A DNA stretch of 64,000 bases, taken from positions 434,001 to 498,000 of the forward strand of contig QAZA01000050.1 of assembly GCA_003054695.1 (NCBI GenBank), given 5' to 3'. Source of the DNA: Verrucomicrobia bacterium LW23. Lineage in GTDB: Bacteria > Verrucomicrobiota > Verrucomicrobiia > Methylacidiphilales > UBA1321. Made by a program: the position numbers and the translations under genes. The number at the start of each line of letters is the position of its first letter. Within the stretch, counting starts at the first letter, position 1. A model generated the notes under the pieces. That model was given only the letters and a program-made list of their open reading frames with translations. It was not told where the DNA came from and did not search any database. Shown here in pieces: positions 1 through 64,000 of the stretch.

Positions 1-640
1 ACGAGCCGGATTGCACCAGCAGCGGGCGGCCCTGCGGCGGGCGGGCGATACTCAGCGGCCCTTTTACGGAGAAGCGCTTGCCGATGTGGTTAATCTCGTG
101 GATCTTGGCGTCATCGTAGCGGGTGCCGCGCGCTTTGTCGTAATTCAGGGCACTATCTTCCCAGCTATCCCAGAGCTTGGTGACGACATCCACAAACTCG
201 TCGGCTATCTTGTAACGCGTGGCGTGGCTGGGGTGCACGCGGTTGGAATAGTTGTGGGATCCGTTACCCGCGCCGGTAATGATGTTCCAGCCCGCGCGCC
301 CCTTGCTGATGTGATCCAGCGAGGCAAACTTGCGCGCCAGGTGGTAGGGCTCGTTGTACGTGGTATCCACCGTGGCGATAAGCCCGATGTGACGCGTTTT
401 GACGGCCAGCGCGGAGAGGAGCGTGAACGGCTCAAGCCAACTGGCGCGCCCACCCTGAAAGTCCGCCGCAAAGACCGCATCCAGCAGGCCCTGCTCAGCT
501 ATCTGCGCGATTTCCGCCACCGCTGCAATGTTGAGGCGATCCGCCGGGCGAGCGGAAGCCGTACGCCACGAGGCCTCGTGGTGCCCGGTATTAAAGAGAA
601 AGACGTTGAAGTGCAACTGACGAGAGGTTGGATTGCTCAT
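1..640 (-). CDS. FMN-dependent monooxygenase, NtaA/SnaA/DszA (luciferase-like) family, 3' end cut by window
   Basis: The minus strand is open from an ATG at 640 to the window edge, giving the first 213 residues of a flavin-dependent class C monooxygenase. It opens with MSNPTSRQLHFNVFLFNTGH and continues with family-typical segments: HHEASWR, the AADFQGG stretch, TIGL-like RHIGLIATVDTTYNEPYH, LDHISKGRAGWNIITG, and a later PLSIARPPQGRPLLVQ. Relatives use reduced FMN and oxygen on aminopolycarboxylates, sulfones or sulfonates, and run to about 450 residues, so roughly half is missing here. It lies 123 bp downstream of a TonB-dependent receptor on the same strand, which suggests co-expression; uptake plus oxidative release of an organosulfur compound is a common arrangement but the substrate cannot be read here. 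No good ribosome binding site precedes the ATG. Confidence 0.85.
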   Translation of the reverse strand, partial: MSNPTSRQLHFNVFLFNTGHHEASWRTASARPADRLNIAAVAEIAQIAEQGLLDAVFAADFQGGRASWLEPFTLLSALAVKTRHIGLIATVDTTYNEPYHLARKFASLDHISKGRAGWNIITGAGNGSHNYSNRVHPSHATRYKIADEFVDVVTKLWDSWEDSALNYDKARGTRYDDAKIHEINHIGKRFSVKGPLSIARPPQGRPLLVQSGS

Positions 641-675
641 AAGAGGAGATGGGATGGACTCCGGAACCGGGCAGC

Positions 676-704
676 GAGCCCGTGCCGCTGCCCGGCACCG
701 GCTC
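676..704. other. Intergenic hairpin between receptor and monooxygenase genes
   Basis: GAGCCCGTGCC at 676-686 pairs with GGCACCGGCTC at 694-704 (10 of 11 positions) around a 7-base loop. There is no T-run after it on either strand, so it is not a classic terminator. In an operon this could mark differential expression of the two genes; that is inference. Confidence 0.4.
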
Positions 705-763
705 GAAGTCCTGCCTGTTGTATGCTTTGGGTGTTTGTTCCGAGACAGAGCTGGTAGCAGCTC

Positions 764-3127
764 CTAAAACTTCACCTCAAAGCCGCCGGTGATGCTCCGC
801 CCCTCGCCGGGCCAATAGACTGCCGGGTTCGGCGTAAGCCTGGCGCTCGCCGTCGCGTTGATGACCGAGACGTAGCTCTCGTCCAGGAGGTTGCGTGCGT
901 CGACGTACACCTGCCAGCGGCCGCTGGGTGCCTTGTAGCCGGCCCTCAGGCCAAACAGCACGTACGGATTCGCAAACGCCGTGTTGGCATAATCTGCCGC
1001 CCACTCAAAGGGCACGGAGGTCACATTCGGCCCGATGTAAAAGCCGCTCTCGTGCTCAAAGAGCAGCTCCGCATAGGTGTTGACCGGGGGGATGGCCGGC
1101 AGTGAGTTGGTGCCGAAGGTGGGGTCGCCCGCAAAGTAGTTGTCGGACCACGTCAGCGTGTTGTTCAGCGTCAGCCGGCTTGTGCGGCCAGGGCCGCGCT
1201 GCTCAACGTCCTTGGCATCTTTGGGATCATGAACCGCTTTGGGATCGGGATTGCCGCCCTTGATCGGCTTCCCCTCGCCGGTGAACTCCCACAGCGTAGT
1301 CTGTAACCCAAACTCCACGCCCTGATGTATCGTCGGGGTGGCATTTGTCGTCACAAACGTATTGGAGCCCGGGCTGGTCTCCTGTGTCAGGATCTCGTTG
1401 TCAATCCACGAGCGGTAGAGCGACACACTGCCGGAGAAGATGCCGACCTTGCCACGCGCGCCCAGCTCGAGCGTCGTTGCCGTCTGCGCATTGTAGCCAT
1501 TCCTGGCCTGCTGAGAAAAAGGTGCGGTGAAGCGGTTGGCCACCGTGGGCTGACTCGCCGCGTAGGACGAAGATTGCGCAAACTCCACAGTTCGCGACAC
1601 ATTGGCAAACACCTGGTTCTCCGGGTTAAACTCGTACCGGACACCAAAGCGCGGTGCATAATCCACAAAGGATTGCTCCACGCTCTGGTTACCCCTGAAG
1701 TTGAGCGATGAACCGCGATTGGCGTAGAGCAGGGAGATGCCCGGGCTGAGCCACAACTGCGGCACCACTTCGAGATCGTGGTTAGCCGAGAACACGATAT
1801 TGTCACCCGTGAAATCCTGACTGCTTAGCACCTCTTTATTATAGCGCGAGTTGTTGCGGCCGATGATTTGGCGACCGCCGTAGAGAATAGTCTGGGCACT
1901 GAGAGAGAATTTGGTGTTTGCCTTGCGACCAAACAGCTCGTCCTCTCGCTCGTAGCCAAGCACTGCGGCAAAATCTCCCGTCACGTCCTTTTGGCTGGTC
2001 TGATTATCGGCTATGGGTGTGCGCAGTGTAAGGAACTCAGCGCTCTGATGTTTGTATTGTAATCCTAGCGAGATACTAGAGAATTCATCAAGCTTAAAGT
2101 CCGAAAGATTCTGAATCACGTAAGTGCCCGTCGCGCGGCGCCACAGATTAATCGAGGCCACCGTCAGCGGATTCACCTGCGTCGGATCTGCCTCCACCTG
2201 ATCATTCGTCAACTGCTGCGGATTCTCCGCATCATTGGCACCAAAAAACGTGGAGAACCGCGTCTTGAAGCGCTCATCGAACCGATGGCCCACCGTGATG
2301 TAACCTTTGTGGCTGAGCGAGGCCGCGTTATCGCGGAAGCCGTCCGTCTTTACATTCACGTAGCTGGCGTAATAGTCAGTCTTACCCAACTGATGCCCGC
2401 TGCTGATCTGGTTCTTGCGATAGCCGTAACTGCCAAACTCGTTGCGCGTCTGTATCCACGATGCGTCCTCACCCGTTACCGGATTGAAATTAATACCGCC
2501 GCCCAGACGGAGGGCACCAAGATTGGAAGCTGAGGGACCTCTGAGTACCTCGACATATTCGTAGAAGAAAGGCTCCACAACCTCGTAAGGATACGCCGCG
2601 GGAGAGGTGAGCGGAAGGCCGTTGATAAACAGATCCACACCCTTGGGCTGATTGCCAAACGGGCCGCCGGTAAAGACGCCGGTGCCGCGAATGGAGATAT
2701 TCGACGCCGCATCCGGTCCCGAAGCGTTCTGCACGATGACGCCCGGCGAGTTTCGCACAATATCCGCCAGCCCGGAAGCCCTGCCTCGCAGAAAGGAGTC
2801 CGACTTGATGAGGCTTGCACCGCCGGGAATCTTGTCGAGCTGCACCTGCGCCTCCTCCACGTTGGAGACCACGGCGGAATCGGTAACGACGAGCGTCTGC
2901 AACTCCCCGCTCGTAGGCTGCGAGGCAGGTGCCGAAGCCGTGCCGGCGGCGGGCCTGGGAGCCGGGGCGGGCGCCGTCGTTGACTGCGCCATGGCGGAGG
3001 GAACCAGCACGGTGGCGTGGAGCACACCAGCCAGGCCAAGGATGGAAGTAAGGATAAGCTTGCGCCGTGCCCAGGGGAGGGCGGCGTGAAGCCTGGAGAA
3101 TGAGGTTGGTCGGTACCTGGTGTTCAT
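764..3127 (-). CDS. TonB-dependent outer membrane receptor
   Basis: A 787-residue outer-membrane receptor. The N-terminus has an extended signal sequence ending near PSAMAQS (about residue 49), followed by a Pro/Ala-rich linker and a TonB-box-like segment LQTLVVTDS. A plug domain follows (about residues 85-215; SGLADIVRNSPGVIVQNAS, ISIRGTG, YEYVEVLRGPSASNLG) and then a long beta-barrel that ends in an aromatic residue (FEVKF), as outer-membrane proteins do. Late motifs YVDARNLLDESYVSV and WPGEGRSITGGFEVKF are typical of the FecA/CirA-like family. It probably imports a chelate or small organic ligand in a TonB-dependent way. The monooxygenase gene downstream suggests the ligand is then oxidised in the cell. 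No TonB/ExbBD genes are in the window. Start ATG is followed by a clear signal peptide. Confidence 0.93.
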   Translation of the reverse strand: MNTRYRPTSFSRLHAALPWARRKLILTSILGLAGVLHATVLVPSAMAQSTTAPAPAPRPAAGTASAPASQPTSGELQTLVVTDSAVVSNVEEAQVQLDKIPGGASLIKSDSFLRGRASGLADIVRNSPGVIVQNASGPDAASNISIRGTGVFTGGPFGNQPKGVDLFINGLPLTSPAAYPYEVVEPFFYEYVEVLRGPSASNLGALRLGGGINFNPVTGEDASWIQTRNEFGSYGYRKNQISSGHQLGKTDYYASYVNVKTDGFRDNAASLSHKGYITVGHRFDERFKTRFSTFFGANDAENPQQLTNDQVEADPTQVNPLTVASINLWRRATGTYVIQNLSDFKLDEFSSISLGLQYKHQSAEFLTLRTPIADNQTSQKDVTGDFAAVLGYEREDELFGRKANTKFSLSAQTILYGGRQIIGRNNSRYNKEVLSSQDFTGDNIVFSANHDLEVVPQLWLSPGISLLYANRGSSLNFRGNQSVEQSFVDYAPRFGVRYEFNPENQVFANVSRTVEFAQSSSYAASQPTVANRFTAPFSQQARNGYNAQTATTLELGARGKVGIFSGSVSLYRSWIDNEILTQETSPGSNTFVTTNATPTIHQGVEFGLQTTLWEFTGEGKPIKGGNPDPKAVHDPKDAKDVEQRGPGRTSRLTLNNTLTWSDNYFAGDPTFGTNSLPAIPPVNTYAELLFEHESGFYIGPNVTSVPFEWAADYANTAFANPYVLFGLRAGYKAPSGRWQVYVDARNLLDESYVSVINATASARLTPNPAVYWPGEGRSITGGFEVKF

Positions 3128-3159
3128 GGAGAAGGGTGAAGGTTGATATTCTCTAGTTG

Positions 3160-3178
3160 TTCTATCGAGTTAGTAGAA
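3160..3178. promoter_or_regulatory. Inverted repeat upstream of the receptor gene, possible operator
   Basis: TTCTA (3160-3164) and TAGAA (3174-3178) form an inverted repeat with a 9-base spacer, 33 bp upstream of the receptor start codon. Its position and dyad symmetry suit a dimeric repressor or activator site. Five-base arms can occur by chance, so the call is tentative. Confidence 0.3.
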
Positions 3179-3684
3179 TTAAGGGAGGCTTGGGTTTTGG
3201 TCAAGGGAATTTTCCGCCACATCATCCCGCATCGGGGATCGCCAGGGCAGATTCCTTGAAGTGACCGCCACGCCTAAACCCTGTCTCGAAAGTCGTTTAG
3301 CTGACTTTATCCACATCATGAGTACAGGGCGAAGGGCCGGAAAAAATTCGTGCAGATACATCTCGCAGACCTTTATCAGGAACTGTAACGCCCCTCTCTC
3401 AAACCCCTGCAAGACGCTCCGCGCCGACAGCGTCGCTCGCCTCATACGCTTTATAGAGGGATGCGTAGGCCTTGCCTGCGCGCATCAGCTCATCCGTCCA
3501 CCGTAATGGCGCCCTCCTGTACGTCGTAAAAGCAGGAGAGCAACTGCACCAGCGTTACTGCGCCGCGCCGCGGGGGCAAGGGCGCACGCGTGGTAAGGAG
3601 TTTGCGTTCAGGCTCTCCTTGATTAAAAGCGACGGGGGGTATGGAAATAATGCTTGTAGGATTACCCTCATGCGGGTGTATGCT
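3179..3684. other. Non-coding divergent intergenic region
   Basis: This stretch separates the minus-strand receptor gene from the plus-strand imuA. The short open frames here have no recognisable protein features. An inverted repeat AAGGAG/CTCCTT (3595-3600, 3615-3620) lies about 65 bp before imuA. I see no convincing LexA-type palindrome or RNA gene, although such a site would be expected for a DNA-damage operon. Confidence 0.4.
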
Positions 3685-4365
3685 ATGACCATGCAGTCCT
3701 CATGGTTATCATCTGGCAAAGTGCTTGAACTCCGTGGAATGCTGGAGGAGGTTTGTCATCTCTCCGAATACAAACGCATCTGCACGGGAGTGCCTGAGCT
3801 TGATGGGATTGGGATTTTCCAGGGGGCGGTGACAGAAATTACGCTTCCTGAAACGCAGGGGGAACGTACGATCTCTTCCATTCTCTTGCTCTATGCTCTG
3901 CTGCACACATATGTGCGTGGGGACCGCGCCGCACTGGTGGATGGGTGTGACTGCTTTCAGCCGAGGGCTTTGCCGCAGGGCGATGTGGAAAGGCTGCTGT
4001 GGGTGCGTTGCCGCAATGCGGGGGAGGCGATGCAGGCTGCGGATTATGTGGCGCGGGACGGGAATTTTCCGCTCGTGGTGTTGCTGCTGATGCTGAATCC
4101 GGACGGGGAACTGCGGCGTATTCCTGTCGCGGTGTGGCATCGGTTGCAGCTGTTGCTGGAGAAGTCCGGAGCCGCTATGCTGGTTTTTACGCCGTTTGCC
4201 CTGGTGAGCAATGCGCGGCTGAGGATTGGCACGGCAGGGTCTTTTCCGCTGGACATGCTGCAGCGGCGCAGGTTGGATCTGCTTGCGGGTGTGAGGGTTA
4301 ACGTTATGCGCCGTCGCGGGAAAGGAGGTTGGGATGAAGCGCTTTGCCGTTCTTCTGGTGCCTGA
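3685..4365 (+). CDS. imuA: ImuA-like RecA-fold accessory protein of translesion synthesis
   Basis: About 226 residues, related to RecA/SulA-like ImuA proteins that work with ImuB and DnaE2 in damage-induced mutagenesis. The core reads LTGVPELDG-like (here CTGVPELDGIGIFQGAVTEI), a RecA-like strand order, then LVVLLLMLNPDGELRRIP and a C-terminal LDLLAGVRVNV. The segment where RecA has its Walker A loop reads LPETQGERTIS (about residues 54-64), so the catalytic Lys is replaced and ATP binding is doubtful. The frame is open upstream to 3472, but the upstream part looks non-coding; I chose the ATG at 3685 (3691 is the alternative). It overlaps imuB by 32 bp, so the two are translationally linked. 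Identification rests mostly on the imuB-dnaE2 context plus these motifs. Confidence 0.82.
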   Translation: MTMQSSWLSSGKVLELRGMLEEVCHLSEYKRICTGVPELDGIGIFQGAVTEITLPETQGERTISSILLLYALLHTYVRGDRAALVDGCDCFQPRALPQGDVERLLWVRCRNAGEAMQAADYVARDGNFPLVVLLLMLNPDGELRRIPVAVWHRLQLLLEKSGAAMLVFTPFALVSNARLRIGTAGSFPLDMLQRRRLDLLAGVRVNVMRRRGKGGWDEALCRSSGA

Positions 4366-5929
4366 GTTCCGCCTGCAGGCGGTGCTGCGGCACTCGCCGT
4401 TGCGTCCGGGGGTAGCTGCCGCGCTGGTGGACAGGCAGGAGCGCAAGGCTGTGGTGGCGGAGTGCAACGCCGCGGCGCGGGCCGCCGGTGTAAGTGCGGG
4501 GCTTGTCCAGACGCAGGCCATGGCGCGCTGCCCGAATTTGCTGGTGCTCTCTGGCAATCCCGTGCATGAGCGCTTGGCGCAGGAGGCCCTGATGCACGCG
4601 GGGGAGGCGTTTTCCCCTTTTGTGGAGTCCACGGCGCCCGGCGTAGTAACGGTGGAGTTGCCGCCGGAACGGGAGTGGCGGGAGGCCGATTTTATGGAAA
4701 GCGCTGTGCGCCCGCTCTTGTCCGTGGGGCTTGGTGTGTGCATCGGCGTGGCGGCGACTCCGGACCTGGCGGCGGTGGCAGCCCGAAATCCCCGGCCTGG
4801 ATCACTCCCCCCGGCTGGGTACAGAGTCACCCTGATAGAAGACGCGGATGCCTTTCTGGCCCCTCTGCCCGTTGCTAAGCTGCAACCGGGGCTGGAGCTC
4901 CTGGCTGTGCTGGATTTGTGGGGAATCCGCACCATCGGGCAACTGCGCGCGCTACCGCGCGAGGAAGCGTGCCAGCGGCTGGGGCCGGAGGCGGTGCGGT
5001 TGTGGAAGCTGGCCGAGGGCGGTGAGGTAAGGCCGCTTAAGCTTGTGCGGCCCAGGGAGTTGTTTGCGGAGAAGGAGGAGCTGGAGTATGCGGTGGAGAC
5101 TCTGGAGGCGCTGCTGTTTTTGCTGCGGCGCTTGCTGGAGAAGATTGCGGGGCGTCTTGCGGCGGCATGGATGGTGGCGGGCAGGATGCGGCTGGTGCTT
5201 CATTTTGATCAGGGGCCATGCTACCGCCATGTCTTTACGATTCCCGAGCCAACCTGCGACACGGAACTGCTGTTCCGCATGCTTCACACGCACCTGGAAG
5301 GATTTACGTCGGACTCCCCCATTGCTGGCCTGGAGCTGGAGGCCCAGCCGCTGCCGCCCCTGGATAAGCAGGGCGATCTCCTGGACAGAAGTGTGCGTAA
5401 CCCGCAGCAGCTGGCTGAGACGCTGGCGCGGCTGGAAGCGTTGCTGGGGCCGGACCGGGTGGGCATCCCGGAGTTCCTCCCCTCCGCAAACCCGGACGCT
5501 TTTCGTATGCGCCCCTTTCTTGGCGCCGGCGCGGAAAGGCAGGAGCGCGCGGCGCCGATAAAAGCGGCGCATCTTCCCGGAGCGGCGGGCGACAGCCATG
5601 CGGCGCCGATCCCCACCGGCATGCCGTACCTGTGCTTCCGCCCTCCGCCGGCCGCGCATGTGGCGCTGGAAAAAGGCAGGCCGGCGCATCTCCACTCCTC
5701 CGAGGCACAGGGCGCGGTGCGCAGCGCCCGCGGCCCCTGGCTGCTGGAGGGAAACTGGTGGGACGCCACCCACTGGAGCCGCGAAGAATGGGACGTGGAG
5801 CTGGACAACGGAGCCATGTACCGCCTGGTGCGCCTAAAAACCGGCTGGGTGCTGGGCGGCGCCTACTCTTTCCACCGGGAGCGATCCGGCCTGCCGCCGC
5901 AATCCATGTCACCATCCATATCGACGTAA
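4334..5929 (+). CDS. imuB: ImuB, catalytically inactive Y-family polymerase-like protein
   Basis: A 531-residue Y-family polymerase homologue that lacks the catalytic carboxylates: the N-terminal strand reads MKRFAVLLVPEFRLQAVL where active polymerases have a VDxDxFY-type motif. The little-finger-like part and the Pro/Ala-rich tail follow, ending with an ImuB-type WLLEGNWWDATHWSREEW segment and YSFHRERSG. In characterised systems ImuB is an adaptor that binds the sliding clamp and recruits DnaE2. Start choice is firm: AGGAGG at 4323-4328 sits 5 bases before the ATG. It overlaps imuA by 32 bp and ends 4 bases before dnaE2, forming one operon with coupled translation. The length is usual for the family. 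Confidence 0.92.
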   Translation: MKRFAVLLVPEFRLQAVLRHSPLRPGVAAALVDRQERKAVVAECNAAARAAGVSAGLVQTQAMARCPNLLVLSGNPVHERLAQEALMHAGEAFSPFVESTAPGVVTVELPPEREWREADFMESAVRPLLSVGLGVCIGVAATPDLAAVAARNPRPGSLPPAGYRVTLIEDADAFLAPLPVAKLQPGLELLAVLDLWGIRTIGQLRALPREEACQRLGPEAVRLWKLAEGGEVRPLKLVRPRELFAEKEELEYAVETLEALLFLLRRLLEKIAGRLAAAWMVAGRMRLVLHFDQGPCYRHVFTIPEPTCDTELLFRMLHTHLEGFTSDSPIAGLELEAQPLPPLDKQGDLLDRSVRNPQQLAETLARLEALLGPDRVGIPEFLPSANPDAFRMRPFLGAGAERQERAAPIKAAHLPGAAGDSHAAPIPTGMPYLCFRPPPAAHVALEKGRPAHLHSSEAQGAVRSARGPWLLEGNWWDATHWSREEWDVELDNGAMYRLVRLKTGWVLGGAYSFHRERSGLPPQSMSPSIST

Positions 5930-5933
5930 ATCC

Positions 5934-8900
5934 ATGTCCTACATCGAGCTCCATGCCCGCAGCGCGTTCAGCTTTCTCCGGGGTGCATCGCAACCTGAGC
6001 TGATGGCGGATATTGCCGCGTCCACGGGCTATGGCGCCATGGCGCTGTGCGACCGCAACGGCGTTTACGGCGCGGCGCGTTATTTTACACGTGCGCAGGA
6101 GAAGGGTCTTTGCCCCCTGGTGGGCTGCGAGCTGACTCTGGAGGGCGGGCATGTGTTGCCAGTGCTTGTCTCCTGCGCCACGGGCTACCGCAACCTGTGC
6201 GAGATGCTGACACGTGCGCAACTGCGGGCGCCCAAGGGAGAGAGCCGCATCCTGTGGAGCGAGCTGGAGGAATTTCGCGAAGGACTTATCGCGCTGACCG
6301 GCGACGCGGAGGGCCCGCTTTACCCCGCGGTGTGCCGGGAAGACAGAAACAGGGCCGAAGCAACACTGCGGCGCATCGTCCGCGCCTTTGGCCCGGGCAA
6401 CGTGTATGTGGAGCTGCAGCGCCACCGGGTCCCCGGAGAAGACAGCCTTTGCGAATATCTTCTGGAACTTGCTCGAGCCCAGGGCGTTCCAGTCGTCGCC
6501 ACCAATGGCGTGGCCTATGCCGAGCCTGCCGGGCGGGACGTGCTGGATATCTTTACATGCATCCTCCACCACACGCACCTGGACGCGGCGGGCCTGTTGC
6601 TGAGCAAGAACGCGCAGCGCTACATCAAATCTCCTGACGAGATGGCCGAATTGTTTGCAGATATCCCGGAGGCAATCGCGAATACGGAGCGCATTGCGGA
6701 GCGTCTGGAGTTTACTCTGAGCAACCTGGGCTATGAGTTCCCGGATTTCCCCGTCCCCGACGGCGGAAGCATGGACGGATATCTGCGGCGCCACACCTAT
6801 GAGGGCGCCCGCAGGCTTTACGGCGCCGTCACGCGGCAGATTGAGCAACAGCTGGACAAAGAACTGGCGCTCATCGCAAAGCTCGGCTTCTCCGGCTACT
6901 TCCTTATTGTATGGGATATCGTGAGGTTTGCGCAATCGCGGGGGATTATGGTGCAGGGCCGCGGCAGCGCCGCCAACAGCGCCGTCTGCTATTGCCTGGG
7001 CATCACCAAGGTTGATCCGATCGGAAACAAGCTTCTCTTCGAGCGCTTCCTCAGCGAAGGCCGCAAGAAAAGCTGGCCCGACATCGACCTGGATCTGCCC
7101 AGCGGCGAGCTGCGGGAAACTATTATCCAGGAAGTCTTTAACCGCTATAGCCGGCACGGCGCCGCCATGATGGCCAATGTCATCACCTACCGCGGCCGCA
7201 GCGCGATGCGGGAGATCGGCAAGGCACTGAACTTTTCCGCAGACTACCTGGGGCGCTTTTCCGATCTCTTTGCCAATGGGGACTTTACGCATACACTGGA
7301 GATCGAGAAGCAGATCGCCATGGCGGGGCTTTCCCGCACCCACCCGCGCTTTCGCCCCGCGGTGGACCTGTATCAACGCATTAAAGGGCTGCCGCGCCAC
7401 CTCGGCCAGCACTCCGGAGGCATGGTGATTTGCAAGGGCCGGCTGGACCACGTGGTGCCGCTGGAAAACGCCTCCATGCCCAACCGCACCGTGGTGCAGT
7501 GGGACAAGGACGACTGCGAGGACCTGGGCATCATCAAGATCGATTTCCTGGGCCTGGGCATGATGGCCGTGATGCAGGAAGTCGTGACGCTGTGCGCCCA
7601 GCGCGGCCATGCGATCGATATCGCCCGGCTTCCCATGGACGACGCCGCGACGTACGACCTGATGCAGCGCGCCGACACCGTCGGCACCTTCCAGGTGGAA
7701 TCCCGCGCGCAGATGGCGACGCTGCCCCGGCTTAAGCCGCGCAACTTCTACGACGTCGCTATCCAGGTAGCCATCGTCCGGCCGGGGCCCATAGTCGGGC
7801 AGCTCGTCCACCCTTACATTGCGCGGCGCAACGGAAAGCAGCAGGTCGACTACATCCACCCCGACCTACAACCCATTCTTGAGCGCACCCTGGGCGTCAT
7901 CCTGTTTCAGGAGCAAATGCTCTCCATCGCCATGAAGATGGCCGACTTTGACGGCGGCGAAGCCGAGGAACTGCGCCGCGCCATCTCCTTCCACCGCGAT
8001 CCCGGCCGCCTGAAACGGGTAGTTGAAAGGATGCGCTCCACTATGATGGAAAAAAACATTGCGCAGGATGTGCAGGAAAAGATCCTCGACTCCCTGCGCT
8101 CCTTCGCCCTCTACGGCTTCCCCGAGAGCCATGCCCTGAGCTTTGCCCTCCTGGCCTACGCAAGCTGCTGGCTCAAAGTCCACCGCGCTCCGGAGTTCTA
8201 CTGCGCCCTGCTTAACAACCAGCCTATGGGCTTCTACTCCCCGGCCACGCTGATGAAAGACGGCAAACGGCACGGTATCACCTTCCGCCCCGTGTGCGTC
8301 GTGCGCTCAGGGGAGAAATGCACTGTGGAGCAGGACAACTCCATCCGCCTCGGCCTCAACTACATGCAGGGTTTGCACCGGGAGAACGCGGCGCGCATCA
8401 TCGCCGAGCGCAACGCCCGCTCCTTCGCCGGCCTGCACGACTTCCTGCGCCGCGTGCCGCTGAGCAAAGCCGAGCGCCGCTCGCTGGCCAAAACAGGCGC
8501 GCTCAACCAACTCAGCAAGCATCGCCGCACCGCGCTGTGGGAGGTGGAATCGCTCTTCGCCCCCGACGACCTCTTCTCCACTTCCGCCTCCCCGTCCGCG
8601 ACCGAAGCCGCCGACGGGGAAAGCCACTCCCCCTCCCCCCTGGCCCCCATGCATCCCCTGGAGCGCCTGCAGGCCGACTTCGACGGCACCGGCGTCACCA
8701 CAGGCACCCACCCCATGCGCTTTCTGCGCGCAAAGCTGCCCCACATCACCCTTGCGACCAACCTGCCCCTGCTAAGCCACGGCGACAAAGTCACCATCGC
8801 CGGCCTCGTCATCTGCCGCCAGCGCCCCGGCACCGCCAAAGGCCACGTCTTCATCAGCCTGGAAGACGAAACCGGCATCGCCAACGCCTTCGTCCACAGC

Positions 8901-9062
8901 ACCCTTTTCGAGAAATGTCGCATGACCATCACCCACGAGCCCTTCCTCGAGATCCTCGGACATCTCCAACACATCGACGGCGTCATCTCCGTTCTGGCCC
9001 GAAAAATCATTGGCCTGAGCGCCCCCGTCCTGCTCAGCAACCAGTCGCATGACTTCCATTAG
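5934..9062 (+). CDS. dnaE2: Error-prone DNA polymerase III alpha subunit DnaE2
   Basis: A 1042-residue C-family polymerase, the usual DnaE2 length and shorter than replicative DnaE. It starts with a PHP domain (YIELHARSAFSFLRGAS), then the polymerase core with GRGSAANSAVCYCLGIT and the catalytic SWPDIDLDLPSGE motif near residue 380 (PDxDxD carboxylates intact). The helix-hairpin-helix region and a C-terminal OB-fold (about residues 945-1030; VTIAGLVICRQRPGTAKG, FISLEDETG) follow. It makes the error-prone synthesis step of the ImuA-ImuB-DnaE2 mutasome. The ATG lies 4 bases after the imuB stop codon. There is no obvious terminator directly behind it. The 851-residue open frame antisense to this gene and imuB is a GC-content shadow. 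Confidence 0.96.
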   Translation: MSYIELHARSAFSFLRGASQPELMADIAASTGYGAMALCDRNGVYGAARYFTRAQEKGLCPLVGCELTLEGGHVLPVLVSCATGYRNLCEMLTRAQLRAPKGESRILWSELEEFREGLIALTGDAEGPLYPAVCREDRNRAEATLRRIVRAFGPGNVYVELQRHRVPGEDSLCEYLLELARAQGVPVVATNGVAYAEPAGRDVLDIFTCILHHTHLDAAGLLLSKNAQRYIKSPDEMAELFADIPEAIANTERIAERLEFTLSNLGYEFPDFPVPDGGSMDGYLRRHTYEGARRLYGAVTRQIEQQLDKELALIAKLGFSGYFLIVWDIVRFAQSRGIMVQGRGSAANSAVCYCLGITKVDPIGNKLLFERFLSEGRKKSWPDIDLDLPSGELRETIIQEVFNRYSRHGAAMMANVITYRGRSAMREIGKALNFSADYLGRFSDLFANGDFTHTLEIEKQIAMAGLSRTHPRFRPAVDLYQRIKGLPRHLGQHSGGMVICKGRLDHVVPLENASMPNRTVVQWDKDDCEDLGIIKIDFLGLGMMAVMQEVVTLCAQRGHAIDIARLPMDDAATYDLMQRADTVGTFQVESRAQMATLPRLKPRNFYDVAIQVAIVRPGPIVGQLVHPYIARRNGKQQVDYIHPDLQPILERTLGVILFQEQMLSIAMKMADFDGGEAEELRRAISFHRDPGRLKRVVERMRSTMMEKNIAQDVQEKILDSLRSFALYGFPESHALSFALLAYASCWLKVHRAPEFYCALLNNQPMGFYSPATLMKDGKRHGITFRPVCVVRSGEKCTVEQDNSIRLGLNYMQGLHRENAARIIAERNARSFAGLHDFLRRVPLSKAERRSLAKTGALNQLSKHRRTALWEVESLFAPDDLFSTSASPSATEAADGESHSPSPLAPMHPLERLQADFDGTGVTTGTHPMRFLRAKLPHITLATNLPLLSHGDKVTIAGLVICRQRPGTAKGHVFISLEDETGIANAFVHSTLFEKCRMTITHEPFLEILGHLQHIDGVISVLARKIIGLSAPVLLSNQSHDFH

Positions 9063-9470
9063 GTCCGCGTCAGCATCGTGTCGCCCGTTGCGCGACGGGA
9101 ACTCGGCGTCACCATCACATTGGCTGATGGTCGACTGGCTAAGCGAGTGTTTGGCGGCCAGGCCCCGCGTGCTCCAGTGCGTGGCCTCCCCTGCGGCCGC
9201 GTCTCCACCGTCCTGGGTCACCACCTCGGCGATCTGCTCGTCGCCCACCTGACTTTAGCACCCCAGCCTCACATCGAGCCACGCCCCGCTTCACTGCATC
9301 CTGCGGTGTCAGAGCTTTCGAGGCAACGGGTAATCTTCTTTCCCCACGCTTTTCTGTTGCAATGGCGCAGCGTTTATGGCAAGGCCTTACGCTTCGCTTT
9401 TTGCGATGGCGACGACGCGCTCCTGTTTTCTGCGTACGCCGCCCGCCAGTGAAGTCAACAACCCGACCCC
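9063..9470. other. Non-coding region between dnaE2 and ilvC
   Basis: About 400 bp with no recognisable gene, tRNA or convincing terminator. An open frame of 124 codons at 9078-9452 looks like chance: it has no domain features and a Pro/Arg/His-rich composition. The ilvC promoter or leader must lie here, but I cannot point to clear -35/-10 boxes or a T-box-like structure. Confidence 0.4.
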
Positions 9471-10496
9471 ATGCCCGCCAAAATCTATACTGATAAAGAT
9501 GCCGATCTGAGCATTCTCACCGACAAAACCATGGCCGTGATCGGCTTCGGTTCCCAGGGCCACGCCCACGCGCTGAACCTTAAGGACAGCGGCGTCAACG
9601 TCATTATCGGCCTGTACAAGGGCAGCAAGTCCGCCGCGGTAGCCAAGGAGCGCGGGTTTGAGGTGTACGAGACGGGCGAAGCAGTCAAAAAGGCAGACGT
9701 GGTTTTCCTGGCCGTGCCGGACGTGGCCGCCGCCGCGGTGTATGAGAAGGACGTGGCCCCCAACCTCAGCAAGGGCAAAACGCTTCTCTTCTCCCACGGC
9801 TTTGCCATCCATTTCAAGACGATCGTCCCGCCGAAGGACGTGAACGTCATCATGGTGGCCCCCAAGGGCCCCGGCCACACTGTGCGCAGCCAGTTTGTGG
9901 AGGGCAAGGGCGTGCCCGCGCTCATCGCCATTCACCAGAACCCCACCAAGACGGCGAAGAAGATTGCCCTGGCCTGGGCCAAGGGCGTCGGCGGCACGCG
10001 CGCCGGCGTGTTTGAGACCGACTTTAAGGAGGAGACCGAGACCGACCTTTTTGGCGAGCAGGTTGTGCTGTGCGGCGGTACGTCGCGCCTCATCCAGGCC
10101 GGTTTTGAGACGCTGGTGGAAGCCGGTTACCAGCCCGAGATGGCCTACTTTGAGTGCCTGCACGAGCTGAAACTGATCGTCGACATGATCAACGAGTCCG
10201 GCATCTCCGGCATGCGCTTTTCCATCTCCGACACCGCCAAGTGGGGCGACGTTACGGTGGGCCCGCGCATCATTACCGACAAGGTGAAGGCCGAGATGGG
10301 CAAGGTGCTGAAGGAGATCCAGAGCGGCAAGTTTGCCAAGGTGTGGATTGCCGAGAACAAGGCCGGCAAGCCCGTGTACAACAAGCTGCTGGAAGAAGGC
10401 GCCGAGCACCCGATCGAGAAGGTGGGCGCACGCCTCCGCGGCCTGATGCCGTGGCTGCGCAAGCACAACATCAAAGGCGCGCAGGCCGCTTACTAG
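9471..10496 (+). CDS. ilvC: Ketol-acid reductoisomerase (class I)
   Basis: Converts acetolactate (or acetohydroxybutyrate) to the dihydroxy acid in valine, leucine and isoleucine synthesis, with Mg2+ and NAD(P)H, in the cytosol. The 341-residue length is that of the short class I enzyme. The Rossmann motif [17 protein letters not shown] is at about residues 25-41; the cofactor loop LYKGSKS carries Lys/Ser residues compatible with NADPH. Later come [23 protein letters not shown] (metal-binding Asp/Glu), [12 protein letters not shown] and [13 protein letters not shown]. It stands alone: no ilvBN or leu genes are adjacent. A strong rho-independent terminator follows 61 bp downstream, so it is probably monocistronic. 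No strong ribosome binding site is seen. Confidence 0.97.
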
Positions 10497-10556
10497 GCGG
10501 CTGACCAGGCGGCTGAAGCTGCTGCACGCCAGCGCTTTACGCATTTGCGAGATTCA

Positions 10557-10587
10557 AGCCGGCTCCGCTCGCGGGGCCGGCTTTTTT
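10557..10587 (+). terminator. Rho-independent terminator after ilvC
   Basis: AGCCGGCTCCGC and GCGGGGCCGGCT form a 12-pair stem (one T-G pair) with a two-base loop TC, directly followed by TTTTTT-type run (10582-10587). It lies between ilvC and the next plus-strand gene, whose start is 31 bp further. Confidence 0.92.
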
Positions 10588-10617
10588 GGTTGTAGCGGGC
10601 GGCAAACCCGCGTAGAC

Positions 10618-12744
10618 ATGGAGCCCATGTCTGAGGAGGCACCCGTCGTCGTTAAGGAAGAATCGTCGCTGTTCCAAAATATCGCGATAGCCGCCGTGCT
10701 GCTTGCGGCGTTTTTGATGTTTCTTATCCAACCCCTTGTGGCCAAGGCTATTGTGCCGTGGTTTGGGGGCGCGGCATCCACATGGTCGGTGGTGATGCTC
10801 TACTTCCAGGCGTTGTTGCTGATGGGGTATTTCACCTCGTTCGTCCTGCAGCGGATGACACCGCGTGTGCAATCCGCTACATACATTGTTATATGCGTAC
10901 TGGCGCTATTGTTCAGCTATACGCAGCCCTATCTCGATCACAGCCGCGTAACTAATGAGTCTCCCATTGTGGGCATTTTGTACACGCTGCTGCGGTACAT
11001 CACCTTCCCCGGTTTACTGCTGGCGACTGTAAGCACCATGGTGCAGGTGTGGTACTCCTCTGTCTATAAGCGGGAGCCGTACATTCTGTACAGCATCTCC
11101 AACATTGGTTCGCTCGCGGCGCTTCTGCTTTATCCGTTTCTCATTGAGCCCAATCTGACGCTTGTCGGCACGTTTGTCGGCTGGCAAATCCTGATGGTGG
11201 CGTGCGCCCTGTGCTGCATGGCGCTGGCCGTGCTGGTGCGCATGCAGGCGCCGGCGCAAGGCGCTGGCGCCGCGCAGGTTATGGCCAAGCCCTCGCCCTG
11301 GCGCTCGCGGCCGGGGCGCATCCTGCTGTGGACTCTGCTCCCGGCCTGCAGCACGGCGCTGCTTATCGCCGTAACGCAGTACCTGTGCCACGATATAGCG
11401 CCGATTCCGTTGCTGTGGATTGTGCCGCTGGCTATCTATCTTATCACCTACATACTCGCGTTTGGTCCGGCACGGCGCGTTAAGGATCTGGTGTGGGTGT
11501 GGGTCTCCCTTGTTGCAATTGCCCTGTTCTTTTATGTGGCAACGCCCCGTGTTGGTAAACAGGACTGGCTATCCGGAACCACGGCTTTCCTCTCTTCTGG
11601 CCTTATTCTCCTTTTTGCTCTCTGTCAGTTCTGTCACTCCTACCTGGTGGCTTTGCGTCCCGGGGCAGATCGCCTTACCACGTTTTATCTGTGTCTTGCA
11701 GTGGGAGGCTTTATTGGAAGCTTTCTCGTTAATCTTATCTTTCCCTTCGTTTTTCTGGATAACAGCGATCTGTGGCTATGCATTATGGCATGTTCTTTTG
11801 TCCTGGCATGGCGAACGATACGCACGGCCGCCTTCTGGGGCATTAACGGAACCTCGGACCGCGTACGCTATTGCTGTTTATTGGTTGCCATCGGCCTCTC
11901 CGTCTTTTACTGCGGCCGCGCTATGTATGCACTGGAGTATGAACGCACCGGCAAAGAACGCAACTTCTACGGCATCCTCAAACTTATCAAGGAGCCCCGG
12001 ATACTGAAGGAGGGCGCAGCCCCTGAGAATATCGTCAAGATGGCCCACGGCGTAACCGTGCACGGCAGGCAGTTTGCGGCGCCGGAGAAGATGGATCTGC
12101 CCACTGCATATTATGGATACGACTCCGGCATCGGCAAGCTGCTTATGCAGTTAATGAAGAACAGAACGGAGCTGCTCTCGATTGGCGTTATAGGACTAGG
12201 CGCAGGCACGCTATCCACATACGGACGCGCCGGCGACAGCTATACGTATTACGAGATCAACCCCGCCGTGGTAAAGATGGCCAAAGCGGAGTTTACCTTC
12301 ATGTCCCGCTCCAAAGCCACGCAGGAGATCATCCTTGGCGATGCGCGCCTCTCCCTGGCCGACGGCCCGCCGAAGCAGTTTGACGTGCTCGTCGTCGATG
12401 CGTTCAGCAGCGATGCCGTGCCCGCGCATCTGCTTACGCGCGAGGTATTTGCGATTTACCTGAAGCACGTCAAACCCGACGGCTTCCTCGCCTTCCACAT
12501 CAGCAACCGTTATCTCGATCTCTCCCAGGTGGTTACCGGCGCCGCGGAGGAGCACGGGCTTACCGGCTATTACGTCTACAACGAGGGCGATGCCTCCACG
12601 CTCAACGACGCGTGCCAGTGGATGATCCTCTCGCGCAAGGACTTCCCCAAACCGGAGAATACCACCGTCAAGCCTGTCTCGGAGATCGACAAGGTGCTGT
12701 GGACTGACGATTACAGCAATCTCTTCCGCATCATCCGCTGGTAA
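10618..12744 (+). CDS. Integral membrane protein fused to a spermidine-synthase-like methyltransferase-fold domain
   Basis: A 708-residue protein with two parts. Residues about 20-450 are strongly hydrophobic with around a dozen membrane helices (first: IAIAAVLLAAFLMFLIQPLV). The C-terminal 200 residues are a spermidine-synthase-like Rossmann domain: SIGVIGLGAGTLSTYG is the nucleotide-binding loop, YEINPAVV the acidic ribose contact, and VLVVDAFSSDAVPAHLLT the DxxxxD-type loop of SpeE. Such membrane-fused SpeE-like proteins are widespread but of unknown substrate; polyamine synthesis is not proven. Start is the first ATG at 10618 (10627 also possible). It follows the ilvC terminator and is probably its own unit. 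Confidence 0.88.
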   Translation: MEPMSEEAPVVVKEESSLFQNIAIAAVLLAAFLMFLIQPLVAKAIVPWFGGAASTWSVVMLYFQALLLMGYFTSFVLQRMTPRVQSATYIVICVLALLFSYTQPYLDHSRVTNESPIVGILYTLLRYITFPGLLLATVSTMVQVWYSSVYKREPYILYSISNIGSLAALLLYPFLIEPNLTLVGTFVGWQILMVACALCCMALAVLVRMQAPAQGAGAAQVMAKPSPWRSRPGRILLWTLLPACSTALLIAVTQYLCHDIAPIPLLWIVPLAIYLITYILAFGPARRVKDLVWVWVSLVAIALFFYVATPRVGKQDWLSGTTAFLSSGLILLFALCQFCHSYLVALRPGADRLTTFYLCLAVGGFIGSFLVNLIFPFVFLDNSDLWLCIMACSFVLAWRTIRTAAFWGINGTSDRVRYCCLLVAIGLSVFYCGRAMYALEYERTGKERNFYGILKLIKEPRILKEGAAPENIVKMAHGVTVHGRQFAAPEKMDLPTAYYGYDSGIGKLLMQLMKNRTELLSIGVIGLGAGTLSTYGRAGDSYTYYEINPAVVKMAKAEFTFMSRSKATQEIILGDARLSLADGPPKQFDVLVVDAFSSDAVPAHLLTREVFAIYLKHVKPDGFLAFHISNRYLDLSQVVTGAAEEHGLTGYYVYNEGDASTLNDACQWMILSRKDFPKPENTTVKPVSEIDKVLWTDDYSNLFRIIRW

Positions 12745-12857
12745 CCGGCCCCTGGCCCCACGCTACCCGCAAACGGCGCTTCAATGCAATATCCGCAAAA
12801 TCCGCGCTGGCGCATTGCGTCGGATCGGCGTAGTCTCACGTGTCTTCTGCAAGAGCC

Positions 12858-13934
12858 ATGATCCCCACAACACAACAGGATATTGCCGACCAGCTCAAGC
12901 TGTCACGCACTACAGTATCACGTTGTTTCACCAACCACCCCGGCATCAATCCGGAGACACGCGCCAAAGTCTTTGCTCTGGCCTCCCGCCTGGGCTACCA
13001 CTACATGGAGCAGCGCACCGGCCAGCCCTCCTCCAGCGGCGGCAAAAACGTGCTGGCCGTGCTCATCTGCACCGACGCCGAGGAGTACTACCGGCCCGAC
13101 TACGAGAGCCCCGGCTTCGAGATCCTGCCCGGCATCTCCGAGTACGCCCTGCTCCGCAAAATGCAGCTGGATGTGCAGCTGGTGCCCCCGCGCGAGACGA
13201 GCACCCGCAGCGCCGTGTATAAAAAGGTGATGCGCTCCGCCCGCACGTGGGCGGGCGTCCTGCTCGTCTACCCCTTTCCGCAAAGCATTATTGAGGAAAT
13301 ACTTGCGAAGTATCGATGCGTCTCCCTGGTGGAGCAGTACGGCGTCAGCTCACTCGATGTCGTCGACGTCGACCACTACAAAGGCATCTCGCAGCTGGTC
13401 GATCGCCTCGTCATGCTGGGCCACAAGCGCATCGGCTTCTTCTCCCGCCACTACCAGGTGGAGGCGTGCTGGGCGTTCCGGCGCTTCAGCGCCTATGTGG
13501 AAAAGATGGCGCGCCAGGGTTTTGCCCTCGGCGATCTCGAGATCGTCAACGTCCAGAACTTCAGCATCCCCCAACTGGAGGAGAGCCACGACTACGCCGC
13601 GCAGAAGACCCGCGAAGGCATCACCGCCTGGGTATGCGCCGCCGACCACCAGGCCTACGACTTGATCGCCGCCCTGGAGAAACGCGGCCTGAGCGTGCCG
13701 CGCGACGTGAGCGTTACCGGCTTTGACGGCGTGCTGCGCCCCAAAGGCGGCCCCGACCTCACCACCGCGATGATCCCCTACCGCCAGATCGGCTGGATGG
13801 GCGCGCGCCGCCTCTCCGACCTGCTGGGCAAAACCTTCGGCCCCACCCAGCACATTTTGCTGGATTGCAATATTGCCGAAGGCGCGACGATCGGCCCCGT
13901 GCGCACCGCTCCTTCAGGAAGCCAGCTTCCCTAA
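12858..13934 (+). CDS. LacI-family transcriptional regulator
   Basis: A 358-residue DNA-binding repressor of the LacI/GalR type. The N-terminus MIPTTQQDIADQLKLSRTTV is the helix-turn-helix (recognition helix RTTVSRCF), followed by the hinge and a periplasmic-binding-protein-like sensor domain (VLAVLICTD, GHKRIGFFSRHYQ, AWVCAADHQAYDLIAALEKR, DVSVTGFDGV). I chose the ATG at 12858, because the helix-turn-helix normally begins within a few residues; a GTG at 12840 would add six residues. It overlaps tail-to-tail by 4 bp with the site-2 protease gene. No sugar-metabolism gene adjoins it, so its targets are unknown. Its helix differs from that of the regulator at 58297-59367. Confidence 0.92.
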   Translation: MIPTTQQDIADQLKLSRTTVSRCFTNHPGINPETRAKVFALASRLGYHYMEQRTGQPSSSGGKNVLAVLICTDAEEYYRPDYESPGFEILPGISEYALLRKMQLDVQLVPPRETSTRSAVYKKVMRSARTWAGVLLVYPFPQSIIEEILAKYRCVSLVEQYGVSSLDVVDVDHYKGISQLVDRLVMLGHKRIGFFSRHYQVEACWAFRRFSAYVEKMARQGFALGDLEIVNVQNFSIPQLEESHDYAAQKTREGITAWVCAADHQAYDLIAALEKRGLSVPRDVSVTGFDGVLRPKGGPDLTTAMIPYRQIGWMGARRLSDLLGKTFGPTQHILLDCNIAEGATIGPVRTAPSGSQLP

Positions 13935-14632
13935 CCTAGCCCCGTCACCAGTCGAAAGGCGCTCAGAATCACAGGGCTGATGACGTACGGCGATATCTGC
14001 CACGCGACGAGGATGCCGATGATCTGCACCATGGGGCTGTACACCACGCTAAAGTAGGATATCACCTCGCGCTCCGAGAGGAAGAAGAGCGGAAGCGCGC
14101 TGCCATCCAGCGGTGGCAACGGCAGCAGATTGAACAGGCAGATCACCAGGTTAAAGATAAAGAACATCGAAAGAAGCGTGGCCGCCAGGTGCGCCGGCCC
14201 GTGCTCCGGCGCCGTAATAATCGAGACAAGCCGCGTGCTGGCCTTCAGCTCAAACACGCCCATCGCCAGCCCCACGTGCAGCGCAATGCCCGCTATCGTG
14301 GCAATCACCAGATTGGCCAGCGGGCCCGCCATGGAGACCATGGCGGAAAAGCGCGGATTGCGAATCATGTACTGCGGATCGACCGGCACGCTCGCCCAGG
14401 CAATCGGCCAGTTCAGCACCAAAATGGAGATGATGGGCGCCACAATCATGCCGATCGGCTCGCGGCGAATATGCGGAATCGGGTCGAGCGAAGCCTGCCC
14501 CTCGTGGTAGGCCGTCGGGTCCCCCAGCCGGTACGCCACCCATCCGTGGGCGGACTCGTGCAGGGTAAGCGAGATAATCACCACCAGCATCCAGGCGCCC
14601 AGTATAAAGAAATCGAAAGTCACGCCGCTCAC
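13931..14632 (-). CDS. Site-2 protease family (M50) membrane metalloprotease
   Basis: About 233 residues with several membrane helices. The zinc motif HESAH sits in the first helix (about residues 25-29 with this start), and the second M50 motif reads LLPLPPLDGSAL, providing the third Asp ligand. Members of this compact SpoIVFB/Rv-like group cleave substrates within the membrane; the substrate here is unknown. The frame is open far upstream to 14959, but that stretch runs through the neighbouring PAP2 gene in another frame and is not protein-like; a GTG at 14632 is the likeliest start (GTG 14623 is an alternative). Overlaps the LacI gene stop convergently by 4 bp. Confidence 0.85.
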   Translation of the reverse strand: MSGVTFDFFILGAWMLVVIISLTLHESAHGWVAYRLGDPTAYHEGQASLDPIPHIRREPIGMIVAPIISILVLNWPIAWASVPVDPQYMIRNPRFSAMVSMAGPLANLVIATIAGIALHVGLAMGVFELKASTRLVSIITAPEHGPAHLAATLLSMFFIFNLVICLFNLLPLPPLDGSALPLFFLSEREVISYFSVVYSPMVQIIGILVAWQISPYVISPVILSAFRLVTGLG

Positions 14633-14727
14633 AATAGGCGTAAACGCGGCGATTGCACGCGTTTTTGCGGCGCAAAGTGGCCGATTTACTTCCCCCACAG
14701 CACATTGCAGCGGCGGGGCTGCGCGGC

Positions 14728-15381
14728 TCAGCTCTTTGCGGCGGACCCAGCGCCCCACGTGTACAACCGCGGCCGCGCCTTGTAGAGTGTCGGCGCCGCG
14801 CTCGGTCCCCAGAAGTCCCACGCCCACTGTAACCCGCGTAAAATCAACAACGTATACACGGTGGCCACCAGCCAGGAGCCCAGCACGTCGCTGGGAAAAT
14901 GGTCCGCTGTATAAATGCGCGAGTAGCCGATAAGCACCGCCCACGGCCACAGCCACCACACCGCGCCCAGCCCATACACCGCCGTGGCCGTCAGCGCCAG
15001 CGACCAGTTATTGCACGCGTGGCCGGAGGTAAACGAGCGCCCGCGCTCCACCGGCACCGCTTTTGTTTCCGAGATTCCCTCCCGCGAGACACGGCGCAGC
15101 CCGTCCACGCTCTCGTGCGGGCGCGGGCGGTTAACGTTGCGCTTAAACGCCCAGTTCGTGCCCGCATCGCCCAGCACCAGCATAAACGCCATGGTAATGA
15201 TGAGCAGGCGGCCATCCCACTTGCCCAACCACAGCACACCCAGGACCAGCAGCACCAGCACCGGCCACATCGTGTCGACATCCGACACGTAAAACATCAG
15301 GGCGTCGAACACCGGGTTGGCCCAGGTTGTATTAATGAGTCGGATAGTCGCGAGGTCCAGTTGCCAAAGCCAGTCGATCAT
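14728..15381 (-). CDS. PAP2-family membrane phosphatase
   Basis: A phosphatidic-acid-phosphatase-type enzyme of about 217 residues with six predicted membrane segments. All three signature motifs are present: KRNVNRPRP (motif 1), SFTSGHACN (motif 2, catalytic His), and SRIYTADHFPSDV (motif 3, nucleophile His). Substrates in this family include phosphatidic acid, undecaprenyl pyrophosphate and lipid A. The ATG at 15381 (MIDWLWQLD) is preferred; upstream in-frame TTG 15408 and ATG 15402 are possible. It is in the same direction as, and about 95 bp upstream of, the site-2 protease gene, so the two could be co-transcribed. Confidence 0.9.
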   Translation of the reverse strand: MIDWLWQLDLATIRLINTTWANPVFDALMFYVSDVDTMWPVLVLLVLGVLWLGKWDGRLLIITMAFMLVLGDAGTNWAFKRNVNRPRPHESVDGLRRVSREGISETKAVPVERGRSFTSGHACNNWSLALTATAVYGLGAVWWLWPWAVLIGYSRIYTADHFPSDVLGSWLVATVYTLLILRGLQWAWDFWGPSAAPTLYKARPRLYTWGAGSAAKS

Positions 15382-15540
15382 GGGAAGCGCAGAACCTAGC
15401 ATCCGCAAGAATTATTGCCACAAAAACATAGTCGCGCGCGTTCAAAGAAAGAAATGCCGTCGACCAGGCAACTATTACCCAAGAGGTTTAACTCATTGCC
15501 TATCAAGGCGTTAGCGATAAGCACCGCCTTCGCTCTGGCT

Positions 15541-16476
15541 CTACAGAAACAGCGGCACCATTTCCTTCCATCGCGCAAAGCGATGGGCGCGGCCGGACCA
15601 GATATGCAACTCGTGCTTCACGCCCAGTTTGCCAAGCACCTTGCTCATATCCCGGTTATTCTCCAGAAACGGGTCGCTCTCGCCAATTACCAGCGTAACC
15701 TCCACGCGCTGAAGCTTTTGGATCAGCGCGGCATCTTCCATCCTCGGCAAATAATGCAGGGGCGTGTGGTAGTAAATCGTCTGGTCGTAATAGCCGTCAA
15801 ACAGATCGTAAAAGTCCGGCTGCATGGACGCCGTCAGATCGTATCGGCCACTCAGGCACACGGCGCGGTGAAACAGCGCCGGGTGACGCATGGCCACATT
15901 TAGCGCATGCCAGGCGCCCAGGCTGGCGCCATGGGCCACCAGCACCGGGTTGGGGTTGACGCGCTGTGTGAACGGAAGTACCTCCTGCACAACATATTGC
16001 TCATAGCGCACGTGATTGCGAATACGCTCCGGCGGGGCAATATTGTTGTTGTACACGCTCTCCGCATCAATCCCGTCCACGCAAAAAAGCTGAATCCAGC
16101 CCTCCTCAATACGTGGGCGCAACGCCTCCACCAGCCCGCCGTCCTCATACTCAAAAAAGCGGCCGCGCCGGGTGGGGAAGACCAGCACGCGCACGCCGCC
16201 GTGGCCAAAGACAAGCAGCTCCATGCGGCGGTCCAGCGCCTTGCTGTGCCACGTAACATACTCGCGGCAAAGATGTTGCGGGCTGAGAACCGGCGCCACC
16301 TCGCGCGCGCAGTGCTGCTGAAATGCGCCCGTACCGCCCGCATGGCGCGCCGGGACAATCTCCAGAGGCGAAAGCACAGCCGACTCCTCGGCCGCCCGCG
16401 TTTGCCGAGCGCCGTTCATCCGCAGCAGGAGAGCGTCATGCATCCCCGCGGTGCGAGTGGCCAAGCAGGAGTTCAT
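15541..16476 (-). CDS. Alpha/beta-hydrolase, putative esterase family
   Basis: A serine hydrolase of up to 311 residues. From about residue 70 on it matches the putative-esterase group: LCREYVTWHSKALDRRMELL, GVRVLVFPTRRGRFFEYED, then the nucleophile elbow AHGASLG (Ser near residue 185), Asp in IGESDPF and His in GRAHRFARW form a plausible catalytic triad. Substrate unknown; related proteins act on short acyl or carbohydrate esters. The first 65 residues are not typical of the family, and a shorter start inside may be real, but none is clearly better. No signal peptide, so cytosolic. Stands alone between opposite-strand features. Confidence 0.82.
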   Translation of the reverse strand: MNSCLATRTAGMHDALLLRMNGARQTRAAEESAVLSPLEIVPARHAGGTGAFQQHCAREVAPVLSPQHLCREYVTWHSKALDRRMELLVFGHGGVRVLVFPTRRGRFFEYEDGGLVEALRPRIEEGWIQLFCVDGIDAESVYNNNIAPPERIRNHVRYEQYVVQEVLPFTQRVNPNPVLVAHGASLGAWHALNVAMRHPALFHRAVCLSGRYDLTASMQPDFYDLFDGYYDQTIYYHTPLHYLPRMEDAALIQKLQRVEVTLVIGESDPFLENNRDMSKVLGKLGVKHELHIWSGRAHRFARWKEMVPLFL

Positions 16477-16845
16477 TAGCCCAAGCTATACAGTTGCAAC
16501 CCGTTGGCAAGCCGCTTGCGTAAAATCCCGGTGACAAGTTGCAAACACTTGCGCCGCAACAGCACACGCTTGTGCGCAACGCAAGATAAACGCCCATGGA
16601 CCGTGCACTTTGCCTGCATGGGGAGTTCGTTTTCCCCCAAAAAAGGGCTTTTGCCCGGGGGACGGAAGTCGTTGGCAAACTGGCATCCTTTATGCGGTAA
16701 ATGGGTAAGGCAGTATCGAAGATCGAGATTCTCCGGGGAAACGCAACCGCGATGTCTCCGGAGCCACGCTACCGCTCTATCTTATTGTCACTCCAACCAT
16801 CTATTGCGAAACAATCAGTAAACAAGAAAGAAAAGGAAAAGACCC
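16477..16845. promoter_or_regulatory. Divergent regulatory region with TTGC-rich repeats, hairpin and sigma-54-like promoter
   Basis: This 369-bp gap separates the esterase and the ferritin-like gene. Positions 16494-16585 contain repeated TTGC/GCAA steps (for example CTTGCG at 16515 and near 16549, GCGCAACGCAAG near 16574). A nested hairpin is seen at 16633-16662: GGGC-TTTT-GCCC inside flanking CCCCC/GGGGG. At 16681-16695 TGGCATCCTTTATGC fits the sigma-54 -24/-12 pattern (GG and GC separated by 10 bases). The hairpin lacks a T-run. Assignments are by eye only. Confidence 0.35.
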
Positions 16846-17313
16846 ATGAGCAGCACCCTGACTAAAGAGATGAAGGACATGAAGGATTGCATCGACGCAT
16901 GCAACAGCCTTCTTCGCGGCGAGCTCTCCGCCATTGAGACGTACTCCATGGCCATCCATACCTATGTGGGTGAGCCGGAAGCACTTGCACTGGAAAAAAT
17001 TCGCAGCGAGCACATCGAGAGCGCTAACCTGCTGCGACAAAACGTAAAAGCCATGGGCGGCGAGCCCGACCACAACTCCGGCGCCTGGGGCACCTTTGCC
17101 AAAACAGTGCAATCCACCGCCAACATGCTCGGCGAGCGCACCGCCATCAACGTCCTGCTACAGGGCGAGGAACATGGCCGCAACTCCTACAACGCCGCGC
17201 TGGAGAACGACGACGTGATGCCCGAATGCAAGGAGTTGATCAGCAGCATCTTGCTACCGCGTATCCTCCGCCACATCGCCGTGCTTGAGACCCTGGGGGT
17301 TCCCGCCAACTAA
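16846..17313 (+). CDS. DUF2383 ferritin-like four-helix protein
   Basis: A 155-residue, all-helical protein of the PA2169/DUF2383 group: helices around NSLLRGELSAIETYSMAI, LEKIRSEHIESANLLRQNV, and NVLLQGEEHGRNSYNAAL carry Glu and His residues spaced as in ferritin-like bundles. The family's role is not established; it is often stress- or envelope-linked. A purine-rich stretch (AAGAAAAGGAAAAG) precedes the ATG and can serve as ribosome binding site. It is monocistronic, with a possible sigma-54-like promoter 150 bp upstream, and faces the L,D-transpeptidase gene tail-to-tail. Confidence 0.8.
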   Translation: MSSTLTKEMKDMKDCIDACNSLLRGELSAIETYSMAIHTYVGEPEALALEKIRSEHIESANLLRQNVKAMGGEPDHNSGAWGTFAKTVQSTANMLGERTAINVLLQGEEHGRNSYNAALENDDVMPECKELISSILLPRILRHIAVLETLGVPAN

Positions 17314-17396
17314 GCGAGCGTATACACGTTGCGTAACTCCCACACCGGCAGCTCTTTGCTACGCTTGCCGGAGCGGGAGGTCGCGTCTCGACGGGG

Positions 17397-18341
17397 CTAG
17401 CGGATCGTAACCGGCGAGCCGGACTTGACCAGCGTGTAAAACGTCGCCGCGTCCCAGTTGGAGAGGCGAATGCAACCGTGGCTGCCTGAGCGACCGATCG
17501 TCTCCGGGTAGCCTGTACCGTGGATGCCCACGCCCGCATGGCTGAGGCCGGCCCACATAATGCCGACGGGGCTGTTAGGACCGGGCGCAAAGTTAAAAAA
17601 TGTCGCGCTGCGCTCGCCCCGCTTCAGCACGCCTTCATCGTAGCGGTACCACGGCCACGGTTGAATCCCCACAATCGTCCAGTTGCCGGCCGGCGCCGGG
17701 TGCTCGGCGGAGCCGGGCGTGATGGGAAACGCGGCGACGATGTGCTCGCCTTCCAGCACCTGCAGCATACGTATCTTTGTGTCCACCAACACTCTGCGTC
17801 CGCCGGCCGAAGCCTTGGGGTAAGCCGCGGGGAAGTGCGCGCCGTCAAACGGGCGCGAAACGTTGGGCACCTTGACGCTGTCCCCAGCCGAAAGCGTGTC
17901 GATCTTCCGCCCCGGATTCAGTTGAGCGATAAAGGCTTGCGTTGTATGGAAGCGCTCGCCGAGCAGCTCGGAAAGCGTCGCGTAGGGCAGCCGCTTCAGT
18001 TTCGCCAGATCCACCGGCTTGGAGGCCATGGCGCCTACCTGGCCAAGGTCGCTCTCCGTAATCGTATATCGTGCAAAGGCTTGCACCGATCCTATGTCGA
18101 TCTGCGCGTTGGGAGCAAGGCCGCGCGACTGTTTGTAAAACGCCAGCGCTTTCTCGGTAAACTCCCCCGACTTGCCGTCGACAACACCCGGCCCAAAGTT
18201 CTGTGAATCCAGAAATATTTGCAGCTGAAGGGCATACGATGCCGAGAATGCGTTTGAAACCGAATCCATCGTGGCGCAGCCCGTCAGCCACATCGAAACG
18301 CACACAGCAAATGCAACCCCCGTAATCACAGAGGCTTGCAT
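17397..18341 (-). CDS. L,D-transpeptidase lipoprotein (YkuD domain)
   Basis: A cell-wall enzyme of about 314 residues with the start at 18341. A signal sequence ends in the lipobox WLTGC (Cys near residue 22), so it is probably a lipoprotein. A peptidoglycan-binding-like region follows (LQIFLDSQNFGPGVVDGKSG), then a LysM-like stretch (FIAQLNPGRKIDTLSAGDSV), and the C-terminal YkuD domain with the full signature GIHGTGYPETIGRSGSHGCI, where the final Cys (about residue 290) is the nucleophile. It forms 3-3 peptide crosslinks or anchors proteins to peptidoglycan. The frame is open to 18416, but the added residues precede the signal peptide. Likely monocistronic. Confidence 0.9.
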   Translation of the reverse strand: MQASVITGVAFAVCVSMWLTGCATMDSVSNAFSASYALQLQIFLDSQNFGPGVVDGKSGEFTEKALAFYKQSRGLAPNAQIDIGSVQAFARYTITESDLGQVGAMASKPVDLAKLKRLPYATLSELLGERFHTTQAFIAQLNPGRKIDTLSAGDSVKVPNVSRPFDGAHFPAAYPKASAGGRRVLVDTKIRMLQVLEGEHIVAAFPITPGSAEHPAPAGNWTIVGIQPWPWYRYDEGVLKRGERSATFFNFAPGPNSPVGIMWAGLSHAGVGIHGTGYPETIGRSGSHGCIRLSNWDAATFYTLVKSGSPVTIR

Positions 18342-18440
18342 CTTTCTGGCGGACAGACTGTACAACTGGGTAAAATTCACGGCCCATAATTCAGCAAATG
18401 CCGAGACGCGCTGCAAGGCAATTGCGCGCCGGGATGCGGG

Positions 18441-19085
18441 CTATTTCAGTGCGCATTCTACAATCGCCACGGCACGGATCGGCGAGCCGTCGCCGCCCTG
18501 CCACTTAAGAGGGAAGCCCGCAAAGACAATCTGATCCGGCACTTCGTCCAGCCGCGTCAGTGATTCCACTATCACAATCTCCGCAGGTGCTTGCTGCAGA
18601 AGGTGATGCACTTCGTAGTAGTCCCGGCTGGGCGTGGGCGTATCCATGCCCAGCAGGCGGATGCGCCGCTGCGCCAGCCACGCCGCGGCCTCCTGGGTGA
18701 GGCTGGGGAAGTCCTCGAAGTAGCCGGGTTTACCGTACTGCCGATGCCACCCCGTCTCATAAATGATTTTGGCAGAGGGCTTTATGACGTCTGCGAAAGG
18801 CAGCAGATCGCTCAGCGTTATTTCCTCCCGGGCAGCCTTGGGGATGCGCAGCACGGTAGCGGGGCCAAAGAACCAGTCCAGCGGCATCTCGTGTATCCTA
18901 AGCCCTTGCGGCACAAAGTGATAGAGTGCATCGAGGTGCGTCCCGTGGTGGCTGCCCATGGAGATGGCGCTGACGTTGCAGCGATTGGCCTCGATGGTGG
19001 CATGCGGCGCCACCCTCAATACCGGGTCGCCCGGGAAAGCGGCCTGGCCGTCGACGAGCGGGTGCGTCAGATCGATCAACTTCAT
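18441..19085 (-). CDS. Cyclase-family metal-dependent hydrolase (kynurenine-formamidase-like)
   Basis: A 214-residue enzyme of the cyclase/KynB superfamily. The N-terminus MKLIDLTHPLVDGQAAFPGD and the metal motif HHGTHLDALYH (His47, His50, Asp52, His56) are diagnostic, and PSRDYYEVHHLLQ is typical of the C-terminal half. Members hydrolyse formamides, lactams or isatin-like compounds; no tryptophan-catabolism genes are near, so kynurenine formamidase is not claimed. ATG at 19085 begins directly with the conserved strand; the longer open frame is a chance extension. It follows the AraC gene on the same strand by 37 bp, and so may be co-transcribed with it. Confidence 0.87.
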   Translation of the reverse strand: MKLIDLTHPLVDGQAAFPGDPVLRVAPHATIEANRCNVSAISMGSHHGTHLDALYHFVPQGLRIHEMPLDWFFGPATVLRIPKAAREEITLSDLLPFADVIKPSAKIIYETGWHRQYGKPGYFEDFPSLTQEAAAWLAQRRIRLLGMDTPTPSRDYYEVHHLLQQAPAEIVIVESLTRLDEVPDQIVFAGFPLKWQGGDGSPIRAVAIVECALK

Positions 19086-19122
19086 ATCGTGTTGCCTAGC
19101 AAAGGGATGTGATCGCGCTATG

Positions 19123-20040
19123 TCAAGCCTCCCCGCCCTGGGCACGGTACCGCGCGGGCCCGACGCCCAGGACGGACTTGAACTGCCGGCTGAACGAGAA
19201 GATGCTTTCGTAGCCAAACTCGTCGGCCACTTCGCTCACGCTCAGGCGCGATTCCGCAAGGCGCAGTGCGGCCAGTTGCACGCGCTGGCGCACCATCCAG
19301 GCGCGCGGCGCACAGCCAAAGGTGCTGCGAAACATGCGCGTAAAGTAGTCCGGCGAGAGGCACAACTGCGCGGCGAGGTCGCCCGGCGTCGGGCGATCGG
19401 CGGCGCGCGAGGCAAAGTAGCGCGCAAGGATCTCCTGCTGGTCGCGGGTTAGCCGGCGCAATCCGTTTGCGCTCCGGCCCAGGCGCGTTCGTCCGCCCTC
19501 GGGGAGGAGCCGCGCCAGCTCCGTAAACAGGCATAGCAGCAGGCCGCGGAGGCGTTGCTCGCGCAGCGGATCGCGGTGACCGGCCTCGTCGGCAATTTGG
19601 CGCGCCCAGGCCTGGGCCGGCCACGCGGGGGAGAAGCGGAACGCCGTCGGGGTGGCGTAAGCCTTTGCCCCGCTGCTGGTTACGCGTATGCGAAAGCGGT
19701 ACACCTGCACAGTATCGCCTTCGGGCAACCAGAATTCGAAGGGAACACCCGCGGGAACCCAGAGCAGTTGCCCGGCTTCGATTCGCAAAGTGCGTTCGCC
19801 TCCCGCATCATCCTCGGTAACGCATTCCCGCACACGCAGTTGTGCCTGATACGCGCCGGCGGCAACAAAGTAGAACAGATGCTCGCGCTGCGGCGGCTGC
19901 GCGATGCGCCACCGGGGCGGCAGCGACATCCAGCCCGGGAAGCCGTTGAGGCCAACGTCGATTTCCGTTGCGGGATCGCCAACAGCAGCGAGCATATCGC
20001 GCAAGGCAGCGGCGGGGATGGAGGGCGTTGCGGTATGCAT
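19123..20040 (-). CDS. AraC-family transcriptional regulator
   Basis: About 305 residues. The N-terminal half is a cupin-like ligand domain (REHLFYFVAAGAYQAQLRV, LWVPAGVPFEFWLPEGDTV). The C-terminal 100 residues hold two helix-turn-helix units: DLAAQLCLSPDYFTRMFRST and, with the family signature, SVSEVADEFGYESIFSFSRQ-FK. The start ATG at 20040 gives MHTATPSIP; the frame stays open to 20316 but that part spans the intergenic palindrome. Divergent from the PhyH dioxygenase gene, with the cyclase-family hydrolase behind it; the usual expectation is that it regulates one or both. Confidence 0.92.
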   Translation of the reverse strand: MHTATPSIPAAALRDMLAAVGDPATEIDVGLNGFPGWMSLPPRWRIAQPPQREHLFYFVAAGAYQAQLRVRECVTEDDAGGERTLRIEAGQLLWVPAGVPFEFWLPEGDTVQVYRFRIRVTSSGAKAYATPTAFRFSPAWPAQAWARQIADEAGHRDPLREQRLRGLLLCLFTELARLLPEGGRTRLGRSANGLRRLTRDQQEILARYFASRAADRPTPGDLAAQLCLSPDYFTRMFRSTFGCAPRAWMVRQRVQLAALRLAESRLSVSEVADEFGYESIFSFSRQFKSVLGVGPARYRAQGGEA

Positions 20041-20176
20041 GGGAAAAACCTGCTCCGTGGATAACACGTTGCGCCTGTTGCAGTTGCCGGGCCGGAATGA
20101 CGGCGTTGCCCGCAGCTTCGCCATAGCTGGAACGATTCCGATGGGAGTAGTCAAGTGGCGCAAAAGATTGAGCAGG

Positions 20177-20240
20177 CAAGGCATTGCGCACGACAAGGCG
20201 TATCGCCATGGCCATACGTTGCGGAGTTCGCAATGCCTTG
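20177..20240. repeat. 64-bp two-tier palindrome in the araC/phyH intergenic region
   Basis: CAAGGCATTGCG (20177-20188) and CGCAATGCCTTG (20229-20240) are perfect 12-bp inverted arms. Between them, 20199-20218 is a second palindrome (CGTAT, GCCATGG core, ATACG; one mismatched pair). Both share exactly the same centre (between 20208 and 20209), separated by mismatched 10-base internal loops. It could be a cruciform/REP-like element, or a compound operator for the divergent AraC regulator. Confidence 0.75.
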
Positions 20241-20457
20241 CAGGCCAATATCTTGCGCCAATGGGCTGCTCCCATCTGAATTGTTCCGGCTTAGCAGTTC
20301 GCCACGTGTGCATCAAGACAAATCGAATTGTTGCATATCACCGGTTCATGCCAAATCATCGCGCCTTGGCACTATGGTGCCGATCACTAAAAAAATGGTA
20401 GGCTTTGCCCATACTTAAGCGGAGGCACAACCGGTTTCCGCAAACTCCATTGCCACT

Positions 20458-21225
20458 ATGACAACTCTAACTTCCACGCAGAATTTCGCGCTTACCGCCG
20501 CCGAGGTCGAACGCTTTCACAAGGAGGGCTACCTGGGCCCTTTTGCCGCCGTCTCGCCGGAGGAGATGGCCGGCATTCGCGAGCATATTGATACGCAAGT
20601 GATTCCGCGGCAGGGACCTAACCCGCGCACGCCATTGCAGAGCCGTCACATGGATTCGCGCGTGGTGTACGACCTGGCGACAGCGCCGGCCATTATCGAT
20701 CGCATGGCGTCGCTTTACGGGCCCAATCTTGTTTTGTGGGCCACCAACTTTTTCTGTAAAGAGCCGGGCGGCAAGGAGATACCGTGGCATCAGGACCAGA
20801 ACTACTGGCCGCTGGAGCCGATCATCAACATCTCGGCATGGATCGCCATCGACGACGTGAGGATCGACAACTCGTGCGTGCAGGTGTTGCCGGGCTCGCA
20901 CAAAAAGGTGGTGCAGCATGTGGCTTCGCGAGATGGCATGGCGTTTGGGGAGGAGGCCGATCCGCGCGGCTTTTCCACGGACGGGCTGGTGAATATGGAG
21001 CTGAAGCCGGGCGAGTTCTTCTTGTTCAACGAGAAGCTGTTACATCATTCCGAGCCGAACCGCTCCAACCGCCGCCGTATGGGCATGTCCGTGCGCGTCA
21101 CCATCCCGATTGTGCGCATTAACCATGATGTGCCGCCTCTGCACCCGGGCCATCACGCCATGCTGGTGCGTGGCGAGGACTACATGGGCTTTATCCGCCT
21201 GGGCGAGCCGCCGGTGGCGGGATAA
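20458..21225 (+). CDS. Phytanoyl-CoA dioxygenase (PhyH) family protein
   Basis: A 255-residue Fe(II)/2-oxoglutarate-dependent oxygenase. The iron-binding triad is visible: WHQDQNYW gives His111 and Asp113, and LLHHSEPNRSNRRRMGMSVR gives the distal His (196/197) and the Arg that holds 2-oxoglutarate. The start is supported by FALTAAEVERFHKEGYLGPF, the typical family opening. Bacterial members hydroxylate varied small molecules (for example ectoine or mitomycin precursors); the substrate is not evident. Divergent from the AraC regulator 417 bp away. A small inverted repeat GGCAC/GTGCC at 20368-20381 lies in its promoter region. Confidence 0.92.
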   Translation: MTTLTSTQNFALTAAEVERFHKEGYLGPFAAVSPEEMAGIREHIDTQVIPRQGPNPRTPLQSRHMDSRVVYDLATAPAIIDRMASLYGPNLVLWATNFFCKEPGGKEIPWHQDQNYWPLEPIINISAWIAIDDVRIDNSCVQVLPGSHKKVVQHVASRDGMAFGEEADPRGFSTDGLVNMELKPGEFFLFNEKLLHHSEPNRSNRRRMGMSVRVTIPIVRINHDVPPLHPGHHAMLVRGEDYMGFIRLGEPPVAG

Positions 21226-21238
21226 GGAGCGGGCGTTT

Positions 21239-21268
21239 CCGCATAAGTTATGCTTGCTCCCGCATAAG
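21239..21268. promoter_or_regulatory. GCATAA palindrome plus repeat, possible operator upstream of the HigA-like gene
   Basis: GCATAAGTTATGC at 21241-21253 is a 13-base perfect dyad, and CCGCATAAG occurs twice (21239-21247 and 21260-21268), 21 bp apart, i.e. two helical turns. This is typical of paired operator sites. It lies just after the phyH stop codon and about 250 bp before the HigA-like gene. The remaining 21269-21516 shows no gene, in particular no toxin gene. Confidence 0.4.
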
Positions 21269-21516
21269 CCGGACTGATTTGATCAGGAATTTTTCCGACG
21301 CTATCTTTGTGGGGCGCAAGCACTAAGGGGATCGCTAAGCGGGTGTGGATTCGCGCTACGGGCATTTTGTGCTAGATTGCCGCTGAAGCACAGGGGATCA
21401 TCTTCGGCGCTGGGGACATCATACCCTTCGACGGACGGAGTGGTACAGGCCGAATCAACATCGCCGCACTCCGGGGCCGCGCCACACAGCGCCGGGCGTG
21501 CGAGGAGAGCTATCTC

Positions 21517-22047
21517 ATGACGACACGACCGAAGTCTGAGTCAGTAATACGCCAGTCCGTAACCGATTCCGCCGCAGGACTTTCCGCCGATCCCCCTGCC
21601 CACCCCGCCTACATTCCGAGGCTGATCAAGACCGAAGCCGAATACCGTGAAGCCATCGCGCGGCTGGAGCAAATCTCTCTGGCTGAACCAGATACGCCCG
21701 AGGGCGACGAAGCGGAGCTTTTGACCGTGCTGACCGAGCACTATGAGGAGAAAAACCCATCCATCCCGCCGGCCAGCCAGGCCGCCGTGCTGCGTTTTTG
21801 CATGGATCAGCAGGAGCTGAGCAAGATGGATCTGGTGCCCTACATCGGCAGCGTGCACAAGGTTAACGAGGTGCTGGAGGGCAAGCGCCCGCTCTCGCTT
21901 TCCATGATTCAGAAGCTCGCGCCGGCCCTCCATATCTCCCACCACTTGCTGCTGCCGCGCAACGGGGAGCCCGAGTTTGACGGAGAGCCGCACCACCACC
22001 GCGTCAGCGGCACCGAAATGGTGTCCTCGGGCCTGGGCGGGGCTTAG
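21517..22047 (+). CDS. HigA-like antitoxin / HTH regulator without partner toxin
   Basis: A 176-residue protein of the COG5499-type HigA group. The conserved central block is IKTEAEYREAIARLEQISLA followed by a TPEGDEAELL acidic stretch and YEEKNPSIPP, then an XRE helix-turn-helix (QQELSKMDLVPYIGSVHKVN, EVLEGKRPLSLSMI). In typical loci a HigB RNase gene lies just upstream; here the 291 bp upstream contain none and the downstream gene is a methyltransferase, so it is an orphan that may now act only as a regulator. It has 35 extra residues at its N-terminus and a His-rich C-terminal tail. Start is the ATG at 21517. Confidence 0.82.
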   Translation: MTTRPKSESVIRQSVTDSAAGLSADPPAHPAYIPRLIKTEAEYREAIARLEQISLAEPDTPEGDEAELLTVLTEHYEEKNPSIPPASQAAVLRFCMDQQELSKMDLVPYIGSVHKVNEVLEGKRPLSLSMIQKLAPALHISHHLLLPRNGEPEFDGEPHHHRVSGTEMVSSGLGGA

Positions 22048-22131
22048 CCGGAACGAACCCGGCACAGCCGGCAAGTGCACGACACGTTTTCAGTAGCGCT
22101 CCGCCACCGTCGTGGTATCGTGCCCGGCGCC

Positions 22132-23070
22132 ATGGATTTAACCTCGGATACGCCCGCGCCCCCGCTCCTTCGCAAGGCCTGCTGTGTGTGCGGAAGCGAC
22201 TCCTCCCCACGGGTGGCCACGCTGCCCGGCACGCGTACGCAGCGGGATTTTGCCCTGCGCTACTGCGCCGGCTGCGGCTTTGCGTGGGTGGAGAACCCGT
22301 GGACCGACTTTGCCACGGTTTATGATGAGGCCTACTACCTGGGCAAAGGCTCCGATCCCCTCGTCAATTATGTGGATGAGCTGACAAACCCGCACACCAT
22401 CCGCAGGCTGGAGTGGCGCGGCATTCTACAGTGGGCGGATGACACGCGCGCGGCACTGGCGGGCAACCGTGGCAACCCTGGCGCCCCCCTTCGCTGGCTG
22501 GATTTTGGCTGCGGCAATGGCGGCCTCGTTCGGCACGTGCAGAGCGCGGGGGCGGATCGCTGGGAGATCGACGGCTTTGAGGAGGGCTGGGCCGCCGGGT
22601 TTGGGCGGCAAAATGGCATCGGCATTCTTACGCGCGAGGAGCTGGACGCCAAGCGCGGCACGTACGATCTGGTAACCGCGATAGAAGTGCTTGAGCATAC
22701 GGTAGATCCGCACGAGACGCTGCGCGAGATCCGCGCGATGCTGCGCCCTGGCGGCCGCTTCCTCTTCACCACCGGCAACCTGGCGCCTTACACGTCCAAC
22801 ATCCCCGCGTGGGGCTATGTGCGCCCGGAGATTCACGTCAGCTATTACGAGCCTCGCTCTCTGGCCCGGCTGCTGTCGGAGACAGGGTTTGAGCCGCTGC
22901 CGGCAGCATACGCCCCCGGGCACACGTCCATCATCGCCTATAAAGTGCTTAAGAATTTAAGGCTGAACACGTTAAGTTATTGGATGCATCTCGTCCCCTG
23001 GCCCGTGCTTTCCCGCATTCTCAACGCAAAGATGGGCATTTTTGCGCATCCCACCGCGGTGGCCAAGTAG
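22132..23070 (+). CDS. SAM-dependent methyltransferase with N-terminal zinc-ribbon-like segment
   Basis: A 312-residue class I methyltransferase. The N-terminus holds a Cys-pair region (CCVCGSDSS and YCAGCGF) that could bind zinc. The nucleotide-binding motif is WLDFGCGNGGLVRHV, followed by LVTAIEVLEHTVDPHETLRE and LRPGGRFLFTTGN. This layout recurs in methyltransferases linked to sugars, cell envelope or cofactors; the acceptor is unknown. I chose the ATG at 22132, because the GTG at 22075 adds residues without family features. It is followed 82 bp later by the CHASE2 cyclase gene in the same direction. Confidence 0.85.
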   Translation: MDLTSDTPAPPLLRKACCVCGSDSSPRVATLPGTRTQRDFALRYCAGCGFAWVENPWTDFATVYDEAYYLGKGSDPLVNYVDELTNPHTIRRLEWRGILQWADDTRAALAGNRGNPGAPLRWLDFGCGNGGLVRHVQSAGADRWEIDGFEEGWAAGFGRQNGIGILTREELDAKRGTYDLVTAIEVLEHTVDPHETLREIRAMLRPGGRFLFTTGNLAPYTSNIPAWGYVRPEIHVSYYEPRSLARLLSETGFEPLPAAYAPGHTSIIAYKVLKNLRLNTLSYWMHLVPWPVLSRILNAKMGIFAHPTAVAK

Positions 23071-23152
23071 CGCAAGCGGGCTGCAGTGGCAACGGCATCT
23101 CCGACGCCGGAAGCATTGCAATCCCCCGCGCTCTTCGCTTTTATAGCGGCGC

Positions 23153-25327
23153 ATGATGTTCTGGACCAGCATCCCCCACCGGCTAGCCGCCGCATTTGCA
23201 GCGCTGTGCCACGCGCTCATCCCGGGGCTTAGCGCGGGCGCGCTTCGGCGCATGAAGCTAGGCGCGCTTCTCCTTGCTGTGGCGCTGGTTACCGGCGCGG
23301 CTTTTGCGGCGCTGCAAGGCACCGACTTCTTCCGGCGATCCGAATGGCGCGTGTTTGATGCCTGGATGAACGCCACCACGGCGTACCGTCCCCTGGCCCC
23401 CGGCCTGGCGGTCGTCGATATCAGCGACGACGCGTTGCGCGAGGCGGCCGCCGCCGGCTACCTGGCCGAGAAGGGCGTGCCGCTCACCTGGCCATGGCGA
23501 CGCGAAGTGATGGTCTACATTCTAGCCTACCTGTACGCATGCGGCGTGGACGAAGTCTACGTGGATATCATCTACGCGGAAAACCGCGACTTCTTCTGGG
23601 ACGACCAGTACCAGGCCATCGCCGCCGCCATGAAGGCGCGCTTTGCCCACAACAGCCTGGTCATCGACCCGACCACCAACAAGCCCCAAACCGTCGTCTT
23701 TACCCCCACCTTCGAGACCGGCTTGCGAGAGGAGGACATGCGCGAAGGCGTGGTGCGGCGCGTGCCAGGCGGCAGGCAACTGCTAAGCTGGAGCGGCGAT
23801 TTCTCCGCGCTGACCAGCCCCGACCCCACGACAAAGCTGGCGCGCCTCCCCAACTTCAACGCCTTCGGCATCCTCCGCAACGGCCGCATTATTATGGCCG
23901 AGGCGCTGGGCGGCAGCGCCGACAACACCCGCCCTCTGGAAACCTGGGAGGGCTGGAACCGCACCCCGGAAAATGCGCGCAGGGACCTGGATGCCTGGCT
24001 GGCCAAAAATCCCGCCCCGCCCGACGCCGCAAAACTGCGCGGTCGCAAAGTCGTCATCGGCGGCAGCGCGGCGGCCATGTACGACCTGAAACGCTTCCCC
24101 GTCTCCGGCACGCACCCGGATCCCGGCATGCTCATCCACGTCACCCGCCTCTCTAACGACATGCAGGACAGCTACTTCCGCGAGGTGCCCGCGGCCGTGC
24201 ACGCGCTGGTGGTCATCGGCGCCTGCCTGCTTACCGGCGCGGGCCTGTGCCTGGCACGCAACGCCTACGCGCAGGTGGCCGTAGGCGGGCTGGTCGTCGC
24301 CGGCGTGCTGGGCGGGGCGTACCTGCTCTTCGTCAACCTGGTATGGGTGCCGCCCTTTACCGCGGCGTGCGCCGTCATCTCGACACTGACTCTGGGCCTG
24401 GCTGTGCACTACCTGGTCGAGGGCCGGCAGCGCCAGCTCGTCTCCTCACTCTTCGGCACCTTCGTCTCCGACCGCGTGCTGCAAAAGCTTATCGATAACC
24501 CCGAAAAACTGCAGCGCCTGGGCGGCGACCGTATGGCCTGCACCATCATGTTTTCGGACCTCTCCGGGTTTACGGACCTGACCGAGCAGCTGACGCAACG
24601 CGATCAGGCCGGGCTGCTCGTCGACATTCTGAACGACTACTTTACGCAGATGAGCGCCTTCGTCATCAACAGCGACGGCTACGTGGATAAGTATATCGGC
24701 GACGCCATGATGGCCGTCTACGGTGTACCCGACGCCATTCCCGACCACGCCACCCGCGCCTGCTTTGCCGCGCTGGACTGCGTGGAGCGCATGGGCGAAT
24801 TCGCGCCGCGCATCGAGAAGGAGTTTGGCGTCAAGCTCTACGCGCGCTACGGAATTAATACCGGCGACGCCGTTGTAGGGCTCATGGGATCACTTCGCAA
24901 AATCAACTATACGGTGATCGGAGATGCAGTCAACCTCGCCAGCCGCCTGGAAGGCGCCAACAAACCATTCGGCACCACCATCATGATTGGAGAGGAAACC
25001 TACGCCCTTGCCAAAGACGACATCGAAGTCCGCCCCATCGCCAATCTCATCGTCAAGGGAAAGCTCACTGCCGTAAGGACTTACGAGCTACTGGCCCGCG
25101 CCGGCGGCCTGACGGACGAGCAGGCGCGCGCCCGGCAAACCTACTGGCAGGCCTTCGAAGCCTTTGGCCGCCGCGAGTGGGACGCTGCTGAAGCAGGCCT
25201 GCGCGAAACCATCCGCATCCTGGGCGCCGACCCGCTAAGCGAGGCCTATCTGAAGAGCATCGCCTATTACCGCAAAAACCCGCCTGCCGAGGGGTGGCAG
25301 GGCATTTTTAAGCTCGACGAAAAATAG
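23153..25327 (+). CDS. CHASE2-domain adenylate/guanylate cyclase
   Basis: A 724-residue class III nucleotide cyclase. After an N-terminal membrane segment (LGALLLAVALVTGAAFAAL) comes a periplasmic CHASE2 sensor (about residues 65-345; APGLAVVDISDDALREA), then three more hydrophobic segments and the cytosolic catalytic domain (about residues 455-640). Metal-binding motifs CTIMFSDLSGFT and DKYIGDAMMAVYG, and NYTVIGDAVNLASRLEG are intact; the Lys in DKYIGD and the Asp in GDAVNL favour ATP over GTP. A short TPR-like tail follows. It should turn an envelope signal into a cyclic nucleotide; no cAMP receptor gene is nearby. It may head an operon with the SH3-like and M48 genes (45-bp gap). Confidence 0.94.
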   Translation: MMFWTSIPHRLAAAFAALCHALIPGLSAGALRRMKLGALLLAVALVTGAAFAALQGTDFFRRSEWRVFDAWMNATTAYRPLAPGLAVVDISDDALREAAAAGYLAEKGVPLTWPWRREVMVYILAYLYACGVDEVYVDIIYAENRDFFWDDQYQAIAAAMKARFAHNSLVIDPTTNKPQTVVFTPTFETGLREEDMREGVVRRVPGGRQLLSWSGDFSALTSPDPTTKLARLPNFNAFGILRNGRIIMAEALGGSADNTRPLETWEGWNRTPENARRDLDAWLAKNPAPPDAAKLRGRKVVIGGSAAAMYDLKRFPVSGTHPDPGMLIHVTRLSNDMQDSYFREVPAAVHALVVIGACLLTGAGLCLARNAYAQVAVGGLVVAGVLGGAYLLFVNLVWVPPFTAACAVISTLTLGLAVHYLVEGRQRQLVSSLFGTFVSDRVLQKLIDNPEKLQRLGGDRMACTIMFSDLSGFTDLTEQLTQRDQAGLLVDILNDYFTQMSAFVINSDGYVDKYIGDAMMAVYGVPDAIPDHATRACFAALDCVERMGEFAPRIEKEFGVKLYARYGINTGDAVVGLMGSLRKINYTVIGDAVNLASRLEGANKPFGTTIMIGEETYALAKDDIEVRPIANLIVKGKLTAVRTYELLARAGGLTDEQARARQTYWQAFEAFGRREWDAAEAGLRETIRILGADPLSEAYLKSIAYYRKNPPAEGWQGIFKLDEK

Positions 25328-25372
25328 TTCGAAAAAAACTGCAAGGATGGGCGGCTCAACCCTTTTATCGTT

Positions 25373-25846
25373 ATGTTTCATAACAGGGCTGTAACAATCG
25401 CAAAACAGATCGCCCGCCCCATTGTGGCGGTATTTCTCGCGGCACTGCTGGGTCTCGCCGCACTCTATCCCGTTGGCGCTGTTGATGTTGGCGAAACGGT
25501 TTACGCCAAGAACGAAGGCGAAGAACTGCAATCCTCCCCCCGTGGCGGCAAGGCTGTCGGCACCATGAGCAGCGGCGGCTATAAAGTCACCAAAAAAAGC
25601 AACACCTCCCTCTATGTCGAAGGCCCGGGCGGCGCCGGCTGGGTGCAGGATAGAGCGGTGCAAACCACTCGCCCCCAGAGTGTTAACAAAAGCAGCCTTA
25701 CCAGTACCGACACCTCGTCCGGACAAGCGAGCGCCGCAGCCGCAGTCCGCGGCCTGTACCCGGAAACCGTAGAGCGCGCCGGCCGCAAGAGCCAACAGGC
25801 CGCCCTGGCGGACCTGAAGTGGATGATAGAAGTCAACAAGCGGTAA
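25373..25846 (+). CDS. Secreted SH3-like-domain protein
   Basis: 157 residues with an N-terminal signal sequence (IARPIVAVFLAALLGLAALY), then a bacterial-SH3-like fold (ETVYAKNEGEELQSSPRGG, LYVEGPGGAGWVQDRAVQT), a Ser/Thr/Ala-rich linker, and a short C-terminal segment ADLKWMIEVNKR. A related short segment (KDLQWMKATNPEN) recurs in the N-terminal part of the next gene product. Probably periplasmic. It starts 45 bp after the cyclase stop and ends 3 bp before the M48 gene start, so it is in an operon with the latter. Function beyond envelope location is not known. Confidence 0.72.
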   Translation: MFHNRAVTIAKQIARPIVAVFLAALLGLAALYPVGAVDVGETVYAKNEGEELQSSPRGGKAVGTMSSGGYKVTKKSNTSLYVEGPGGAGWVQDRAVQTTRPQSVNKSSLTSTDTSSGQASAAAAVRGLYPETVERAGRKSQQAALADLKWMIEVNKR

Positions 25847-25849
25847 CCC

Positions 25850-27037
25850 ATGAAGGCAACGCCGGGCACTCCTCTGACTGCTGCGGCGATCATCCTTGCG
25901 GGAGCATTGCATGCCCTTCATGCTCAGCAAGTTACCGACAGCGCCCGCAACCAGCCAGGCGTACGCGGAGCCAGAGTCATCTATGATGTGGGTGCCACAA
26001 ACAAAGTGCGTTACCCGCAGGCCTTCAAGGACTTGCAGTGGATGAAAGCCACAAACCCGGAGAACTCGAAAAGCTACATCCCTCCCCTGCCCCGGCTCCC
26101 GCCCTACTTCATCAGCCTGCCCAACATTCAGGCCGCAATCACCCGCCCGGCATCCGCCCGCATTTCTCAGCCCAACTCTATCCTTTACACCGTCCCCATG
26201 ATCACCGCAACCTGGAAGCATCTCCTTCTGGCGCTGGGACTTACGTTCTCGGCCAGCATCGCGTCGTCTCACGCTCAAATCCCCATCAAAATCCCCGGAG
26301 CCCCACGCATCCCCGGCTTTGACAACAACTCCGGCGGCGGCAACATCGACCCGGTTAAGACCTACAAAGGCGTCGAGCAGTTCACCAAAGGCGCCCTTGG
26401 CGTTAACCGCAACGAGGAGAACGTGATAGGTGAGTCCGTCGCCCTGGGCATCATCGCCAAATACGGCGGCCTCTCGCGCGACATGGCATCAACGGTTCGC
26501 GTCATCCGCATCGGCCGCACCCTCATCCGCTACGCACCTCGCGCCGGGCTGACGTACCGCTTCGCCATCCTTAACTCCAACACACCCAACGCCTTCTCCG
26601 CGCCGGGCGGCTACATCTTCATCACCCGTGGCATGCTGGCCAAATGCAAAAGCGATGGCATGGTAGCCGCCGTTCTCGCGCACGAGATCGCCCACGTGAT
26701 GCGCCGCCACGCGCTGCGCTCCATATCCAAAGCCAACATGGCCAGCGGTTTGCTCAAGCTGGGCACCGTAGCCGCAGGCGCCGCGGGCGGCCCCAGCATC
26801 CCGGATTTTGACAACGCTGTCGACCAGGTGCTATCCCAGATGCTGCAAAAGGGCTACAGCAAAAGTGACGAATACGACGCCGACCGCGAAGGCGCCGCCC
26901 TCCTCAAAACCGCCGGATACGATCCCGCACTGATGGCGCAAACCATTCAGGCTCTGGACAATGGCGGCAAAAGCGTGGATTACCATCCGGAAACCGCCGA
27001 CCGTGTTGCCCGCCTGCAGAAAGGTGCCAAAAAGTAA
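25850..27037 (+). CDS. M48 family metalloprotease with an extra N-terminal secreted segment (fusion)
   Basis: A 395-residue open frame with two parts. Residues 1-116 start with a signal-like stretch (AAAIILAGALHALHAQQ) and a short domain containing YPQAFKDLQWMKATN. Residue 117 is a Met (ATG at 26198) followed by a second signal peptide (HLLLALGLTFSASIASSHAQ) and an M48 peptidase: FSAPGGYIFITRGML, zinc motif AHEIAHVMRRHAL, and third-ligand region SDEYDADREGAALL. Family members are periplasmic quality-control proteases (BepA-like). A normal M48 protein would begin at 26198, although no ribosome binding site is there. So either two genes were fused by loss of a stop, or the upstream frame is a separate small protein read through. 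It begins 3 bp after the SH3-like gene. Confidence 0.85.
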   Translation: MKATPGTPLTAAAIILAGALHALHAQQVTDSARNQPGVRGARVIYDVGATNKVRYPQAFKDLQWMKATNPENSKSYIPPLPRLPPYFISLPNIQAAITRPASARISQPNSILYTVPMITATWKHLLLALGLTFSASIASSHAQIPIKIPGAPRIPGFDNNSGGGNIDPVKTYKGVEQFTKGALGVNRNEENVIGESVALGIIAKYGGLSRDMASTVRVIRIGRTLIRYAPRAGLTYRFAILNSNTPNAFSAPGGYIFITRGMLAKCKSDGMVAAVLAHEIAHVMRRHALRSISKANMASGLLKLGTVAAGAAGGPSIPDFDNAVDQVLSQMLQKGYSKSDEYDADREGAALLKTAGYDPALMAQTIQALDNGGKSVDYHPETADRVARLQKGAKK

Positions 27038-27060
27038 GCGTACCTGTATCCCTGTTTGCC

Positions 27061-27095
27061 GGCGCGCGAGCGAAACATCCCCCGTCTCGCGCGCC
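27061..27095 (+). other. Strong GC hairpin after the M48 gene
   Basis: GGCGCGCGAG (27061-27070) pairs perfectly with CTCGCGCGCC (27086-27095) around a 15-base loop, 24 bp after the stop codon. No T-run follows, so if it ends transcription it does so without the classic tail; it could also protect the mRNA 3' end. Confidence 0.5.
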
Positions 27096-27171
27096 ACTCT
27101 CAGGTGCCGCCCCGTAAAATTTAGGCGACACCCCACACGGCGGCTTGCTTTTACGCACGGGAATGCTTTTG

Positions 27172-27199
27172 TTGTGCTCCCCCCGCATTATCGTATGCT
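27172..27199 (+). promoter_or_regulatory. Candidate sigma-70 promoter of argA
   Basis: TTGTGC (27172-27177) and TATGCT (27194-27199) are separated by 16 bases and lie about 60 bp before the argA start. Both match the consensus at four of six positions. Chosen by eye. Confidence 0.35.
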
Positions 27200-27259
27200 G
27201 TAGGGAACGCACCGCCACGCCCACGCCCGCCCCAGCACCTCCCCGTCCCGCCACGACAG

Positions 27260-28567
27260 ATGAAAGCCACCGACCTGCGCGGTATCCTCACCTACGTCCC
27301 TCGCTTTCGCGAGCGCATTTTCGTCATCGCCCTGGATGGCGAAATCATTGCGCAGGAGAACTTTCCGAACTTTCTTCTCGATATCGCCGTCCTGCGGAGC
27401 CTAAGCATCCGCATTATCATTGTACACGGCGCCGCACACCAGATCCGCGAAGTCGGAACCGCCATGGGCATCAAAGTCAGCAATGATGACGGTACAAGCG
27501 TCACCGACGCCGAGACCCTCAAAGTCGCCCTCACCGCGGCCAACCGCATCACGCACGAGATCATGGAGGGCCTCGTATCCAACGACTTACGCGCCTGCTA
27601 CACGACGGCCATCACCGCGCACCCCTTCGGCATCGTCGGCGGGGTCGATCACCTGCACACCGGCCGTGTCGAAAAAGTCGACACCGAGCTTCTTAACCAC
27701 TTGCTGGACAAGGATATAATCCCCGTCATCCCCCCCCTGGGCCTGGATGGCGACGGCCACACCTTCCGCTGCAACTCCGACGCCGTGGCGCTTGAAGTCG
27801 CCAAGGCCGTCAAGGCCGTCAAGCTCATCTACGTCGGCACCAACGGCGAGCTTAAACGCGCCGGCCGCGCCGTCAGCCAGATGTCCGTCTTCGAGGCCGA
27901 GGAATACTACCGCCGCAACCGCGCCGAAGTGCCGCCCGAACTCATCAGCAAGGTCGAGCACGCCATCAAAGCCGTGCGAGAAGGCGTGCAACGCGTCCAC
28001 ATCATCGACGGCCGCCAGGACGAAGCGCTGCTGACGGAAGTGTTTTATAACGAAGGCGTTGGAACGATGATCTACGCCAACGAGTACCAGGCCATCCGCC
28101 GCGCCCTCAAAAAAGACGTCCGCAATATTATGGCGCTTATCAAACCCTCCGTCGCCTCGGAGGAACTCGTCAAGCGCACCCGCCCCTCCATTCTCGCCCA
28201 GCTCAGCGACTACTATGTCTTCGAGATCGACCGCAATATCGTCGGCTGCGTGGCCCTGCACCCCTACCCGGAGCAGCGCAAAGCCGAACTCGCATGCCTC
28301 CACGTCAGCAGCAACAGCGAGAACCAGGGTATCGGCAACAAGCTGATGCTGTTTGTGGAAAACACTGCGCGAGAAAAAGGCGTGCAAGAGCTCTTTGCCC
28401 TTAGCACCCACGCCTTCAACTACTTACAGCAAAAAGGCGGCTACCGCGAAGGCACCCCCGACGATCTCCCGCCAGCCCGCCGGGAGAAGTACGACGCCAG
28501 CGGCCGCAACTCCAAAGTGCTCGTCAAATCCCTGACCAACGGCGCCAACGGAACCAAAAAGCCGTAA
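27260..28567 (+). CDS. argA: Amino-acid N-acetyltransferase (N-acetylglutamate synthase)
   Basis: A 435-residue two-domain enzyme that acetylates glutamate with acetyl-CoA, the first step of arginine synthesis. Residues about 1-290 are the amino-acid-kinase-like domain (RIFVIALDGEIIAQENFPNF, IIIVHGAAHQIREVG, IPVIPPLGLDGDGHTFRCNS-D), normally the arginine-sensing part. Residues about 295-425 are the GNAT acetyltransferase domain (YYVFEIDRNIVGCVALHPYP, CLHVSSNSENQGIGNKLM with the acetyl-CoA loop, LFALSTHAFNYLQQKGGY). The ATG is followed by the usual opening LRGILTYVPRFRER. No other arg gene adjoins. It is followed 10 bp later by the lipoate-ligase-like gene, so the two are probably co-transcribed. 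Confidence 0.95.
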   Translation: MKATDLRGILTYVPRFRERIFVIALDGEIIAQENFPNFLLDIAVLRSLSIRIIIVHGAAHQIREVGTAMGIKVSNDDGTSVTDAETLKVALTAANRITHEIMEGLVSNDLRACYTTAITAHPFGIVGGVDHLHTGRVEKVDTELLNHLLDKDIIPVIPPLGLDGDGHTFRCNSDAVALEVAKAVKAVKLIYVGTNGELKRAGRAVSQMSVFEAEEYYRRNRAEVPPELISKVEHAIKAVREGVQRVHIIDGRQDEALLTEVFYNEGVGTMIYANEYQAIRRALKKDVRNIMALIKPSVASEELVKRTRPSILAQLSDYYVFEIDRNIVGCVALHPYPEQRKAELACLHVSSNSENQGIGNKLMLFVENTAREKGVQELFALSTHAFNYLQQKGGYREGTPDDLPPARREKYDASGRNSKVLVKSLTNGANGTKKP

Positions 28568-28577
28568 AGCGCCGCAC

Positions 28578-29399
28578 ATGCAAGATCCTGCCTTACAGCT
28601 ACTTACCACTTCCCCAGCCGCTCCAATGGCCGAGCTCTGGCGCCTCATCATCCATGGCCCCGCCGGGCCGTCCTGGAACATGGCGGTGGACGAGGCCCTG
28701 CTACGCCAGGCGGCCGATGCCAACGCCATGCTTACAGGAAGCGAGGACTCGCCGGCTGTTCGCGCAAGCTCCTGCACAACAAGCACTTCCCCGCTTTACC
28801 CAGGCGCGGTGCTGCGCATTTATGAGTGGGATACGCCAGCCGTCAGCATCGGCTACTTCCAGCCCACCACTGTCGTCCCCGCAGGCCGGCCAAGCGTTCG
28901 CCGCTACACCGGCGGCGGCCTGGTCGATCACGAGCGCGACGTAACATACACCATCGCCCTGCCTCGCTGCCACCCTATCGCATCTCTCTCTACATCAGAG
29001 AGTTACGAGAGCATCCACCTGGGCGTTCGCGATGCTCTGGAAGCCATTGGAATTGCCGCCGAGGTTGTCCCCTGCTGCGACGACGGCGACTCCGCAGCGT
29101 GCTTCAACAAGGCCGTCAAGTTCGACCTCAAAGCAGGCTCCCTCAAGCTGGCCGGCGCCGCCCAGCGCCGTTCCCGCGACGCCTTCCTCCACCAGGGCAG
29201 CGTCCTGCTGCCGCCGCAGTCAACACCCGAGGCTGCAGCAGCCATTAATGCGCAACTCCGCGCCGCGCTCGCCGAGCACCTCCCGCGTACGCTCGGCTTC
29301 ATCGCCGTTGCTGCCGAGCTAACGCCCGACGAAGTTATCCTTGCCCGAGGACTCGACGCAACTCGTTATAGCTCAGCGGATTGGAACGAGCGCAGATAG
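28578..29399 (+). CDS. Lipoate-protein ligase A-like (biotin/lipoyl ligase family) protein
   Basis: 273 residues of the LplA/LipM-like family that attach or transfer lipoyl or octanoyl groups. Visible features: NMAVDEALLRQA near the start, LRIYEWDTPAVSIGYFQP, the substrate loop RRYTGGGLVDHERDVTYTIA, and KLAGAAQRRSRDAFLHQGSV with the catalytic Lys. An insert of about 25 residues (around GSEDSPAVRASSCTTSTS) after the first helix is unusual. In-frame ATG at 28626 (MAELWRLIIHGP) fits the usual family start better than 28578, so the first 16 residues may not be translated. Directly behind argA and convergent (11-bp gap) with the STAND-ATPase gene. Confidence 0.85.
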   Translation: MQDPALQLLTTSPAAPMAELWRLIIHGPAGPSWNMAVDEALLRQAADANAMLTGSEDSPAVRASSCTTSTSPLYPGAVLRIYEWDTPAVSIGYFQPTTVVPAGRPSVRRYTGGGLVDHERDVTYTIALPRCHPIASLSTSESYESIHLGVRDALEAIGIAAEVVPCCDDGDSAACFNKAVKFDLKAGSLKLAGAAQRRSRDAFLHQGSVLLPPQSTPEAAAAINAQLRAALAEHLPRTLGFIAVAAELTPDEVILARGLDATRYSSADWNERR

Positions 29400-29410
29400 C
29401 GCTGTTCCAC

Positions 29411-32400
29411 TCAGGTCGTCTTCCTGCTCAGCGCAGCCGCCCCCGCCTTGCCCGGCGCCTTCCGCAGTTGCGATTGTGCCACAAGCTCAAAGCACTCCTC
29501 CGCCTTGCGCACGTTCTCATTGTTCTCCCCGGCGGGCATGGCGCGGTAAGCCAGGCCCAAATTAAACTGAGTCATGGCCCACTCCCGGTGCGAATGGGCC
29601 TCCGTACGAATCCGCAGCGCACTCTCAAAGCAATTCACCGCCCTCAGCAGATTATTGGCGCGACCTCCCACAGGCATGTTGACAAGCGCGGCCCCAATGT
29701 TGTTGCGCAACAACGCCCACTCCCCAGGATAATCCTTTTCCGTAAACACTTCCAGCGCAGCCACATAGTGCTTGATCGCTTCACTCACCTGCTCTCCGCG
29801 CAAACCGGGTGGCATCCGCGCATAAATATTGCCCAGATTACACTGTGCACGAGCCCATTTCTCCGGCGTATGCTCGCGCGTATAGACTCGCAGCGCGGCC
29901 TTATAGCAAATATAGGCGCTACGGGCATTCTCCCCCTTCACCCCGGCCGGGAGCATGGCGGAGCACACCCCCAATGCGTGCTGACAATCCGCCCATTCAA
30001 CAGGAGTTGTCTGCTCAGATCTCACTCGAAGCGAAGCACTTAGTGCTTCAATCGCCTTCCGCAGCGACAGCACCGGATCAACCAGTCGGCGACTAAGCGC
30101 TACGCCCAGGTTGTACTGTGCACGGCCCCACTCGTACGAATCCTCAACCTCGCGCAAGCCCTTCAACGCCAACTGGAAAGAACCGATCGCTTCCTCCAGC
30201 GCCGCCGCCGCCTGCTTCTCCTCATGCCATTGCCCAAACAGCGAGCTTTGCAGGAGCTTGGCAAACCCAAACCCCTGATGGCATCGGCCAGCAAGCGCAC
30301 TCGCGCTATGTCCCTTTGTACCAGCCACTTGCGGAGACTCTCCACCTCCTGGCATCACCCCGGCCGAGGCCACAAGCTGCTCAGCCTCCCTGAAGTACCC
30401 GAGCGCCTGCAACAAAAGCCTCCACCGCTCCGAAGTCTCTTTATTCGAAGCACTTGCGCCCGCGGCATCACACGCTTCAGGCTCCCCACCTTCGTTGCCG
30501 GCGATCGGCGCGTCGAGAGCGCCAAGAAGCGCTGCCCGGGCTCGCAGCTCGACGATAGACGCCCGCGCCAGAGGGTGCGGAGCATCCCCCAACACCAATT
30601 GAGCCGCCTCAATATGCTGCGCGGCCCTGGCCACATTCTCCGCGCGCAACCGCCCGCCTCCCTCTATAAAGTGTTCTGCAAGAAGCTGATGCAACATCCC
30701 CCACTCCTTCGGTGAGTCATCGCGATCCATCAGTCGCAGCGCATGCTCCGCAGCATCCACCAACAGTCCTTCGCGCTGCGCCCTGTTGGGAGGAGCAAAC
30801 GCGGCACAAGCGCGGGCCAGGCAGAGATTTGCTAACGCAAATTCCATCGGATATCGTTGCTCATCATACACTTCCAACGCTCGCTTCAAGTGCTCAACAG
30901 CCTCCTCAAGATCCTGCTCCGGGACAAGCCCCGCCGACGGAGCCGCAGCGTGATCGCGCGCATCCAGCAGGGTTTGGCCGCAACGAAGGTGAATGCGCGC
31001 CCATTCCATCGGGTGCTCATCTTTTGTAAAGTATTTGAGCGCATGCACATAGCATGTGGAGGCGTGAACTGCGTTCTCATAAGCGGGGCCTGCAGGCAAT
31101 TGCCGGTAGGTATTGCCAAGAAAGTACTGAGCACGAGCCCATTCCTCAAGGTGGTCGCTCTCCCGAAACACCCGTAGCGCAAGACCGGCATGATGCACCG
31201 CCTTTTGGAGAAACTCCACCTGTGGATCCTTACCAAAAGCGGGCTTAACCACCGACTCCTCCATTGGCATACTTTGCCAAGCCGCCGCTATAAACATATG
31301 AGTACGCGCCCACGTCTCCGGAGTACTATTTTGAGTATATACTTTTAACGCTGACTCGTAGGCGTTTATGGCCAGACGAGTCAACGTCGCCCGCTGCGGT
31401 CCCTGCATCCGTCGAAGCGTGTGGCCCAGGTTGCACTGCGTCAGCGCAAAGGCTGCGGGGTTCGCACGCTGTGTGCGCACACGTAACGCTGCGCGGTAGT
31501 GATCCACTGCAAGCGCAAGTCCCTCATCTCCAGCCCCTTCCGATGCCGAGGCAGATTCGGCTGCCATCGCGGCAAGATTACTTTGGATCGTCGCCCATTC
31601 CTGCGGATGGCCTTCCTCTCGATAAACCCGGAGCGCTTGCTCGTAACAATCTTTCGCTTTCCTGAGGTTTTCGGATCGAGCTCCGTCTGACTTCTCACTA
31701 AGCACCGTGCCAAGATTGGTGATCGTGCGAGCCCATTCGTTCGGATTCGTATCGGGCTTCAGAACGGAAAGCGCCGCCCGGAAATGGGTCGCTGCCCTAC
31801 CCAGGTTCTCATCTCTATCCCCTTCCTGCAAAAGAAGATAAGCATCGCCAAGGCTATTTTGGGCTTCGGTCCATGGGCGGGTATGCTCGTCCTTGTTCAG
31901 AACGGTGAGCGCGGCCTCGTACTGAAGGAGAGCCGTCTGAATCGTTTCCTTCGTATCCTGTTGGGCCATAGCGAGTTTCACATCGCCCATGGCAAGGCGG
32001 GTTAACGCCCACTCGTACGGGTGCTTTGCCTTGGTAAAAACCTGCAGTGCTCGCTCGATGTAACCTATTGCCTGCGAAAGACTTCCCACCACATCGGGTG
32101 CATCAATATCCCGAAGGGCTATGCCGGCAAGGCGCTGTGCACGAGCCCAAATTTCCGGACCATCCGCCTCGGTCATGACTTGCAACGCCTGCTCCAGCAA
32201 GTGGAGCGCGAGTCCGTTGCTTACAGAGAGCGGAGTTAATCCAGCTTTCTCGAAATCTATAAGCGCTTCGGCCACCGCTATTAACGCTGCCTTCCACTGG
32301 TCTTTACCAACAATTCCGGCTTCTGCCGTTCCAAAATCCGCCTCCGTCCAGTACGTAATGAGCTGCCGCGCGGCAGCCGGGCGAATTCCCGGATTGCGAA

Positions 32401-33844
32401 GCGTCTGTTTCCAGTGCTCAAGGGCCTCGGCAGGTGCGGCGTACCAGGAGTGAAGGAGGGAAAGCGATGGCTCGTTCTGCGAAATCCAATAGTGATCATA
32501 CCACCGATTTACCTCTTGAACACTCTTCCCTTGAGATGCTCGAAGAAAGCTATCCCGAACTGCCGGATGATACCGGTACCAACCGCCGCCTATTGACTCT
32601 ACAAACGGGAGGCTGAGAACGTCGTCCCAGATCGATTTTCCAAATAGGTAATCCCGTTGCAGGTCCTTGGCCAGCACGCATTTGCGATCGAATCGAGGTG
32701 CCCACGCGAGGTCCGTAAGGAACCGTTGGAATACCGCCGGGCGCTGGATTGATTCCAGGTATCTGCCCAGTATTATGGACAACGCCTCGTCACCGGCTTC
32801 AGGCAGGGAAGGCCGCTTTGCCGCAGACTCTTGACTTGCTGCAAGCTTAAGATGGAGAGGAAGATACGTACGGTCGGCATTGGCTTCCGGGAGCAAAACG
32901 CCTGGAAGCGACTCGGCGGCGGCGCGGTCCAACCCGGTGAGAGTGCGTTGAACGAGGTCGCGATCCCAGCCGGCTTCCGGATAGTCCAATGACCACTTGA
33001 GCGGTTCCCTCGACGTCATCACAATCAGTATGCCTGCTGCCAGCGAGAAGCTGGCGAGACTGCGAAACCATGTGTCGATGCCTCGGCTCTGGGGGCTTTG
33101 CCCCATGCGCTTGCACGGCCAAAGTGCTTCGTAATCGTCGATAAAAAGCACGATCCTGCCCGCCTGGCCGGCGGTATGGCGCATGTATCGGTCGAGATCG
33201 GCCACAAAGTATCGAGCCATTTCCTCCGGAAGTTGTTCTCTGCCAACGCCCGACAACCTTTCGATACCATCTTTTCCACCAACAAGTCGAATCGCTTCGT
33301 CCCAGGCCAGAGTCGCGCCGGCAGGCGTCGCAGGATCATCGGGAGGGAACGGGCCCCGTGCATTCTCCTCGTTCTCCAGCACCGATTTCATAAACTCCAC
33401 ACCTGCGGCGATGCTGGGAAAATGTTGCCAGGGCCCTGCAGCATCGCCGGAATAGATGCTGGAAATGGCAGCAATCAACTCGAATCGTCGCATCGGAACA
33501 TGGAACTGCTCAGAAAGTTGCCCGGCCAAACGCGTCATTACATCAACATACGATCTCTCGTAACTATTTGTTCTCACGCATTTATGTACAGCGTACGGTC
33601 GTACCGCTTGTTCATTTGAAGACTGTTTTTGCACTTGCCCTATGCAATACTGGAGCAGGGCTGACTTCCCCACTCCAGCATCGCCGTTGAAGGCCAGCAC
33701 CGCTACGTCGCCGGGCGATGAGGCGTGAAGGTAGGTGGAGAAGAGCTCGAGTTCCGCGTTCCGCCCTGCAAAGGGCCGGTTTTCCGGCCAGGCGGCAAGG
33801 CTGGGCAAGCAATCCATTGGGGCAGGAGTCTGCGTATGCTGCAT
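29411..33844 (-). CDS. Large STAND-type P-loop NTPase with about 17 TPR-like repeats
   Basis: With the ATG at 33844 the product is 1477 residues. Residues about 20-300 form a P-loop NTPase: ENRPFAGRNAELELF opening, Walker A GDAGVGKS (Lys60), Walker B RIVLFIDDYEAL (Asp236/237), and SREPLKW sensor-like segment. A winged-helix-like stretch follows (YRYHPAVRDSFLRA, about 430). From about 545 to the end there are around 17 TPR-like units, each built on a pattern like EWARAQxNLG preceded by AxxxYxxALxVxT. This is the arrangement of STAND regulators (AP-ATPase/NB-ARC/NACHT relatives), where repeats sense a ligand and the NTPase oligomerises. No effector domain, signal peptide or membrane segment is seen before the NTPase. 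Upstream in-frame ATG 33952 is possible; the frame remains open to 34366 but then overlaps the divergent prepilin gene. The partner and function are unknown. Confidence 0.85.
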   Translation of the reverse strand: MQHTQTPAPMDCLPSLAAWPENRPFAGRNAELELFSTYLHASSPGDVAVLAFNGDAGVGKSALLQYCIGQVQKQSSNEQAVRPYAVHKCVRTNSYERSYVDVMTRLAGQLSEQFHVPMRRFELIAAISSIYSGDAAGPWQHFPSIAAGVEFMKSVLENEENARGPFPPDDPATPAGATLAWDEAIRLVGGKDGIERLSGVGREQLPEEMARYFVADLDRYMRHTAGQAGRIVLFIDDYEALWPCKRMGQSPQSRGIDTWFRSLASFSLAAGILIVMTSREPLKWSLDYPEAGWDRDLVQRTLTGLDRAAAESLPGVLLPEANADRTYLPLHLKLAASQESAAKRPSLPEAGDEALSIILGRYLESIQRPAVFQRFLTDLAWAPRFDRKCVLAKDLQRDYLFGKSIWDDVLSLPFVESIGGGWYRYHPAVRDSFLRASQGKSVQEVNRWYDHYWISQNEPSLSLLHSWYAAPAEALEHWKQTLRNPGIRPAAARQLITYWTEADFGTAEAGIVGKDQWKAALIAVAEALIDFEKAGLTPLSVSNGLALHLLEQALQVMTEADGPEIWARAQRLAGIALRDIDAPDVVGSLSQAIGYIERALQVFTKAKHPYEWALTRLAMGDVKLAMAQQDTKETIQTALLQYEAALTVLNKDEHTRPWTEAQNSLGDAYLLLQEGDRDENLGRAATHFRAALSVLKPDTNPNEWARTITNLGTVLSEKSDGARSENLRKAKDCYEQALRVYREEGHPQEWATIQSNLAAMAAESASASEGAGDEGLALAVDHYRAALRVRTQRANPAAFALTQCNLGHTLRRMQGPQRATLTRLAINAYESALKVYTQNSTPETWARTHMFIAAAWQSMPMEESVVKPAFGKDPQVEFLQKAVHHAGLALRVFRESDHLEEWARAQYFLGNTYRQLPAGPAYENAVHASTCYVHALKYFTKDEHPMEWARIHLRCGQTLLDARDHAAAPSAGLVPEQDLEEAVEHLKRALEVYDEQRYPMEFALANLCLARACAAFAPPNRAQREGLLVDAAEHALRLMDRDDSPKEWGMLHQLLAEHFIEGGGRLRAENVARAAQHIEAAQLVLGDAPHPLARASIVELRARAALLGALDAPIAGNEGGEPEACDAAGASASNKETSERWRLLLQALGYFREAEQLVASAGVMPGGGESPQVAGTKGHSASALAGRCHQGFGFAKLLQSSLFGQWHEEKQAAAALEEAIGSFQLALKGLREVEDSYEWGRAQYNLGVALSRRLVDPVLSLRKAIEALSASLRVRSEQTTPVEWADCQHALGVCSAMLPAGVKGENARSAYICYKAALRVYTREHTPEKWARAQCNLGNIYARMPPGLRGEQVSEAIKHYVAALEVFTEKDYPGEWALLRNNIGAALVNMPVGGRANNLLRAVNCFESALRIRTEAHSHREWAMTQFNLGLAYRAMPAGENNENVRKAEECFELVAQSQLRKAPGKAGAAALSRKTT

Positions 33845-34082
33845 AGAATGCAATGTGCTCGCCACAAGGGCTGTGTTCAATATTGTTTTCAGGATGTTGC
33901 GTAATTTTGGCGTACCCGTACATGGCCTTCGTCTTAAGTGCCTCCTCTCCATATTGTTATGAGCACTAAGCTTTCTTCGTTCAGGGCCGATAACTTCAGG
34001 ACACTTCGGCCTGATCGCTTCCGTATGGGATCTGTATAAATTGAAATGCTGGAGATAGGGACGTACACTTCGCTTAATCAAT

Positions 34083-34730
34083 ATGAATGCGACGCGCTTG
34101 AACATCCGGGACAGTATTTCGCAATGCTCGCGTAAGGCATTTAGTCTCATCGAGTTAATGTCGGTGATCGCGCTGGTGTCAATCATGCTTTCGATGTCTG
34201 CGCCGACGCTTTTTTCCATGCTTTCGGGTCGCTCGGTTTCGTTGGGGCTCAACACTGTCGCCAGCATGACAGCGCAGGCGCGCCAAACCGCCCTTTCGGG
34301 CGGGCAGCCTGTGGCCCTGGTTATCTCCACAGCCGATGCGGCTAACCCTAACAGCACGCAGGGCATTATCTTGCTCGCGGCGGTGGGTCAGGATGGGAGC
34401 GGCACCATGCAGTGGAAGGCTAAATGCATATGGAACCGTTTGCCGCGCAACGTGTTAGTGGAGGCGTTTGAGCGTTCCGGAGGCTCCAGCTTTTTCAACA
34501 ATGCTTCTACATCTGCCGGCGGTCCGCTGACGGGTACGCTGCCGGTTCAAATGGATAACAGGCCTGTCGAGAGCTACGTTTACATCGTGTTTTACCCCGA
34601 TGGCACGGTCAGCTCGCCTACGGCAGGACCCGCCATTACCATACGCCAGCGCGGGCGCCAGACTGCACAGCCGGATTTTACGTTGGTGGTGCAATCGGAT
34701 TCGGGACGCTCGAAGGTTATCGCCAACTAA
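34083..34730 (+). CDS. Prepilin-like protein resembling Verru_Chthon cassette protein D
   Basis: 215 residues with a type IV prepilin leader: short basic N-terminus, then KAFSLIELMSVIALVSIMLS, with Ala19 before Phe20 where most prepilins have Gly, and the conserved Glu at +5. The body (ASMTAQARQTALSGGQPVAL, VYIVFYPDGTVSSP) is like GspH/FimT minor pseudopilins and like cassette protein D at 59761-60474. Here, however, no B, C or A partner follows; the next genes encode secreted beta-propeller proteins. It is divergent from the STAND gene (238 bp apart). Probably processed by a prepilin peptidase encoded elsewhere and anchored or assembled in the inner membrane. Confidence 0.82.
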   Translation: MNATRLNIRDSISQCSRKAFSLIELMSVIALVSIMLSMSAPTLFSMLSGRSVSLGLNTVASMTAQARQTALSGGQPVALVISTADAANPNSTQGIILLAAVGQDGSGTMQWKAKCIWNRLPRNVLVEAFERSGGSSFFNNASTSAGGPLTGTLPVQMDNRPVESYVYIVFYPDGTVSSPTAGPAITIRQRGRQTAQPDFTLVVQSDSGRSKVIAN

Positions 34731-34768
34731 TGCGATCACGAGCGGGGCGAATGCACACATTATATACA

Positions 34769-34791
34769 GCCCATTCGTTTTTGCAATGGGC
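34769..34791 (+). other. Small hairpin between prepilin and beta-propeller genes
   Basis: GCCCATT (34769-34775) pairs with AATGGGC (34785-34791) around a 9-base T-rich loop. No T-run follows. It may attenuate transcription or define mRNA ends inside a shared transcript. Confidence 0.35.
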
Positions 34792-34815
34792 GGGCGACTC
34801 AGCTAGCTTGAGGGG

Positions 34816-37800
34816 GTGGCACCCTCTTACGCACTGATTCTTGCATTAGCCTTTGTTGGATCGGCAAGCTTAACTGTCTCCAAAGCCGATCTCCCCATCG
34901 CTGCCGGTCTACACCATAGCCTGGGCCAGACGCGGAAGGCTGCAGCCGCAAGGCCTTTGAATCCCGCAGCAACAACTGCCCCGTTTAGCGCCGACGACTT
35001 TGTGCGGATCTCTACTGATGCGGATCCCTATGTGGCTTATGCCGTGCGCCTTACGGAGACGGCAGTGCACATTGCGGTAGAGACCGAGTCGATACCTGGC
35101 AGCGAGGCCACCCCGGAGGCGGAAGTAGGTGTGGCGCTGGAGAAGAAGGTTGTGCTGGATCGCAGCGATGCAACGCGTTCTGTTGCTGCCACTTCCGCGC
35201 ATTCCAAGGGCCAGTTGCGCACTCGTTTTGTCTATGCCGTCCCCAAGCAGCGGCTTGGCGCTATCTCCCTGCCCTGGAGCCAGTTACGCGTGGCGATCCG
35301 GGTCGCATGGGAGGACAGGCGCCTTCCTGCCGCCCGTCAACCGCTGTTTGCGCAGCGCTATTTTGATACCGGGCCAGGCGGCAATTTTGCGCCGCTTACT
35401 ATGGAGGGAACCGGCGACTTCACGTCGTGGCAAGTATTTGATGTTGTTGGCTATGCGAATGCAGTTCGGGCCAGGAAGGAGCGCCTTGTTGTGGAGCTGC
35501 AGCAGCCGCAAAAGGGGCGCGCCTCCATAGTTATCGACGATAAGCACGGCAAAAGGATCCGCAATCTGGTAAACGCTGCCGACTATGAACAGGGCGTGCA
35601 CCAAGTGGTTTGGGATGGCCGCGATGACAACGGAAGGCCCGTGGAGCCAGGTATTTACACGTGGCGGGCGCTCACGCATGCGGGGATTCGACCGCACTAT
35701 TTGTTCTCCTACTACAACCCGGGTACTCCGCCCTACGGGCGGGCAACTCCTAGCTCTAACTGGGGCGGAGATCACAGTGACCCTATGGCCGCAACTGCTT
35801 ATGGCAGTGATGTTTATCTGGGCTGGCCTGTGGCGGAGTCTGGTAATAATATTATTCGGGTCAATCTTGATGGTGAGAAGCAGGCGGATTTCAACCTGCC
35901 AAGTCACGCGGGAGGCGGCTCGGCGTTAATGCTGGCGGCGGATGCGGACCATCTCTACGTGGCAGCGGAGGGAAAGCCGTGGTACGACGCGTTTACGCAG
36001 GGGCCCGATGGGACGTGGGAGTGTCGGCGCCCGTTGAATTTGTTCCGCTTTTCGCGCACGGGCGAAATGGTGCGCTACGGCGGGTCGCGCGGCGAACTTC
36101 TTATCACTAACAATATCCTCAAGGGGTCCGGAGCAGCACCCAAATGGGTACTTCCTCCAGAGAATCTGGCAGGTTTTGCCCTTCATCGCGGGCGTCTCTA
36201 CGTTTCGCTTGGCAAGGAAGATCGCGTGTTGGCGTTTGATCCTGTATCAGGCAAGCAGGTGGCCGAGATTCCGCTGACGAAACCGTCGTTGCTGGCGGCC
36301 TCGCCGGGCGGGCGTCTTGCTGCCATTTCCGACGGGCAGATGGGCTGGCTGGAGCCGGATTCGGGCAAGTTTACCGCAATTGGCAAGCTGAAGGCGGTGG
36401 TACCGCGCGGGCTGGCCATCTCCGCCGCGGACGAGTTTGTGGTGAGCGATAACGGGCCGGATCAGGACATCAAGATTTTCTCGCCAAAAGATGCGACGCT
36501 GGTGCGGACGATTGGCATGAAGGGCGGGCGCCCGAGCCTCGGCGCGTGGAAGGCGAACGGCGTATTCCAGCCTTTCGGGATTGCGCTGGATAGCGCGGGA
36601 CGGCTGTGGGTGGCGGAGAACGATTCGACACCACGCCGCGTAAGTCGTTGGGATTACGCGGCCGGCAGCATTTCGAAGGAGTTTTTTGGGCCGTGCCACT
36701 ATGGCGCCGACGGCGGTGGCTTTGATGTGGCGGACTCGACGCGATGGATTGGTGCGGGGGTGCTGTGGAAGCTCGATTTTGCCTCCAAATCGGCCACACC
36801 ACTTTCCACGCTGTACCGCCGCACGGCGCCGGCGCAGCTTATTGAGAACCTGCATAACGGGCTGATGCATTTTGTCCACAAGGAGGGGCGCACGTTTGTT
36901 GTCAGCCAGACGAAACAGATTGCCGTGTTTGAACTTGCTGCGGATCAAACACTTAGGCCGGTAGCGGTGGTGGGGTCGCTGCTTCGGACAGCCAACGCCA
37001 AACGGTGGACGCTGCCGGCATCCCTGGCGGAGGTGCCGGCGGTAAAGGAAGCTGTGGAGCGCGCATGCTCCAAGCTAAAGGTTGATATTGCAACGATTTA
37101 CGTACCCTCCCCGCGGTATGCGGACCGCTATGAATTTCCGGAGCCCGTGCTGAAGGAGGCCGAGCTGAGCTACCTGTGGGTGGACCGCAACGGGGATGGA
37201 CTGATCGCCAACGACGAGTTTCAGTTCCTGCCGCAGGGCCACCGCTGGTTCCTCTCCTACTGGGGCAACGGCTACCTCGATACGACGCTGAAGATTCCGG
37301 TGACGACTTCCGAAGGGAAGGCGCTTATGGTGGAGCTAGCGCCAGGTGGCTTCTTGCCCTCCGGCGTGCCGGACTACCAGTTGCAACCTGCTCTGGATAA
37401 AGCTGTTGCGATGGAGTCGCTACCGGCGGATATCAACGCGATGGCGACCGACCGGCATCAGCGCCTGCTGGTTAACGCCAACCCGATGACGGCCTATGGC
37501 CCGGGCGGCAAGCGGCTGTGGACGATTCCGAACAACTGGCCGGGGGTGCACGCCTCTCAAAAGGCGCCGCTGCCGGAGCGCGGGGTGATGCAGGGGCCGC
37601 TGTTTTTCCTGGGCGTTGCGCCTCTGGATAAGGAGTCGGACGTGACGATACTTAACGGTAACCACGGGCGATTTTTTGTCGTATCTACCGATGGTATCCT
37701 GATGGACGAGTTGTTCGCGGATATCCGAATCTCCCGCGACGGCGGGCCGTATATGATTGGGGGAGAACCATTTGGCGGATTTTTTGAGAAGTCGCAAAGC

Positions 37801-38709
37801 ACAGGAAAATACATCATGCAGTCGGGCCATACCGATTACCGCATTTTTGAGATTGCCGGGCTGGAGACCGCAAAACGCACGAGCGGTACCTTGACGGTAA
37901 CGCCCGAGCAGGCCGCGCTCATTGCCTCACAAAACAACAAGGGGCCCGAAGCGGCAGCGGCCGGACCGCGAGAGCTCGCGGTGGTGAATCTGCCCGCCGG
38001 CAAGGCGCTGGGAGCCGACCCTGAGACGTGGCCCGGAAAGTGGACGGTAACGTGGGGCGACGCGAAAGCGGCTTACCCGTTTTGCGAGGTAAAAGTGGTG
38101 CGCGCCGCGACGGGCGAGCGGCTGCATATTGCGTGGCGCGTCAAAGATCCGTCGCCGTTTATCAACAAGGGCAAGGACTGGATGCAGCTGTTTAAAACGG
38201 GAGACGTGGTGGCGTTTGAGTTCTCGACGAACCCGGCCGCGCCCGCGGGAAGGGCCAAGGCCGCGGCGGGAGATCGCCGCTTGTTTATCGCGCCCTTTGC
38301 GACGGAGGGCGGCCAGGCCCGGCCGGTGGCTGTACTTTACGATTATGTTTCGCAGCCGAAGGCTGGGGAGGCGGCGCCTCAGCCGGTGTTGTTTAGCAGC
38401 CCGTGGCGATCAGAAAAGATCGACCGTGTGGTGCAGCTGACGGATGCGCGCGTGGAAGTGATTCGGCCGCAGGGAAATACGGGCTATACGGTAACGGCGG
38501 ATCTTTCGCTGGAAACGCTGGGCCTGCCAAAGGCGGGCACGGCGGCGAGGCTGCGTGGTGACTTTGGCGTTTTGTACGGCGATTCCGAGGGGACGATCAC
38601 CCTTCTGCGCTCCTACTGGAGTAACAAGGCTACCGGGTTGGTGAACGACGTGCCAGGCGAGGCGGCGATCCAGCCGGGCAACTGGGGAGATCTCCTTTTC
38701 GTCAAGTAG
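34816..38709 (+). CDS. Large secreted beta-propeller protein with FlgD-like, EF-hand and CBM9-like regions
   Basis: 1297 residues beginning at a GTG preceded by GAGGGG. Signal peptide: SYALILALAFVGSASLTVS. A FlgD-like Ig segment (IVIDDKHGKRIRNLV, VWDGRDDNGRPVEPGIYTWR) near residues 235-290 is followed by NHL/propeller-like repeats to about residue 1000 (GRLYVSLGKEDRVLAFDPVS, FGIALDSAGRLWVAEND). An EF-hand-like loop DRNGDGLIANDEF lies near residue 793. The last 240 residues (GKWTVTWGDAKAAYPFCEV onwards, ending LQPGN-like) resemble carbohydrate-binding module family 9. It is probably an outer-surface or exported glycan-binding protein rather than an enzyme; no catalytic motif is recognised. It shares direction with the upstream prepilin gene and the downstream propeller gene. 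Confidence 0.75.
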   Translation: MAPSYALILALAFVGSASLTVSKADLPIAAGLHHSLGQTRKAAAARPLNPAATTAPFSADDFVRISTDADPYVAYAVRLTETAVHIAVETESIPGSEATPEAEVGVALEKKVVLDRSDATRSVAATSAHSKGQLRTRFVYAVPKQRLGAISLPWSQLRVAIRVAWEDRRLPAARQPLFAQRYFDTGPGGNFAPLTMEGTGDFTSWQVFDVVGYANAVRARKERLVVELQQPQKGRASIVIDDKHGKRIRNLVNAADYEQGVHQVVWDGRDDNGRPVEPGIYTWRALTHAGIRPHYLFSYYNPGTPPYGRATPSSNWGGDHSDPMAATAYGSDVYLGWPVAESGNNIIRVNLDGEKQADFNLPSHAGGGSALMLAADADHLYVAAEGKPWYDAFTQGPDGTWECRRPLNLFRFSRTGEMVRYGGSRGELLITNNILKGSGAAPKWVLPPENLAGFALHRGRLYVSLGKEDRVLAFDPVSGKQVAEIPLTKPSLLAASPGGRLAAISDGQMGWLEPDSGKFTAIGKLKAVVPRGLAISAADEFVVSDNGPDQDIKIFSPKDATLVRTIGMKGGRPSLGAWKANGVFQPFGIALDSAGRLWVAENDSTPRRVSRWDYAAGSISKEFFGPCHYGADGGGFDVADSTRWIGAGVLWKLDFASKSATPLSTLYRRTAPAQLIENLHNGLMHFVHKEGRTFVVSQTKQIAVFELAADQTLRPVAVVGSLLRTANAKRWTLPASLAEVPAVKEAVERACSKLKVDIATIYVPSPRYADRYEFPEPVLKEAELSYLWVDRNGDGLIANDEFQFLPQGHRWFLSYWGNGYLDTTLKIPVTTSEGKALMVELAPGGFLPSGVPDYQLQPALDKAVAMESLPADINAMATDRHQRLLVNANPMTAYGPGGKRLWTIPNNWPGVHASQKAPLPERGVMQGPLFFLGVAPLDKESDVTILNGNHGRFFVVSTDGILMDELFADIRISRDGGPYMIGGEPFGGFFEKSQSTGKYIMQSGHTDYRIFEIAGLETAKRTSGTLTVTPEQAALIASQNNKGPEAAAAGPRELAVVNLPAGKALGADPETWPGKWTVTWGDAKAAYPFCEVKVVRAATGERLHIAWRVKDPSPFINKGKDWMQLFKTGDVVAFEFSTNPAAPAGRAKAAAGDRRLFIAPFATEGGQARPVAVLYDYVSQPKAGEAAPQPVLFSSPWRSEKIDRVVQLTDARVEVIRPQGNTGYTVTADLSLETLGLPKAGTAARLRGDFGVLYGDSEGTITLLRSYWSNKATGLVNDVPGEAAIQPGNWGDLLFVK

Positions 38710-38756
38710 CCTTTATGGCCTAAGTTATTATCTTGCGGATACTTACATTTACGCTA

Positions 38757-40616
38757 ATGAATACGATTCGTCCTGTTGCACCTTGGCCGTTTGCGCACAT
38801 GTATGCACGCTCCCTGGGTCACATTGTCGCCTTGTTTACGGCCCTTGCGGTCCTTGTCGGGGCATTTGGCGCGACGCCGCGCGCGCTTGCCGACGGGGCA
38901 GAGATCACCTACCAGGGCGTGCTGGGAAACTCCGGCGCGGATGGCGAGGCGCTGGTCAGCTACTCTTCACCTCTCCCAACGGGTGCAGGCGTTGCTGTGG
39001 ATGAACTTGGCTTTCTTTGGGCAACGGGCGGACCGGGCCGGATTAACCGGTATGCGCTGGACGGGAGGCTGGTGGGATCCTACGCCCTGGAGAAGAAAGG
39101 CGTTGTGCCTAAACGCATTACAAAAGCGGGCGACAAGATTGTGGTGTTTGCCGGCACGGAGATTTTTTCGCGAAGCACCGGGTTTGAGACTTCAGAACTC
39201 TTTGTGCCGGTTAATGTTACGGCGGGCGGCATCAGCAGCTCGTCATGGCAGGGCAAAGTGGCCTTCTGGGTGGCCAAACCGAAGGTGCAGGGGCAGGAGC
39301 AGGAGTTTGTGCTTTCGATGCTGGACGCGGCAACCGGAAGCACGGTAGTGCTTTCGGAGCAAGTGCCTGGTATCCATAATGTTGAGCTGGCGGACGATGG
39401 CGCGGTGATTGTGGAGTATCGCGGATCAGCCTCAAAGTACCTGCAGGATGGCACCCATGTGACCTCATGGTCACGCAAGATTCCGTCAGGCACAGGCCTC
39501 ATACGCTCTGGAGATCACTACTATTGCTTTACGCACAGCTCCACGATTATCCGCCTTTCGGCAGATCTGACGCCGTCGCCGGGTGTGGTTTTGGGAGGCG
39601 CCTCGGGATCGGTCATCGCCAAGATGCCGGTGGACGCGGATATTCGCCAAAGCACAGGCCTGGTTCACGTGCGCGGAAATCTTTATGCCGTAGCGGGTTA
39701 CGGCGGTGCGGTAATGCTGTTGACGTGGAGCGACGAGGCGGCGCAGTTTACGATTCAGCGGCGCATTGGCGGATTGCCTTCGTGCTCAGGCCTTTATGTG
39801 TCGCCGGAGGGCTGGGTTGTGGCTAATGCAGGCGCATGGCCGTGGGGGGCGCGGCCGGATTCCCCGCTGGATTTTGGCACGCCGATTGATCCAGACGGGA
39901 TGCGGTCGCCGGTGATGGTGCGCGGCACTGTGCTGGCGCCGTCGTTCCGCTACAACGGGCGGCCCAATTTTCTGAGTTTCAGCTTTACGCGGCTGCCGGA
40001 TCTCGACGAGATCAAGCTCGCGCCCTTCTCCAAAAAGATGGTGGGTGCGGCGGCGGTGACACTTCGCAAGCAGCAGGACTGGGTGCTGACGGCGGAGAGC
40101 GACGGTAAGGCCACGGCCTATCGGGTATCCGGCAACGGCACGACGATGGAAGCATCGCCGGTCATTATGGAGGCGACGGCGCCGACCACGCAACTCACGT
40201 CCATCGCAAGTATTGATGGCACAATGGTTTATGCAGCGGTTGACGGCCATATCGTGGAGTTTGCGCCCGGTGAAGGCACCGACGGAGCCCCGGGCGCCTA
40301 CACCGAAAAGGCGCGCTGGAACAGCTGGGCGGACGCCGGCGCCGAGAGCCTGGGCGGCACCGTTTACATATCCGCCGACCGAAATCCCGATCGCCTCTGG
40401 ATCTCCGACACGGAGAAGAACCGGGTGCTGTGCCTGGCGATGCCGGAGCGGCGCCTGGTGGCGATGTACAAGGGCAGCACCGTCAACCCGGCCGGCACGC
40501 TGGAGCGGCCGACGGTTATCTCCGGCACGGGCGAGCGGGTAGCCGTGTACGACTCCGGTCGCCAACGTATTGTCAAACTGCATCTTGCGTCAGATAAGCC
40601 GCTGGCGAAAAAGTGA
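38757..40616 (+). CDS. Secreted beta-propeller (NHL-like) protein
   Basis: 619 residues from the ATG at 38757 (a TTG at 38733 would add eight). The N-terminus is a signal peptide with an extended basic/polar start (LGHIVALFTALAVLVGAFGA, cleavage near PRALADG). The rest is made of strand-rich repeats like those of the preceding gene product: GVAVDELGFLWATGGPGRIN, GLYVSPEGWVVANAG, and near the end NPDRLWISDTEKNRVLCLAM, typical of NHL/6-bladed propellers. No enzyme motif is seen. It follows the previous gene by 47 bp, which suggests an operon. Probably extracytoplasmic; ligand unknown. Confidence 0.72.
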   Translation: MNTIRPVAPWPFAHMYARSLGHIVALFTALAVLVGAFGATPRALADGAEITYQGVLGNSGADGEALVSYSSPLPTGAGVAVDELGFLWATGGPGRINRYALDGRLVGSYALEKKGVVPKRITKAGDKIVVFAGTEIFSRSTGFETSELFVPVNVTAGGISSSSWQGKVAFWVAKPKVQGQEQEFVLSMLDAATGSTVVLSEQVPGIHNVELADDGAVIVEYRGSASKYLQDGTHVTSWSRKIPSGTGLIRSGDHYYCFTHSSTIIRLSADLTPSPGVVLGGASGSVIAKMPVDADIRQSTGLVHVRGNLYAVAGYGGAVMLLTWSDEAAQFTIQRRIGGLPSCSGLYVSPEGWVVANAGAWPWGARPDSPLDFGTPIDPDGMRSPVMVRGTVLAPSFRYNGRPNFLSFSFTRLPDLDEIKLAPFSKKMVGAAAVTLRKQQDWVLTAESDGKATAYRVSGNGTTMEASPVIMEATAPTTQLTSIASIDGTMVYAAVDGHIVEFAPGEGTDGAPGAYTEKARWNSWADAGAESLGGTVYISADRNPDRLWISDTEKNRVLCLAMPERRLVAMYKGSTVNPAGTLERPTVISGTGERVAVYDSGRQRIVKLHLASDKPLAKK

Positions 40617-40804
40617 TTGCGTTGGGCGTGAATTGCGAAGGAAGGGAGAGGGATAAAGATTTCATAAGTCGCCGTCGCAACTTTCTTTTTGCTGCGATGT
40701 TTATGCAGATACGGGAACTGTTGCCACACTGGCGGCGGTTCGATTGTTCCAATCGGGCGCGCACTTCCCTCAAGAAACATAACTACAATCGCAAGCAATA
40801 TCCC

Positions 40805-41329
40805 ATGAAGCTTACCCACGTTTCGAAACTGAGCATCGCCTGCGCGCTGGCGCTAATCGCCTCGCCTCTGGTCCCGACCGTCCACGCTGCGGATACCCCT
40901 GCCGGGGAAAGCAAGCCCGAGGAAAAGGGCGGCGAACGGGGACCGCGCCGCGGGCCTGGTGGCCGCGGTGGGTTTGGGCCCGGCATGTTCCTGGCCAATG
41001 CCGACGACGATAAAGTCGCCAAGTTTGAAGAAGAACTTGGCTTTACGAAGGAACAGAAGGCCAAGCTGAAGAGCGCCCTCGACTCCTATGACGCCACCAA
41101 GGAATCCATCGACAAGGACACTACGCTGGAGAAAGGTGCCAAGCGCGAGAAAATGCGCGACAATCAAAAGAAGCTCAATGACGCTGTCGACGAGATCATG
41201 ACGCCCGAGCAAAAGGAAAAGTACCAGCAAAAGATGAAGGAGCGCATGAAGGAAATGCGTGAAAAGCGCGCCAAGGACAAGCCGGCAGACAAGCCCGCTG
41301 ACAAGCCGGCGGAAACCCCTGCGATGTAA
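40805..41329 (+). CDS. Spy/CpxP-like periplasmic protein
   Basis: 174 residues with a clear signal peptide (LSIACALALIASPLVPTVHA) and a Gly/Arg/Pro-rich linker (GERGPRRGPGGRGGFGPGM). The mature part is a charged helical region with two LTxxQ-like motifs, LGFTKEQKAKLK and MTPEQKEKYQQKMK, as in Spy/CpxP chaperone-like proteins, and ends in a repeated KPADKPADKPAE tail. It probably buffers envelope stress or binds unfolded proteins or metals. The frame is open upstream to 40613, but the ATG at 40805 starts the signal peptide. Gap from the previous gene is 188 bp. Confidence 0.75.
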   Translation: MKLTHVSKLSIACALALIASPLVPTVHAADTPAGESKPEEKGGERGPRRGPGGRGGFGPGMFLANADDDKVAKFEEELGFTKEQKAKLKSALDSYDATKESIDKDTTLEKGAKREKMRDNQKKLNDAVDEIMTPEQKEKYQQKMKERMKEMREKRAKDKPADKPADKPAETPAM

Positions 41330-41490
41330 GGACTTGCAGCGCTGAAGCAAGATACCGACGCGCGGGACAGTGTCAGGGCCTCGCTGGACGAGGCGCCTGC
41401 CCTCGCGCGCTCGTCAGCGTGTCAGTTGGTTCGGTTTCCCGGCCCGAATCCGGTACTGCCAAAGGGATACGTCGTTCCGGGCAAGGAGGG

Positions 41491-41598
41491 CTAGCGCTTT
41501 GCTACCTCGATCCCAACAGCGACTCCCTGGTAAAGAAGGACTCCGCAGGCAAACTCATTCCGGTGAGTGACGAGAATGACACGGCGGGAATGCGATAA
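41491..41598 (+). pseudogene. Remnant 1 of a lost plus-strand gene (3' end)
   Basis: A plus-strand frame ends at a TAA (41596-41598) with the tail peptide SDSLVKKDSAGKLIPVSDEN-D. The 21 codons 41518-41580 match 44354-44416 at 17 of 21 amino acids, while most DNA differences fall at third codon positions and are silent. That pattern shows both were once protein-coding in this direction. No start codon or domain precedes either copy. It abuts the 3' end of the decayed LacI gene. The parent protein is not recognised. Confidence 0.6.
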
Positions 41599-41599
41599 C

Positions 41600-42256
41600 G
41601 CTCAATAGCCTCAATCAGCTGCACCGATATGCTGTGTGTATAATTGAGGATCAGGCCATCCACGATTTCGTGCGCCAGCAGCTTGGGCGCCCACGATTGA
41701 TCCTTCGCGAGGAGATCGTCGGTTATCGTCAGCGCCACATGAGTCCCCTTCGGCCTCCAGCGCTTCGTGGATTCCCAGCAGAAGCCCACCGTGCAACGAG
41801 CTCAGCGACGCCTTCCGACCCATCATAAAGCCCACAGCGCCAAACATGCCTGTGGAGATGGCGCAGGCCATCGGCAAATGCCGTGGAGGATGGAGCGTCA
41901 AAGTTCATTGGGTTGCCTCGCATGCTCGGCTCGGCCTGAAGATGGCGCTGACCGCGGGCAAGGTCGCCGACGGCCCGGCAGGACGCGAACTGCTGGCCCC
42001 GTCAAAGCGCAATATAATCAGGCGCTTCCTACCCCTGGAGCGCTCTCTTGGAGAGCAGCATTTTGGCGGCCAGATTGGGACGGTAGCCGAGTTCCGCCGC
42101 GACTCTGCGGATTTTCTCGATGGTGTCCGCCTTGTAGAGGTCATCGAGCTTTCGGTTGAGGATATTGGACACGGTGTTCAGCGATACATTGCAGGCTTCC
42201 GCAATGGTGCGGAGGCTTGTCGACATCGATGAGCGGCGCGTTCTTTCCTTCTTCAT
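41600..42256 (-). pseudogene. Decayed LacI-family regulator gene
   Basis: The N-terminal helix-turn-helix is intact (LRTIAEACNVSLNTVSNILN, then YKADTIEKIRRVAAELGYRP), in the same subfamily as the regulator at 58297-59367 (INTVSDILN, YKPETVERVRQVAKKQNYRP). The frame then stops after LLSKRALQG. Further along the same strand, fragments of the sensor domain appear in different frames: MFGAVGFMMGRKASLSSLHG with LLLGIHEALEAEG, and, shifted, THVALTITDDLLAKDQSWAP with LAHEIVDGLILN. About the last half is missing and replaced by remnant 1. An operator-like site lies just upstream of the start, as for the intact gene. A truncated DNA-binding fragment of about 70 residues could still be made. Confidence 0.78.
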
Positions 42257-42264
42257 CTGTCCCA

Positions 42265-42280
42265 ATATGAAGGTTAATGT
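42265..42280. promoter_or_regulatory. Operator-like palindrome, site 1 (upstream of decayed LacI gene)
   Basis: ATATGAAGGTTAATGT, matching 12 of 16 positions of the locus consensus ATATGAACGTTCATAT. It directly precedes the decayed LacI gene and lies 137 bp before the pectate-lyase-like gene start. Confidence 0.5.
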
Positions 42281-42402
42281 GAATCTGGCAAGTCTGCTCT
42301 GCTTTGCCCTGGCGCGTGTCTCATCTCTGTCCTCTCCCCTCCCCTCACCACACCCAAGGCTTAATCGATTGCAAAATCACTTGCTATTTCTGCTTTTTGA
42401 AT

Positions 42403-42418
42403 TTATGAAGGTTCATAT
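42403..42418. promoter_or_regulatory. Operator-like palindrome, site 2 (overlapping the ribosome binding site of the pectate-lyase-like gene)
   Basis: TTATGAAGGTTCATAT: ATGAA and TTCAT arms around GG, 14 of 16 to the locus consensus. It covers the GAAGG ribosome binding site (42407-42411) and touches the start ATG at 42417, so repressor binding would block the leader; the in-frame ATG at 42405 lies inside it and is a less likely start. Confidence 0.55.
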
Positions 42419-44327
42419 GGCCATGATCATTAAGCTCTTCGCCCTGGTTATAGCGGCGCTTCTGGTCGCGACAGCACCCGCATGCGCGGATTTCCGTTTC
42501 CCCGCAGGGTCTGGGGTGGTCAATGTGCGTGACTACGGAGCAAAGGGTGACGGGAAAACCGATGATACGGCGGCCATCAATAAGGCTATTGCTGAGAATA
42601 TCGAGAAGCACCGCTATCGCAGCAACCCCTTCATCTACTTTCCCCGCGGCACGTACCTTGTCTCGGGCCCGATCGAAGGCCGGGTCATCAAGCCTGGCAG
42701 GGAGGAGGGCAAAGTATGGAGCGCCGGCTGGATGAGCATGATGTCCCTGATGGGCGAAAGCCGCGAGGGTACGATCATCAAGCTGGTTGACAACGCGGAG
42801 GGTTATGGAGATCCCGCCAACCCGAAATGGCTCGTCGCCACGGGATCCGAGAGTGACAAAAACACGAATTACAAGGGCGGGGGGAACCGCGCTTTTCGTC
42901 ACTGCATTACGAATTTGACGGTGGACGTTGGAAATGGGAATCCCGGCGCGATAGGTATCGACTTTATCGCCAGCAACCGCGGCACTGTGGACGGCGTTAC
43001 CATCCGCGCGGGTGCGGGTAGCGGGCACACAGGGCTGGCGCTGACGAGAAACTGGCCTGGCCCGGCGCTGATCTATGATGTTCTGATTGATGGCTTTGCA
43101 CGTGGCATCGAGCTCGGCCACTTCCAGTACGGAATGACGTTTGAGAACATTCAAATGAGGGGGCAACGTGAGGTGGGCGTCAAAAACAGGCACAACGTTG
43201 TGGCGATGCGTCGCGTCAACTTTACGGGTAGCGTGCCGTTTTACAATGCGACCGGCCGCAGCGGCATGCTGTGCCTGATGGACAGCTCGATTCAGGGAAC
43301 CGGCGCCGCGGCCAACGCGTCGGCGATCGAGAGCGAGTCACTGGCCAACCTGCGCAGGGTCACGTTCACCGGCTTTGGCAAAGCGTTTGACGATACTGGG
43401 GCCTCGAACAAAGACATTGCGGCGGAGGCCGGCAAGCCAACCGTGGTGCGTAGCTACGACCAGGGCTTTACCCTCTGTGCCTCTGGCGGAGAACCGGAAG
43501 GGCTCGACTTGCCGATTGAGGATGTTCCCACGGTTCGTCCCGGTCCCGACGATGAATGGACGGACGCGGGCGATTCCGGAGAAAGCCTCCAGAAAGCGAT
43601 TGATAGCGGTGCGGAGTGGATTTATGTGAAGCCACGCGGGGCTCTGGAGATAACCAATACCGTTATCCTCAGAGGCAAAGCAAAACTCATCTATGGGCTG
43701 AACGGGCATATCAAAAGCCCCCCCGGCGTCCCGGCCTTTCGCGTGGATGAAGGCAGCTCCCCGGTGGTGGTGCTGGAGAACATCTACATTGAGGGCGATG
43801 TGGAGCATCCCAGCCGGCGCACGTTTGTTTTGCGCCACGGTGATTTCCATGTGAACGGAATCAAGGCAACCGGTCCGGGAAAGACCCACATCGTCGATGT
43901 CATTGGCAAAGGTTACCAGATTGGGCCTCAGCACACCCTCTGGGCCCGCCAGCTCAACGCGGAATTTGGCGAAGCACCGCTTTTCACCAACCACGGTACG
44001 TCATGGATCCTTGGATTCAAGATGGAGACTTCGCCCCGCGGGAGCAAGGACGCGCCCAACAGCACGCCCTCGATCCTCAACAAGGCGGGCCGTCTGGAGC
44101 TGTTGGGGGGCCTGCTGTACACGCTGGGCGAGAAGAAAGAGCAAGCGCCGCTCGTTCCCGCCTTTACCAACGAAAGCGGTTCAATCGCAATCTCTTACCG
44201 CACCAACGGAAAGCCGGAGACATACTACCGCACGATCCTTCGCATGGGCAGCTTTGAAGGGGGCGAAGATCTCCCCGCGTCCCAAATCAAGGGACCGGGA
44301 GCCGCATTGCTGACAGACAAACGATAG
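42417..44327 (+). CDS. Secreted pectate-lyase-superfamily (right-handed beta-helix) protein
   Basis: 636 residues from the ATG at 42417, which has GAAGG five bases upstream. Signal peptide IIKLFALVIAALLVATAPA. The mature protein opens with the Pectate_lyase_3 signature GVVNVRDYGAKGDGKTDDTA and continues with beta-helix segments (FIYFPRGTYLVSGPI, VNFTGSVPFY). A second half beginning near WTDAGDSGESLQKAIDSGAE repeats the layout. Proteins with this fold are lyases or hydrolases of acidic polysaccharides, but the catalytic residues cannot be assigned by eye. It is a paralogue of the convergent gene at 44710-46647 (shared motifs TNWPGP / RNWPGP and VWARQLN). Two operator-like sites precede it, suggesting control by the local LacI regulator. 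Confidence 0.85.
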   Translation: MAMIIKLFALVIAALLVATAPACADFRFPAGSGVVNVRDYGAKGDGKTDDTAAINKAIAENIEKHRYRSNPFIYFPRGTYLVSGPIEGRVIKPGREEGKVWSAGWMSMMSLMGESREGTIIKLVDNAEGYGDPANPKWLVATGSESDKNTNYKGGGNRAFRHCITNLTVDVGNGNPGAIGIDFIASNRGTVDGVTIRAGAGSGHTGLALTRNWPGPALIYDVLIDGFARGIELGHFQYGMTFENIQMRGQREVGVKNRHNVVAMRRVNFTGSVPFYNATGRSGMLCLMDSSIQGTGAAANASAIESESLANLRRVTFTGFGKAFDDTGASNKDIAAEAGKPTVVRSYDQGFTLCASGGEPEGLDLPIEDVPTVRPGPDDEWTDAGDSGESLQKAIDSGAEWIYVKPRGALEITNTVILRGKAKLIYGLNGHIKSPPGVPAFRVDEGSSPVVVLENIYIEGDVEHPSRRTFVLRHGDFHVNGIKATGPGKTHIVDVIGKGYQIGPQHTLWARQLNAEFGEAPLFTNHGTSWILGFKMETSPRGSKDAPNSTPSILNKAGRLELLGGLLYTLGEKKEQAPLVPAFTNESGSIAISYRTNGKPETYYRTILRMGSFEGGEDLPASQIKGPGAALLTDKR

Positions 44328-44353
44328 CGGTCTACGAGACCAAACGCCAACAT

Positions 44354-44416
44354 AGCGATTCACTGGTTAAAAGAGACTCCCGCAGTAAACTGATTCCTGT
44401 ACAAGACGAAAATGAT
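44354..44416 (+). pseudogene. Remnant 2 of the same lost plus-strand gene
   Basis: The plus-strand codons give SDSLVKRDSRSKLIPVQDEN-D, matching remnant 1 (41518-41580) at 17 of 21 residues with nine silent third-position differences. It starts 27 bp after the stop codon of the pectate-lyase-like gene. The frame continues without features into the palindromic repeat and stops there. It appears to be a leftover from a duplicated or deleted gene once placed beside the lyase. Confidence 0.58.
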
Positions 44417-44455
44417 AGTGACGCTTTCTCTGGTCCTTTCCATTTCCGCGTTGTC

Positions 44456-44619
44456 AGACCAATTGTCGGAATAAACCGGTACATGGGTGGAGGCGATTTT
44501 GAGATGAGGGCAAGGCGAGGCTGAGGGAGTGCATTTGAAAAATGCATGACCGAAGACTCAACGCCGCCCTCGCTCAAAAGCGTCCCGCCAATATACCGGT
44601 TTATTCCGATAATTGGTCT
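44456..44619. repeat. Dispersed palindromic repeat, copy 1 (164 bp)
   Basis: Outer 26-base arms 44456-44481 and 44594-44619 are inverted copies (25 of 26). Inside are further paired blocks (GATTTTGAG/CTCAAAAGC type) and a central hairpin TGCATTT-GAA-AAATGCA (about 44530-44546). The core CAAGGCG..GAGGGAG.GCATTTG.AAAATGC.TGACCGA is shared with copy 2 at 55048-55129 in inverse orientation. It sits between the convergent 3' ends of the two pectate-lyase-like genes, as a bidirectional terminator or BIME-like element would. Confidence 0.85.
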
Positions 44620-44709
44620 CAGTAGCAGGTAAGCAAAGAAGTCTCGCAGGGAATCGCCTGTGCAGGCACATCCACTGAAATCGAACCTATGAAGCTACCG
44701 ATTAGCTGG

Positions 44710-46647
44710 TTAGTTGCCTGTATATAAAGGAAGGATCGTTCCGTACTGACGATACCCACCGTTAAATGCGTTTTGCTCGCTCTTTCCTATCGGAATCTTG
44801 AGATCCATTGTCTTGCCCGCTCTGGTTTCTCTGACCAACGCCTCCGCAAAGCGGCCATTGCTTGTCAGCACACCCGCTAATGTCATCTGGCTGTTCTCGT
44901 TTATATAGCCTACCTCTCCATCGTGATAATGCCACGCTCCAAGTACCTCCACACGGGCGCCCTGGGTTGCATGAATGACGGTACGTCCATATTCCGTCTT
45001 TAATCCGAGAACCCATAATGATCCTCCCTGAATACGTATGTTAAAGCTGTCCGGAACCTTTTTGGACGCTTCCGGATTGAGCTGCCTTGCCCATACGGCT
45101 ATGTTCTTCAGGTCAAAACCACTTCCGCAAACATCATAGAGAAACAGTCTGCCTCCCGGTACTGTGTTGTGAAACCGGCCGGAAATGCAGTTTTTAATAA
45201 CCACCGTTTTATTGGATGCCAGCTCATAATAGCGACTGGCTTTACCGTAATTATCATTTACTCTGTCGATCAGCAATGCGGGCTGCCCGTTATCAACAAT
45301 CCTAAACACAGGATCGCTTCCCTTATCCCAGTTAATAGAAGATAACGTACTATCCATCCCCAGTATTGCTTTCACCTTTCCTCCAAGGGTTACCGTATTC
45401 AGAAAATCGTAACTTCCTTTCGGAAAATAGATTACCTCCGCGCCCGAGTTTACCGCCGCCTGCAATGCCGGCGCCCAGTTCTCGACGTCGGTGTCCTTCA
45501 CCTTCACCAGCTCGGGGCTAAATCTTCTGATACTGACCCACGTCGTCGGGGAACCAAGATCGATCCGGGGCGCGTCCTCAACAGGAAGCTTTAAAGTTGC
45601 CCTTGATTGCGAAAGGAGACTCACTGGCGGGATGGACGAAAACTCTGCAACCAGACCGTCCGGGAGTTCAATCTGCTTTCCCGCAATCTTGTACGCCAGC
45701 GCGCTGGAGTAGCCGCTTGTTCTTACATTGCGAAGGTACAGACCCGGCACAATTGTCTCAAAAGCGTAGCGGCCGCTCTTCTCGAGTTCATGCGAATCAA
45801 TAGCAATACCCCCTCCGCCGCCTTTGAACTCACTATCGACAACAACTATATTTGTTGTGGGAGTGCAATTGCGTATAACAGGAACTCTATTCTCACTCAC
45901 CAGATTACGAAAGAACAGGGCTTGGCCTTTATTGAAGACGCCCCACTCTTTCTGATGCATCAACGTTACATTCTCCAGCGTAATGCTGTACTGACCTATC
46001 GTGCTCCAGATTCCAATATCAAACCCCTCTATCCTGACATTGCGAACAAGAGAGGGTCCCGGCCAGTTTGTAACGAACCCAAGCCCCGCTTTTCCCTGGC
46101 CCTTTATGTTAACATTTTCAATAGTCCCCTGATTGTTTGCCAAATAATGCACGGCAACGGCCCCCTCGTTGCCTTTCTCTACCTCTACAGTAAGATTAAT
46201 CAGCGAATTTTTGAATGCCTGTCCCATGCTCGACGAGCTGTCCATAAACTTGCTGTAAGTCGAAATAAACGGTTTCGGCTTTCCGCGATCCTGAAAACCC
46301 GCACTCCCCGCCTTCAGTTTGATAACCACGCCATCCCTGCTCTCCCCTTGCAGCACGATCCTTTTGTTGCCCAGGTAAAGGGTGTCGCTCAGCAGATACG
46401 TCCCGTTCGGAAAGTAGAACGTTGCGCCAGCATGTGGATTCTCCGGGCGAAACTTACGCAACGCAGCCGTGTCGTCGGTGATACCATCGCCCATCGCCCC
46501 CAGCGTTTTCACATTTATCCAGCCCGAGTCGTCCGGCGGCGAATAGACGGAAACCCCGACGAGACCGTCACCCCCGTGAGCGCACGGCGAAAAGGACGCG
46601 AGGAGCAAGAAGAAGAGTAAGCCGAGAGGCATTAGCGAGTGGAACAT
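44710..46647 (-). CDS. Secreted pectate-lyase-superfamily protein, paralogue
   Basis: 645 residues. Signal peptide SLMPLGLLFFLLLASFSPCA. The Pectate_lyase_3 opening reads WINVKTLGAMGDGITDDTAA, followed by TFYFPNGTYLLSDTLYLGN and beta-helix repeats; FVTNWPGPSLVRNVRIEGFD and IAVWARQLNPEASKK match the paralogue at 42417-44327. A second beta-helix region starts near NWAPALQAAVNSGAEVIYFP. Likely an exported enzyme or binding protein for an acidic polysaccharide; catalytic residues not assigned. It reads towards its paralogue with the palindromic repeat between them, and is divergent from the GH39-like gene. One operator-like site lies 55 bp upstream. Base composition appears lower in GC than the first 25 kb. 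Confidence 0.85.
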   Translation of the reverse strand: MFHSLMPLGLLFFLLLASFSPCAHGGDGLVGVSVYSPPDDSGWINVKTLGAMGDGITDDTAALRKFRPENPHAGATFYFPNGTYLLSDTLYLGNKRIVLQGESRDGVVIKLKAGSAGFQDRGKPKPFISTYSKFMDSSSSMGQAFKNSLINLTVEVEKGNEGAVAVHYLANNQGTIENVNIKGQGKAGLGFVTNWPGPSLVRNVRIEGFDIGIWSTIGQYSITLENVTLMHQKEWGVFNKGQALFFRNLVSENRVPVIRNCTPTTNIVVVDSEFKGGGGGIAIDSHELEKSGRYAFETIVPGLYLRNVRTSGYSSALAYKIAGKQIELPDGLVAEFSSIPPVSLLSQSRATLKLPVEDAPRIDLGSPTTWVSIRRFSPELVKVKDTDVENWAPALQAAVNSGAEVIYFPKGSYDFLNTVTLGGKVKAILGMDSTLSSINWDKGSDPVFRIVDNGQPALLIDRVNDNYGKASRYYELASNKTVVIKNCISGRFHNTVPGGRLFLYDVCGSGFDLKNIAVWARQLNPEASKKVPDSFNIRIQGGSLWVLGLKTEYGRTVIHATQGARVEVLGAWHYHDGEVGYINENSQMTLAGVLTSNGRFAEALVRETRAGKTMDLKIPIGKSEQNAFNGGYRQYGTILPLYTGN

Positions 46648-46701
46648 AGCGAATGAGAACGAGTGCGATAAAGAAAAGAAATGGTGGGTTCCGCGCCATC
46701 C

Positions 46702-46717
46702 ATATTAACGTTAAAAT
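46702..46717. promoter_or_regulatory. Operator-like palindrome, site 3 (upstream of the minus-strand pectate-lyase-like gene)
   Basis: ATATTAACGTTAAAAT, with the perfect 10-base dyad TTAACGTTAA at 46705-46714. It lies 55 bp upstream of the minus-strand lyase. A weaker partial copy, TTTACGTTAAT, is near 46744-46754. Confidence 0.55.
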
Positions 46718-46961
46718 TGCGATCGACAAGTCAAACTTGCGCCTTTACGTTAATCGCCGTCAAAGCCTGCGCACTTTCTCTCATATGAATCCCTCCCCTC
46801 CAGCCTCCATTTAAGTCTCGCCCGTACCAGGCACCACTTCGCGCCCTCATCGCCAGGGACATTGACAAAATGTCTGCCAAAATCGGCGCTGCTCCCGCTT
46901 CGGACGCTGCCTGAATGCCTGAAAACTTACTTTAGCATTGACGACGCCACGCTGACGGGTT

Positions 46962-46977
46962 ATATGATTGTTCATAT
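46962..46977. promoter_or_regulatory. Operator-like palindrome, site 4 (upstream of the GH39-like gene)
   Basis: ATATGATTGTTCATAT: perfect 6-base arms ATATGA/TCATAT around TTGT, 14 of 16 to the locus consensus, 38 bp before the GH39-like start codon. The position within the leader suits repression. Confidence 0.6.
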
Positions 46978-47014
46978 TAAGCATCACTATTGCCCCCTCG
47001 CATCCTTTCCTCGC

Positions 47015-48490
47015 ATGATTAACTTCGAAGTTCGCCCCCTCTGGGGCTCACAGCCGACCCCATTTCGGCATACGTGGAAGGGTCTCGTCAATATCGACCA
47101 GTTCCGCTGGCTGGTTCGTGCTGATGTTCACGAGCAACTGGCTCTTGCGGCCCAGGAGCTCGGCGCCAGACTCGTGCGCGCGGTCGGCATGCTCGACGAC
47201 GAGATGCGAGTGCTCACCGCGGACCCTACCCGCTGGCGCAAAGACGGAAAGCTGCACGAGGAGCCGAACTGGCAGATCGTGACCATGATTTTTGAGCGCC
47301 TCCTCAACCTCGGTATCCACCCGATGGTGACGACGTGCTTTATGCCGGGCGCCATCGCCGCGGGAAGCCGCACCGTATTTGAGACGAAAGCAAGGATTAG
47401 CATGCCGGCCTGCATGAAGCAGTGGCGGACGCTTGTGGGCAGCCTTGTGCGCCACCTGGCACGTCATTTTGGCCACGAGGTCATCCGCAAGTGCTATTTT
47501 GAGGTGTGGAACGAGCCCAATCTGCAGAACGGCTTTTTTGAAGGCGGGAAGGAGGATTTTTTTGAGCTTTATCGCAATACAGCCTCGGCCATCAAGGAAG
47601 TCGACAGCACGTTTAAGGTAGGCGGCCCGTCCACCGCACGAGCGGAGTGGATGCTGGATTTTCTGGACTTCTGCCGTAGCCAGGACTTGGAGCCGGATTA
47701 CATTATCGGTCATATCTACAACAACGATAATGACAGCAAGCCGCTCTCGCCCTTTGACGGCCCGCAGGAGGATCTGATATCGAGATCACCCCATTTTGCC
47801 GCTGGAGTCGTGCGCGGCACGCGGAAGATTCTGGATGAGGCCGGCTTTCAAGGTGAGATTCACTGGAACGAGTGGGGACGCTCCTGGTTTCCCTGCGACA
47901 TTCTCCGCGAAACTTCGAATGAGGCGGCCTTTATTGTCAAAACGATGGCCGAGGTATCGCAACTGGGGGATTACTTTGCGTACTGGTGCCTGTCGGACAT
48001 CTACGACCAGGTGGGCTACGGTCGTCAGGCCTTCCATGGTAACTACGGATTGCTTAGCCTGCAGGGGTTGCGGAAGCCCGGCTACCACGCTTTTCAACTG
48101 CTTGGGATGATGGGCGAGCAACAGATTAAAGTTGAAGGAAACGGCTTAGGTAAGCTGACAAATGCGATCGCAACCACATCAGCATGCCATTCTGAAGTAC
48201 TTATATATGCGTTCGACGACATGGATCAAGCCGCTGGAGATCGTTCCTTTACGGTTATACTACCACCCAGGCAGCGGCTGCAAAAACTGTACCGGATTAC
48301 AGAAAGCGAAAACAATATTGTGAGCCGGTGGAAGGCTATGGGAAGTCCTTGCTATATTAATCCGGTGCAGGCCACGCAGCTTAAGCAATCCAACCTGCTT
48401 ACAGAAACCACGGACTATGTATGCGATGATATCACCGTAAAGTTTACTCTGAGCTCCCCTGGTGTCGCACTTCTCACTTTTAGTTATTGA
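47015..48490 (+). CDS. GH39-like glycoside hydrolase (beta-xylosidase/iduronidase type)
   Basis: 491 residues from the ATG at 47015 (MINFEVRPLWGS). A TIM-barrel retaining glycosidase of clan GH-A: acid/base Glu167 in YFEVWNEPNLQNGFF-EGG and probable nucleophile Glu286 in EIHWNEWGRSW. The length and the FWNEPN-like block fit GH39 (beta-xylosidases, alpha-L-iduronidases). There is no signal peptide, so it acts in the cytosol on imported oligosaccharides, unlike its secreted neighbours. The frame is open upstream to 46862, but that stretch contains operator-like site 4 and is not protein-like. It heads a run of five plus-strand genes. Family call is by motif, so GH39 against a neighbouring family is not certain. 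Confidence 0.8.
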   Translation: MINFEVRPLWGSQPTPFRHTWKGLVNIDQFRWLVRADVHEQLALAAQELGARLVRAVGMLDDEMRVLTADPTRWRKDGKLHEEPNWQIVTMIFERLLNLGIHPMVTTCFMPGAIAAGSRTVFETKARISMPACMKQWRTLVGSLVRHLARHFGHEVIRKCYFEVWNEPNLQNGFFEGGKEDFFELYRNTASAIKEVDSTFKVGGPSTARAEWMLDFLDFCRSQDLEPDYIIGHIYNNDNDSKPLSPFDGPQEDLISRSPHFAAGVVRGTRKILDEAGFQGEIHWNEWGRSWFPCDILRETSNEAAFIVKTMAEVSQLGDYFAYWCLSDIYDQVGYGRQAFHGNYGLLSLQGLRKPGYHAFQLLGMMGEQQIKVEGNGLGKLTNAIATTSACHSEVLIYAFDDMDQAAGDRSFTVILPPRQRLQKLYRITESENNIVSRWKAMGSPCYINPVQATQLKQSNLLTETTDYVCDDITVKFTLSSPGVALLTFSY

Positions 48491-48510
48491 GTCCCCACTG
48501 TCGCGTTCCA

Positions 48511-49554
48511 ATGACTGGCCTACTCCATGCGATTCCTGTCGCAACCCTGCTACTTGCAGCGGTCTGCCAAACCGCGCTTTGCCAGGTAGATGTCGCGCCA
48601 GCACGCTCGGAGAGTTCACCTTCCGCTCCTGTAATCGCGCAGCAAGGCGAAACGTGGGCATCCGTGGAACTAAAGCGAGGCGATTTTCGTGTCGTTGTGG
48701 CCGCGCCAGATGCCGAACGGAGTTTTTATAGCGGGCCCCGGTTCGATCACTCTGGATTTGTCTACAGCGCTGACCTCAGAGGTCTTCGACTTTTCGGTCC
48801 GTGGACTGTCGGGTTCAAGCGTGGCAATACAGACTCGGTTGTTGGTACGGCGGGTGAGTTCGGAATGAACGCGCCGCTTGGCTTTGATGAAGCGAAAGCG
48901 GGGGATTTATTCCTTAAAGTCGGCGTTGGCCATCTCAGGCGCAAAGATGATTCCCCTTACCACTTTTCAAAGAAATATGAAATAGTCAATCGCGGTAAAT
49001 GGGAAGTATCAAGCGGTGAAGCGTTTTTTGAAGCTGTGCATGTTATTGAACCGCTTCGCGACTGGGGCTATGAATACAAGAAACGAATAGAACTAGTGGA
49101 TCCTGCTTCTATCGCCATTACGTATCGACTGAAAAACACGGGCCAACGTACCATTTCGACTGACTACTATTCGCACAATTTCTTTGTATTTAACAGCGAG
49201 ATGATTGGAGAGGGAGATGGAGTGGAGATCCTGGCCGATAATGCAGCTCCCAAACTGCGGCCGCCCGCTCAGGTGCATCCACGCAAAGTTGAGTTTACCG
49301 GGGATATCATCCCAGGGAAGGGCTACTTTCTGGAGGTGCCGCTGCCCGATTCTCTGGAGAATCGCCCGCTCGCGCGCATTTATCAGAAAAGGAGCGGGGC
49401 TTCGGTCGTGATCTCGTCGACCTGCTCGCCGTACAAACTGGCGATCTACGGTCACTCGCGGGCGCTCTGCGCTGAGCCCTTTGTGCGGATCCAGCTTGAG
49501 CCCGGCAAAGAGATGGAATGGACGGACACGTATCAGCTGATCGTGCGGCGGTAA
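48511..49554 (+). CDS. Secreted galactose-mutarotase-like protein
   Basis: 347 residues. The ATG at 48511 begins a signal peptide (GLLHAIPVATLLLAAVCQTA, cleavage near LCQ). The mature part is strand-rich and resembles aldose-1-epimerase-like folds: PRFDHSGFVYSADLRGLRLF near the start, GVGHLRRKDDSPYHFSKKYE, ISTDYYSHNFFVFN, and YKLAIYGHSRALCAEPFVRI near the end. His residues in YSHNFF and the acidic segment could be catalytic as in mutarotases, but this is inference. A TTG at 48487 overlapping the preceding stop is an alternative start. It follows the GH39-like gene by 20 bp, so the two share an operon. Confidence 0.68.
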   Translation: MTGLLHAIPVATLLLAAVCQTALCQVDVAPARSESSPSAPVIAQQGETWASVELKRGDFRVVVAAPDAERSFYSGPRFDHSGFVYSADLRGLRLFGPWTVGFKRGNTDSVVGTAGEFGMNAPLGFDEAKAGDLFLKVGVGHLRRKDDSPYHFSKKYEIVNRGKWEVSSGEAFFEAVHVIEPLRDWGYEYKKRIELVDPASIAITYRLKNTGQRTISTDYYSHNFFVFNSEMIGEGDGVEILADNAAPKLRPPAQVHPRKVEFTGDIIPGKGYFLEVPLPDSLENRPLARIYQKRSGASVVISSTCSPYKLAIYGHSRALCAEPFVRIQLEPGKEMEWTDTYQLIVRR

Positions 49555-49613
49555 ACTCGGTACTGATCTCAAAATGTTGAGAAAAGCGACTTACCTCACC
49601 CGCAAACAAAGCA

Positions 49614-49629
49614 ATATTATCGTTCATAT
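49614..49629. promoter_or_regulatory. Operator-like palindrome, site 5 (upstream of the FG-GAP gene)
   Basis: On the minus strand it reads ATATGAACGATAATAT, 14 of 16 to the locus consensus, 75 bp before the FG-GAP gene. A small hairpin GCCCC/GGGGC enclosing GATGCATC is at 49649-49668, between site and start. Confidence 0.5.
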
Positions 49630-49703
49630 AAAGCCAGCGATTTCTAACGCCCCTTGATGCATCGGGGCAAACATCAGGCAACTCTGAACATCAAGGACTC
49701 CCC

Positions 49704-51392
49704 ATGAACCTGACACCATCCTCTCGGGCGCTGCTTATCCTGCTAGTCGCCCTTGCTCTGCCACTTTCCGCAACGGCCGCGGCGGCGCCGGCCAAGGACG
49801 CCGCCCTGAAAGCTCTCGACTTCGAGCGCTTCAGTAAAGCCAACAATCCGTGGGCGGGAGTGGACGGACAGGGGTACCTTCGCGTTTTCGAGGCCAGCGC
49901 CACGGTGGTGACGAACTCCGGGCGCAGTGTGGCTACGCCGCTTCCCTGCTCTCCCAACGCGGTGGACATGAACGGCGACGGCATTCTCGACCTTGTGGTA
50001 GCCGACGCGGAGGGGTACACCTGGTTTTATCCTAACGTTGGAACAAAGGAGGAGCCCAAGTTCACTTTTGGCGAGGTCATTCCGATCATGCTGTCCAGTG
50101 GAGGATCGCAGTGTCTGGGGCTGGCCGCTGTCGACTATGATGACAGTGGTAAGCCTGGTCTTATTTATGGTGACTGGCTTGGGCAGATATTTATCGCTCC
50201 CAATCTGGGAAGCAATAAGGAGCCAAGGTTTATGCAGCCTAAAGAGGCCAGCGATTATAAGATTGCAACAAGTAAAGATGGTCGACTATGGGGTAATTAC
50301 TTTTACCCCACAATGTATGATTGGAACGGGGACGGCCGCAAGGACCTTATTCTTGGTGAAGGGACATACTCCGCCAACAGCATTTGGCTGATGATCAATC
50401 AGGGAAGCAGCGCTACTCCTGTATATAATCAAAATGAGGGGAAGCGAATCCCACTTATCCGAGGGTTGGGTCGGGAGCATCTTACGCCTGCTATTATAGA
50501 TTGGAACGGCGACGGTCGTCCAGATGTAGTTACGGGAGAACGCGAAGGAGGAGTGAGCGTTTATATCAATGCGACGGAGGCGGGTTCCAAAGAGTCGCAG
50601 TTTCTGCCACCGACGCCGATCAAGTTTGGTAATGCGGCGAGTATCGGCGCTCTCTCGCGGCTCACATTCGCGGACATTAATGGCGACGGGCTGCCGGACG
50701 CTATCGTTGGACGATCCAACGGACGCATTGGCATTGCGTTAAACACGGGCACCGCCACCGAGCCCTCGCTTGGCGCCATCAAGGATGTGAACGGCACGAA
50801 TCCGCTCCCCCCCTATGCCAGGTCGCCCGACGCATCATTTGCGCCTCCGGAACGGAGCACTTTTCACCTGCTAAAAGTCGTGTCCAACATCCCTACGGAA
50901 AAGGAGACCTTTGAGGAGGGATATGCGCCTCCACCCGACTCCTCGGGCAAGCGATCTCTCAAGATTGAATTCTGTGATACGAAGCAAAAAGTATTCACCA
51001 ATCCGCTTCCTCTTTCGGAAGGCAACCGAAATTATGGGGTTGATCTCAGAGGAGGTTTTCGCCTGGAGTTTGGTAAGGACTATACTCTCACCTTTTGGGT
51101 AAAGAACAGAGGATTTCGACGTATGTCGTGGACGGTTGAATGTAATGAAACGGTTGTCATAGGCAAGGACGAAGACAGCCTGGATTTGACGCAAACAGAG
51201 AACTACAGCGTCTCACGGGAATTCGGGGCCAGCGATAGCTGGAGCAAGATTACCGAAACGTTTCGCATTACAAAGAAGTCGGACAGCAAAACAACCAAAT
51301 CGCAGCTGGGCGGTTCCCTCAAATTCGGCTTCTCTGGTCAGGGCGCTGTGTACCTGGATGATGTACGGCTTGTCGAAGGGGGCGGATTCTAA
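49704..51392 (+). CDS. Secreted FG-GAP/VCBS-repeat protein with C-terminal carbohydrate-binding-like domain
   Basis: 562 residues. Signal peptide ALLILLVALALPLSATAAAA. Residues about 40-370 form a beta-propeller of calcium-binding FG-GAP repeats: DMNGDGILDLVVAD, DYDDSGKPGLIYGD, DWNGDGRKDLILGE, DWNGDGRPDVVTGE and DINGDGLPDAIVGR. The C-terminal 180 residues resemble a CBM4/9-type jelly roll ending in AVYLDDVRLVEGGGF. It probably binds polysaccharide outside the inner membrane. It lies in the same direction as the glycosidase genes on both sides (63 bp to the next) and has its own operator-like site upstream, so it may have a separate promoter within the cluster. Confidence 0.82.
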   Translation: MNLTPSSRALLILLVALALPLSATAAAAPAKDAALKALDFERFSKANNPWAGVDGQGYLRVFEASATVVTNSGRSVATPLPCSPNAVDMNGDGILDLVVADAEGYTWFYPNVGTKEEPKFTFGEVIPIMLSSGGSQCLGLAAVDYDDSGKPGLIYGDWLGQIFIAPNLGSNKEPRFMQPKEASDYKIATSKDGRLWGNYFYPTMYDWNGDGRKDLILGEGTYSANSIWLMINQGSSATPVYNQNEGKRIPLIRGLGREHLTPAIIDWNGDGRPDVVTGEREGGVSVYINATEAGSKESQFLPPTPIKFGNAASIGALSRLTFADINGDGLPDAIVGRSNGRIGIALNTGTATEPSLGAIKDVNGTNPLPPYARSPDASFAPPERSTFHLLKVVSNIPTEKETFEEGYAPPPDSSGKRSLKIEFCDTKQKVFTNPLPLSEGNRNYGVDLRGGFRLEFGKDYTLTFWVKNRGFRRMSWTVECNETVVIGKDEDSLDLTQTENYSVSREFGASDSWSKITETFRITKKSDSKTTKSQLGGSLKFGFSGQGAVYLDDVRLVEGGGF

Positions 51393-51455
51393 TATCGACT
51401 GACCCATCCCTTTAGCATTATCACCGCAACACTCGTTACTTCTCCTTCTGTCATT

Positions 51456-53981
51456 ATGAACAAACCCGTCTCCCTGCGTCGCCTCCTGAGCACCTTTATG
51501 GTGATGCTATGTTGTGGAACCGCGCCCGCGTCAATGGCTCAGCAGCCCGCGCCAACCCTGCCGCCCGATTCCGAGTATGTTACCGTTCAGAACGGGCATC
51601 TTACTTTCAAAGGAGAACGGCAGCGCTACTGGGCGGTGATCGGAAGTTTTCCCGGCAACCCCAAGTTTGACCCGTCGGATACCGCAGAGCAGCGAGCGGA
51701 GAAAGTCGCCGCCGCTCGCACTAACGCGGACGCGATCGTGAAGCGGTTTGAGGACCTGGGATTCAACATGGTTCGGTATTGGTACGCCCCCGGCGCTGTG
51801 CGGCATACGCAGGGAGGCGCGCCGCAGCCCAAAGCATACGCTAAAGGGGATGGCTCCGCGCGGGATATCGCCGACTACTTTCTGGCCAGGCTCCAGGAAC
51901 GGGGATTCCGCGTCTGGACCGCCGGCCTGAACGATCTTGGGACTATCACTCCTGACGACGTGAGCGTACTGGACGATCCCGCAACCGCCCAGGAGTGGCG
52001 TGCGGCTATCGATGAAGGGATCAAGGCACAGAAGGGGAAGCCCGGCGCCCCCGCAGCAACAACCCTGCAAGTGAAAAGCCCCGCGCAAATCTGGGACCCC
52101 CGCCTGGAGGCGCTCACCATCGCCCGCATGAAGGCGGTGGCGGATCACACGAACCAGTACACCGGCCTGCGCTGGGCGGATGACCCGCTGTTCTGCGTAT
52201 GGGAGCTGTCCAACGAGCAGTGGTGGATGCGCAACATGCTCCGCGGCTCGTGGCAAAAGCTGCCCGCCTTCTTTCGTAACTCGCTGGTGGCGCGTTGGAA
52301 CGGGTATCTGCAGAACAAGTATGGCAGCGATGAAGCCCTGGCAAAAGCGTGGGCGCCCGCCGGAACCACCGGAAACCCCGGCGCAGCGACACCGTCCGGC
52401 CTGCTGCCCGCGGAGAGCCTCAGCCGCGGTTCGGTGCTCTTTGCGCCGATGGGAGGAACCACGCCGGCGGCCGCCGCCTTTAACGACGCAAACCCGGCGG
52501 CGGTGGCGTCGATGCAGGGTCTTAAGCAGGAGTATCGGCGCGAAGATTTCACGCCTGCCCGGGCGTCCGATGTCATCGCATTTCTGCTGGAAATCCATCT
52601 TGCGCACAAAAAGCGGTTGGAAGCGGCGGTGAAGTCGTGGGGAAAGAGCACGCGTCTGAGCCCGCTGGTGATGGATACCGGCCTTGGCTACGACATCCAC
52701 TCCCAGTACGCCCACCAACAGTTTGACGCCACCGCGCATGACGCGTACACGAACGGGACCGGGCCCGATTACAAGGAGCCCGATGCAACAACACTTGCGG
52801 CCTTGCCGAATGATCAACAACGGGACATCGCCCGGCAGGGGGAGGAGCGCATCAGCGCCAATCACCCGGAGGGCTGGGTAAACTGGCTGCTTAAGCCGCC
52901 GGGTCTTGCCCAGGGCGTTCCGTGGCTGGAGGTCGGCCGGATGCCGGGCAAGCCGTTTTTCGGTTACGAGACGCAGATTCAGCAGCCCGCCAAGTACCGC
53001 GCCGATTACCCGCTTCGCATCCTGGCGCTTGCGGCAATCCAGGACTGGGACATCATCTGCTGGCACTACTGGGGGCCTGCTCCGGAGGCGGCTCGGCCGG
53101 GTGGCTTTGACAAGGCGATGGACATCACCACAGGGAGCCATCCGCAGGGCTACCACTTCACGTTCGACGAAGTGCAGGGCGCCACCATGCGGGCGGCCGC
53201 CGCGCTTTTTCGCAACGGAGCGTTGGCGCCGGCGCAAAATCCGACCACGTTTATCTATGGCAAGAAGAGCCTACTTTCGCCCGATACGATGATCTACGCG
53301 GGCTCCTATGGGAAGAACGGCTTGGATATGTTGCAAACGACCTACCAGTACGGTTCGCGCATTTTCATCGATCCTTCCCGTGAAGATGACGAAGTGATTG
53401 GGCCGGTAGTCAAGTTTGAGGACCGCAACACGCACAATCCGTACACCCCCACCCGGGAGATTACGTTTGACTGGAAGGCCGGGTTTCTCTCCATGGATTC
53501 CGCCAACGGAGTCGCATGGACGGGTCTGGCCGCATGCGTCGGCAATCGGGTGGAACTTCGCGGCGGCGACATCGTGCTGAGCGACATTGTCATGAAAAAT
53601 CCCCCAGGCAGCTTCTCGCCCGTTACCGAGGACGAGAACTTCCTTGCGTTTACTCTCTACACCAGGGACGGCCTCCCGCTGGCTTCGACCAAACGGGCTT
53701 CGCTCTCTCTGGTAAGCACCAGCTTCAACACGGGCTTCCGCATGGAAAAGCTTCCGCCTTCCGCTGACGGGGCGCCGCAAAAGCGCACGGTCACCGCCGG
53801 CAAGGCGCCCGTTCTGGTCACTCGCGTTGGCGCTACGGTCAAGGTTATCGCCATGGCGGGCATGCGCTACAGCCTGCGGGACTGGCACATGCAGGAGATT
53901 GGCACCGGCACAATCGGAGCGGATGGAGTGCTACGAATCAGCCCGGAACTCCCCATTTGGGTGGTGGAACTCAGTCGCTGA
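51456..53981 (+). CDS. Secreted clan GH-A glycoside hydrolase
   Basis: 841 residues. Signal peptide LLSTFMVMLCCGTAPASMAQ. The catalytic TIM barrel shows GFNMVRYWYAPGAVR, then FCVWELSNEQWWMRN with the acid/base Glu254 (after Asn253), and FFGYETQIQQPAKYRADYPL with the likely nucleophile Glu505, followed by WDIICWHYWGPAPE. This Asn-Glu plus late Glu pattern is that of GH5/GH42-like retaining enzymes; the exact family is uncertain. C-terminal 200 residues are strand-rich (ITFDWKAGFLSMDSANGVAW), probably an accessory domain. An insert around residues 300-370 is low-complexity. Part of the plus-strand glycan operon; 42 bp before the dehydrogenase gene. Confidence 0.8.
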   Translation: MNKPVSLRRLLSTFMVMLCCGTAPASMAQQPAPTLPPDSEYVTVQNGHLTFKGERQRYWAVIGSFPGNPKFDPSDTAEQRAEKVAAARTNADAIVKRFEDLGFNMVRYWYAPGAVRHTQGGAPQPKAYAKGDGSARDIADYFLARLQERGFRVWTAGLNDLGTITPDDVSVLDDPATAQEWRAAIDEGIKAQKGKPGAPAATTLQVKSPAQIWDPRLEALTIARMKAVADHTNQYTGLRWADDPLFCVWELSNEQWWMRNMLRGSWQKLPAFFRNSLVARWNGYLQNKYGSDEALAKAWAPAGTTGNPGAATPSGLLPAESLSRGSVLFAPMGGTTPAAAAFNDANPAAVASMQGLKQEYRREDFTPARASDVIAFLLEIHLAHKKRLEAAVKSWGKSTRLSPLVMDTGLGYDIHSQYAHQQFDATAHDAYTNGTGPDYKEPDATTLAALPNDQQRDIARQGEERISANHPEGWVNWLLKPPGLAQGVPWLEVGRMPGKPFFGYETQIQQPAKYRADYPLRILALAAIQDWDIICWHYWGPAPEAARPGGFDKAMDITTGSHPQGYHFTFDEVQGATMRAAAALFRNGALAPAQNPTTFIYGKKSLLSPDTMIYAGSYGKNGLDMLQTTYQYGSRIFIDPSREDDEVIGPVVKFEDRNTHNPYTPTREITFDWKAGFLSMDSANGVAWTGLAACVGNRVELRGGDIVLSDIVMKNPPGSFSPVTEDENFLAFTLYTRDGLPLASTKRASLSLVSTSFNTGFRMEKLPPSADGAPQKRTVTAGKAPVLVTRVGATVKVIAMAGMRYSLRDWHMQEIGTGTIGADGVLRISPELPIWVVELSR

Positions 53982-54023
53982 TGCGCCACCCACTCACCAT
54001 TCAGAACTCGATCCACCCCCACT

Positions 54024-55025
54024 ATGAGCCGCTCTCCCAAAACTGCCTTTATTGGAATGCCCCGATTCCTCAAACGGGTCTATCCCGACGCTATGAGGCG
54101 AGAGATCGACGCAATCGCGCCGATTCTTGGGCGGGACATCGACGGCGAGCTATGGGCGAACGAGCTGTCCACCCTGGCGGATGTGGAGGTGCTCATGGGC
54201 ACCTGGGGCGTCCCTCGGCTGGACGCGGCCTTTCTCGACGCGGCGCCCCACCTCAAAGCCATCTTCTACGGGGCAGGCACAATCAAACACTTCGTGACGG
54301 ACGCCATGTATGAGCGCGGCATTGTCATCTCCAGTGCCGCGGAGGCCAACGCGGTTCCGGTGGCGGAGTTTACCCAGGCCGTCATCCTGCTGAGCCTGAA
54401 GCGGTACTGGCAGTTTACCGATAAGATACGCGAGCGCAGGCAGTGGGTAAGGGAGGGAGAATGCCCTGGCGCCTACCGGTCCGTTGTGGGGCTGGTATCC
54501 TTTGGCAGTATCGCAAAACGGACGGCCGCGCTTCTTGCCCGGCACGACCTCCGTCTGATCGCGTACGACCCTTATCTCTCCCAGGCTCACGCCCAGGAGT
54601 TTGGGGTGCGGCTGGTGACCCTTGAGGAACTGTTTCGCGAGAGCGACGTCGTCAGCCTCCACGCCCCGCTGCTTCCCGAAACCACCGGCCTGGTGGGCGA
54701 GAAGCTGCTGGCTACCATGAAGCAGGGAGCCACGCTTGTAAACACGTCCCGAGGCGCGATTATCAACGAGTGCGCCCTGGCGAAGGTCCTGTCGGAGCGA
54801 CGCGACCTGACCGCGGTGCTTGACGTTATGACCGAGGAACCCGCCGCGTCGGACAACCCGTTGCTCGGTATGCCCAACGTTCGGATTTCGCCACACATTG
54901 CGGGAAGCATGGGTGGCGAAGTGGAGCGGCTGGGGAGCTGGATGTTGGACGAGCTGAGGAGATATTGCGCGGGGGAAGCGCTGCTCCACCAGGTGCATGC
55001 GATTGATCTGGCTCGAATTGCCTGA
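54024..55025 (+). CDS. D-isomer-specific 2-hydroxyacid dehydrogenase
   Basis: 333 residues, cytosolic. The catalytic triad is complete: Arg243 in NTSRGAIINE, Glu272 in TEEPA, His291 in SPHIAGS. The NAD-binding loop is unusual, VVGLVSFGSIAKRTA rather than GxGxxG, and the acidic residue after strand 2 is Asp182 (AYDPYL), which favours NAD. It probably reduces a 2-oxo acid or oxidises a 2-hydroxy acid from sugar-acid breakdown, fitting its place at the end of the glycosidase operon. Start ATG at 54024 leads into TAFIGMPRFLKRVYPD. It faces the heparinase-like gene tail-to-tail, with palindromic repeat copy 2 between. Confidence 0.9.
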   Translation: MSRSPKTAFIGMPRFLKRVYPDAMRREIDAIAPILGRDIDGELWANELSTLADVEVLMGTWGVPRLDAAFLDAAPHLKAIFYGAGTIKHFVTDAMYERGIVISSAAEANAVPVAEFTQAVILLSLKRYWQFTDKIRERRQWVREGECPGAYRSVVGLVSFGSIAKRTAALLARHDLRLIAYDPYLSQAHAQEFGVRLVTLEELFRESDVVSLHAPLLPETTGLVGEKLLATMKQGATLVNTSRGAIINECALAKVLSERRDLTAVLDVMTEEPAASDNPLLGMPNVRISPHIAGSMGGEVERLGSWMLDELRRYCAGEALLHQVHAIDLARIA

Positions 55026-55047
55026 TGAGTCTGCCCATCTGCTCGTC

Positions 55048-55129
55048 CTTCGAGGGAAATCCCGCGTTGCTCGTCGGTCACGCATTTTACAAATGCGCTC
55101 CCTCGTCACGCCTTGGCTTTCCCTCGAAG
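55048..55129. repeat. Dispersed palindromic repeat, copy 2 (82 bp)
   Basis: CTTCGAGGGAAA (55048-55059) and TTTCCCTCGAAG (55118-55129) are perfect 12-bp arms. The centre is a hairpin CGCATTT-TAC-AAATGCG (about 55080-55096). The reverse complement of the core aligns to copy 1 at 44456-44619 with around 80% identity over about 50 bases, while the outer arms differ. Like copy 1 it lies between convergent gene ends. Confidence 0.85.
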
Positions 55130-55187
55130 CCCGGCGCTGCTGGGGCTCTCCCTCATGAAATTTCCAGGTTAGTCGAACTGCAAAACT

Positions 55188-58160
55188 TCAGCTGGCTGAC
55201 GCGCCCACCGGAACCTCCTCAGGCATTTCTGCCTGAGGAGTGAGCAGGTCAATGGATCGTCGCGCGGCGCAGGCGGTTTCCCAGTCGGAGTCGTTGACCC
55301 ACTTCTTCAACGTCGGCAGAGCGAACGGATCGCCGAGCAAACCGAGAATGTCGGCGGCGATCCGACGCGCGCCATAGAAGTCCTCGGGTGCCAGAACTGA
55401 GCAAATTTCCGGCACAGCGCTCGCGTCGCCAATGCGGCCGAGGGCGACCAGCGCGGCTTCCTTCAGGCGATATTTAGGAGGGTAATCGTCCGCCTTTATC
55501 TTCTGCACTGATTCCTCGCGAAGGATCTCGCACAAGATCGGAACCGCCCGCTGCGACTTGTGCCGGCCGAGCGCAAAGATGGCCAGGAGTCGCACGCCCC
55601 AGTCGGCGTCGCCCATGGCGGTAGCGATGAGCTTTTGCTCGACATCGCTCAGGGGCGCGTGCATCGCGAGCGCGCACGCTCGGCCGCGCTGTTCCGCCGA
55701 GCCATTCCAGTGGGGCGCTTCCGTTTCCGCGAGGGGAGACAAAACCTTGCGCAACATTTCCTCGGCAAGGGACATCGGGTCCGCGCCGCGAGTGGCGAAC
55801 GCTGCGTCCGACTTTGGCGAGGTACGAATCTTCCGCAGATCGATCGAGTGGGTGTGCGAACCGACCGTTACGTCGATTCTGTCACCTTGCCGTGTAACCG
55901 ACGGCGGCGCCACGTTGCGAGCGATGTGAAGCTTCACACTACCGCTCACGCGGCCGCGCTGGGGGAACATAATAGCGACATGCACTTCGCTCTTCCCCCG
56001 AACAAGCGCGGTTACGTCGACAAACGGAGCCATCAGGCGGGTGGATTCTCCGTGGTACGGGGACATTTCGGGGATCGGCACCGCGATTCCATCCACCCAC
56101 GCATAGAGACCGGAAGTCCGGGGCAGCTCCAACAGGTAATCGCGATCAGCGCCGCCTGCGGAGGCAGGCACCTCGCAGCTGCGGCAGAACCACATCTGAC
56201 CGCCCGAGCTGCTCTTCTCCCTGGTTGGGGCCTCGAAATAGCAATCGCAAAGTTCGCCATCGCGCCACTCGCCACCATTCGCCTCCTCCCGGGATGGCAC
56301 CGCGATTGAGTCGGCGCACTCTCCCCGGAGAATGGCCCTTTTGCGCCAGCCTGAAGTCCAGTCCGCCACCTCGTGACGAGCAAGCTGCGGCACAAGGATG
56401 GTGACAAACTCCACGGCATGGCCCCGCAGCGATTTCTGAAGCCAGTGGCACCTCGCCTCCAGAGTATTGGGATAGCCTGGCACGTCGTGCATGCTGAATC
56501 GGGCGGAATCGACCGAAATCACATCCAGCACCACGTGCTCTGCGGTCGTAAGCCTGGCCCCATACTCCGTGAGGCTGGCACCCCACCGCAGGACGAGTTG
56601 CCAGGTGAATTCATGGGAAGTCTCGGCCGCGATGGAATCCAGGATGACCCAAAGCCGGTCATCCACCAGTGCGGAACTGCGCACCATGGATTGGATATCG
56701 AACCGGTTTGCGTAAAAGGGCGCGACGTCCGCCGCCAACACCTGCAGCTCGTCAAGCGACTCCAGGCGCTGCAGGGTGCCGGTGACGACCTCCTCCGGAA
56801 CGTTCCGAAAACCGCCGCCGCTATTGGTGTGCTCGATGGCGCCATCCACAACAATGCAGCTGTGGGCGCCCAGAGAGCCGGCGGCCCAGCTCAGCACCCT
56901 GGGCTCCTTGAAGTACTGATGCAGGTACTGCATACGCGGGTCCCCGTTCAGCTCGTAAACGTCTTCCACGGCATTGCCGTCCACGGTGAGAAGCGAGCCC
57001 CACGCTTCCAGAAGCAGGGCGTTCGGGTTCATGTGGGCACGAATCGGCCGGCTTGATGCCAGATCCCACATCTGGAAGAGATGCAGCGTGGACATCTTGT
57101 TGAGCAACGCGCCTCCCACGCGATCCACAGCCCACGATCGGGGATAGCACTTTGCCCCCGACGCGGGAGGCGCGACCTGCGACGGGTCGGGCATCCAGAT
57201 CAGCATCCAGACATGATCATCGGCCATCCAGGCAAAGTGGCCCGCAAACTCCCAGCCCTCGCCAAAGAGGTAGTGATACGCGTACGAGGGGTCGCCGGTC
57301 CTGTGGGCCAGATAGCAGGCGGTTGTGCCGGCTTTGGGCAGCTGAAAACCATGCTGATCCCAGGCCGGCAGCACCCCGCTGGGCGGAACCAGCCGCGCGT
57401 TAAGCTCCAACACCTTGAGAGCAGAATTTGCGCTTGGGGCGAACTCGAGGTTCAGGTAATCCTCGCGCGTTATCGCCTCCATCACGGCGGTGCCCAGCGC
57501 CATCAGCGGGTCGGCGACGGCGACGATGTAGGTGCTCCCTTCTCCGCTGTATCCGTCGGGTGGCAGATAGGCGGTTTGCTGGTGCATGTGGGGCAAACCA
57601 ACCTCAAGCAGGTGTCTGGCCCGGGGATCGTTTCCGCGGCGAACTCCGAACAGGTAACCGATGGTGACCAGGTTGAGAGCCTGCGCAAGGCCCTGATTGT
57701 TCGCATGGGGCGGAACCCGATGGTGCAGAACAACATACGGGTACTTGAGGGAATCGGTGATAAAGTGGTCGGCCAGGCGCGCCTTCTCTTCTTCCGAAAA
57801 AACGCCGGAATCCCAAAGCCAGTCACAGGCGATCGCGCGCCGGACCATTGTAGCGGCGTAGATCCACGTGTCGAGATCCTGGGCGCCAACCTGCAGCGTG
57901 GCCTCGTAGTTGTCGAGCATCCACATCACGTCCCGGCGGGCGGCGTCCGCCCACTGCGGGCCGTCGATCAAGAGCGCGAACGCGGCGTGCAGAGGCATAT
58001 CGCCAGCCGTTCCCGGTCCGTACCAACGCACCGATCGCTTTTCGGCACGGGCAAGGGACAGGAAATGCTCCCATCGACGCTTCCAGTTTCCCTCAAAGTT
58101 TCTAATTTTAGCTCGAACTGCGGTGATATTATCGATGAGAAAAGGCGGGAGTGGCGTCAT
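55188..58160 (-). CDS. Heparinase II/III-like polysaccharide lyase with C-terminal HEAT repeats
   Basis: 990 residues. The N-terminal 370 residues form an alpha/alpha-toroid (WEHFLSLARAEKRS, WIYAATMVRRAIACDWLWD) with HHRVPPHANNQGLAQALNL and LPPDGYSGEGSTYIVAVADP, which supply Asn, Tyr and Glu residues typical of this lyase group. A beta-sandwich heparinase II/III-type region follows (CIVVDGAIEHTNSGGG, LVLRWGASLTEYG). The last 170 residues are HEAT-like repeats (DADWGVRLLAIFALGRHKSQ, LKEAALVALGRIGDASAVPE, GARRIAADILGLLGDPFALP). There is no signal peptide, so it should act in the cytosol on imported uronic-acid oligosaccharides. HEAT repeats fused to such a lyase are unusual. Own operator-like site 60 bp upstream. 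The 3' end faces the dehydrogenase gene. Confidence 0.82.
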   Translation of the reverse strand: MTPLPPFLIDNITAVRAKIRNFEGNWKRRWEHFLSLARAEKRSVRWYGPGTAGDMPLHAAFALLIDGPQWADAARRDVMWMLDNYEATLQVGAQDLDTWIYAATMVRRAIACDWLWDSGVFSEEEKARLADHFITDSLKYPYVVLHHRVPPHANNQGLAQALNLVTIGYLFGVRRGNDPRARHLLEVGLPHMHQQTAYLPPDGYSGEGSTYIVAVADPLMALGTAVMEAITREDYLNLEFAPSANSALKVLELNARLVPPSGVLPAWDQHGFQLPKAGTTACYLAHRTGDPSYAYHYLFGEGWEFAGHFAWMADDHVWMLIWMPDPSQVAPPASGAKCYPRSWAVDRVGGALLNKMSTLHLFQMWDLASSRPIRAHMNPNALLLEAWGSLLTVDGNAVEDVYELNGDPRMQYLHQYFKEPRVLSWAAGSLGAHSCIVVDGAIEHTNSGGGFRNVPEEVVTGTLQRLESLDELQVLAADVAPFYANRFDIQSMVRSSALVDDRLWVILDSIAAETSHEFTWQLVLRWGASLTEYGARLTTAEHVVLDVISVDSARFSMHDVPGYPNTLEARCHWLQKSLRGHAVEFVTILVPQLARHEVADWTSGWRKRAILRGECADSIAVPSREEANGGEWRDGELCDCYFEAPTREKSSSGGQMWFCRSCEVPASAGGADRDYLLELPRTSGLYAWVDGIAVPIPEMSPYHGESTRLMAPFVDVTALVRGKSEVHVAIMFPQRGRVSGSVKLHIARNVAPPSVTRQGDRIDVTVGSHTHSIDLRKIRTSPKSDAAFATRGADPMSLAEEMLRKVLSPLAETEAPHWNGSAEQRGRACALAMHAPLSDVEQKLIATAMGDADWGVRLLAIFALGRHKSQRAVPILCEILREESVQKIKADDYPPKYRLKEAALVALGRIGDASAVPEICSVLAPEDFYGARRIAADILGLLGDPFALPTLKKWVNDSDWETACAARRSIDLLTPQAEMPEEVPVGASAS

Positions 58161-58220
58161 ATCGCTGGCGGAAAGTAGAGAGAGAAAGTGAGGGGCGATG
58201 GGTTCATTTCGCGTCTGAAT

Positions 58221-58236
58221 ATATGAACGTTACTTT
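58221..58236. promoter_or_regulatory. Operator-like palindrome, site 6 (upstream of the heparinase-like gene)
   Basis: ATATGAACGTTACTTT: the left half-site and centre are exact to the consensus, the right half is weak. It is 60 bp before the heparinase-like start, in the 136-bp gap behind the LacI gene. Confidence 0.55.
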
Positions 58237-58296
58237 GAACCTCAGCAAAACTCCAGCAATTCTTGCACACGCGAGATGTCTCTCTGCGTAAGTTAC

Positions 58297-59367
58297 TCAG
58301 ACGCTGGCACTTCCAATTGTAGCGCCCTGAATAAAGCTTCCGCCAAGCACCATGGACTCGGTCTTCTTTTCAGGGTCGGCAAGCATCTTCAGCATCATTG
58401 CCCCCGCCGTCTTGCCCGCCTCGTAACGGTCGTAGCTCATTCCGCCCATTTTGATGGTGGCAACTTCCATCCGGGTATCCACGTCAAAACTCGCAATCGT
58501 TAGATCCTCGGGAATTCGCACGCCATCGCTCGCCAGCTTGTATGCCAGGCCGGGATCGAGCATGCCGCTCTGGGTAAGGATCGCCGAGGGGCGAAGCTCG
58601 GCAAACTGCCGCCACGCAACGTCGGGGTCGTAGCCAATCACATGCATCGGCTTGAGCCCGCTGGCCAACATTGTCTGGCAATAGCCGTGATAGCGATGGA
58701 TGGCGCTGAAGTGCAGGGGTATCCCGTCATCGGGCTCGTCGCCACCCTGCGCATTTCCCATCGCCCGCTGGTATAGCTCCCATGCTATCGGCCCCCAGAG
58801 AAACGCGATGCGGCGGTGCCCGAGCGCGATGAGCCGTTGCGTAAGGTCGCGACTGATCGCCAGTTCATCGCGGTGAAGGTTGTTCAGAGCATCAAAACGC
58901 CCGCTGTCCCACCACAGAATGGGCGTTTCGATCTGCGGCGTCCACAGATTGCGCATGGTCATGGGGCCGTGCTGCACCACAAGGCCATCAAAAAAATGTT
59001 CCTGCAGCGCGGGAGGCAGAGAGCCGTCGGATTTGAGCTCCACCTCGTGGATCTCCACCATGCTTAAATGATAGTTGTGCCTAATTAACGCATGGCTTAG
59101 CCCGATAATGAAGGGAAGCACGACGTAGTTGGCGATTTTCCCGTCGGCGGTGTAGTTCCACGCGACGAAACCGATCACTCGAGTGCTATGCGACCTCATC
59201 GACTGCGCGGACCTGTTGGGGCGATAGTTCTGCTTTTTGGCAACCTGACGTACCCGCTCCACCGTTTCGGGCTTATAGAGGTGATGGCGATCCCGATTCA
59301 GTATGTCTGATACTGTGTTGATCGAAAGCTCCGCTTCCGCTGCTATCTGTTTGAGGCCGGCACGCAT
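58297..59367 (-). CDS. LacI-family transcriptional regulator, candidate master regulator of the glycan locus
   Basis: 356 residues from the ATG at 59367. The helix-turn-helix reads LKQIAAEAELSINTVSDILN, followed by an uncommon spacer HLYKPETVERVRQVAKKQNY before RPNRSAQSMRS; the same spacer is found in the decayed paralogue at 41600-42256. The sensor domain includes TRVIGFVAWNY, HFFDGLVVQHGPMTMRN, LGHRRIAFLWGPIAWELYQR and IPEDLTIASFDVD. The ligand is probably a sugar released from the target polysaccharide. A TTG at 59406 would extend it by 13 residues. Operator-like site 7 is 113 bp upstream, consistent with autoregulation; the cassette operon is divergent, and the heparinase-like gene follows on the same strand. 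Confidence 0.92.
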   Translation of the reverse strand: MRAGLKQIAAEAELSINTVSDILNRDRHHLYKPETVERVRQVAKKQNYRPNRSAQSMRSHSTRVIGFVAWNYTADGKIANYVVLPFIIGLSHALIRHNYHLSMVEIHEVELKSDGSLPPALQEHFFDGLVVQHGPMTMRNLWTPQIETPILWWDSGRFDALNNLHRDELAISRDLTQRLIALGHRRIAFLWGPIAWELYQRAMGNAQGGDEPDDGIPLHFSAIHRYHGYCQTMLASGLKPMHVIGYDPDVAWRQFAELRPSAILTQSGMLDPGLAYKLASDGVRIPEDLTIASFDVDTRMEVATIKMGGMSYDRYEAGKTAGAMMLKMLADPEKKTESMVLGGSFIQGATIGSASV

Positions 59368-59479
59368 GGTAGTCTGTATGAACGATACTGGATCGACGCA
59401 AATCAACTGTGCCCACTTTTTGCCTGTCAGGAAAGGATTACTTCAGGGCTGTAGGAAATAACTGCGCCCCTCCGGAATA

Positions 59480-59495
59480 ATATGAACGTTACAAC
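59480..59495. promoter_or_regulatory. Operator-like palindrome, site 7 (upstream of the LacI gene)
   Basis: ATATGAACGTTACAAC: ten consecutive bases plus the following T match the consensus ATATGAACGTTCATAT, with a weak right half, as at site 6. It lies in the 393-bp LacI/cassette intergenic region, nearer to LacI. Confidence 0.55.
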
Positions 59496-59668
59496 ATGAG
59501 CGCGAGCCTGTTCCCGGGCGGGTATCTTGTGGCAGGCACTTGGTAAGGGGGGACCTGAAGCAACCTAACTCCACAACAGTCCGGATTGCTCTCTCAACAA
59601 GAGTGATTTTCGCGAAGTTGTTATCGTGCGGATCGAAATTTAGATTCAATATTTCATTGACTCCCGCG

Positions 59669-59684
59669 ATATTAACGGTCATAT
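59669..59684. promoter_or_regulatory. Operator-like palindrome, site 8 (upstream of the Verru_Chthon cassette)
   Basis: ATATTAACGGTCATAT, 14 of 16 to the consensus ATATGAACGTTCATAT and flanked by ATAT on both ends. It lies 76 bp before the cassette protein D start, so the cassette may be under the same control as the glycan genes. Nothing else recognisable is in 59496-59760. Confidence 0.58.
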
Positions 59685-59760
59685 TCCCTTCATCGAACGC
59701 GAGATCCCTCCCAGCCCAGTCGCTGCCATCCCGATCCCCCCTCCCCCCAAGGTGACTCCT

Positions 59761-60474
59761 ATGACGAAAGTTTCCTGTCGCACTTTCTCCCCATCACGCC
59801 GCACCCACAGTGGCCGTACGTCCGCCTTCACTCTCGTCGAGCTTCTGTGCGTGCTCGCCTGTATCGGCGCGTTATCCGCGCTTCTCGGTCCGACGCTTTC
59901 CAGCCTTGGCGGGTCTCAGCTCACCCGCGACGCCGTGAGCATCTCCGGGCAGTTTGACCAGGCGCGGACCTACGCGATGTCGCGGAGCACCTACGTATGG
60001 GTGGGAATCGTCGATGGAGACGGCTCGACGTCCGATCGCAGGGAGCTGCTCGTCTTCACGGTATCCTCGCGAGACGGCACCGACGTGCTAAGCGAGGCGA
60101 ATCTCATCCCCCTGGGCAGGGTGGCCACCTACAAAAGCAGTTCGCTCGCGGATATCTCGCAGCTGGATTTTGCTTCGAGAAAGCGGGACGACTCGGTGAC
60201 TCAGGTTGCCACCCTTGCGGCTTCGCAACCCGTGGTGAAGTTTCCCGCACCCTATGCCAAGTATAGCCCCGGGCAGGCCAACACGCGAGTGATTCAGATC
60301 AGCCCCTCGGGGGAGTTCCAGATCAGGCACTCGCAATCGGATGAATGGCTCCCGGCTCGCCGCCTGGAGGTCGGGCTTCAGCGCGCTACGGACTCCGGCA
60401 CCGTTCGGCTTCCGCAGTGCGCGTCGGTACAAATAGTGGGAATCACCGGCCAGACACAGGTGTTCCGCCCATGA
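59761..60474 (+). CDS. Verru_Chthon cassette protein D, prepilin-like
   Basis: 237 residues from the ATG at 59761 (a GTG at 59752 is possible). Prepilin leader with basic N-terminus and SAFTLVELLCVLACIGALSA: Ala22 precedes Phe23 instead of Gly, Glu27 at +5 is conserved. The body (VSISGQFDQARTYAMSRSTY) resembles GspH/FimT minor pseudopilins. Followed by three more cassette genes with overlaps or tiny gaps, in the D-B-C-A order described for the Verru_Chthon cassette of Verrucomicrobia; that family's function is not established. The stop codon overlaps the next start (ATGA). Expected location: inner membrane, possibly assembled into a pseudopilus. Confidence 0.85.
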   Translation: MTKVSCRTFSPSRRTHSGRTSAFTLVELLCVLACIGALSALLGPTLSSLGGSQLTRDAVSISGQFDQARTYAMSRSTYVWVGIVDGDGSTSDRRELLVFTVSSRDGTDVLSEANLIPLGRVATYKSSSLADISQLDFASRKRDDSVTQVATLAASQPVVKFPAPYAKYSPGQANTRVIQISPSGEFQIRHSQSDEWLPARRLEVGLQRATDSGTVRLPQCASVQIVGITGQTQVFRP

Positions 60475-60983
60475 TGGCGCCGAAGACATGGGGCCGGCGC
60501 GGGCGGCGCGGCTTCAGTCTCGTGGAGGTGGCCATCGCGCTGGGGGTGGTAGCCTTTTGCCTGGTGGCTATCGTGGGTATCCTGGTCGTTGGGCTCAAGT
60601 CGGTGGCAACCGCAACTCAGGAGCGTGCGGCGCTTGTGCTGGCGGACGCGGTGCTTGTCGATATCCGATCCACCCCGGCGCCCAAGCCGAAGCCGAGGGC
60701 GGCGCCGCCGCTCGACCAGCGGAAGTCCCCTCGCTACCAGATCCCGGTGCCGGACGCGGGTGATCCCCCGGTGACCGCCTATACTCTGTTTCTGACGGAT
60801 TCCGGCGTGACAACGGCAAACCCGGCTGAGTCTCAGTTCCGATTGACGATTACCCTTACTCCACCCCCCGCCGCGTCCAGAAGCGCCACTCACGTGCACG
60901 TGCGTTGCACGTGGCCGGGATCCGCGGATCCCGCTTTTCAGTCAAGCGCGGTGGAGACGACAACCCTCCTGGACAGAAATTGA
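60471..60983 (+). CDS. Verru_Chthon cassette protein B, prepilin-like
   Basis: 170 residues. ATG overlaps the stop of the preceding gene by four bases (ATGA), so translation is coupled. Classic prepilin leader GRRGRRGFSLVEVAIALGVV with Gly14/Phe15 and Glu19, and a long hydrophobic helix AFCLVAIVGILVVGLKSV, as in GspI/PilV-like pseudopilins. The Pro-rich middle (TPAPKPKPRAAPPLDQRKSP) is followed by a strand-rich end. It is the only one of the four with the canonical Gly before the cleavage site. Role unknown; by analogy a minor pseudopilin of the cassette assembly. Confidence 0.85.
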   Translation: MMAPKTWGRRGRRGFSLVEVAIALGVVAFCLVAIVGILVVGLKSVATATQERAALVLADAVLVDIRSTPAPKPKPRAAPPLDQRKSPRYQIPVPDAGDPPVTAYTLFLTDSGVTTANPAESQFRLTITLTPPPAASRSATHVHVRCTWPGSADPAFQSSAVETTTLLDRN

Positions 60984-60988
60984 ACGCC

Positions 60989-61855
60989 ATGCAACCCGGA
61001 GCGAAATCCCTGAAGGCATTCACTCTCATCGACCTGATGGTGTCGATGACGGTGATCAGCATCCTTACTTTGCTCCTGCTCTATCTCTTTGATGGCGCCA
61101 GCGAGACGTCGTCGAAAGGCGGCAGCCGAATCGACGCGGAGACCCAGGCGAGACAGGTTTTTGATCGGATCGCGATGGACATCCGGCACCTCGTCCGTCG
61201 CAACGATGTGGACGTGGCGTTTGACAAGAAGACCGCCACGGCAGCCGCGGCTGGAAACGACGAGCTCGCGTTTTACAGTGAAGTACGGGGCTTCGCGGAA
61301 CCGGGATCGCCTCCCCTGCGTCGCCTCAGCGTTGTCGGGTACAGGATGAACGACCTGCTGCAGCTGGAGCGCGGCGCCCGCCCACTTGCGTGGGATGGAA
61401 TGCGATTTTCCCCAACCGCCGCCCCTGTGCTTTCAAGCCCCAACTCTCTGCCGCCCGTGGATGTCGCGGGCGAAACCAGCAAGTACGAGGTCCTTGGCGA
61501 CCAGGTGCTGCGTTTTGAATACGGCTTCATCGTCAGCGCCGATCCTCTGGCAACGCCACCGAGGCCCGAGCCCATGCTCAGCGCCGTGCCGCCCGCATCC
61601 CTGGGTCAGATCGACGCGATTGTGGTGACTGTGGCGACTCTCGATTCGCGCGCGCGCCGAATGGTGGATGCCGACGGACTTGCCAGTCTCGCCAGGTGGC
61701 TGCCGGACTACCAGCAATCGAACGCCACCGCCGGCCAAACGATTGCTGGGATTTGGAACGGACTGGCTCAGGATGCGTCGCAATATCCTTCGGGCGTGCC
61801 CGCCGCCGCCGTGTCTTCCGTCCGGGTGTATCAGCGTTATTTCTACCTCAAATAG
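60989..61855 (+). CDS. Verru_Chthon cassette protein C, prepilin-like
   Basis: 288 residues from the ATG at 60989, 5 bp after the previous stop; the upstream open frame overlaps gene B and is not used. Leader SLKAFTLIDLMVSMTVISIL: Ala10/Phe11, and Asp15 replaces the near-invariant Glu at +5, which is unusual because this residue guides methylation and assembly. The body begins with GASETSSKGGSRIDAETQAR and VFDRIAMDIRHLVRR, similar to GspJ-like pseudopilins, and ends VRVYQRYFYLK. Eight bases separate it from gene A. Functional role unknown. Confidence 0.85.
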   Translation: MQPGAKSLKAFTLIDLMVSMTVISILTLLLLYLFDGASETSSKGGSRIDAETQARQVFDRIAMDIRHLVRRNDVDVAFDKKTATAAAAGNDELAFYSEVRGFAEPGSPPLRRLSVVGYRMNDLLQLERGARPLAWDGMRFSPTAAPVLSSPNSLPPVDVAGETSKYEVLGDQVLRFEYGFIVSADPLATPPRPEPMLSAVPPASLGQIDAIVVTVATLDSRARRMVDADGLASLARWLPDYQQSNATAGQTIAGIWNGLAQDASQYPSGVPAAAVSSVRVYQRYFYLK

Positions 61856-61863
61856 GATCTCCC

Positions 61864-64000
61864 ATGCGCACTTTTTTGTCGAGTCGATTGGCTTCCCGTC
61901 GCAGGGGTGCCGCCCTCATCATTTCCCTGGGATTTGTCGTCATCCTCACCATCATTGTGGTGGCATTCCTTTCCCGCGCCACGCTTAATCGCCAGCTTAC
62001 GGAATCGAGCGGCGGGCAAATGAAGGCGGACCATCTCGCGCGCGCCGCTTCTGATTTTATTGTCGGGGATATCAAAAATGAAATAACCGCCGGCTCCTAT
62101 AACGCCGCCGACTGGCCCTCCAAAAGCGCGACACCCGCACCAACGTGGGAGCCGTACGGAAAGACGATCTACCCGCCCCGCCTCAGCGCGGCGTCGTCCT
62201 CTTATCCCTCCATGAGGCTGATGCGCATCGGCGTCGATAGCTCTCCCACCGGACCCGCCCAGTCGGACTTTCCTTACAACCTGGTGAGACGCAGCTCCAG
62301 GCAAGTGCCTCTGGGCAATACGGATGCGTATGTGGATCTGAAGGTAACGTGGGCGTCTGAGGTGAACTCAGAGCAGGATCCGTCGTCCAACGGCGGTTTC
62401 ATCAGCAAGGCTCGCTGGAACAAGCCCCTCCTGATGTCGACGGATGTTATCCAGTCGGGTAACTTTCAGGCTCCCGACTGGGTCATCCTGACACGAGGGC
62501 GTGTTGGTGCGAGCGAAGCTGGGCTTCCCTATTCCGCGACCGATCTGGCCAAACTGGCCGACAGCTCGCCCTCCAATCCCGACTTTGCGATCGGTCGATT
62601 CGCGTACACCGTCTACGACGTGGGGGGCCTTCTCGATGTCAACCTGGCGGGGCACGTCACCACGTCCACAGGGTCGCACAGCTCGCCGAACCCCGAGGAG
62701 CTGGCGCGCAAAGGTGGGCTGGGACTGATCGATCTGCGAAAGATCCCGGGCATACTGGATCCCTCCAGACTTGTGGTTTTTCGCAACGAGGCCTCCGCCA
62801 AGAACGGAGCGTTTACCGCGGGAAGGCTGCCCTCTCCAGGCGCCTCTGATTATGCGAAGTACGTGGTGGATCCAAGTCTCAACAAAGGGTTCTCCAGAAT
62901 TTATCCCGGCGATCAGACGTTCCTGAGTCGGCAGGATCTGCTGGTGTACGCCTCAACCCATCCCGACGTGATGACGTCCCAGGCGCTGGAGTATCTCACC
63001 ACCTTCAGCCGGGACATCAACGGCCCCAGCTGGAGCCCCATAAATCCAGTGCCGCTCAGCTCCCAGACACCGGTGCCAACGTTAACGATCGACTACCGGA
63101 CGGAAGCCGACGCGGATCGCTCCATCGCGACATCGTTTACCTCCGGCGGCTGGAAGAAAAGCACCGCGGCCACGTCGTACCTGATGCCGTACCCGAATCG
63201 AAATCTTTTGCGAGCGCAGTGGTCCCAGGATCGGACGATACGGGACTGGGACGGAAATGACGTCAAAGTGCTCAAGGGATCTCCCATCGTCGCCCGCCGC
63301 TTTCCGCTCAGCCGGCTGGATCTTTTCCGTCAATACTACGCGGCTTCCGGGGCGGAAAAGGCTGAGATCCAGAAAAAGATCAGCTACTCCTTTGGGCTAA
63401 GCCCCGATCCGGGCATGGCCAACGGGTGGGTGTACGACCGGTACAGCTATGTCGCCTCCAAAAACGTGTTCCGGGTACTCACCGTTGACGAGATGGACGC
63501 CGCGGCGGCGCCGCCCGGGAGCGTGAACTTTGAGAACAGAGAGCCCAACTTTTTCGAGTTGATCCGCGCGGGAATTCTCCGCGGCGATCTTGGGAACTTT
63601 ACGCCGACGGATGACGACAAGGACTCTGCGATCATGACGATCCGAATCGGTGCCAACATCATCGATCAGTACGACAGTGACAGCTATCCCACGATGATCT
63701 ACCTGAATCCGGCCTCGCCGACCATCCCCTTCCCCTTGCAGGTTGCGGGGATTGAGAATCTGCCCTATATCAGCGAGATCACGACCCGCTGCTACCGCAA
63801 ACCAGAGGAGCCGCTACGCAAAAACGCCTGGATGTGGCTGGAGTTTGAACTCTGGAACCCCCACAGCAATCCCGGGATCGTTGCCGCCGGCGAGGCGCCC
63901 GACACGTTCCGGGTGGTGGCCTTCAGCGGGACCGGCTGGCTAAGCCCGACTTACAAGACCGAACCCGCCAACATTGCGAAGCTGGGGCCCCTGGCCGCTT
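61864..64000 (+). CDS. Verru_Chthon cassette protein A, 3' end cut by window
   Basis: Open from the ATG at 61864 to the window end, giving at least 712 residues. The N-terminus is a PilX/GspK-like leader: basic SRLASRRRGAALIISLGFVV, then a hydrophobic helix ILTIIVVAFLSRATLNRQLT, without the FTLxE site. After it come long strand-rich stretches (WVILTRGRVGASEAGLPYS, FAYTVYDVGGLLDVNLAGHV, GLIDLRKIPGILD). Large size, such a helix and the position behind D, B and C match cassette protein A, whose members exceed 1000 residues. It may cap or anchor a pseudopilus as GspK does; that is analogy only. Separated by 8 bp from gene C. Confidence 0.85.
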   Translation, partial: MRTFLSSRLASRRRGAALIISLGFVVILTIIVVAFLSRATLNRQLTESSGGQMKADHLARAASDFIVGDIKNEITAGSYNAADWPSKSATPAPTWEPYGKTIYPPRLSAASSSYPSMRLMRIGVDSSPTGPAQSDFPYNLVRRSSRQVPLGNTDAYVDLKVTWASEVNSEQDPSSNGGFISKARWNKPLLMSTDVIQSGNFQAPDWVILTRGRVGASEAGLPYSATDLAKLADSSPSNPDFAIGRFAYTVYDVGGLLDVNLAGHVTTSTGSHSSPNPEELARKGGLGLIDLRKIPGILDPSRLVVFRNEASAKNGAFTAGRLPSPGASDYAKYVVDPSLNKGFSRIYPGDQTFLSRQDLLVYASTHPDVMTSQALEYLTTFSRDINGPSWSPINPVPLSSQTPVPTLTIDYRTEADADRSIATSFTSGGWKKSTAATSYLMPYPNRNLLRAQWSQDRTIRDWDGNDVKVLKGSPIVARRFPLSRLDLFRQYYAASGAEKAEIQKKISYSFGLSPDPGMANGWVYDRYSYVASKNVFRVLTVDEMDAAAAPPGSVNFENREPNFFELIRAGILRGDLGNFTPTDDDKDSAIMTIRIGANIIDQYDSDSYPTMIYLNPASPTIPFPLQVAGIENLPYISEITTRCYRKPEEPLRKNAWMWLEFELWNPHSNPGIVAAGEAPDTFRVVAFSGTGWLSPTYKTEPANIAKLGPLAA

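Follow-up and report, generated by a model that had tools for sequence, protein, structure and literature searches.

The 162-bp palindrome at positions 44457-44618 (+ strand) of the window, which is the whole 64,000-nucleotide stretch of Verrucomicrobia bacterium LW23 analysed here, is quite probably an ERIC-like, non-autonomous MITE, with ends that would be cut in trans and a centre that would be a conserved core homologous to that of ERIC. The evidence comes from the family to which it belongs in the host genome, from the duplications at its ends, from the pairing and constraint of its core, and from similarity searches with models of the core and of ERIC.

The two palindromes and their family

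The original prediction described two palindromes between convergent 3' ends, with a shared core of about 50 bases at roughly 80% identity and with different outer arms, each a near-perfect inverted repeat; the analysis bore out this description and fixed the limits of copy 1 exactly. Copy 1 is a complete family A element, with ends GACCAATT...AATTGGTC, flanked by direct TCA duplications of the TNA type (44454-44456 left and 44619-44621 right). Its core starts with block 1, AAGGCG (44512-44517, + strand), which is common to most families and ERIC. The inner core (44523-44553, + strand) contains GAGGGAG, a hairpin with covarying stem and G.U closing pair, and TGACCGA, with a GA/GA tandem mismatch adjoining GG/CC; the hairpin had been given as 7 bp long, and its stem actually has eight pairs including the G.U. 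Block 4 of the core is CAACGC (44559-44564, + strand).

Copy 2 is an 82-bp palindrome on the minus strand (55048-55129), which has the core of copy 1 within other arms (CTTCGAGGGAAA). Its core (55064-55114) was matched at 69 bits by model R1, a covariance model of the core built before ERIC entered consideration, and contains AAGGCG (55109-55114), GAGGGAGC (55097-55104), TGACCGA (55074-55080) and CAACGC (55064-55069), all on the minus strand. The two cores align over 54 columns with 83% identity (blastn E ~1e-8 within the window, copy 2 on the minus strand), and the predicted fold energies are -105.9 kcal/mol for copy 1 and about -49 kcal/mol for copy 2. The gap of copy 1 is enclosed by genes 42204-44327 (+) and 44710-46632 (-), and that of copy 2 by genes 54024-55025 (+) and 55188-58160 (-). 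Ends and target duplication were not recognizable in copy 2, and a search for a close copy elsewhere in the genome returned none; this single copy is best explained as an old one from another lineage with decayed ends. No Rfam family matched the window at gathering score, or copy 1 at E<=1.

A dispersed structured family had been predicted, and copy 1 as a query detected about 36 close copies in the 6.6-Mb genome, most of them with 95-99% identity and nearly all with both ends. The genome-wide search with R1 gave 77 matches at E<=10; for 70, E was below 0.01. About 75 core matches in total are present when related and decayed families are included. Within family A, the columns of the element are 97% conserved while the flanks are unrelated, and the other copies are 161-164 bp long. 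Families B (loci L035-L039), C (most of loci L086-L101) and D (loci L084, L085 and L105) have the same GACCAAT ends and different arms. The rarer family E, with two complete and three half copies, has TACCC ends, with CTAG on both sides in one copy. From the outside in, the order is TNA duplication, GACCAAT end, variable arm, AAGGCG, short stem, GAGGGAG and hairpin, followed by TGACCGA, short stem, CAACGC, complementary arm, ATTGGTC and TNA.

Two other repetitions were seen around these elements. Loci L096 and L097 are on two contigs that share the same element pair with identical flanks, a duplication of the genome or of the assembly. A further large palindromic repeat, whose arms are CTTGGCGAAACTTTCCGCCCTTGGCGAT, occurs beside several elements (loci L234, L235, L045, L010, L222 and L223).

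Mobility and genomic placement

Identical triplets flank 33 of the 41 elements with clear ends, and 32 of these triplets are TNA, so that the elements have the terminal inverted repeats and target duplications of MITEs. The direct duplications and the near-identical copies indicate recent mobility, and the GACCAAT ends together with TNA point to a cut-and-paste (DDE) transposase, which would cut and join these ends in trans and duplicate the TNA. TNA target duplication is a feature of the IS1031 group of the IS5 family; judged by the duplication alone, the enzyme would be most like those of IS1031 type. The seven DDE_Tnp_1 loci of the genome have other ends, several with CTAG duplications, and searches with the end pattern returned only the elements and their deletion derivatives; none of these loci or matches was an autonomous, transposase-bearing element with GACCAAT ends. 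The end of an IS5-type element (in L205), AGGCTGTCGACATT, recurs directly beside element insertions, in the flanks of loci L003, L004, L013, L025, L045 and L089.

Short derivatives without the middle are numerous; their ends and duplications remain, which is what deletion across a palindrome would produce. Miniature hairpins of ~30-65 bp, composed of element ends only and mostly with intact target duplications, were seen as products of such deletion at loci L206, L207, L209, L211, L212, L215, L216, L221, L222 and L225.

Intergenic placement was confirmed: among the 67 copies that could be classified, 36 occupy convergent gaps, 25 tandem gaps and six divergent gaps, and none is inside a called gene. 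Only 9 of 98 other gaps (9%) are convergent; gene calls came from a simple codon model, and single cases may thus be wrong. Insertion exactly in a stop codon, found for 7 of 41 insertions against 7.5% expected (p 0.03), was too weak a signal to accept stop-codon targeting. In the tandem gaps of the host genome, the core showed no strand preference (11 vs 8). The enrichment between convergent genes is a property of this genome rather than a general one, given that copies in Dormibacterota (see below) are in 44 tandem and 4 convergent gaps; of the 44 in tandem gaps (loci L118-L189), 33 have the core on the opposite strand from the genes (p 0.001), the copies being related and not independent.

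This placement is what would be expected if the elements were kept between convergent genes as host-useful bidirectional terminators or stabilizers of mRNA 3' ends, as REP/BIME sequences are, and the hairpins are indeed very stable. However, no U-tract is predicted after the hairpin at either copy, recent copies decay without compensation, the Dormibacterota copies are mostly in tandem gaps, and the direct duplications and near-identical copies speak of recent mobility. Such a host function is unlikely to explain the family, and its placement is most economically read as tolerance of insertions near 3' ends.

The core and its relation to ERIC

The core is both structured and constrained. In 45 distinct core sequences, 18 of the 20 core pairs vary on both sides between families, with a covariation score of 0.381, compared to 0.174 for shuffled and at most 0.110 for slid controls, an effect size that is an upper estimate because the alignment was fitted to the structure. 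GA on both sides, as a tandem mismatch after a GG/CC pair, is present in 39 of these 45 sequences, and the pair closing the hairpin is usually G.C or G.U. Within family A, the 62-base core shows 1.1% substitution per site and the arms 3.4% (p 4e-7), about three times slower change in the core; in an ordinary MITE the ends, not the middle, are expected to be conserved.

Compensated arms had been proposed to imply selection for structure. This stands between families, where covariation is found, but not among recent family A copies, whose arm changes comprise 70 broken pairs, 34 G.U pairs and 3 compensated double changes. Selection on the arms of recent copies was rejected, as nothing beyond these 3 changes was found. 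The uncompensated drift indicates that, once inserted, elements only weakly retain their pairing over the full length, and suggests that complementarity of the arms is set up at the origin or movement of a lineage, rather than maintained afterwards.

The exact core pattern was found at 72 places in ~85,000 species genomes (chance expectation estimated at ~1), almost all in Dormibacterota and soil Chloroflexi, one in Bacteriovoracia and none in enterobacteria. The Dormibacterota matches are long palindromes with further, quite different ends and the same core. At least 52 copies are present in one Dormibacterota/Chloroflexi genome, some of them arrayed in tandem at 128-131 bp; head-to-tail arrays of core elements with this period were located in Chloroflexi CF_121 (G396) at C232:471-1054 and C83:35052-35504. 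In a set of 60 relatives of the host, four had a match in addition to the host's own entry, and in a scan of 338 genomes of the phylum at a strict threshold, with few candidates scored, the host alone matched. Such a patchy distribution resembles that of elements that move horizontally. Carriage by viruses was rejected, the core pattern having no match in viral contigs.

Family B resembles ERIC in its middle. When R1 was run on 40 kb of E. coli chromosome, its best match was ERIC, in the same register (E 0.1); the same was true of a Rahnella plasmid stretch (E 0.11), and a further model, R2, gave similar and not better results for both. Conversely, model R3, built from eight ERIC copies alone and run at full sensitivity over the window, gave a single significant match, copy 1 (E 0.0008, next match 0.39), with copy 2 fourth (E ~1), and it matched families A, B and D in their loci at E 0.001-0.009; the E-values of models of this type are rough. 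AGGCGGC and GAGC, core blocks of the host elements, are among the invariant parts of the eight ERIC copies. A four-block score trained on elements of the host genome and three relatives, with blocks chosen in knowledge of ERIC, was higher at five of the eight ERIC loci than at any of the 261,498 background positions; a sixth stood out against its own locus, and the other two, the Vibrio copy and one Klebsiella copy, did not stand out.

An ordinary MITE could have come to resemble ERIC by convergence, if long palindromes that survive replication acquire an interrupted centre. Long palindromes in this genome often lose their middle, and the statistical link to ERIC comes from scores of 24 bits or less. 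On the other hand, the four shared sequence blocks, in the same order, are more than interruption alone requires; palindromic shuffles of ERIC reached at most 26.4 in 3000, compared to 28-38 for the five ERIC loci; and the core sequence is conserved across phyla and constrained within family A. Convergence thus appears very unlikely.

Under the preferred reading of an ERIC-like MITE, the structured hairpin core would be retained while ends and arms are exchanged, and it would be a portable module that rides on ends cut by different transposases. The core would most likely work as a folded single strand. Our first choice is RNA, in which a nuclease-resistant or protein-bound hairpin with G.A mismatches in read-through transcripts could make insertion near 3' ends tolerable; the second is a DNA hairpin that could act during transposition. 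The RNA-level action is ranked somewhat above the DNA role. Four observations count against the reading as a whole: none of the DDE_Tnp_1 loci or end-pattern matches was an autonomous parent, two ERIC loci did not stand out in the block score, the arms of recent copies drift uncompensated, and the core has no strand preference in the host's tandem gaps. More tentatively, and with rather less confidence than we place in the MITE itself, the ERIC core may be an ancient cross-phylum structural module that parasitizes unrelated transposition systems. The module, not the ends, could then be the lasting selfish unit, since the same folded core is found within elements of different ends and target duplications: TNA here, TACCC ends with CTAG in family E, other ends in Dormibacterota and TA in ERIC.

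ERIC has been used for decades in bacterial typing, and we know of no identified mover for it, nor of an established cause for its conserved middle. The comparison that ERIC lacked is now provided by relatives that differ in their ends, have clear target duplications and were recently active: the G.A hairpin core, common to all lineages, must matter, and the ends, which differ, are exchangeable. The spread of such elements can thereby be approached in a new way. The covariance models can now be used to find further members, and offer a way to check whether PCR signals of ERIC type outside enterobacteria have a genuine source.

Comparison with known systems

The IS1031 group of the IS5 family shares the TNA target duplication with the present elements, but the IS5-type elements of the host genome have ends unlike GACCAAT, and a transposase with GACCAAT ends was not found among the loci examined. 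RUP, Correia/NEMIS and other bacterial MITEs are similarly 100-200 bp long, with terminal inverted repeats, short target duplications and stable transcripts; to our knowledge, RUP and Correia/NEMIS share no core with the present elements. RUP differs in that a partner transposase has been proposed for it (PMC2229807), and none is known for the elements described here.

REP/BIME sequences are also dispersed extragenic palindromes with mismatched hairpins, but REPs are 20-40 bp long, carry a GTAG or CGTC tag (PMC3733652) and are moved by a Y1 transposase without target duplication, in contrast with the 162 bp of copy 1. The REP/RAYT reading, of short hairpins moved as single strands by a Y1 tyrosine transposase, would agree with the asymmetric mismatched hairpin and with the five Y1/RAYT-type matches of the genome, but is largely refuted and highly improbable, given that no copy is near any of these matches, the tag is absent, and REPs have neither target duplications nor long terminal repeats. 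The proposed BIME/REP likeness was consequently abandoned, the U-tract of a terminator being missing as well: the elements are ERIC-like MITEs with their own ends, not REP/BIME terminators.

The family had been regarded as new-looking, which applies to its termini and host and not to its core. As far as found, ERIC has been described only from enterobacteria and vibrios, and a partial literature search yielded no report of relatives outside gammaproteobacteria. ERIC (IRU, RU-1) is likewise an extragenic, MITE-like imperfect palindrome with no known autonomous parent (PMC2229807, PMC10969869), and an RNA effect is supported by published work in Yersinia, where ERIC at 3' ends alters transcript stability through RNase E (reviewed in PMC2229807, PMC10969869). 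It is 127 bp long, with TACCC-type ends and TA at the ends, whereas family A has 162 bp, GACCAAT ends and a TNA duplication; its middle arms, between outer and inner core blocks, are longer; and its hosts are Enterobacteriaceae and Vibrionaceae, while the present elements are found in other phyla. Both have the four core blocks AAGGCGG, GAGC, GTGACYG and CCAACGC in the same order, and a GA/GA mismatch beside a hairpin closed by G.U or G.C.
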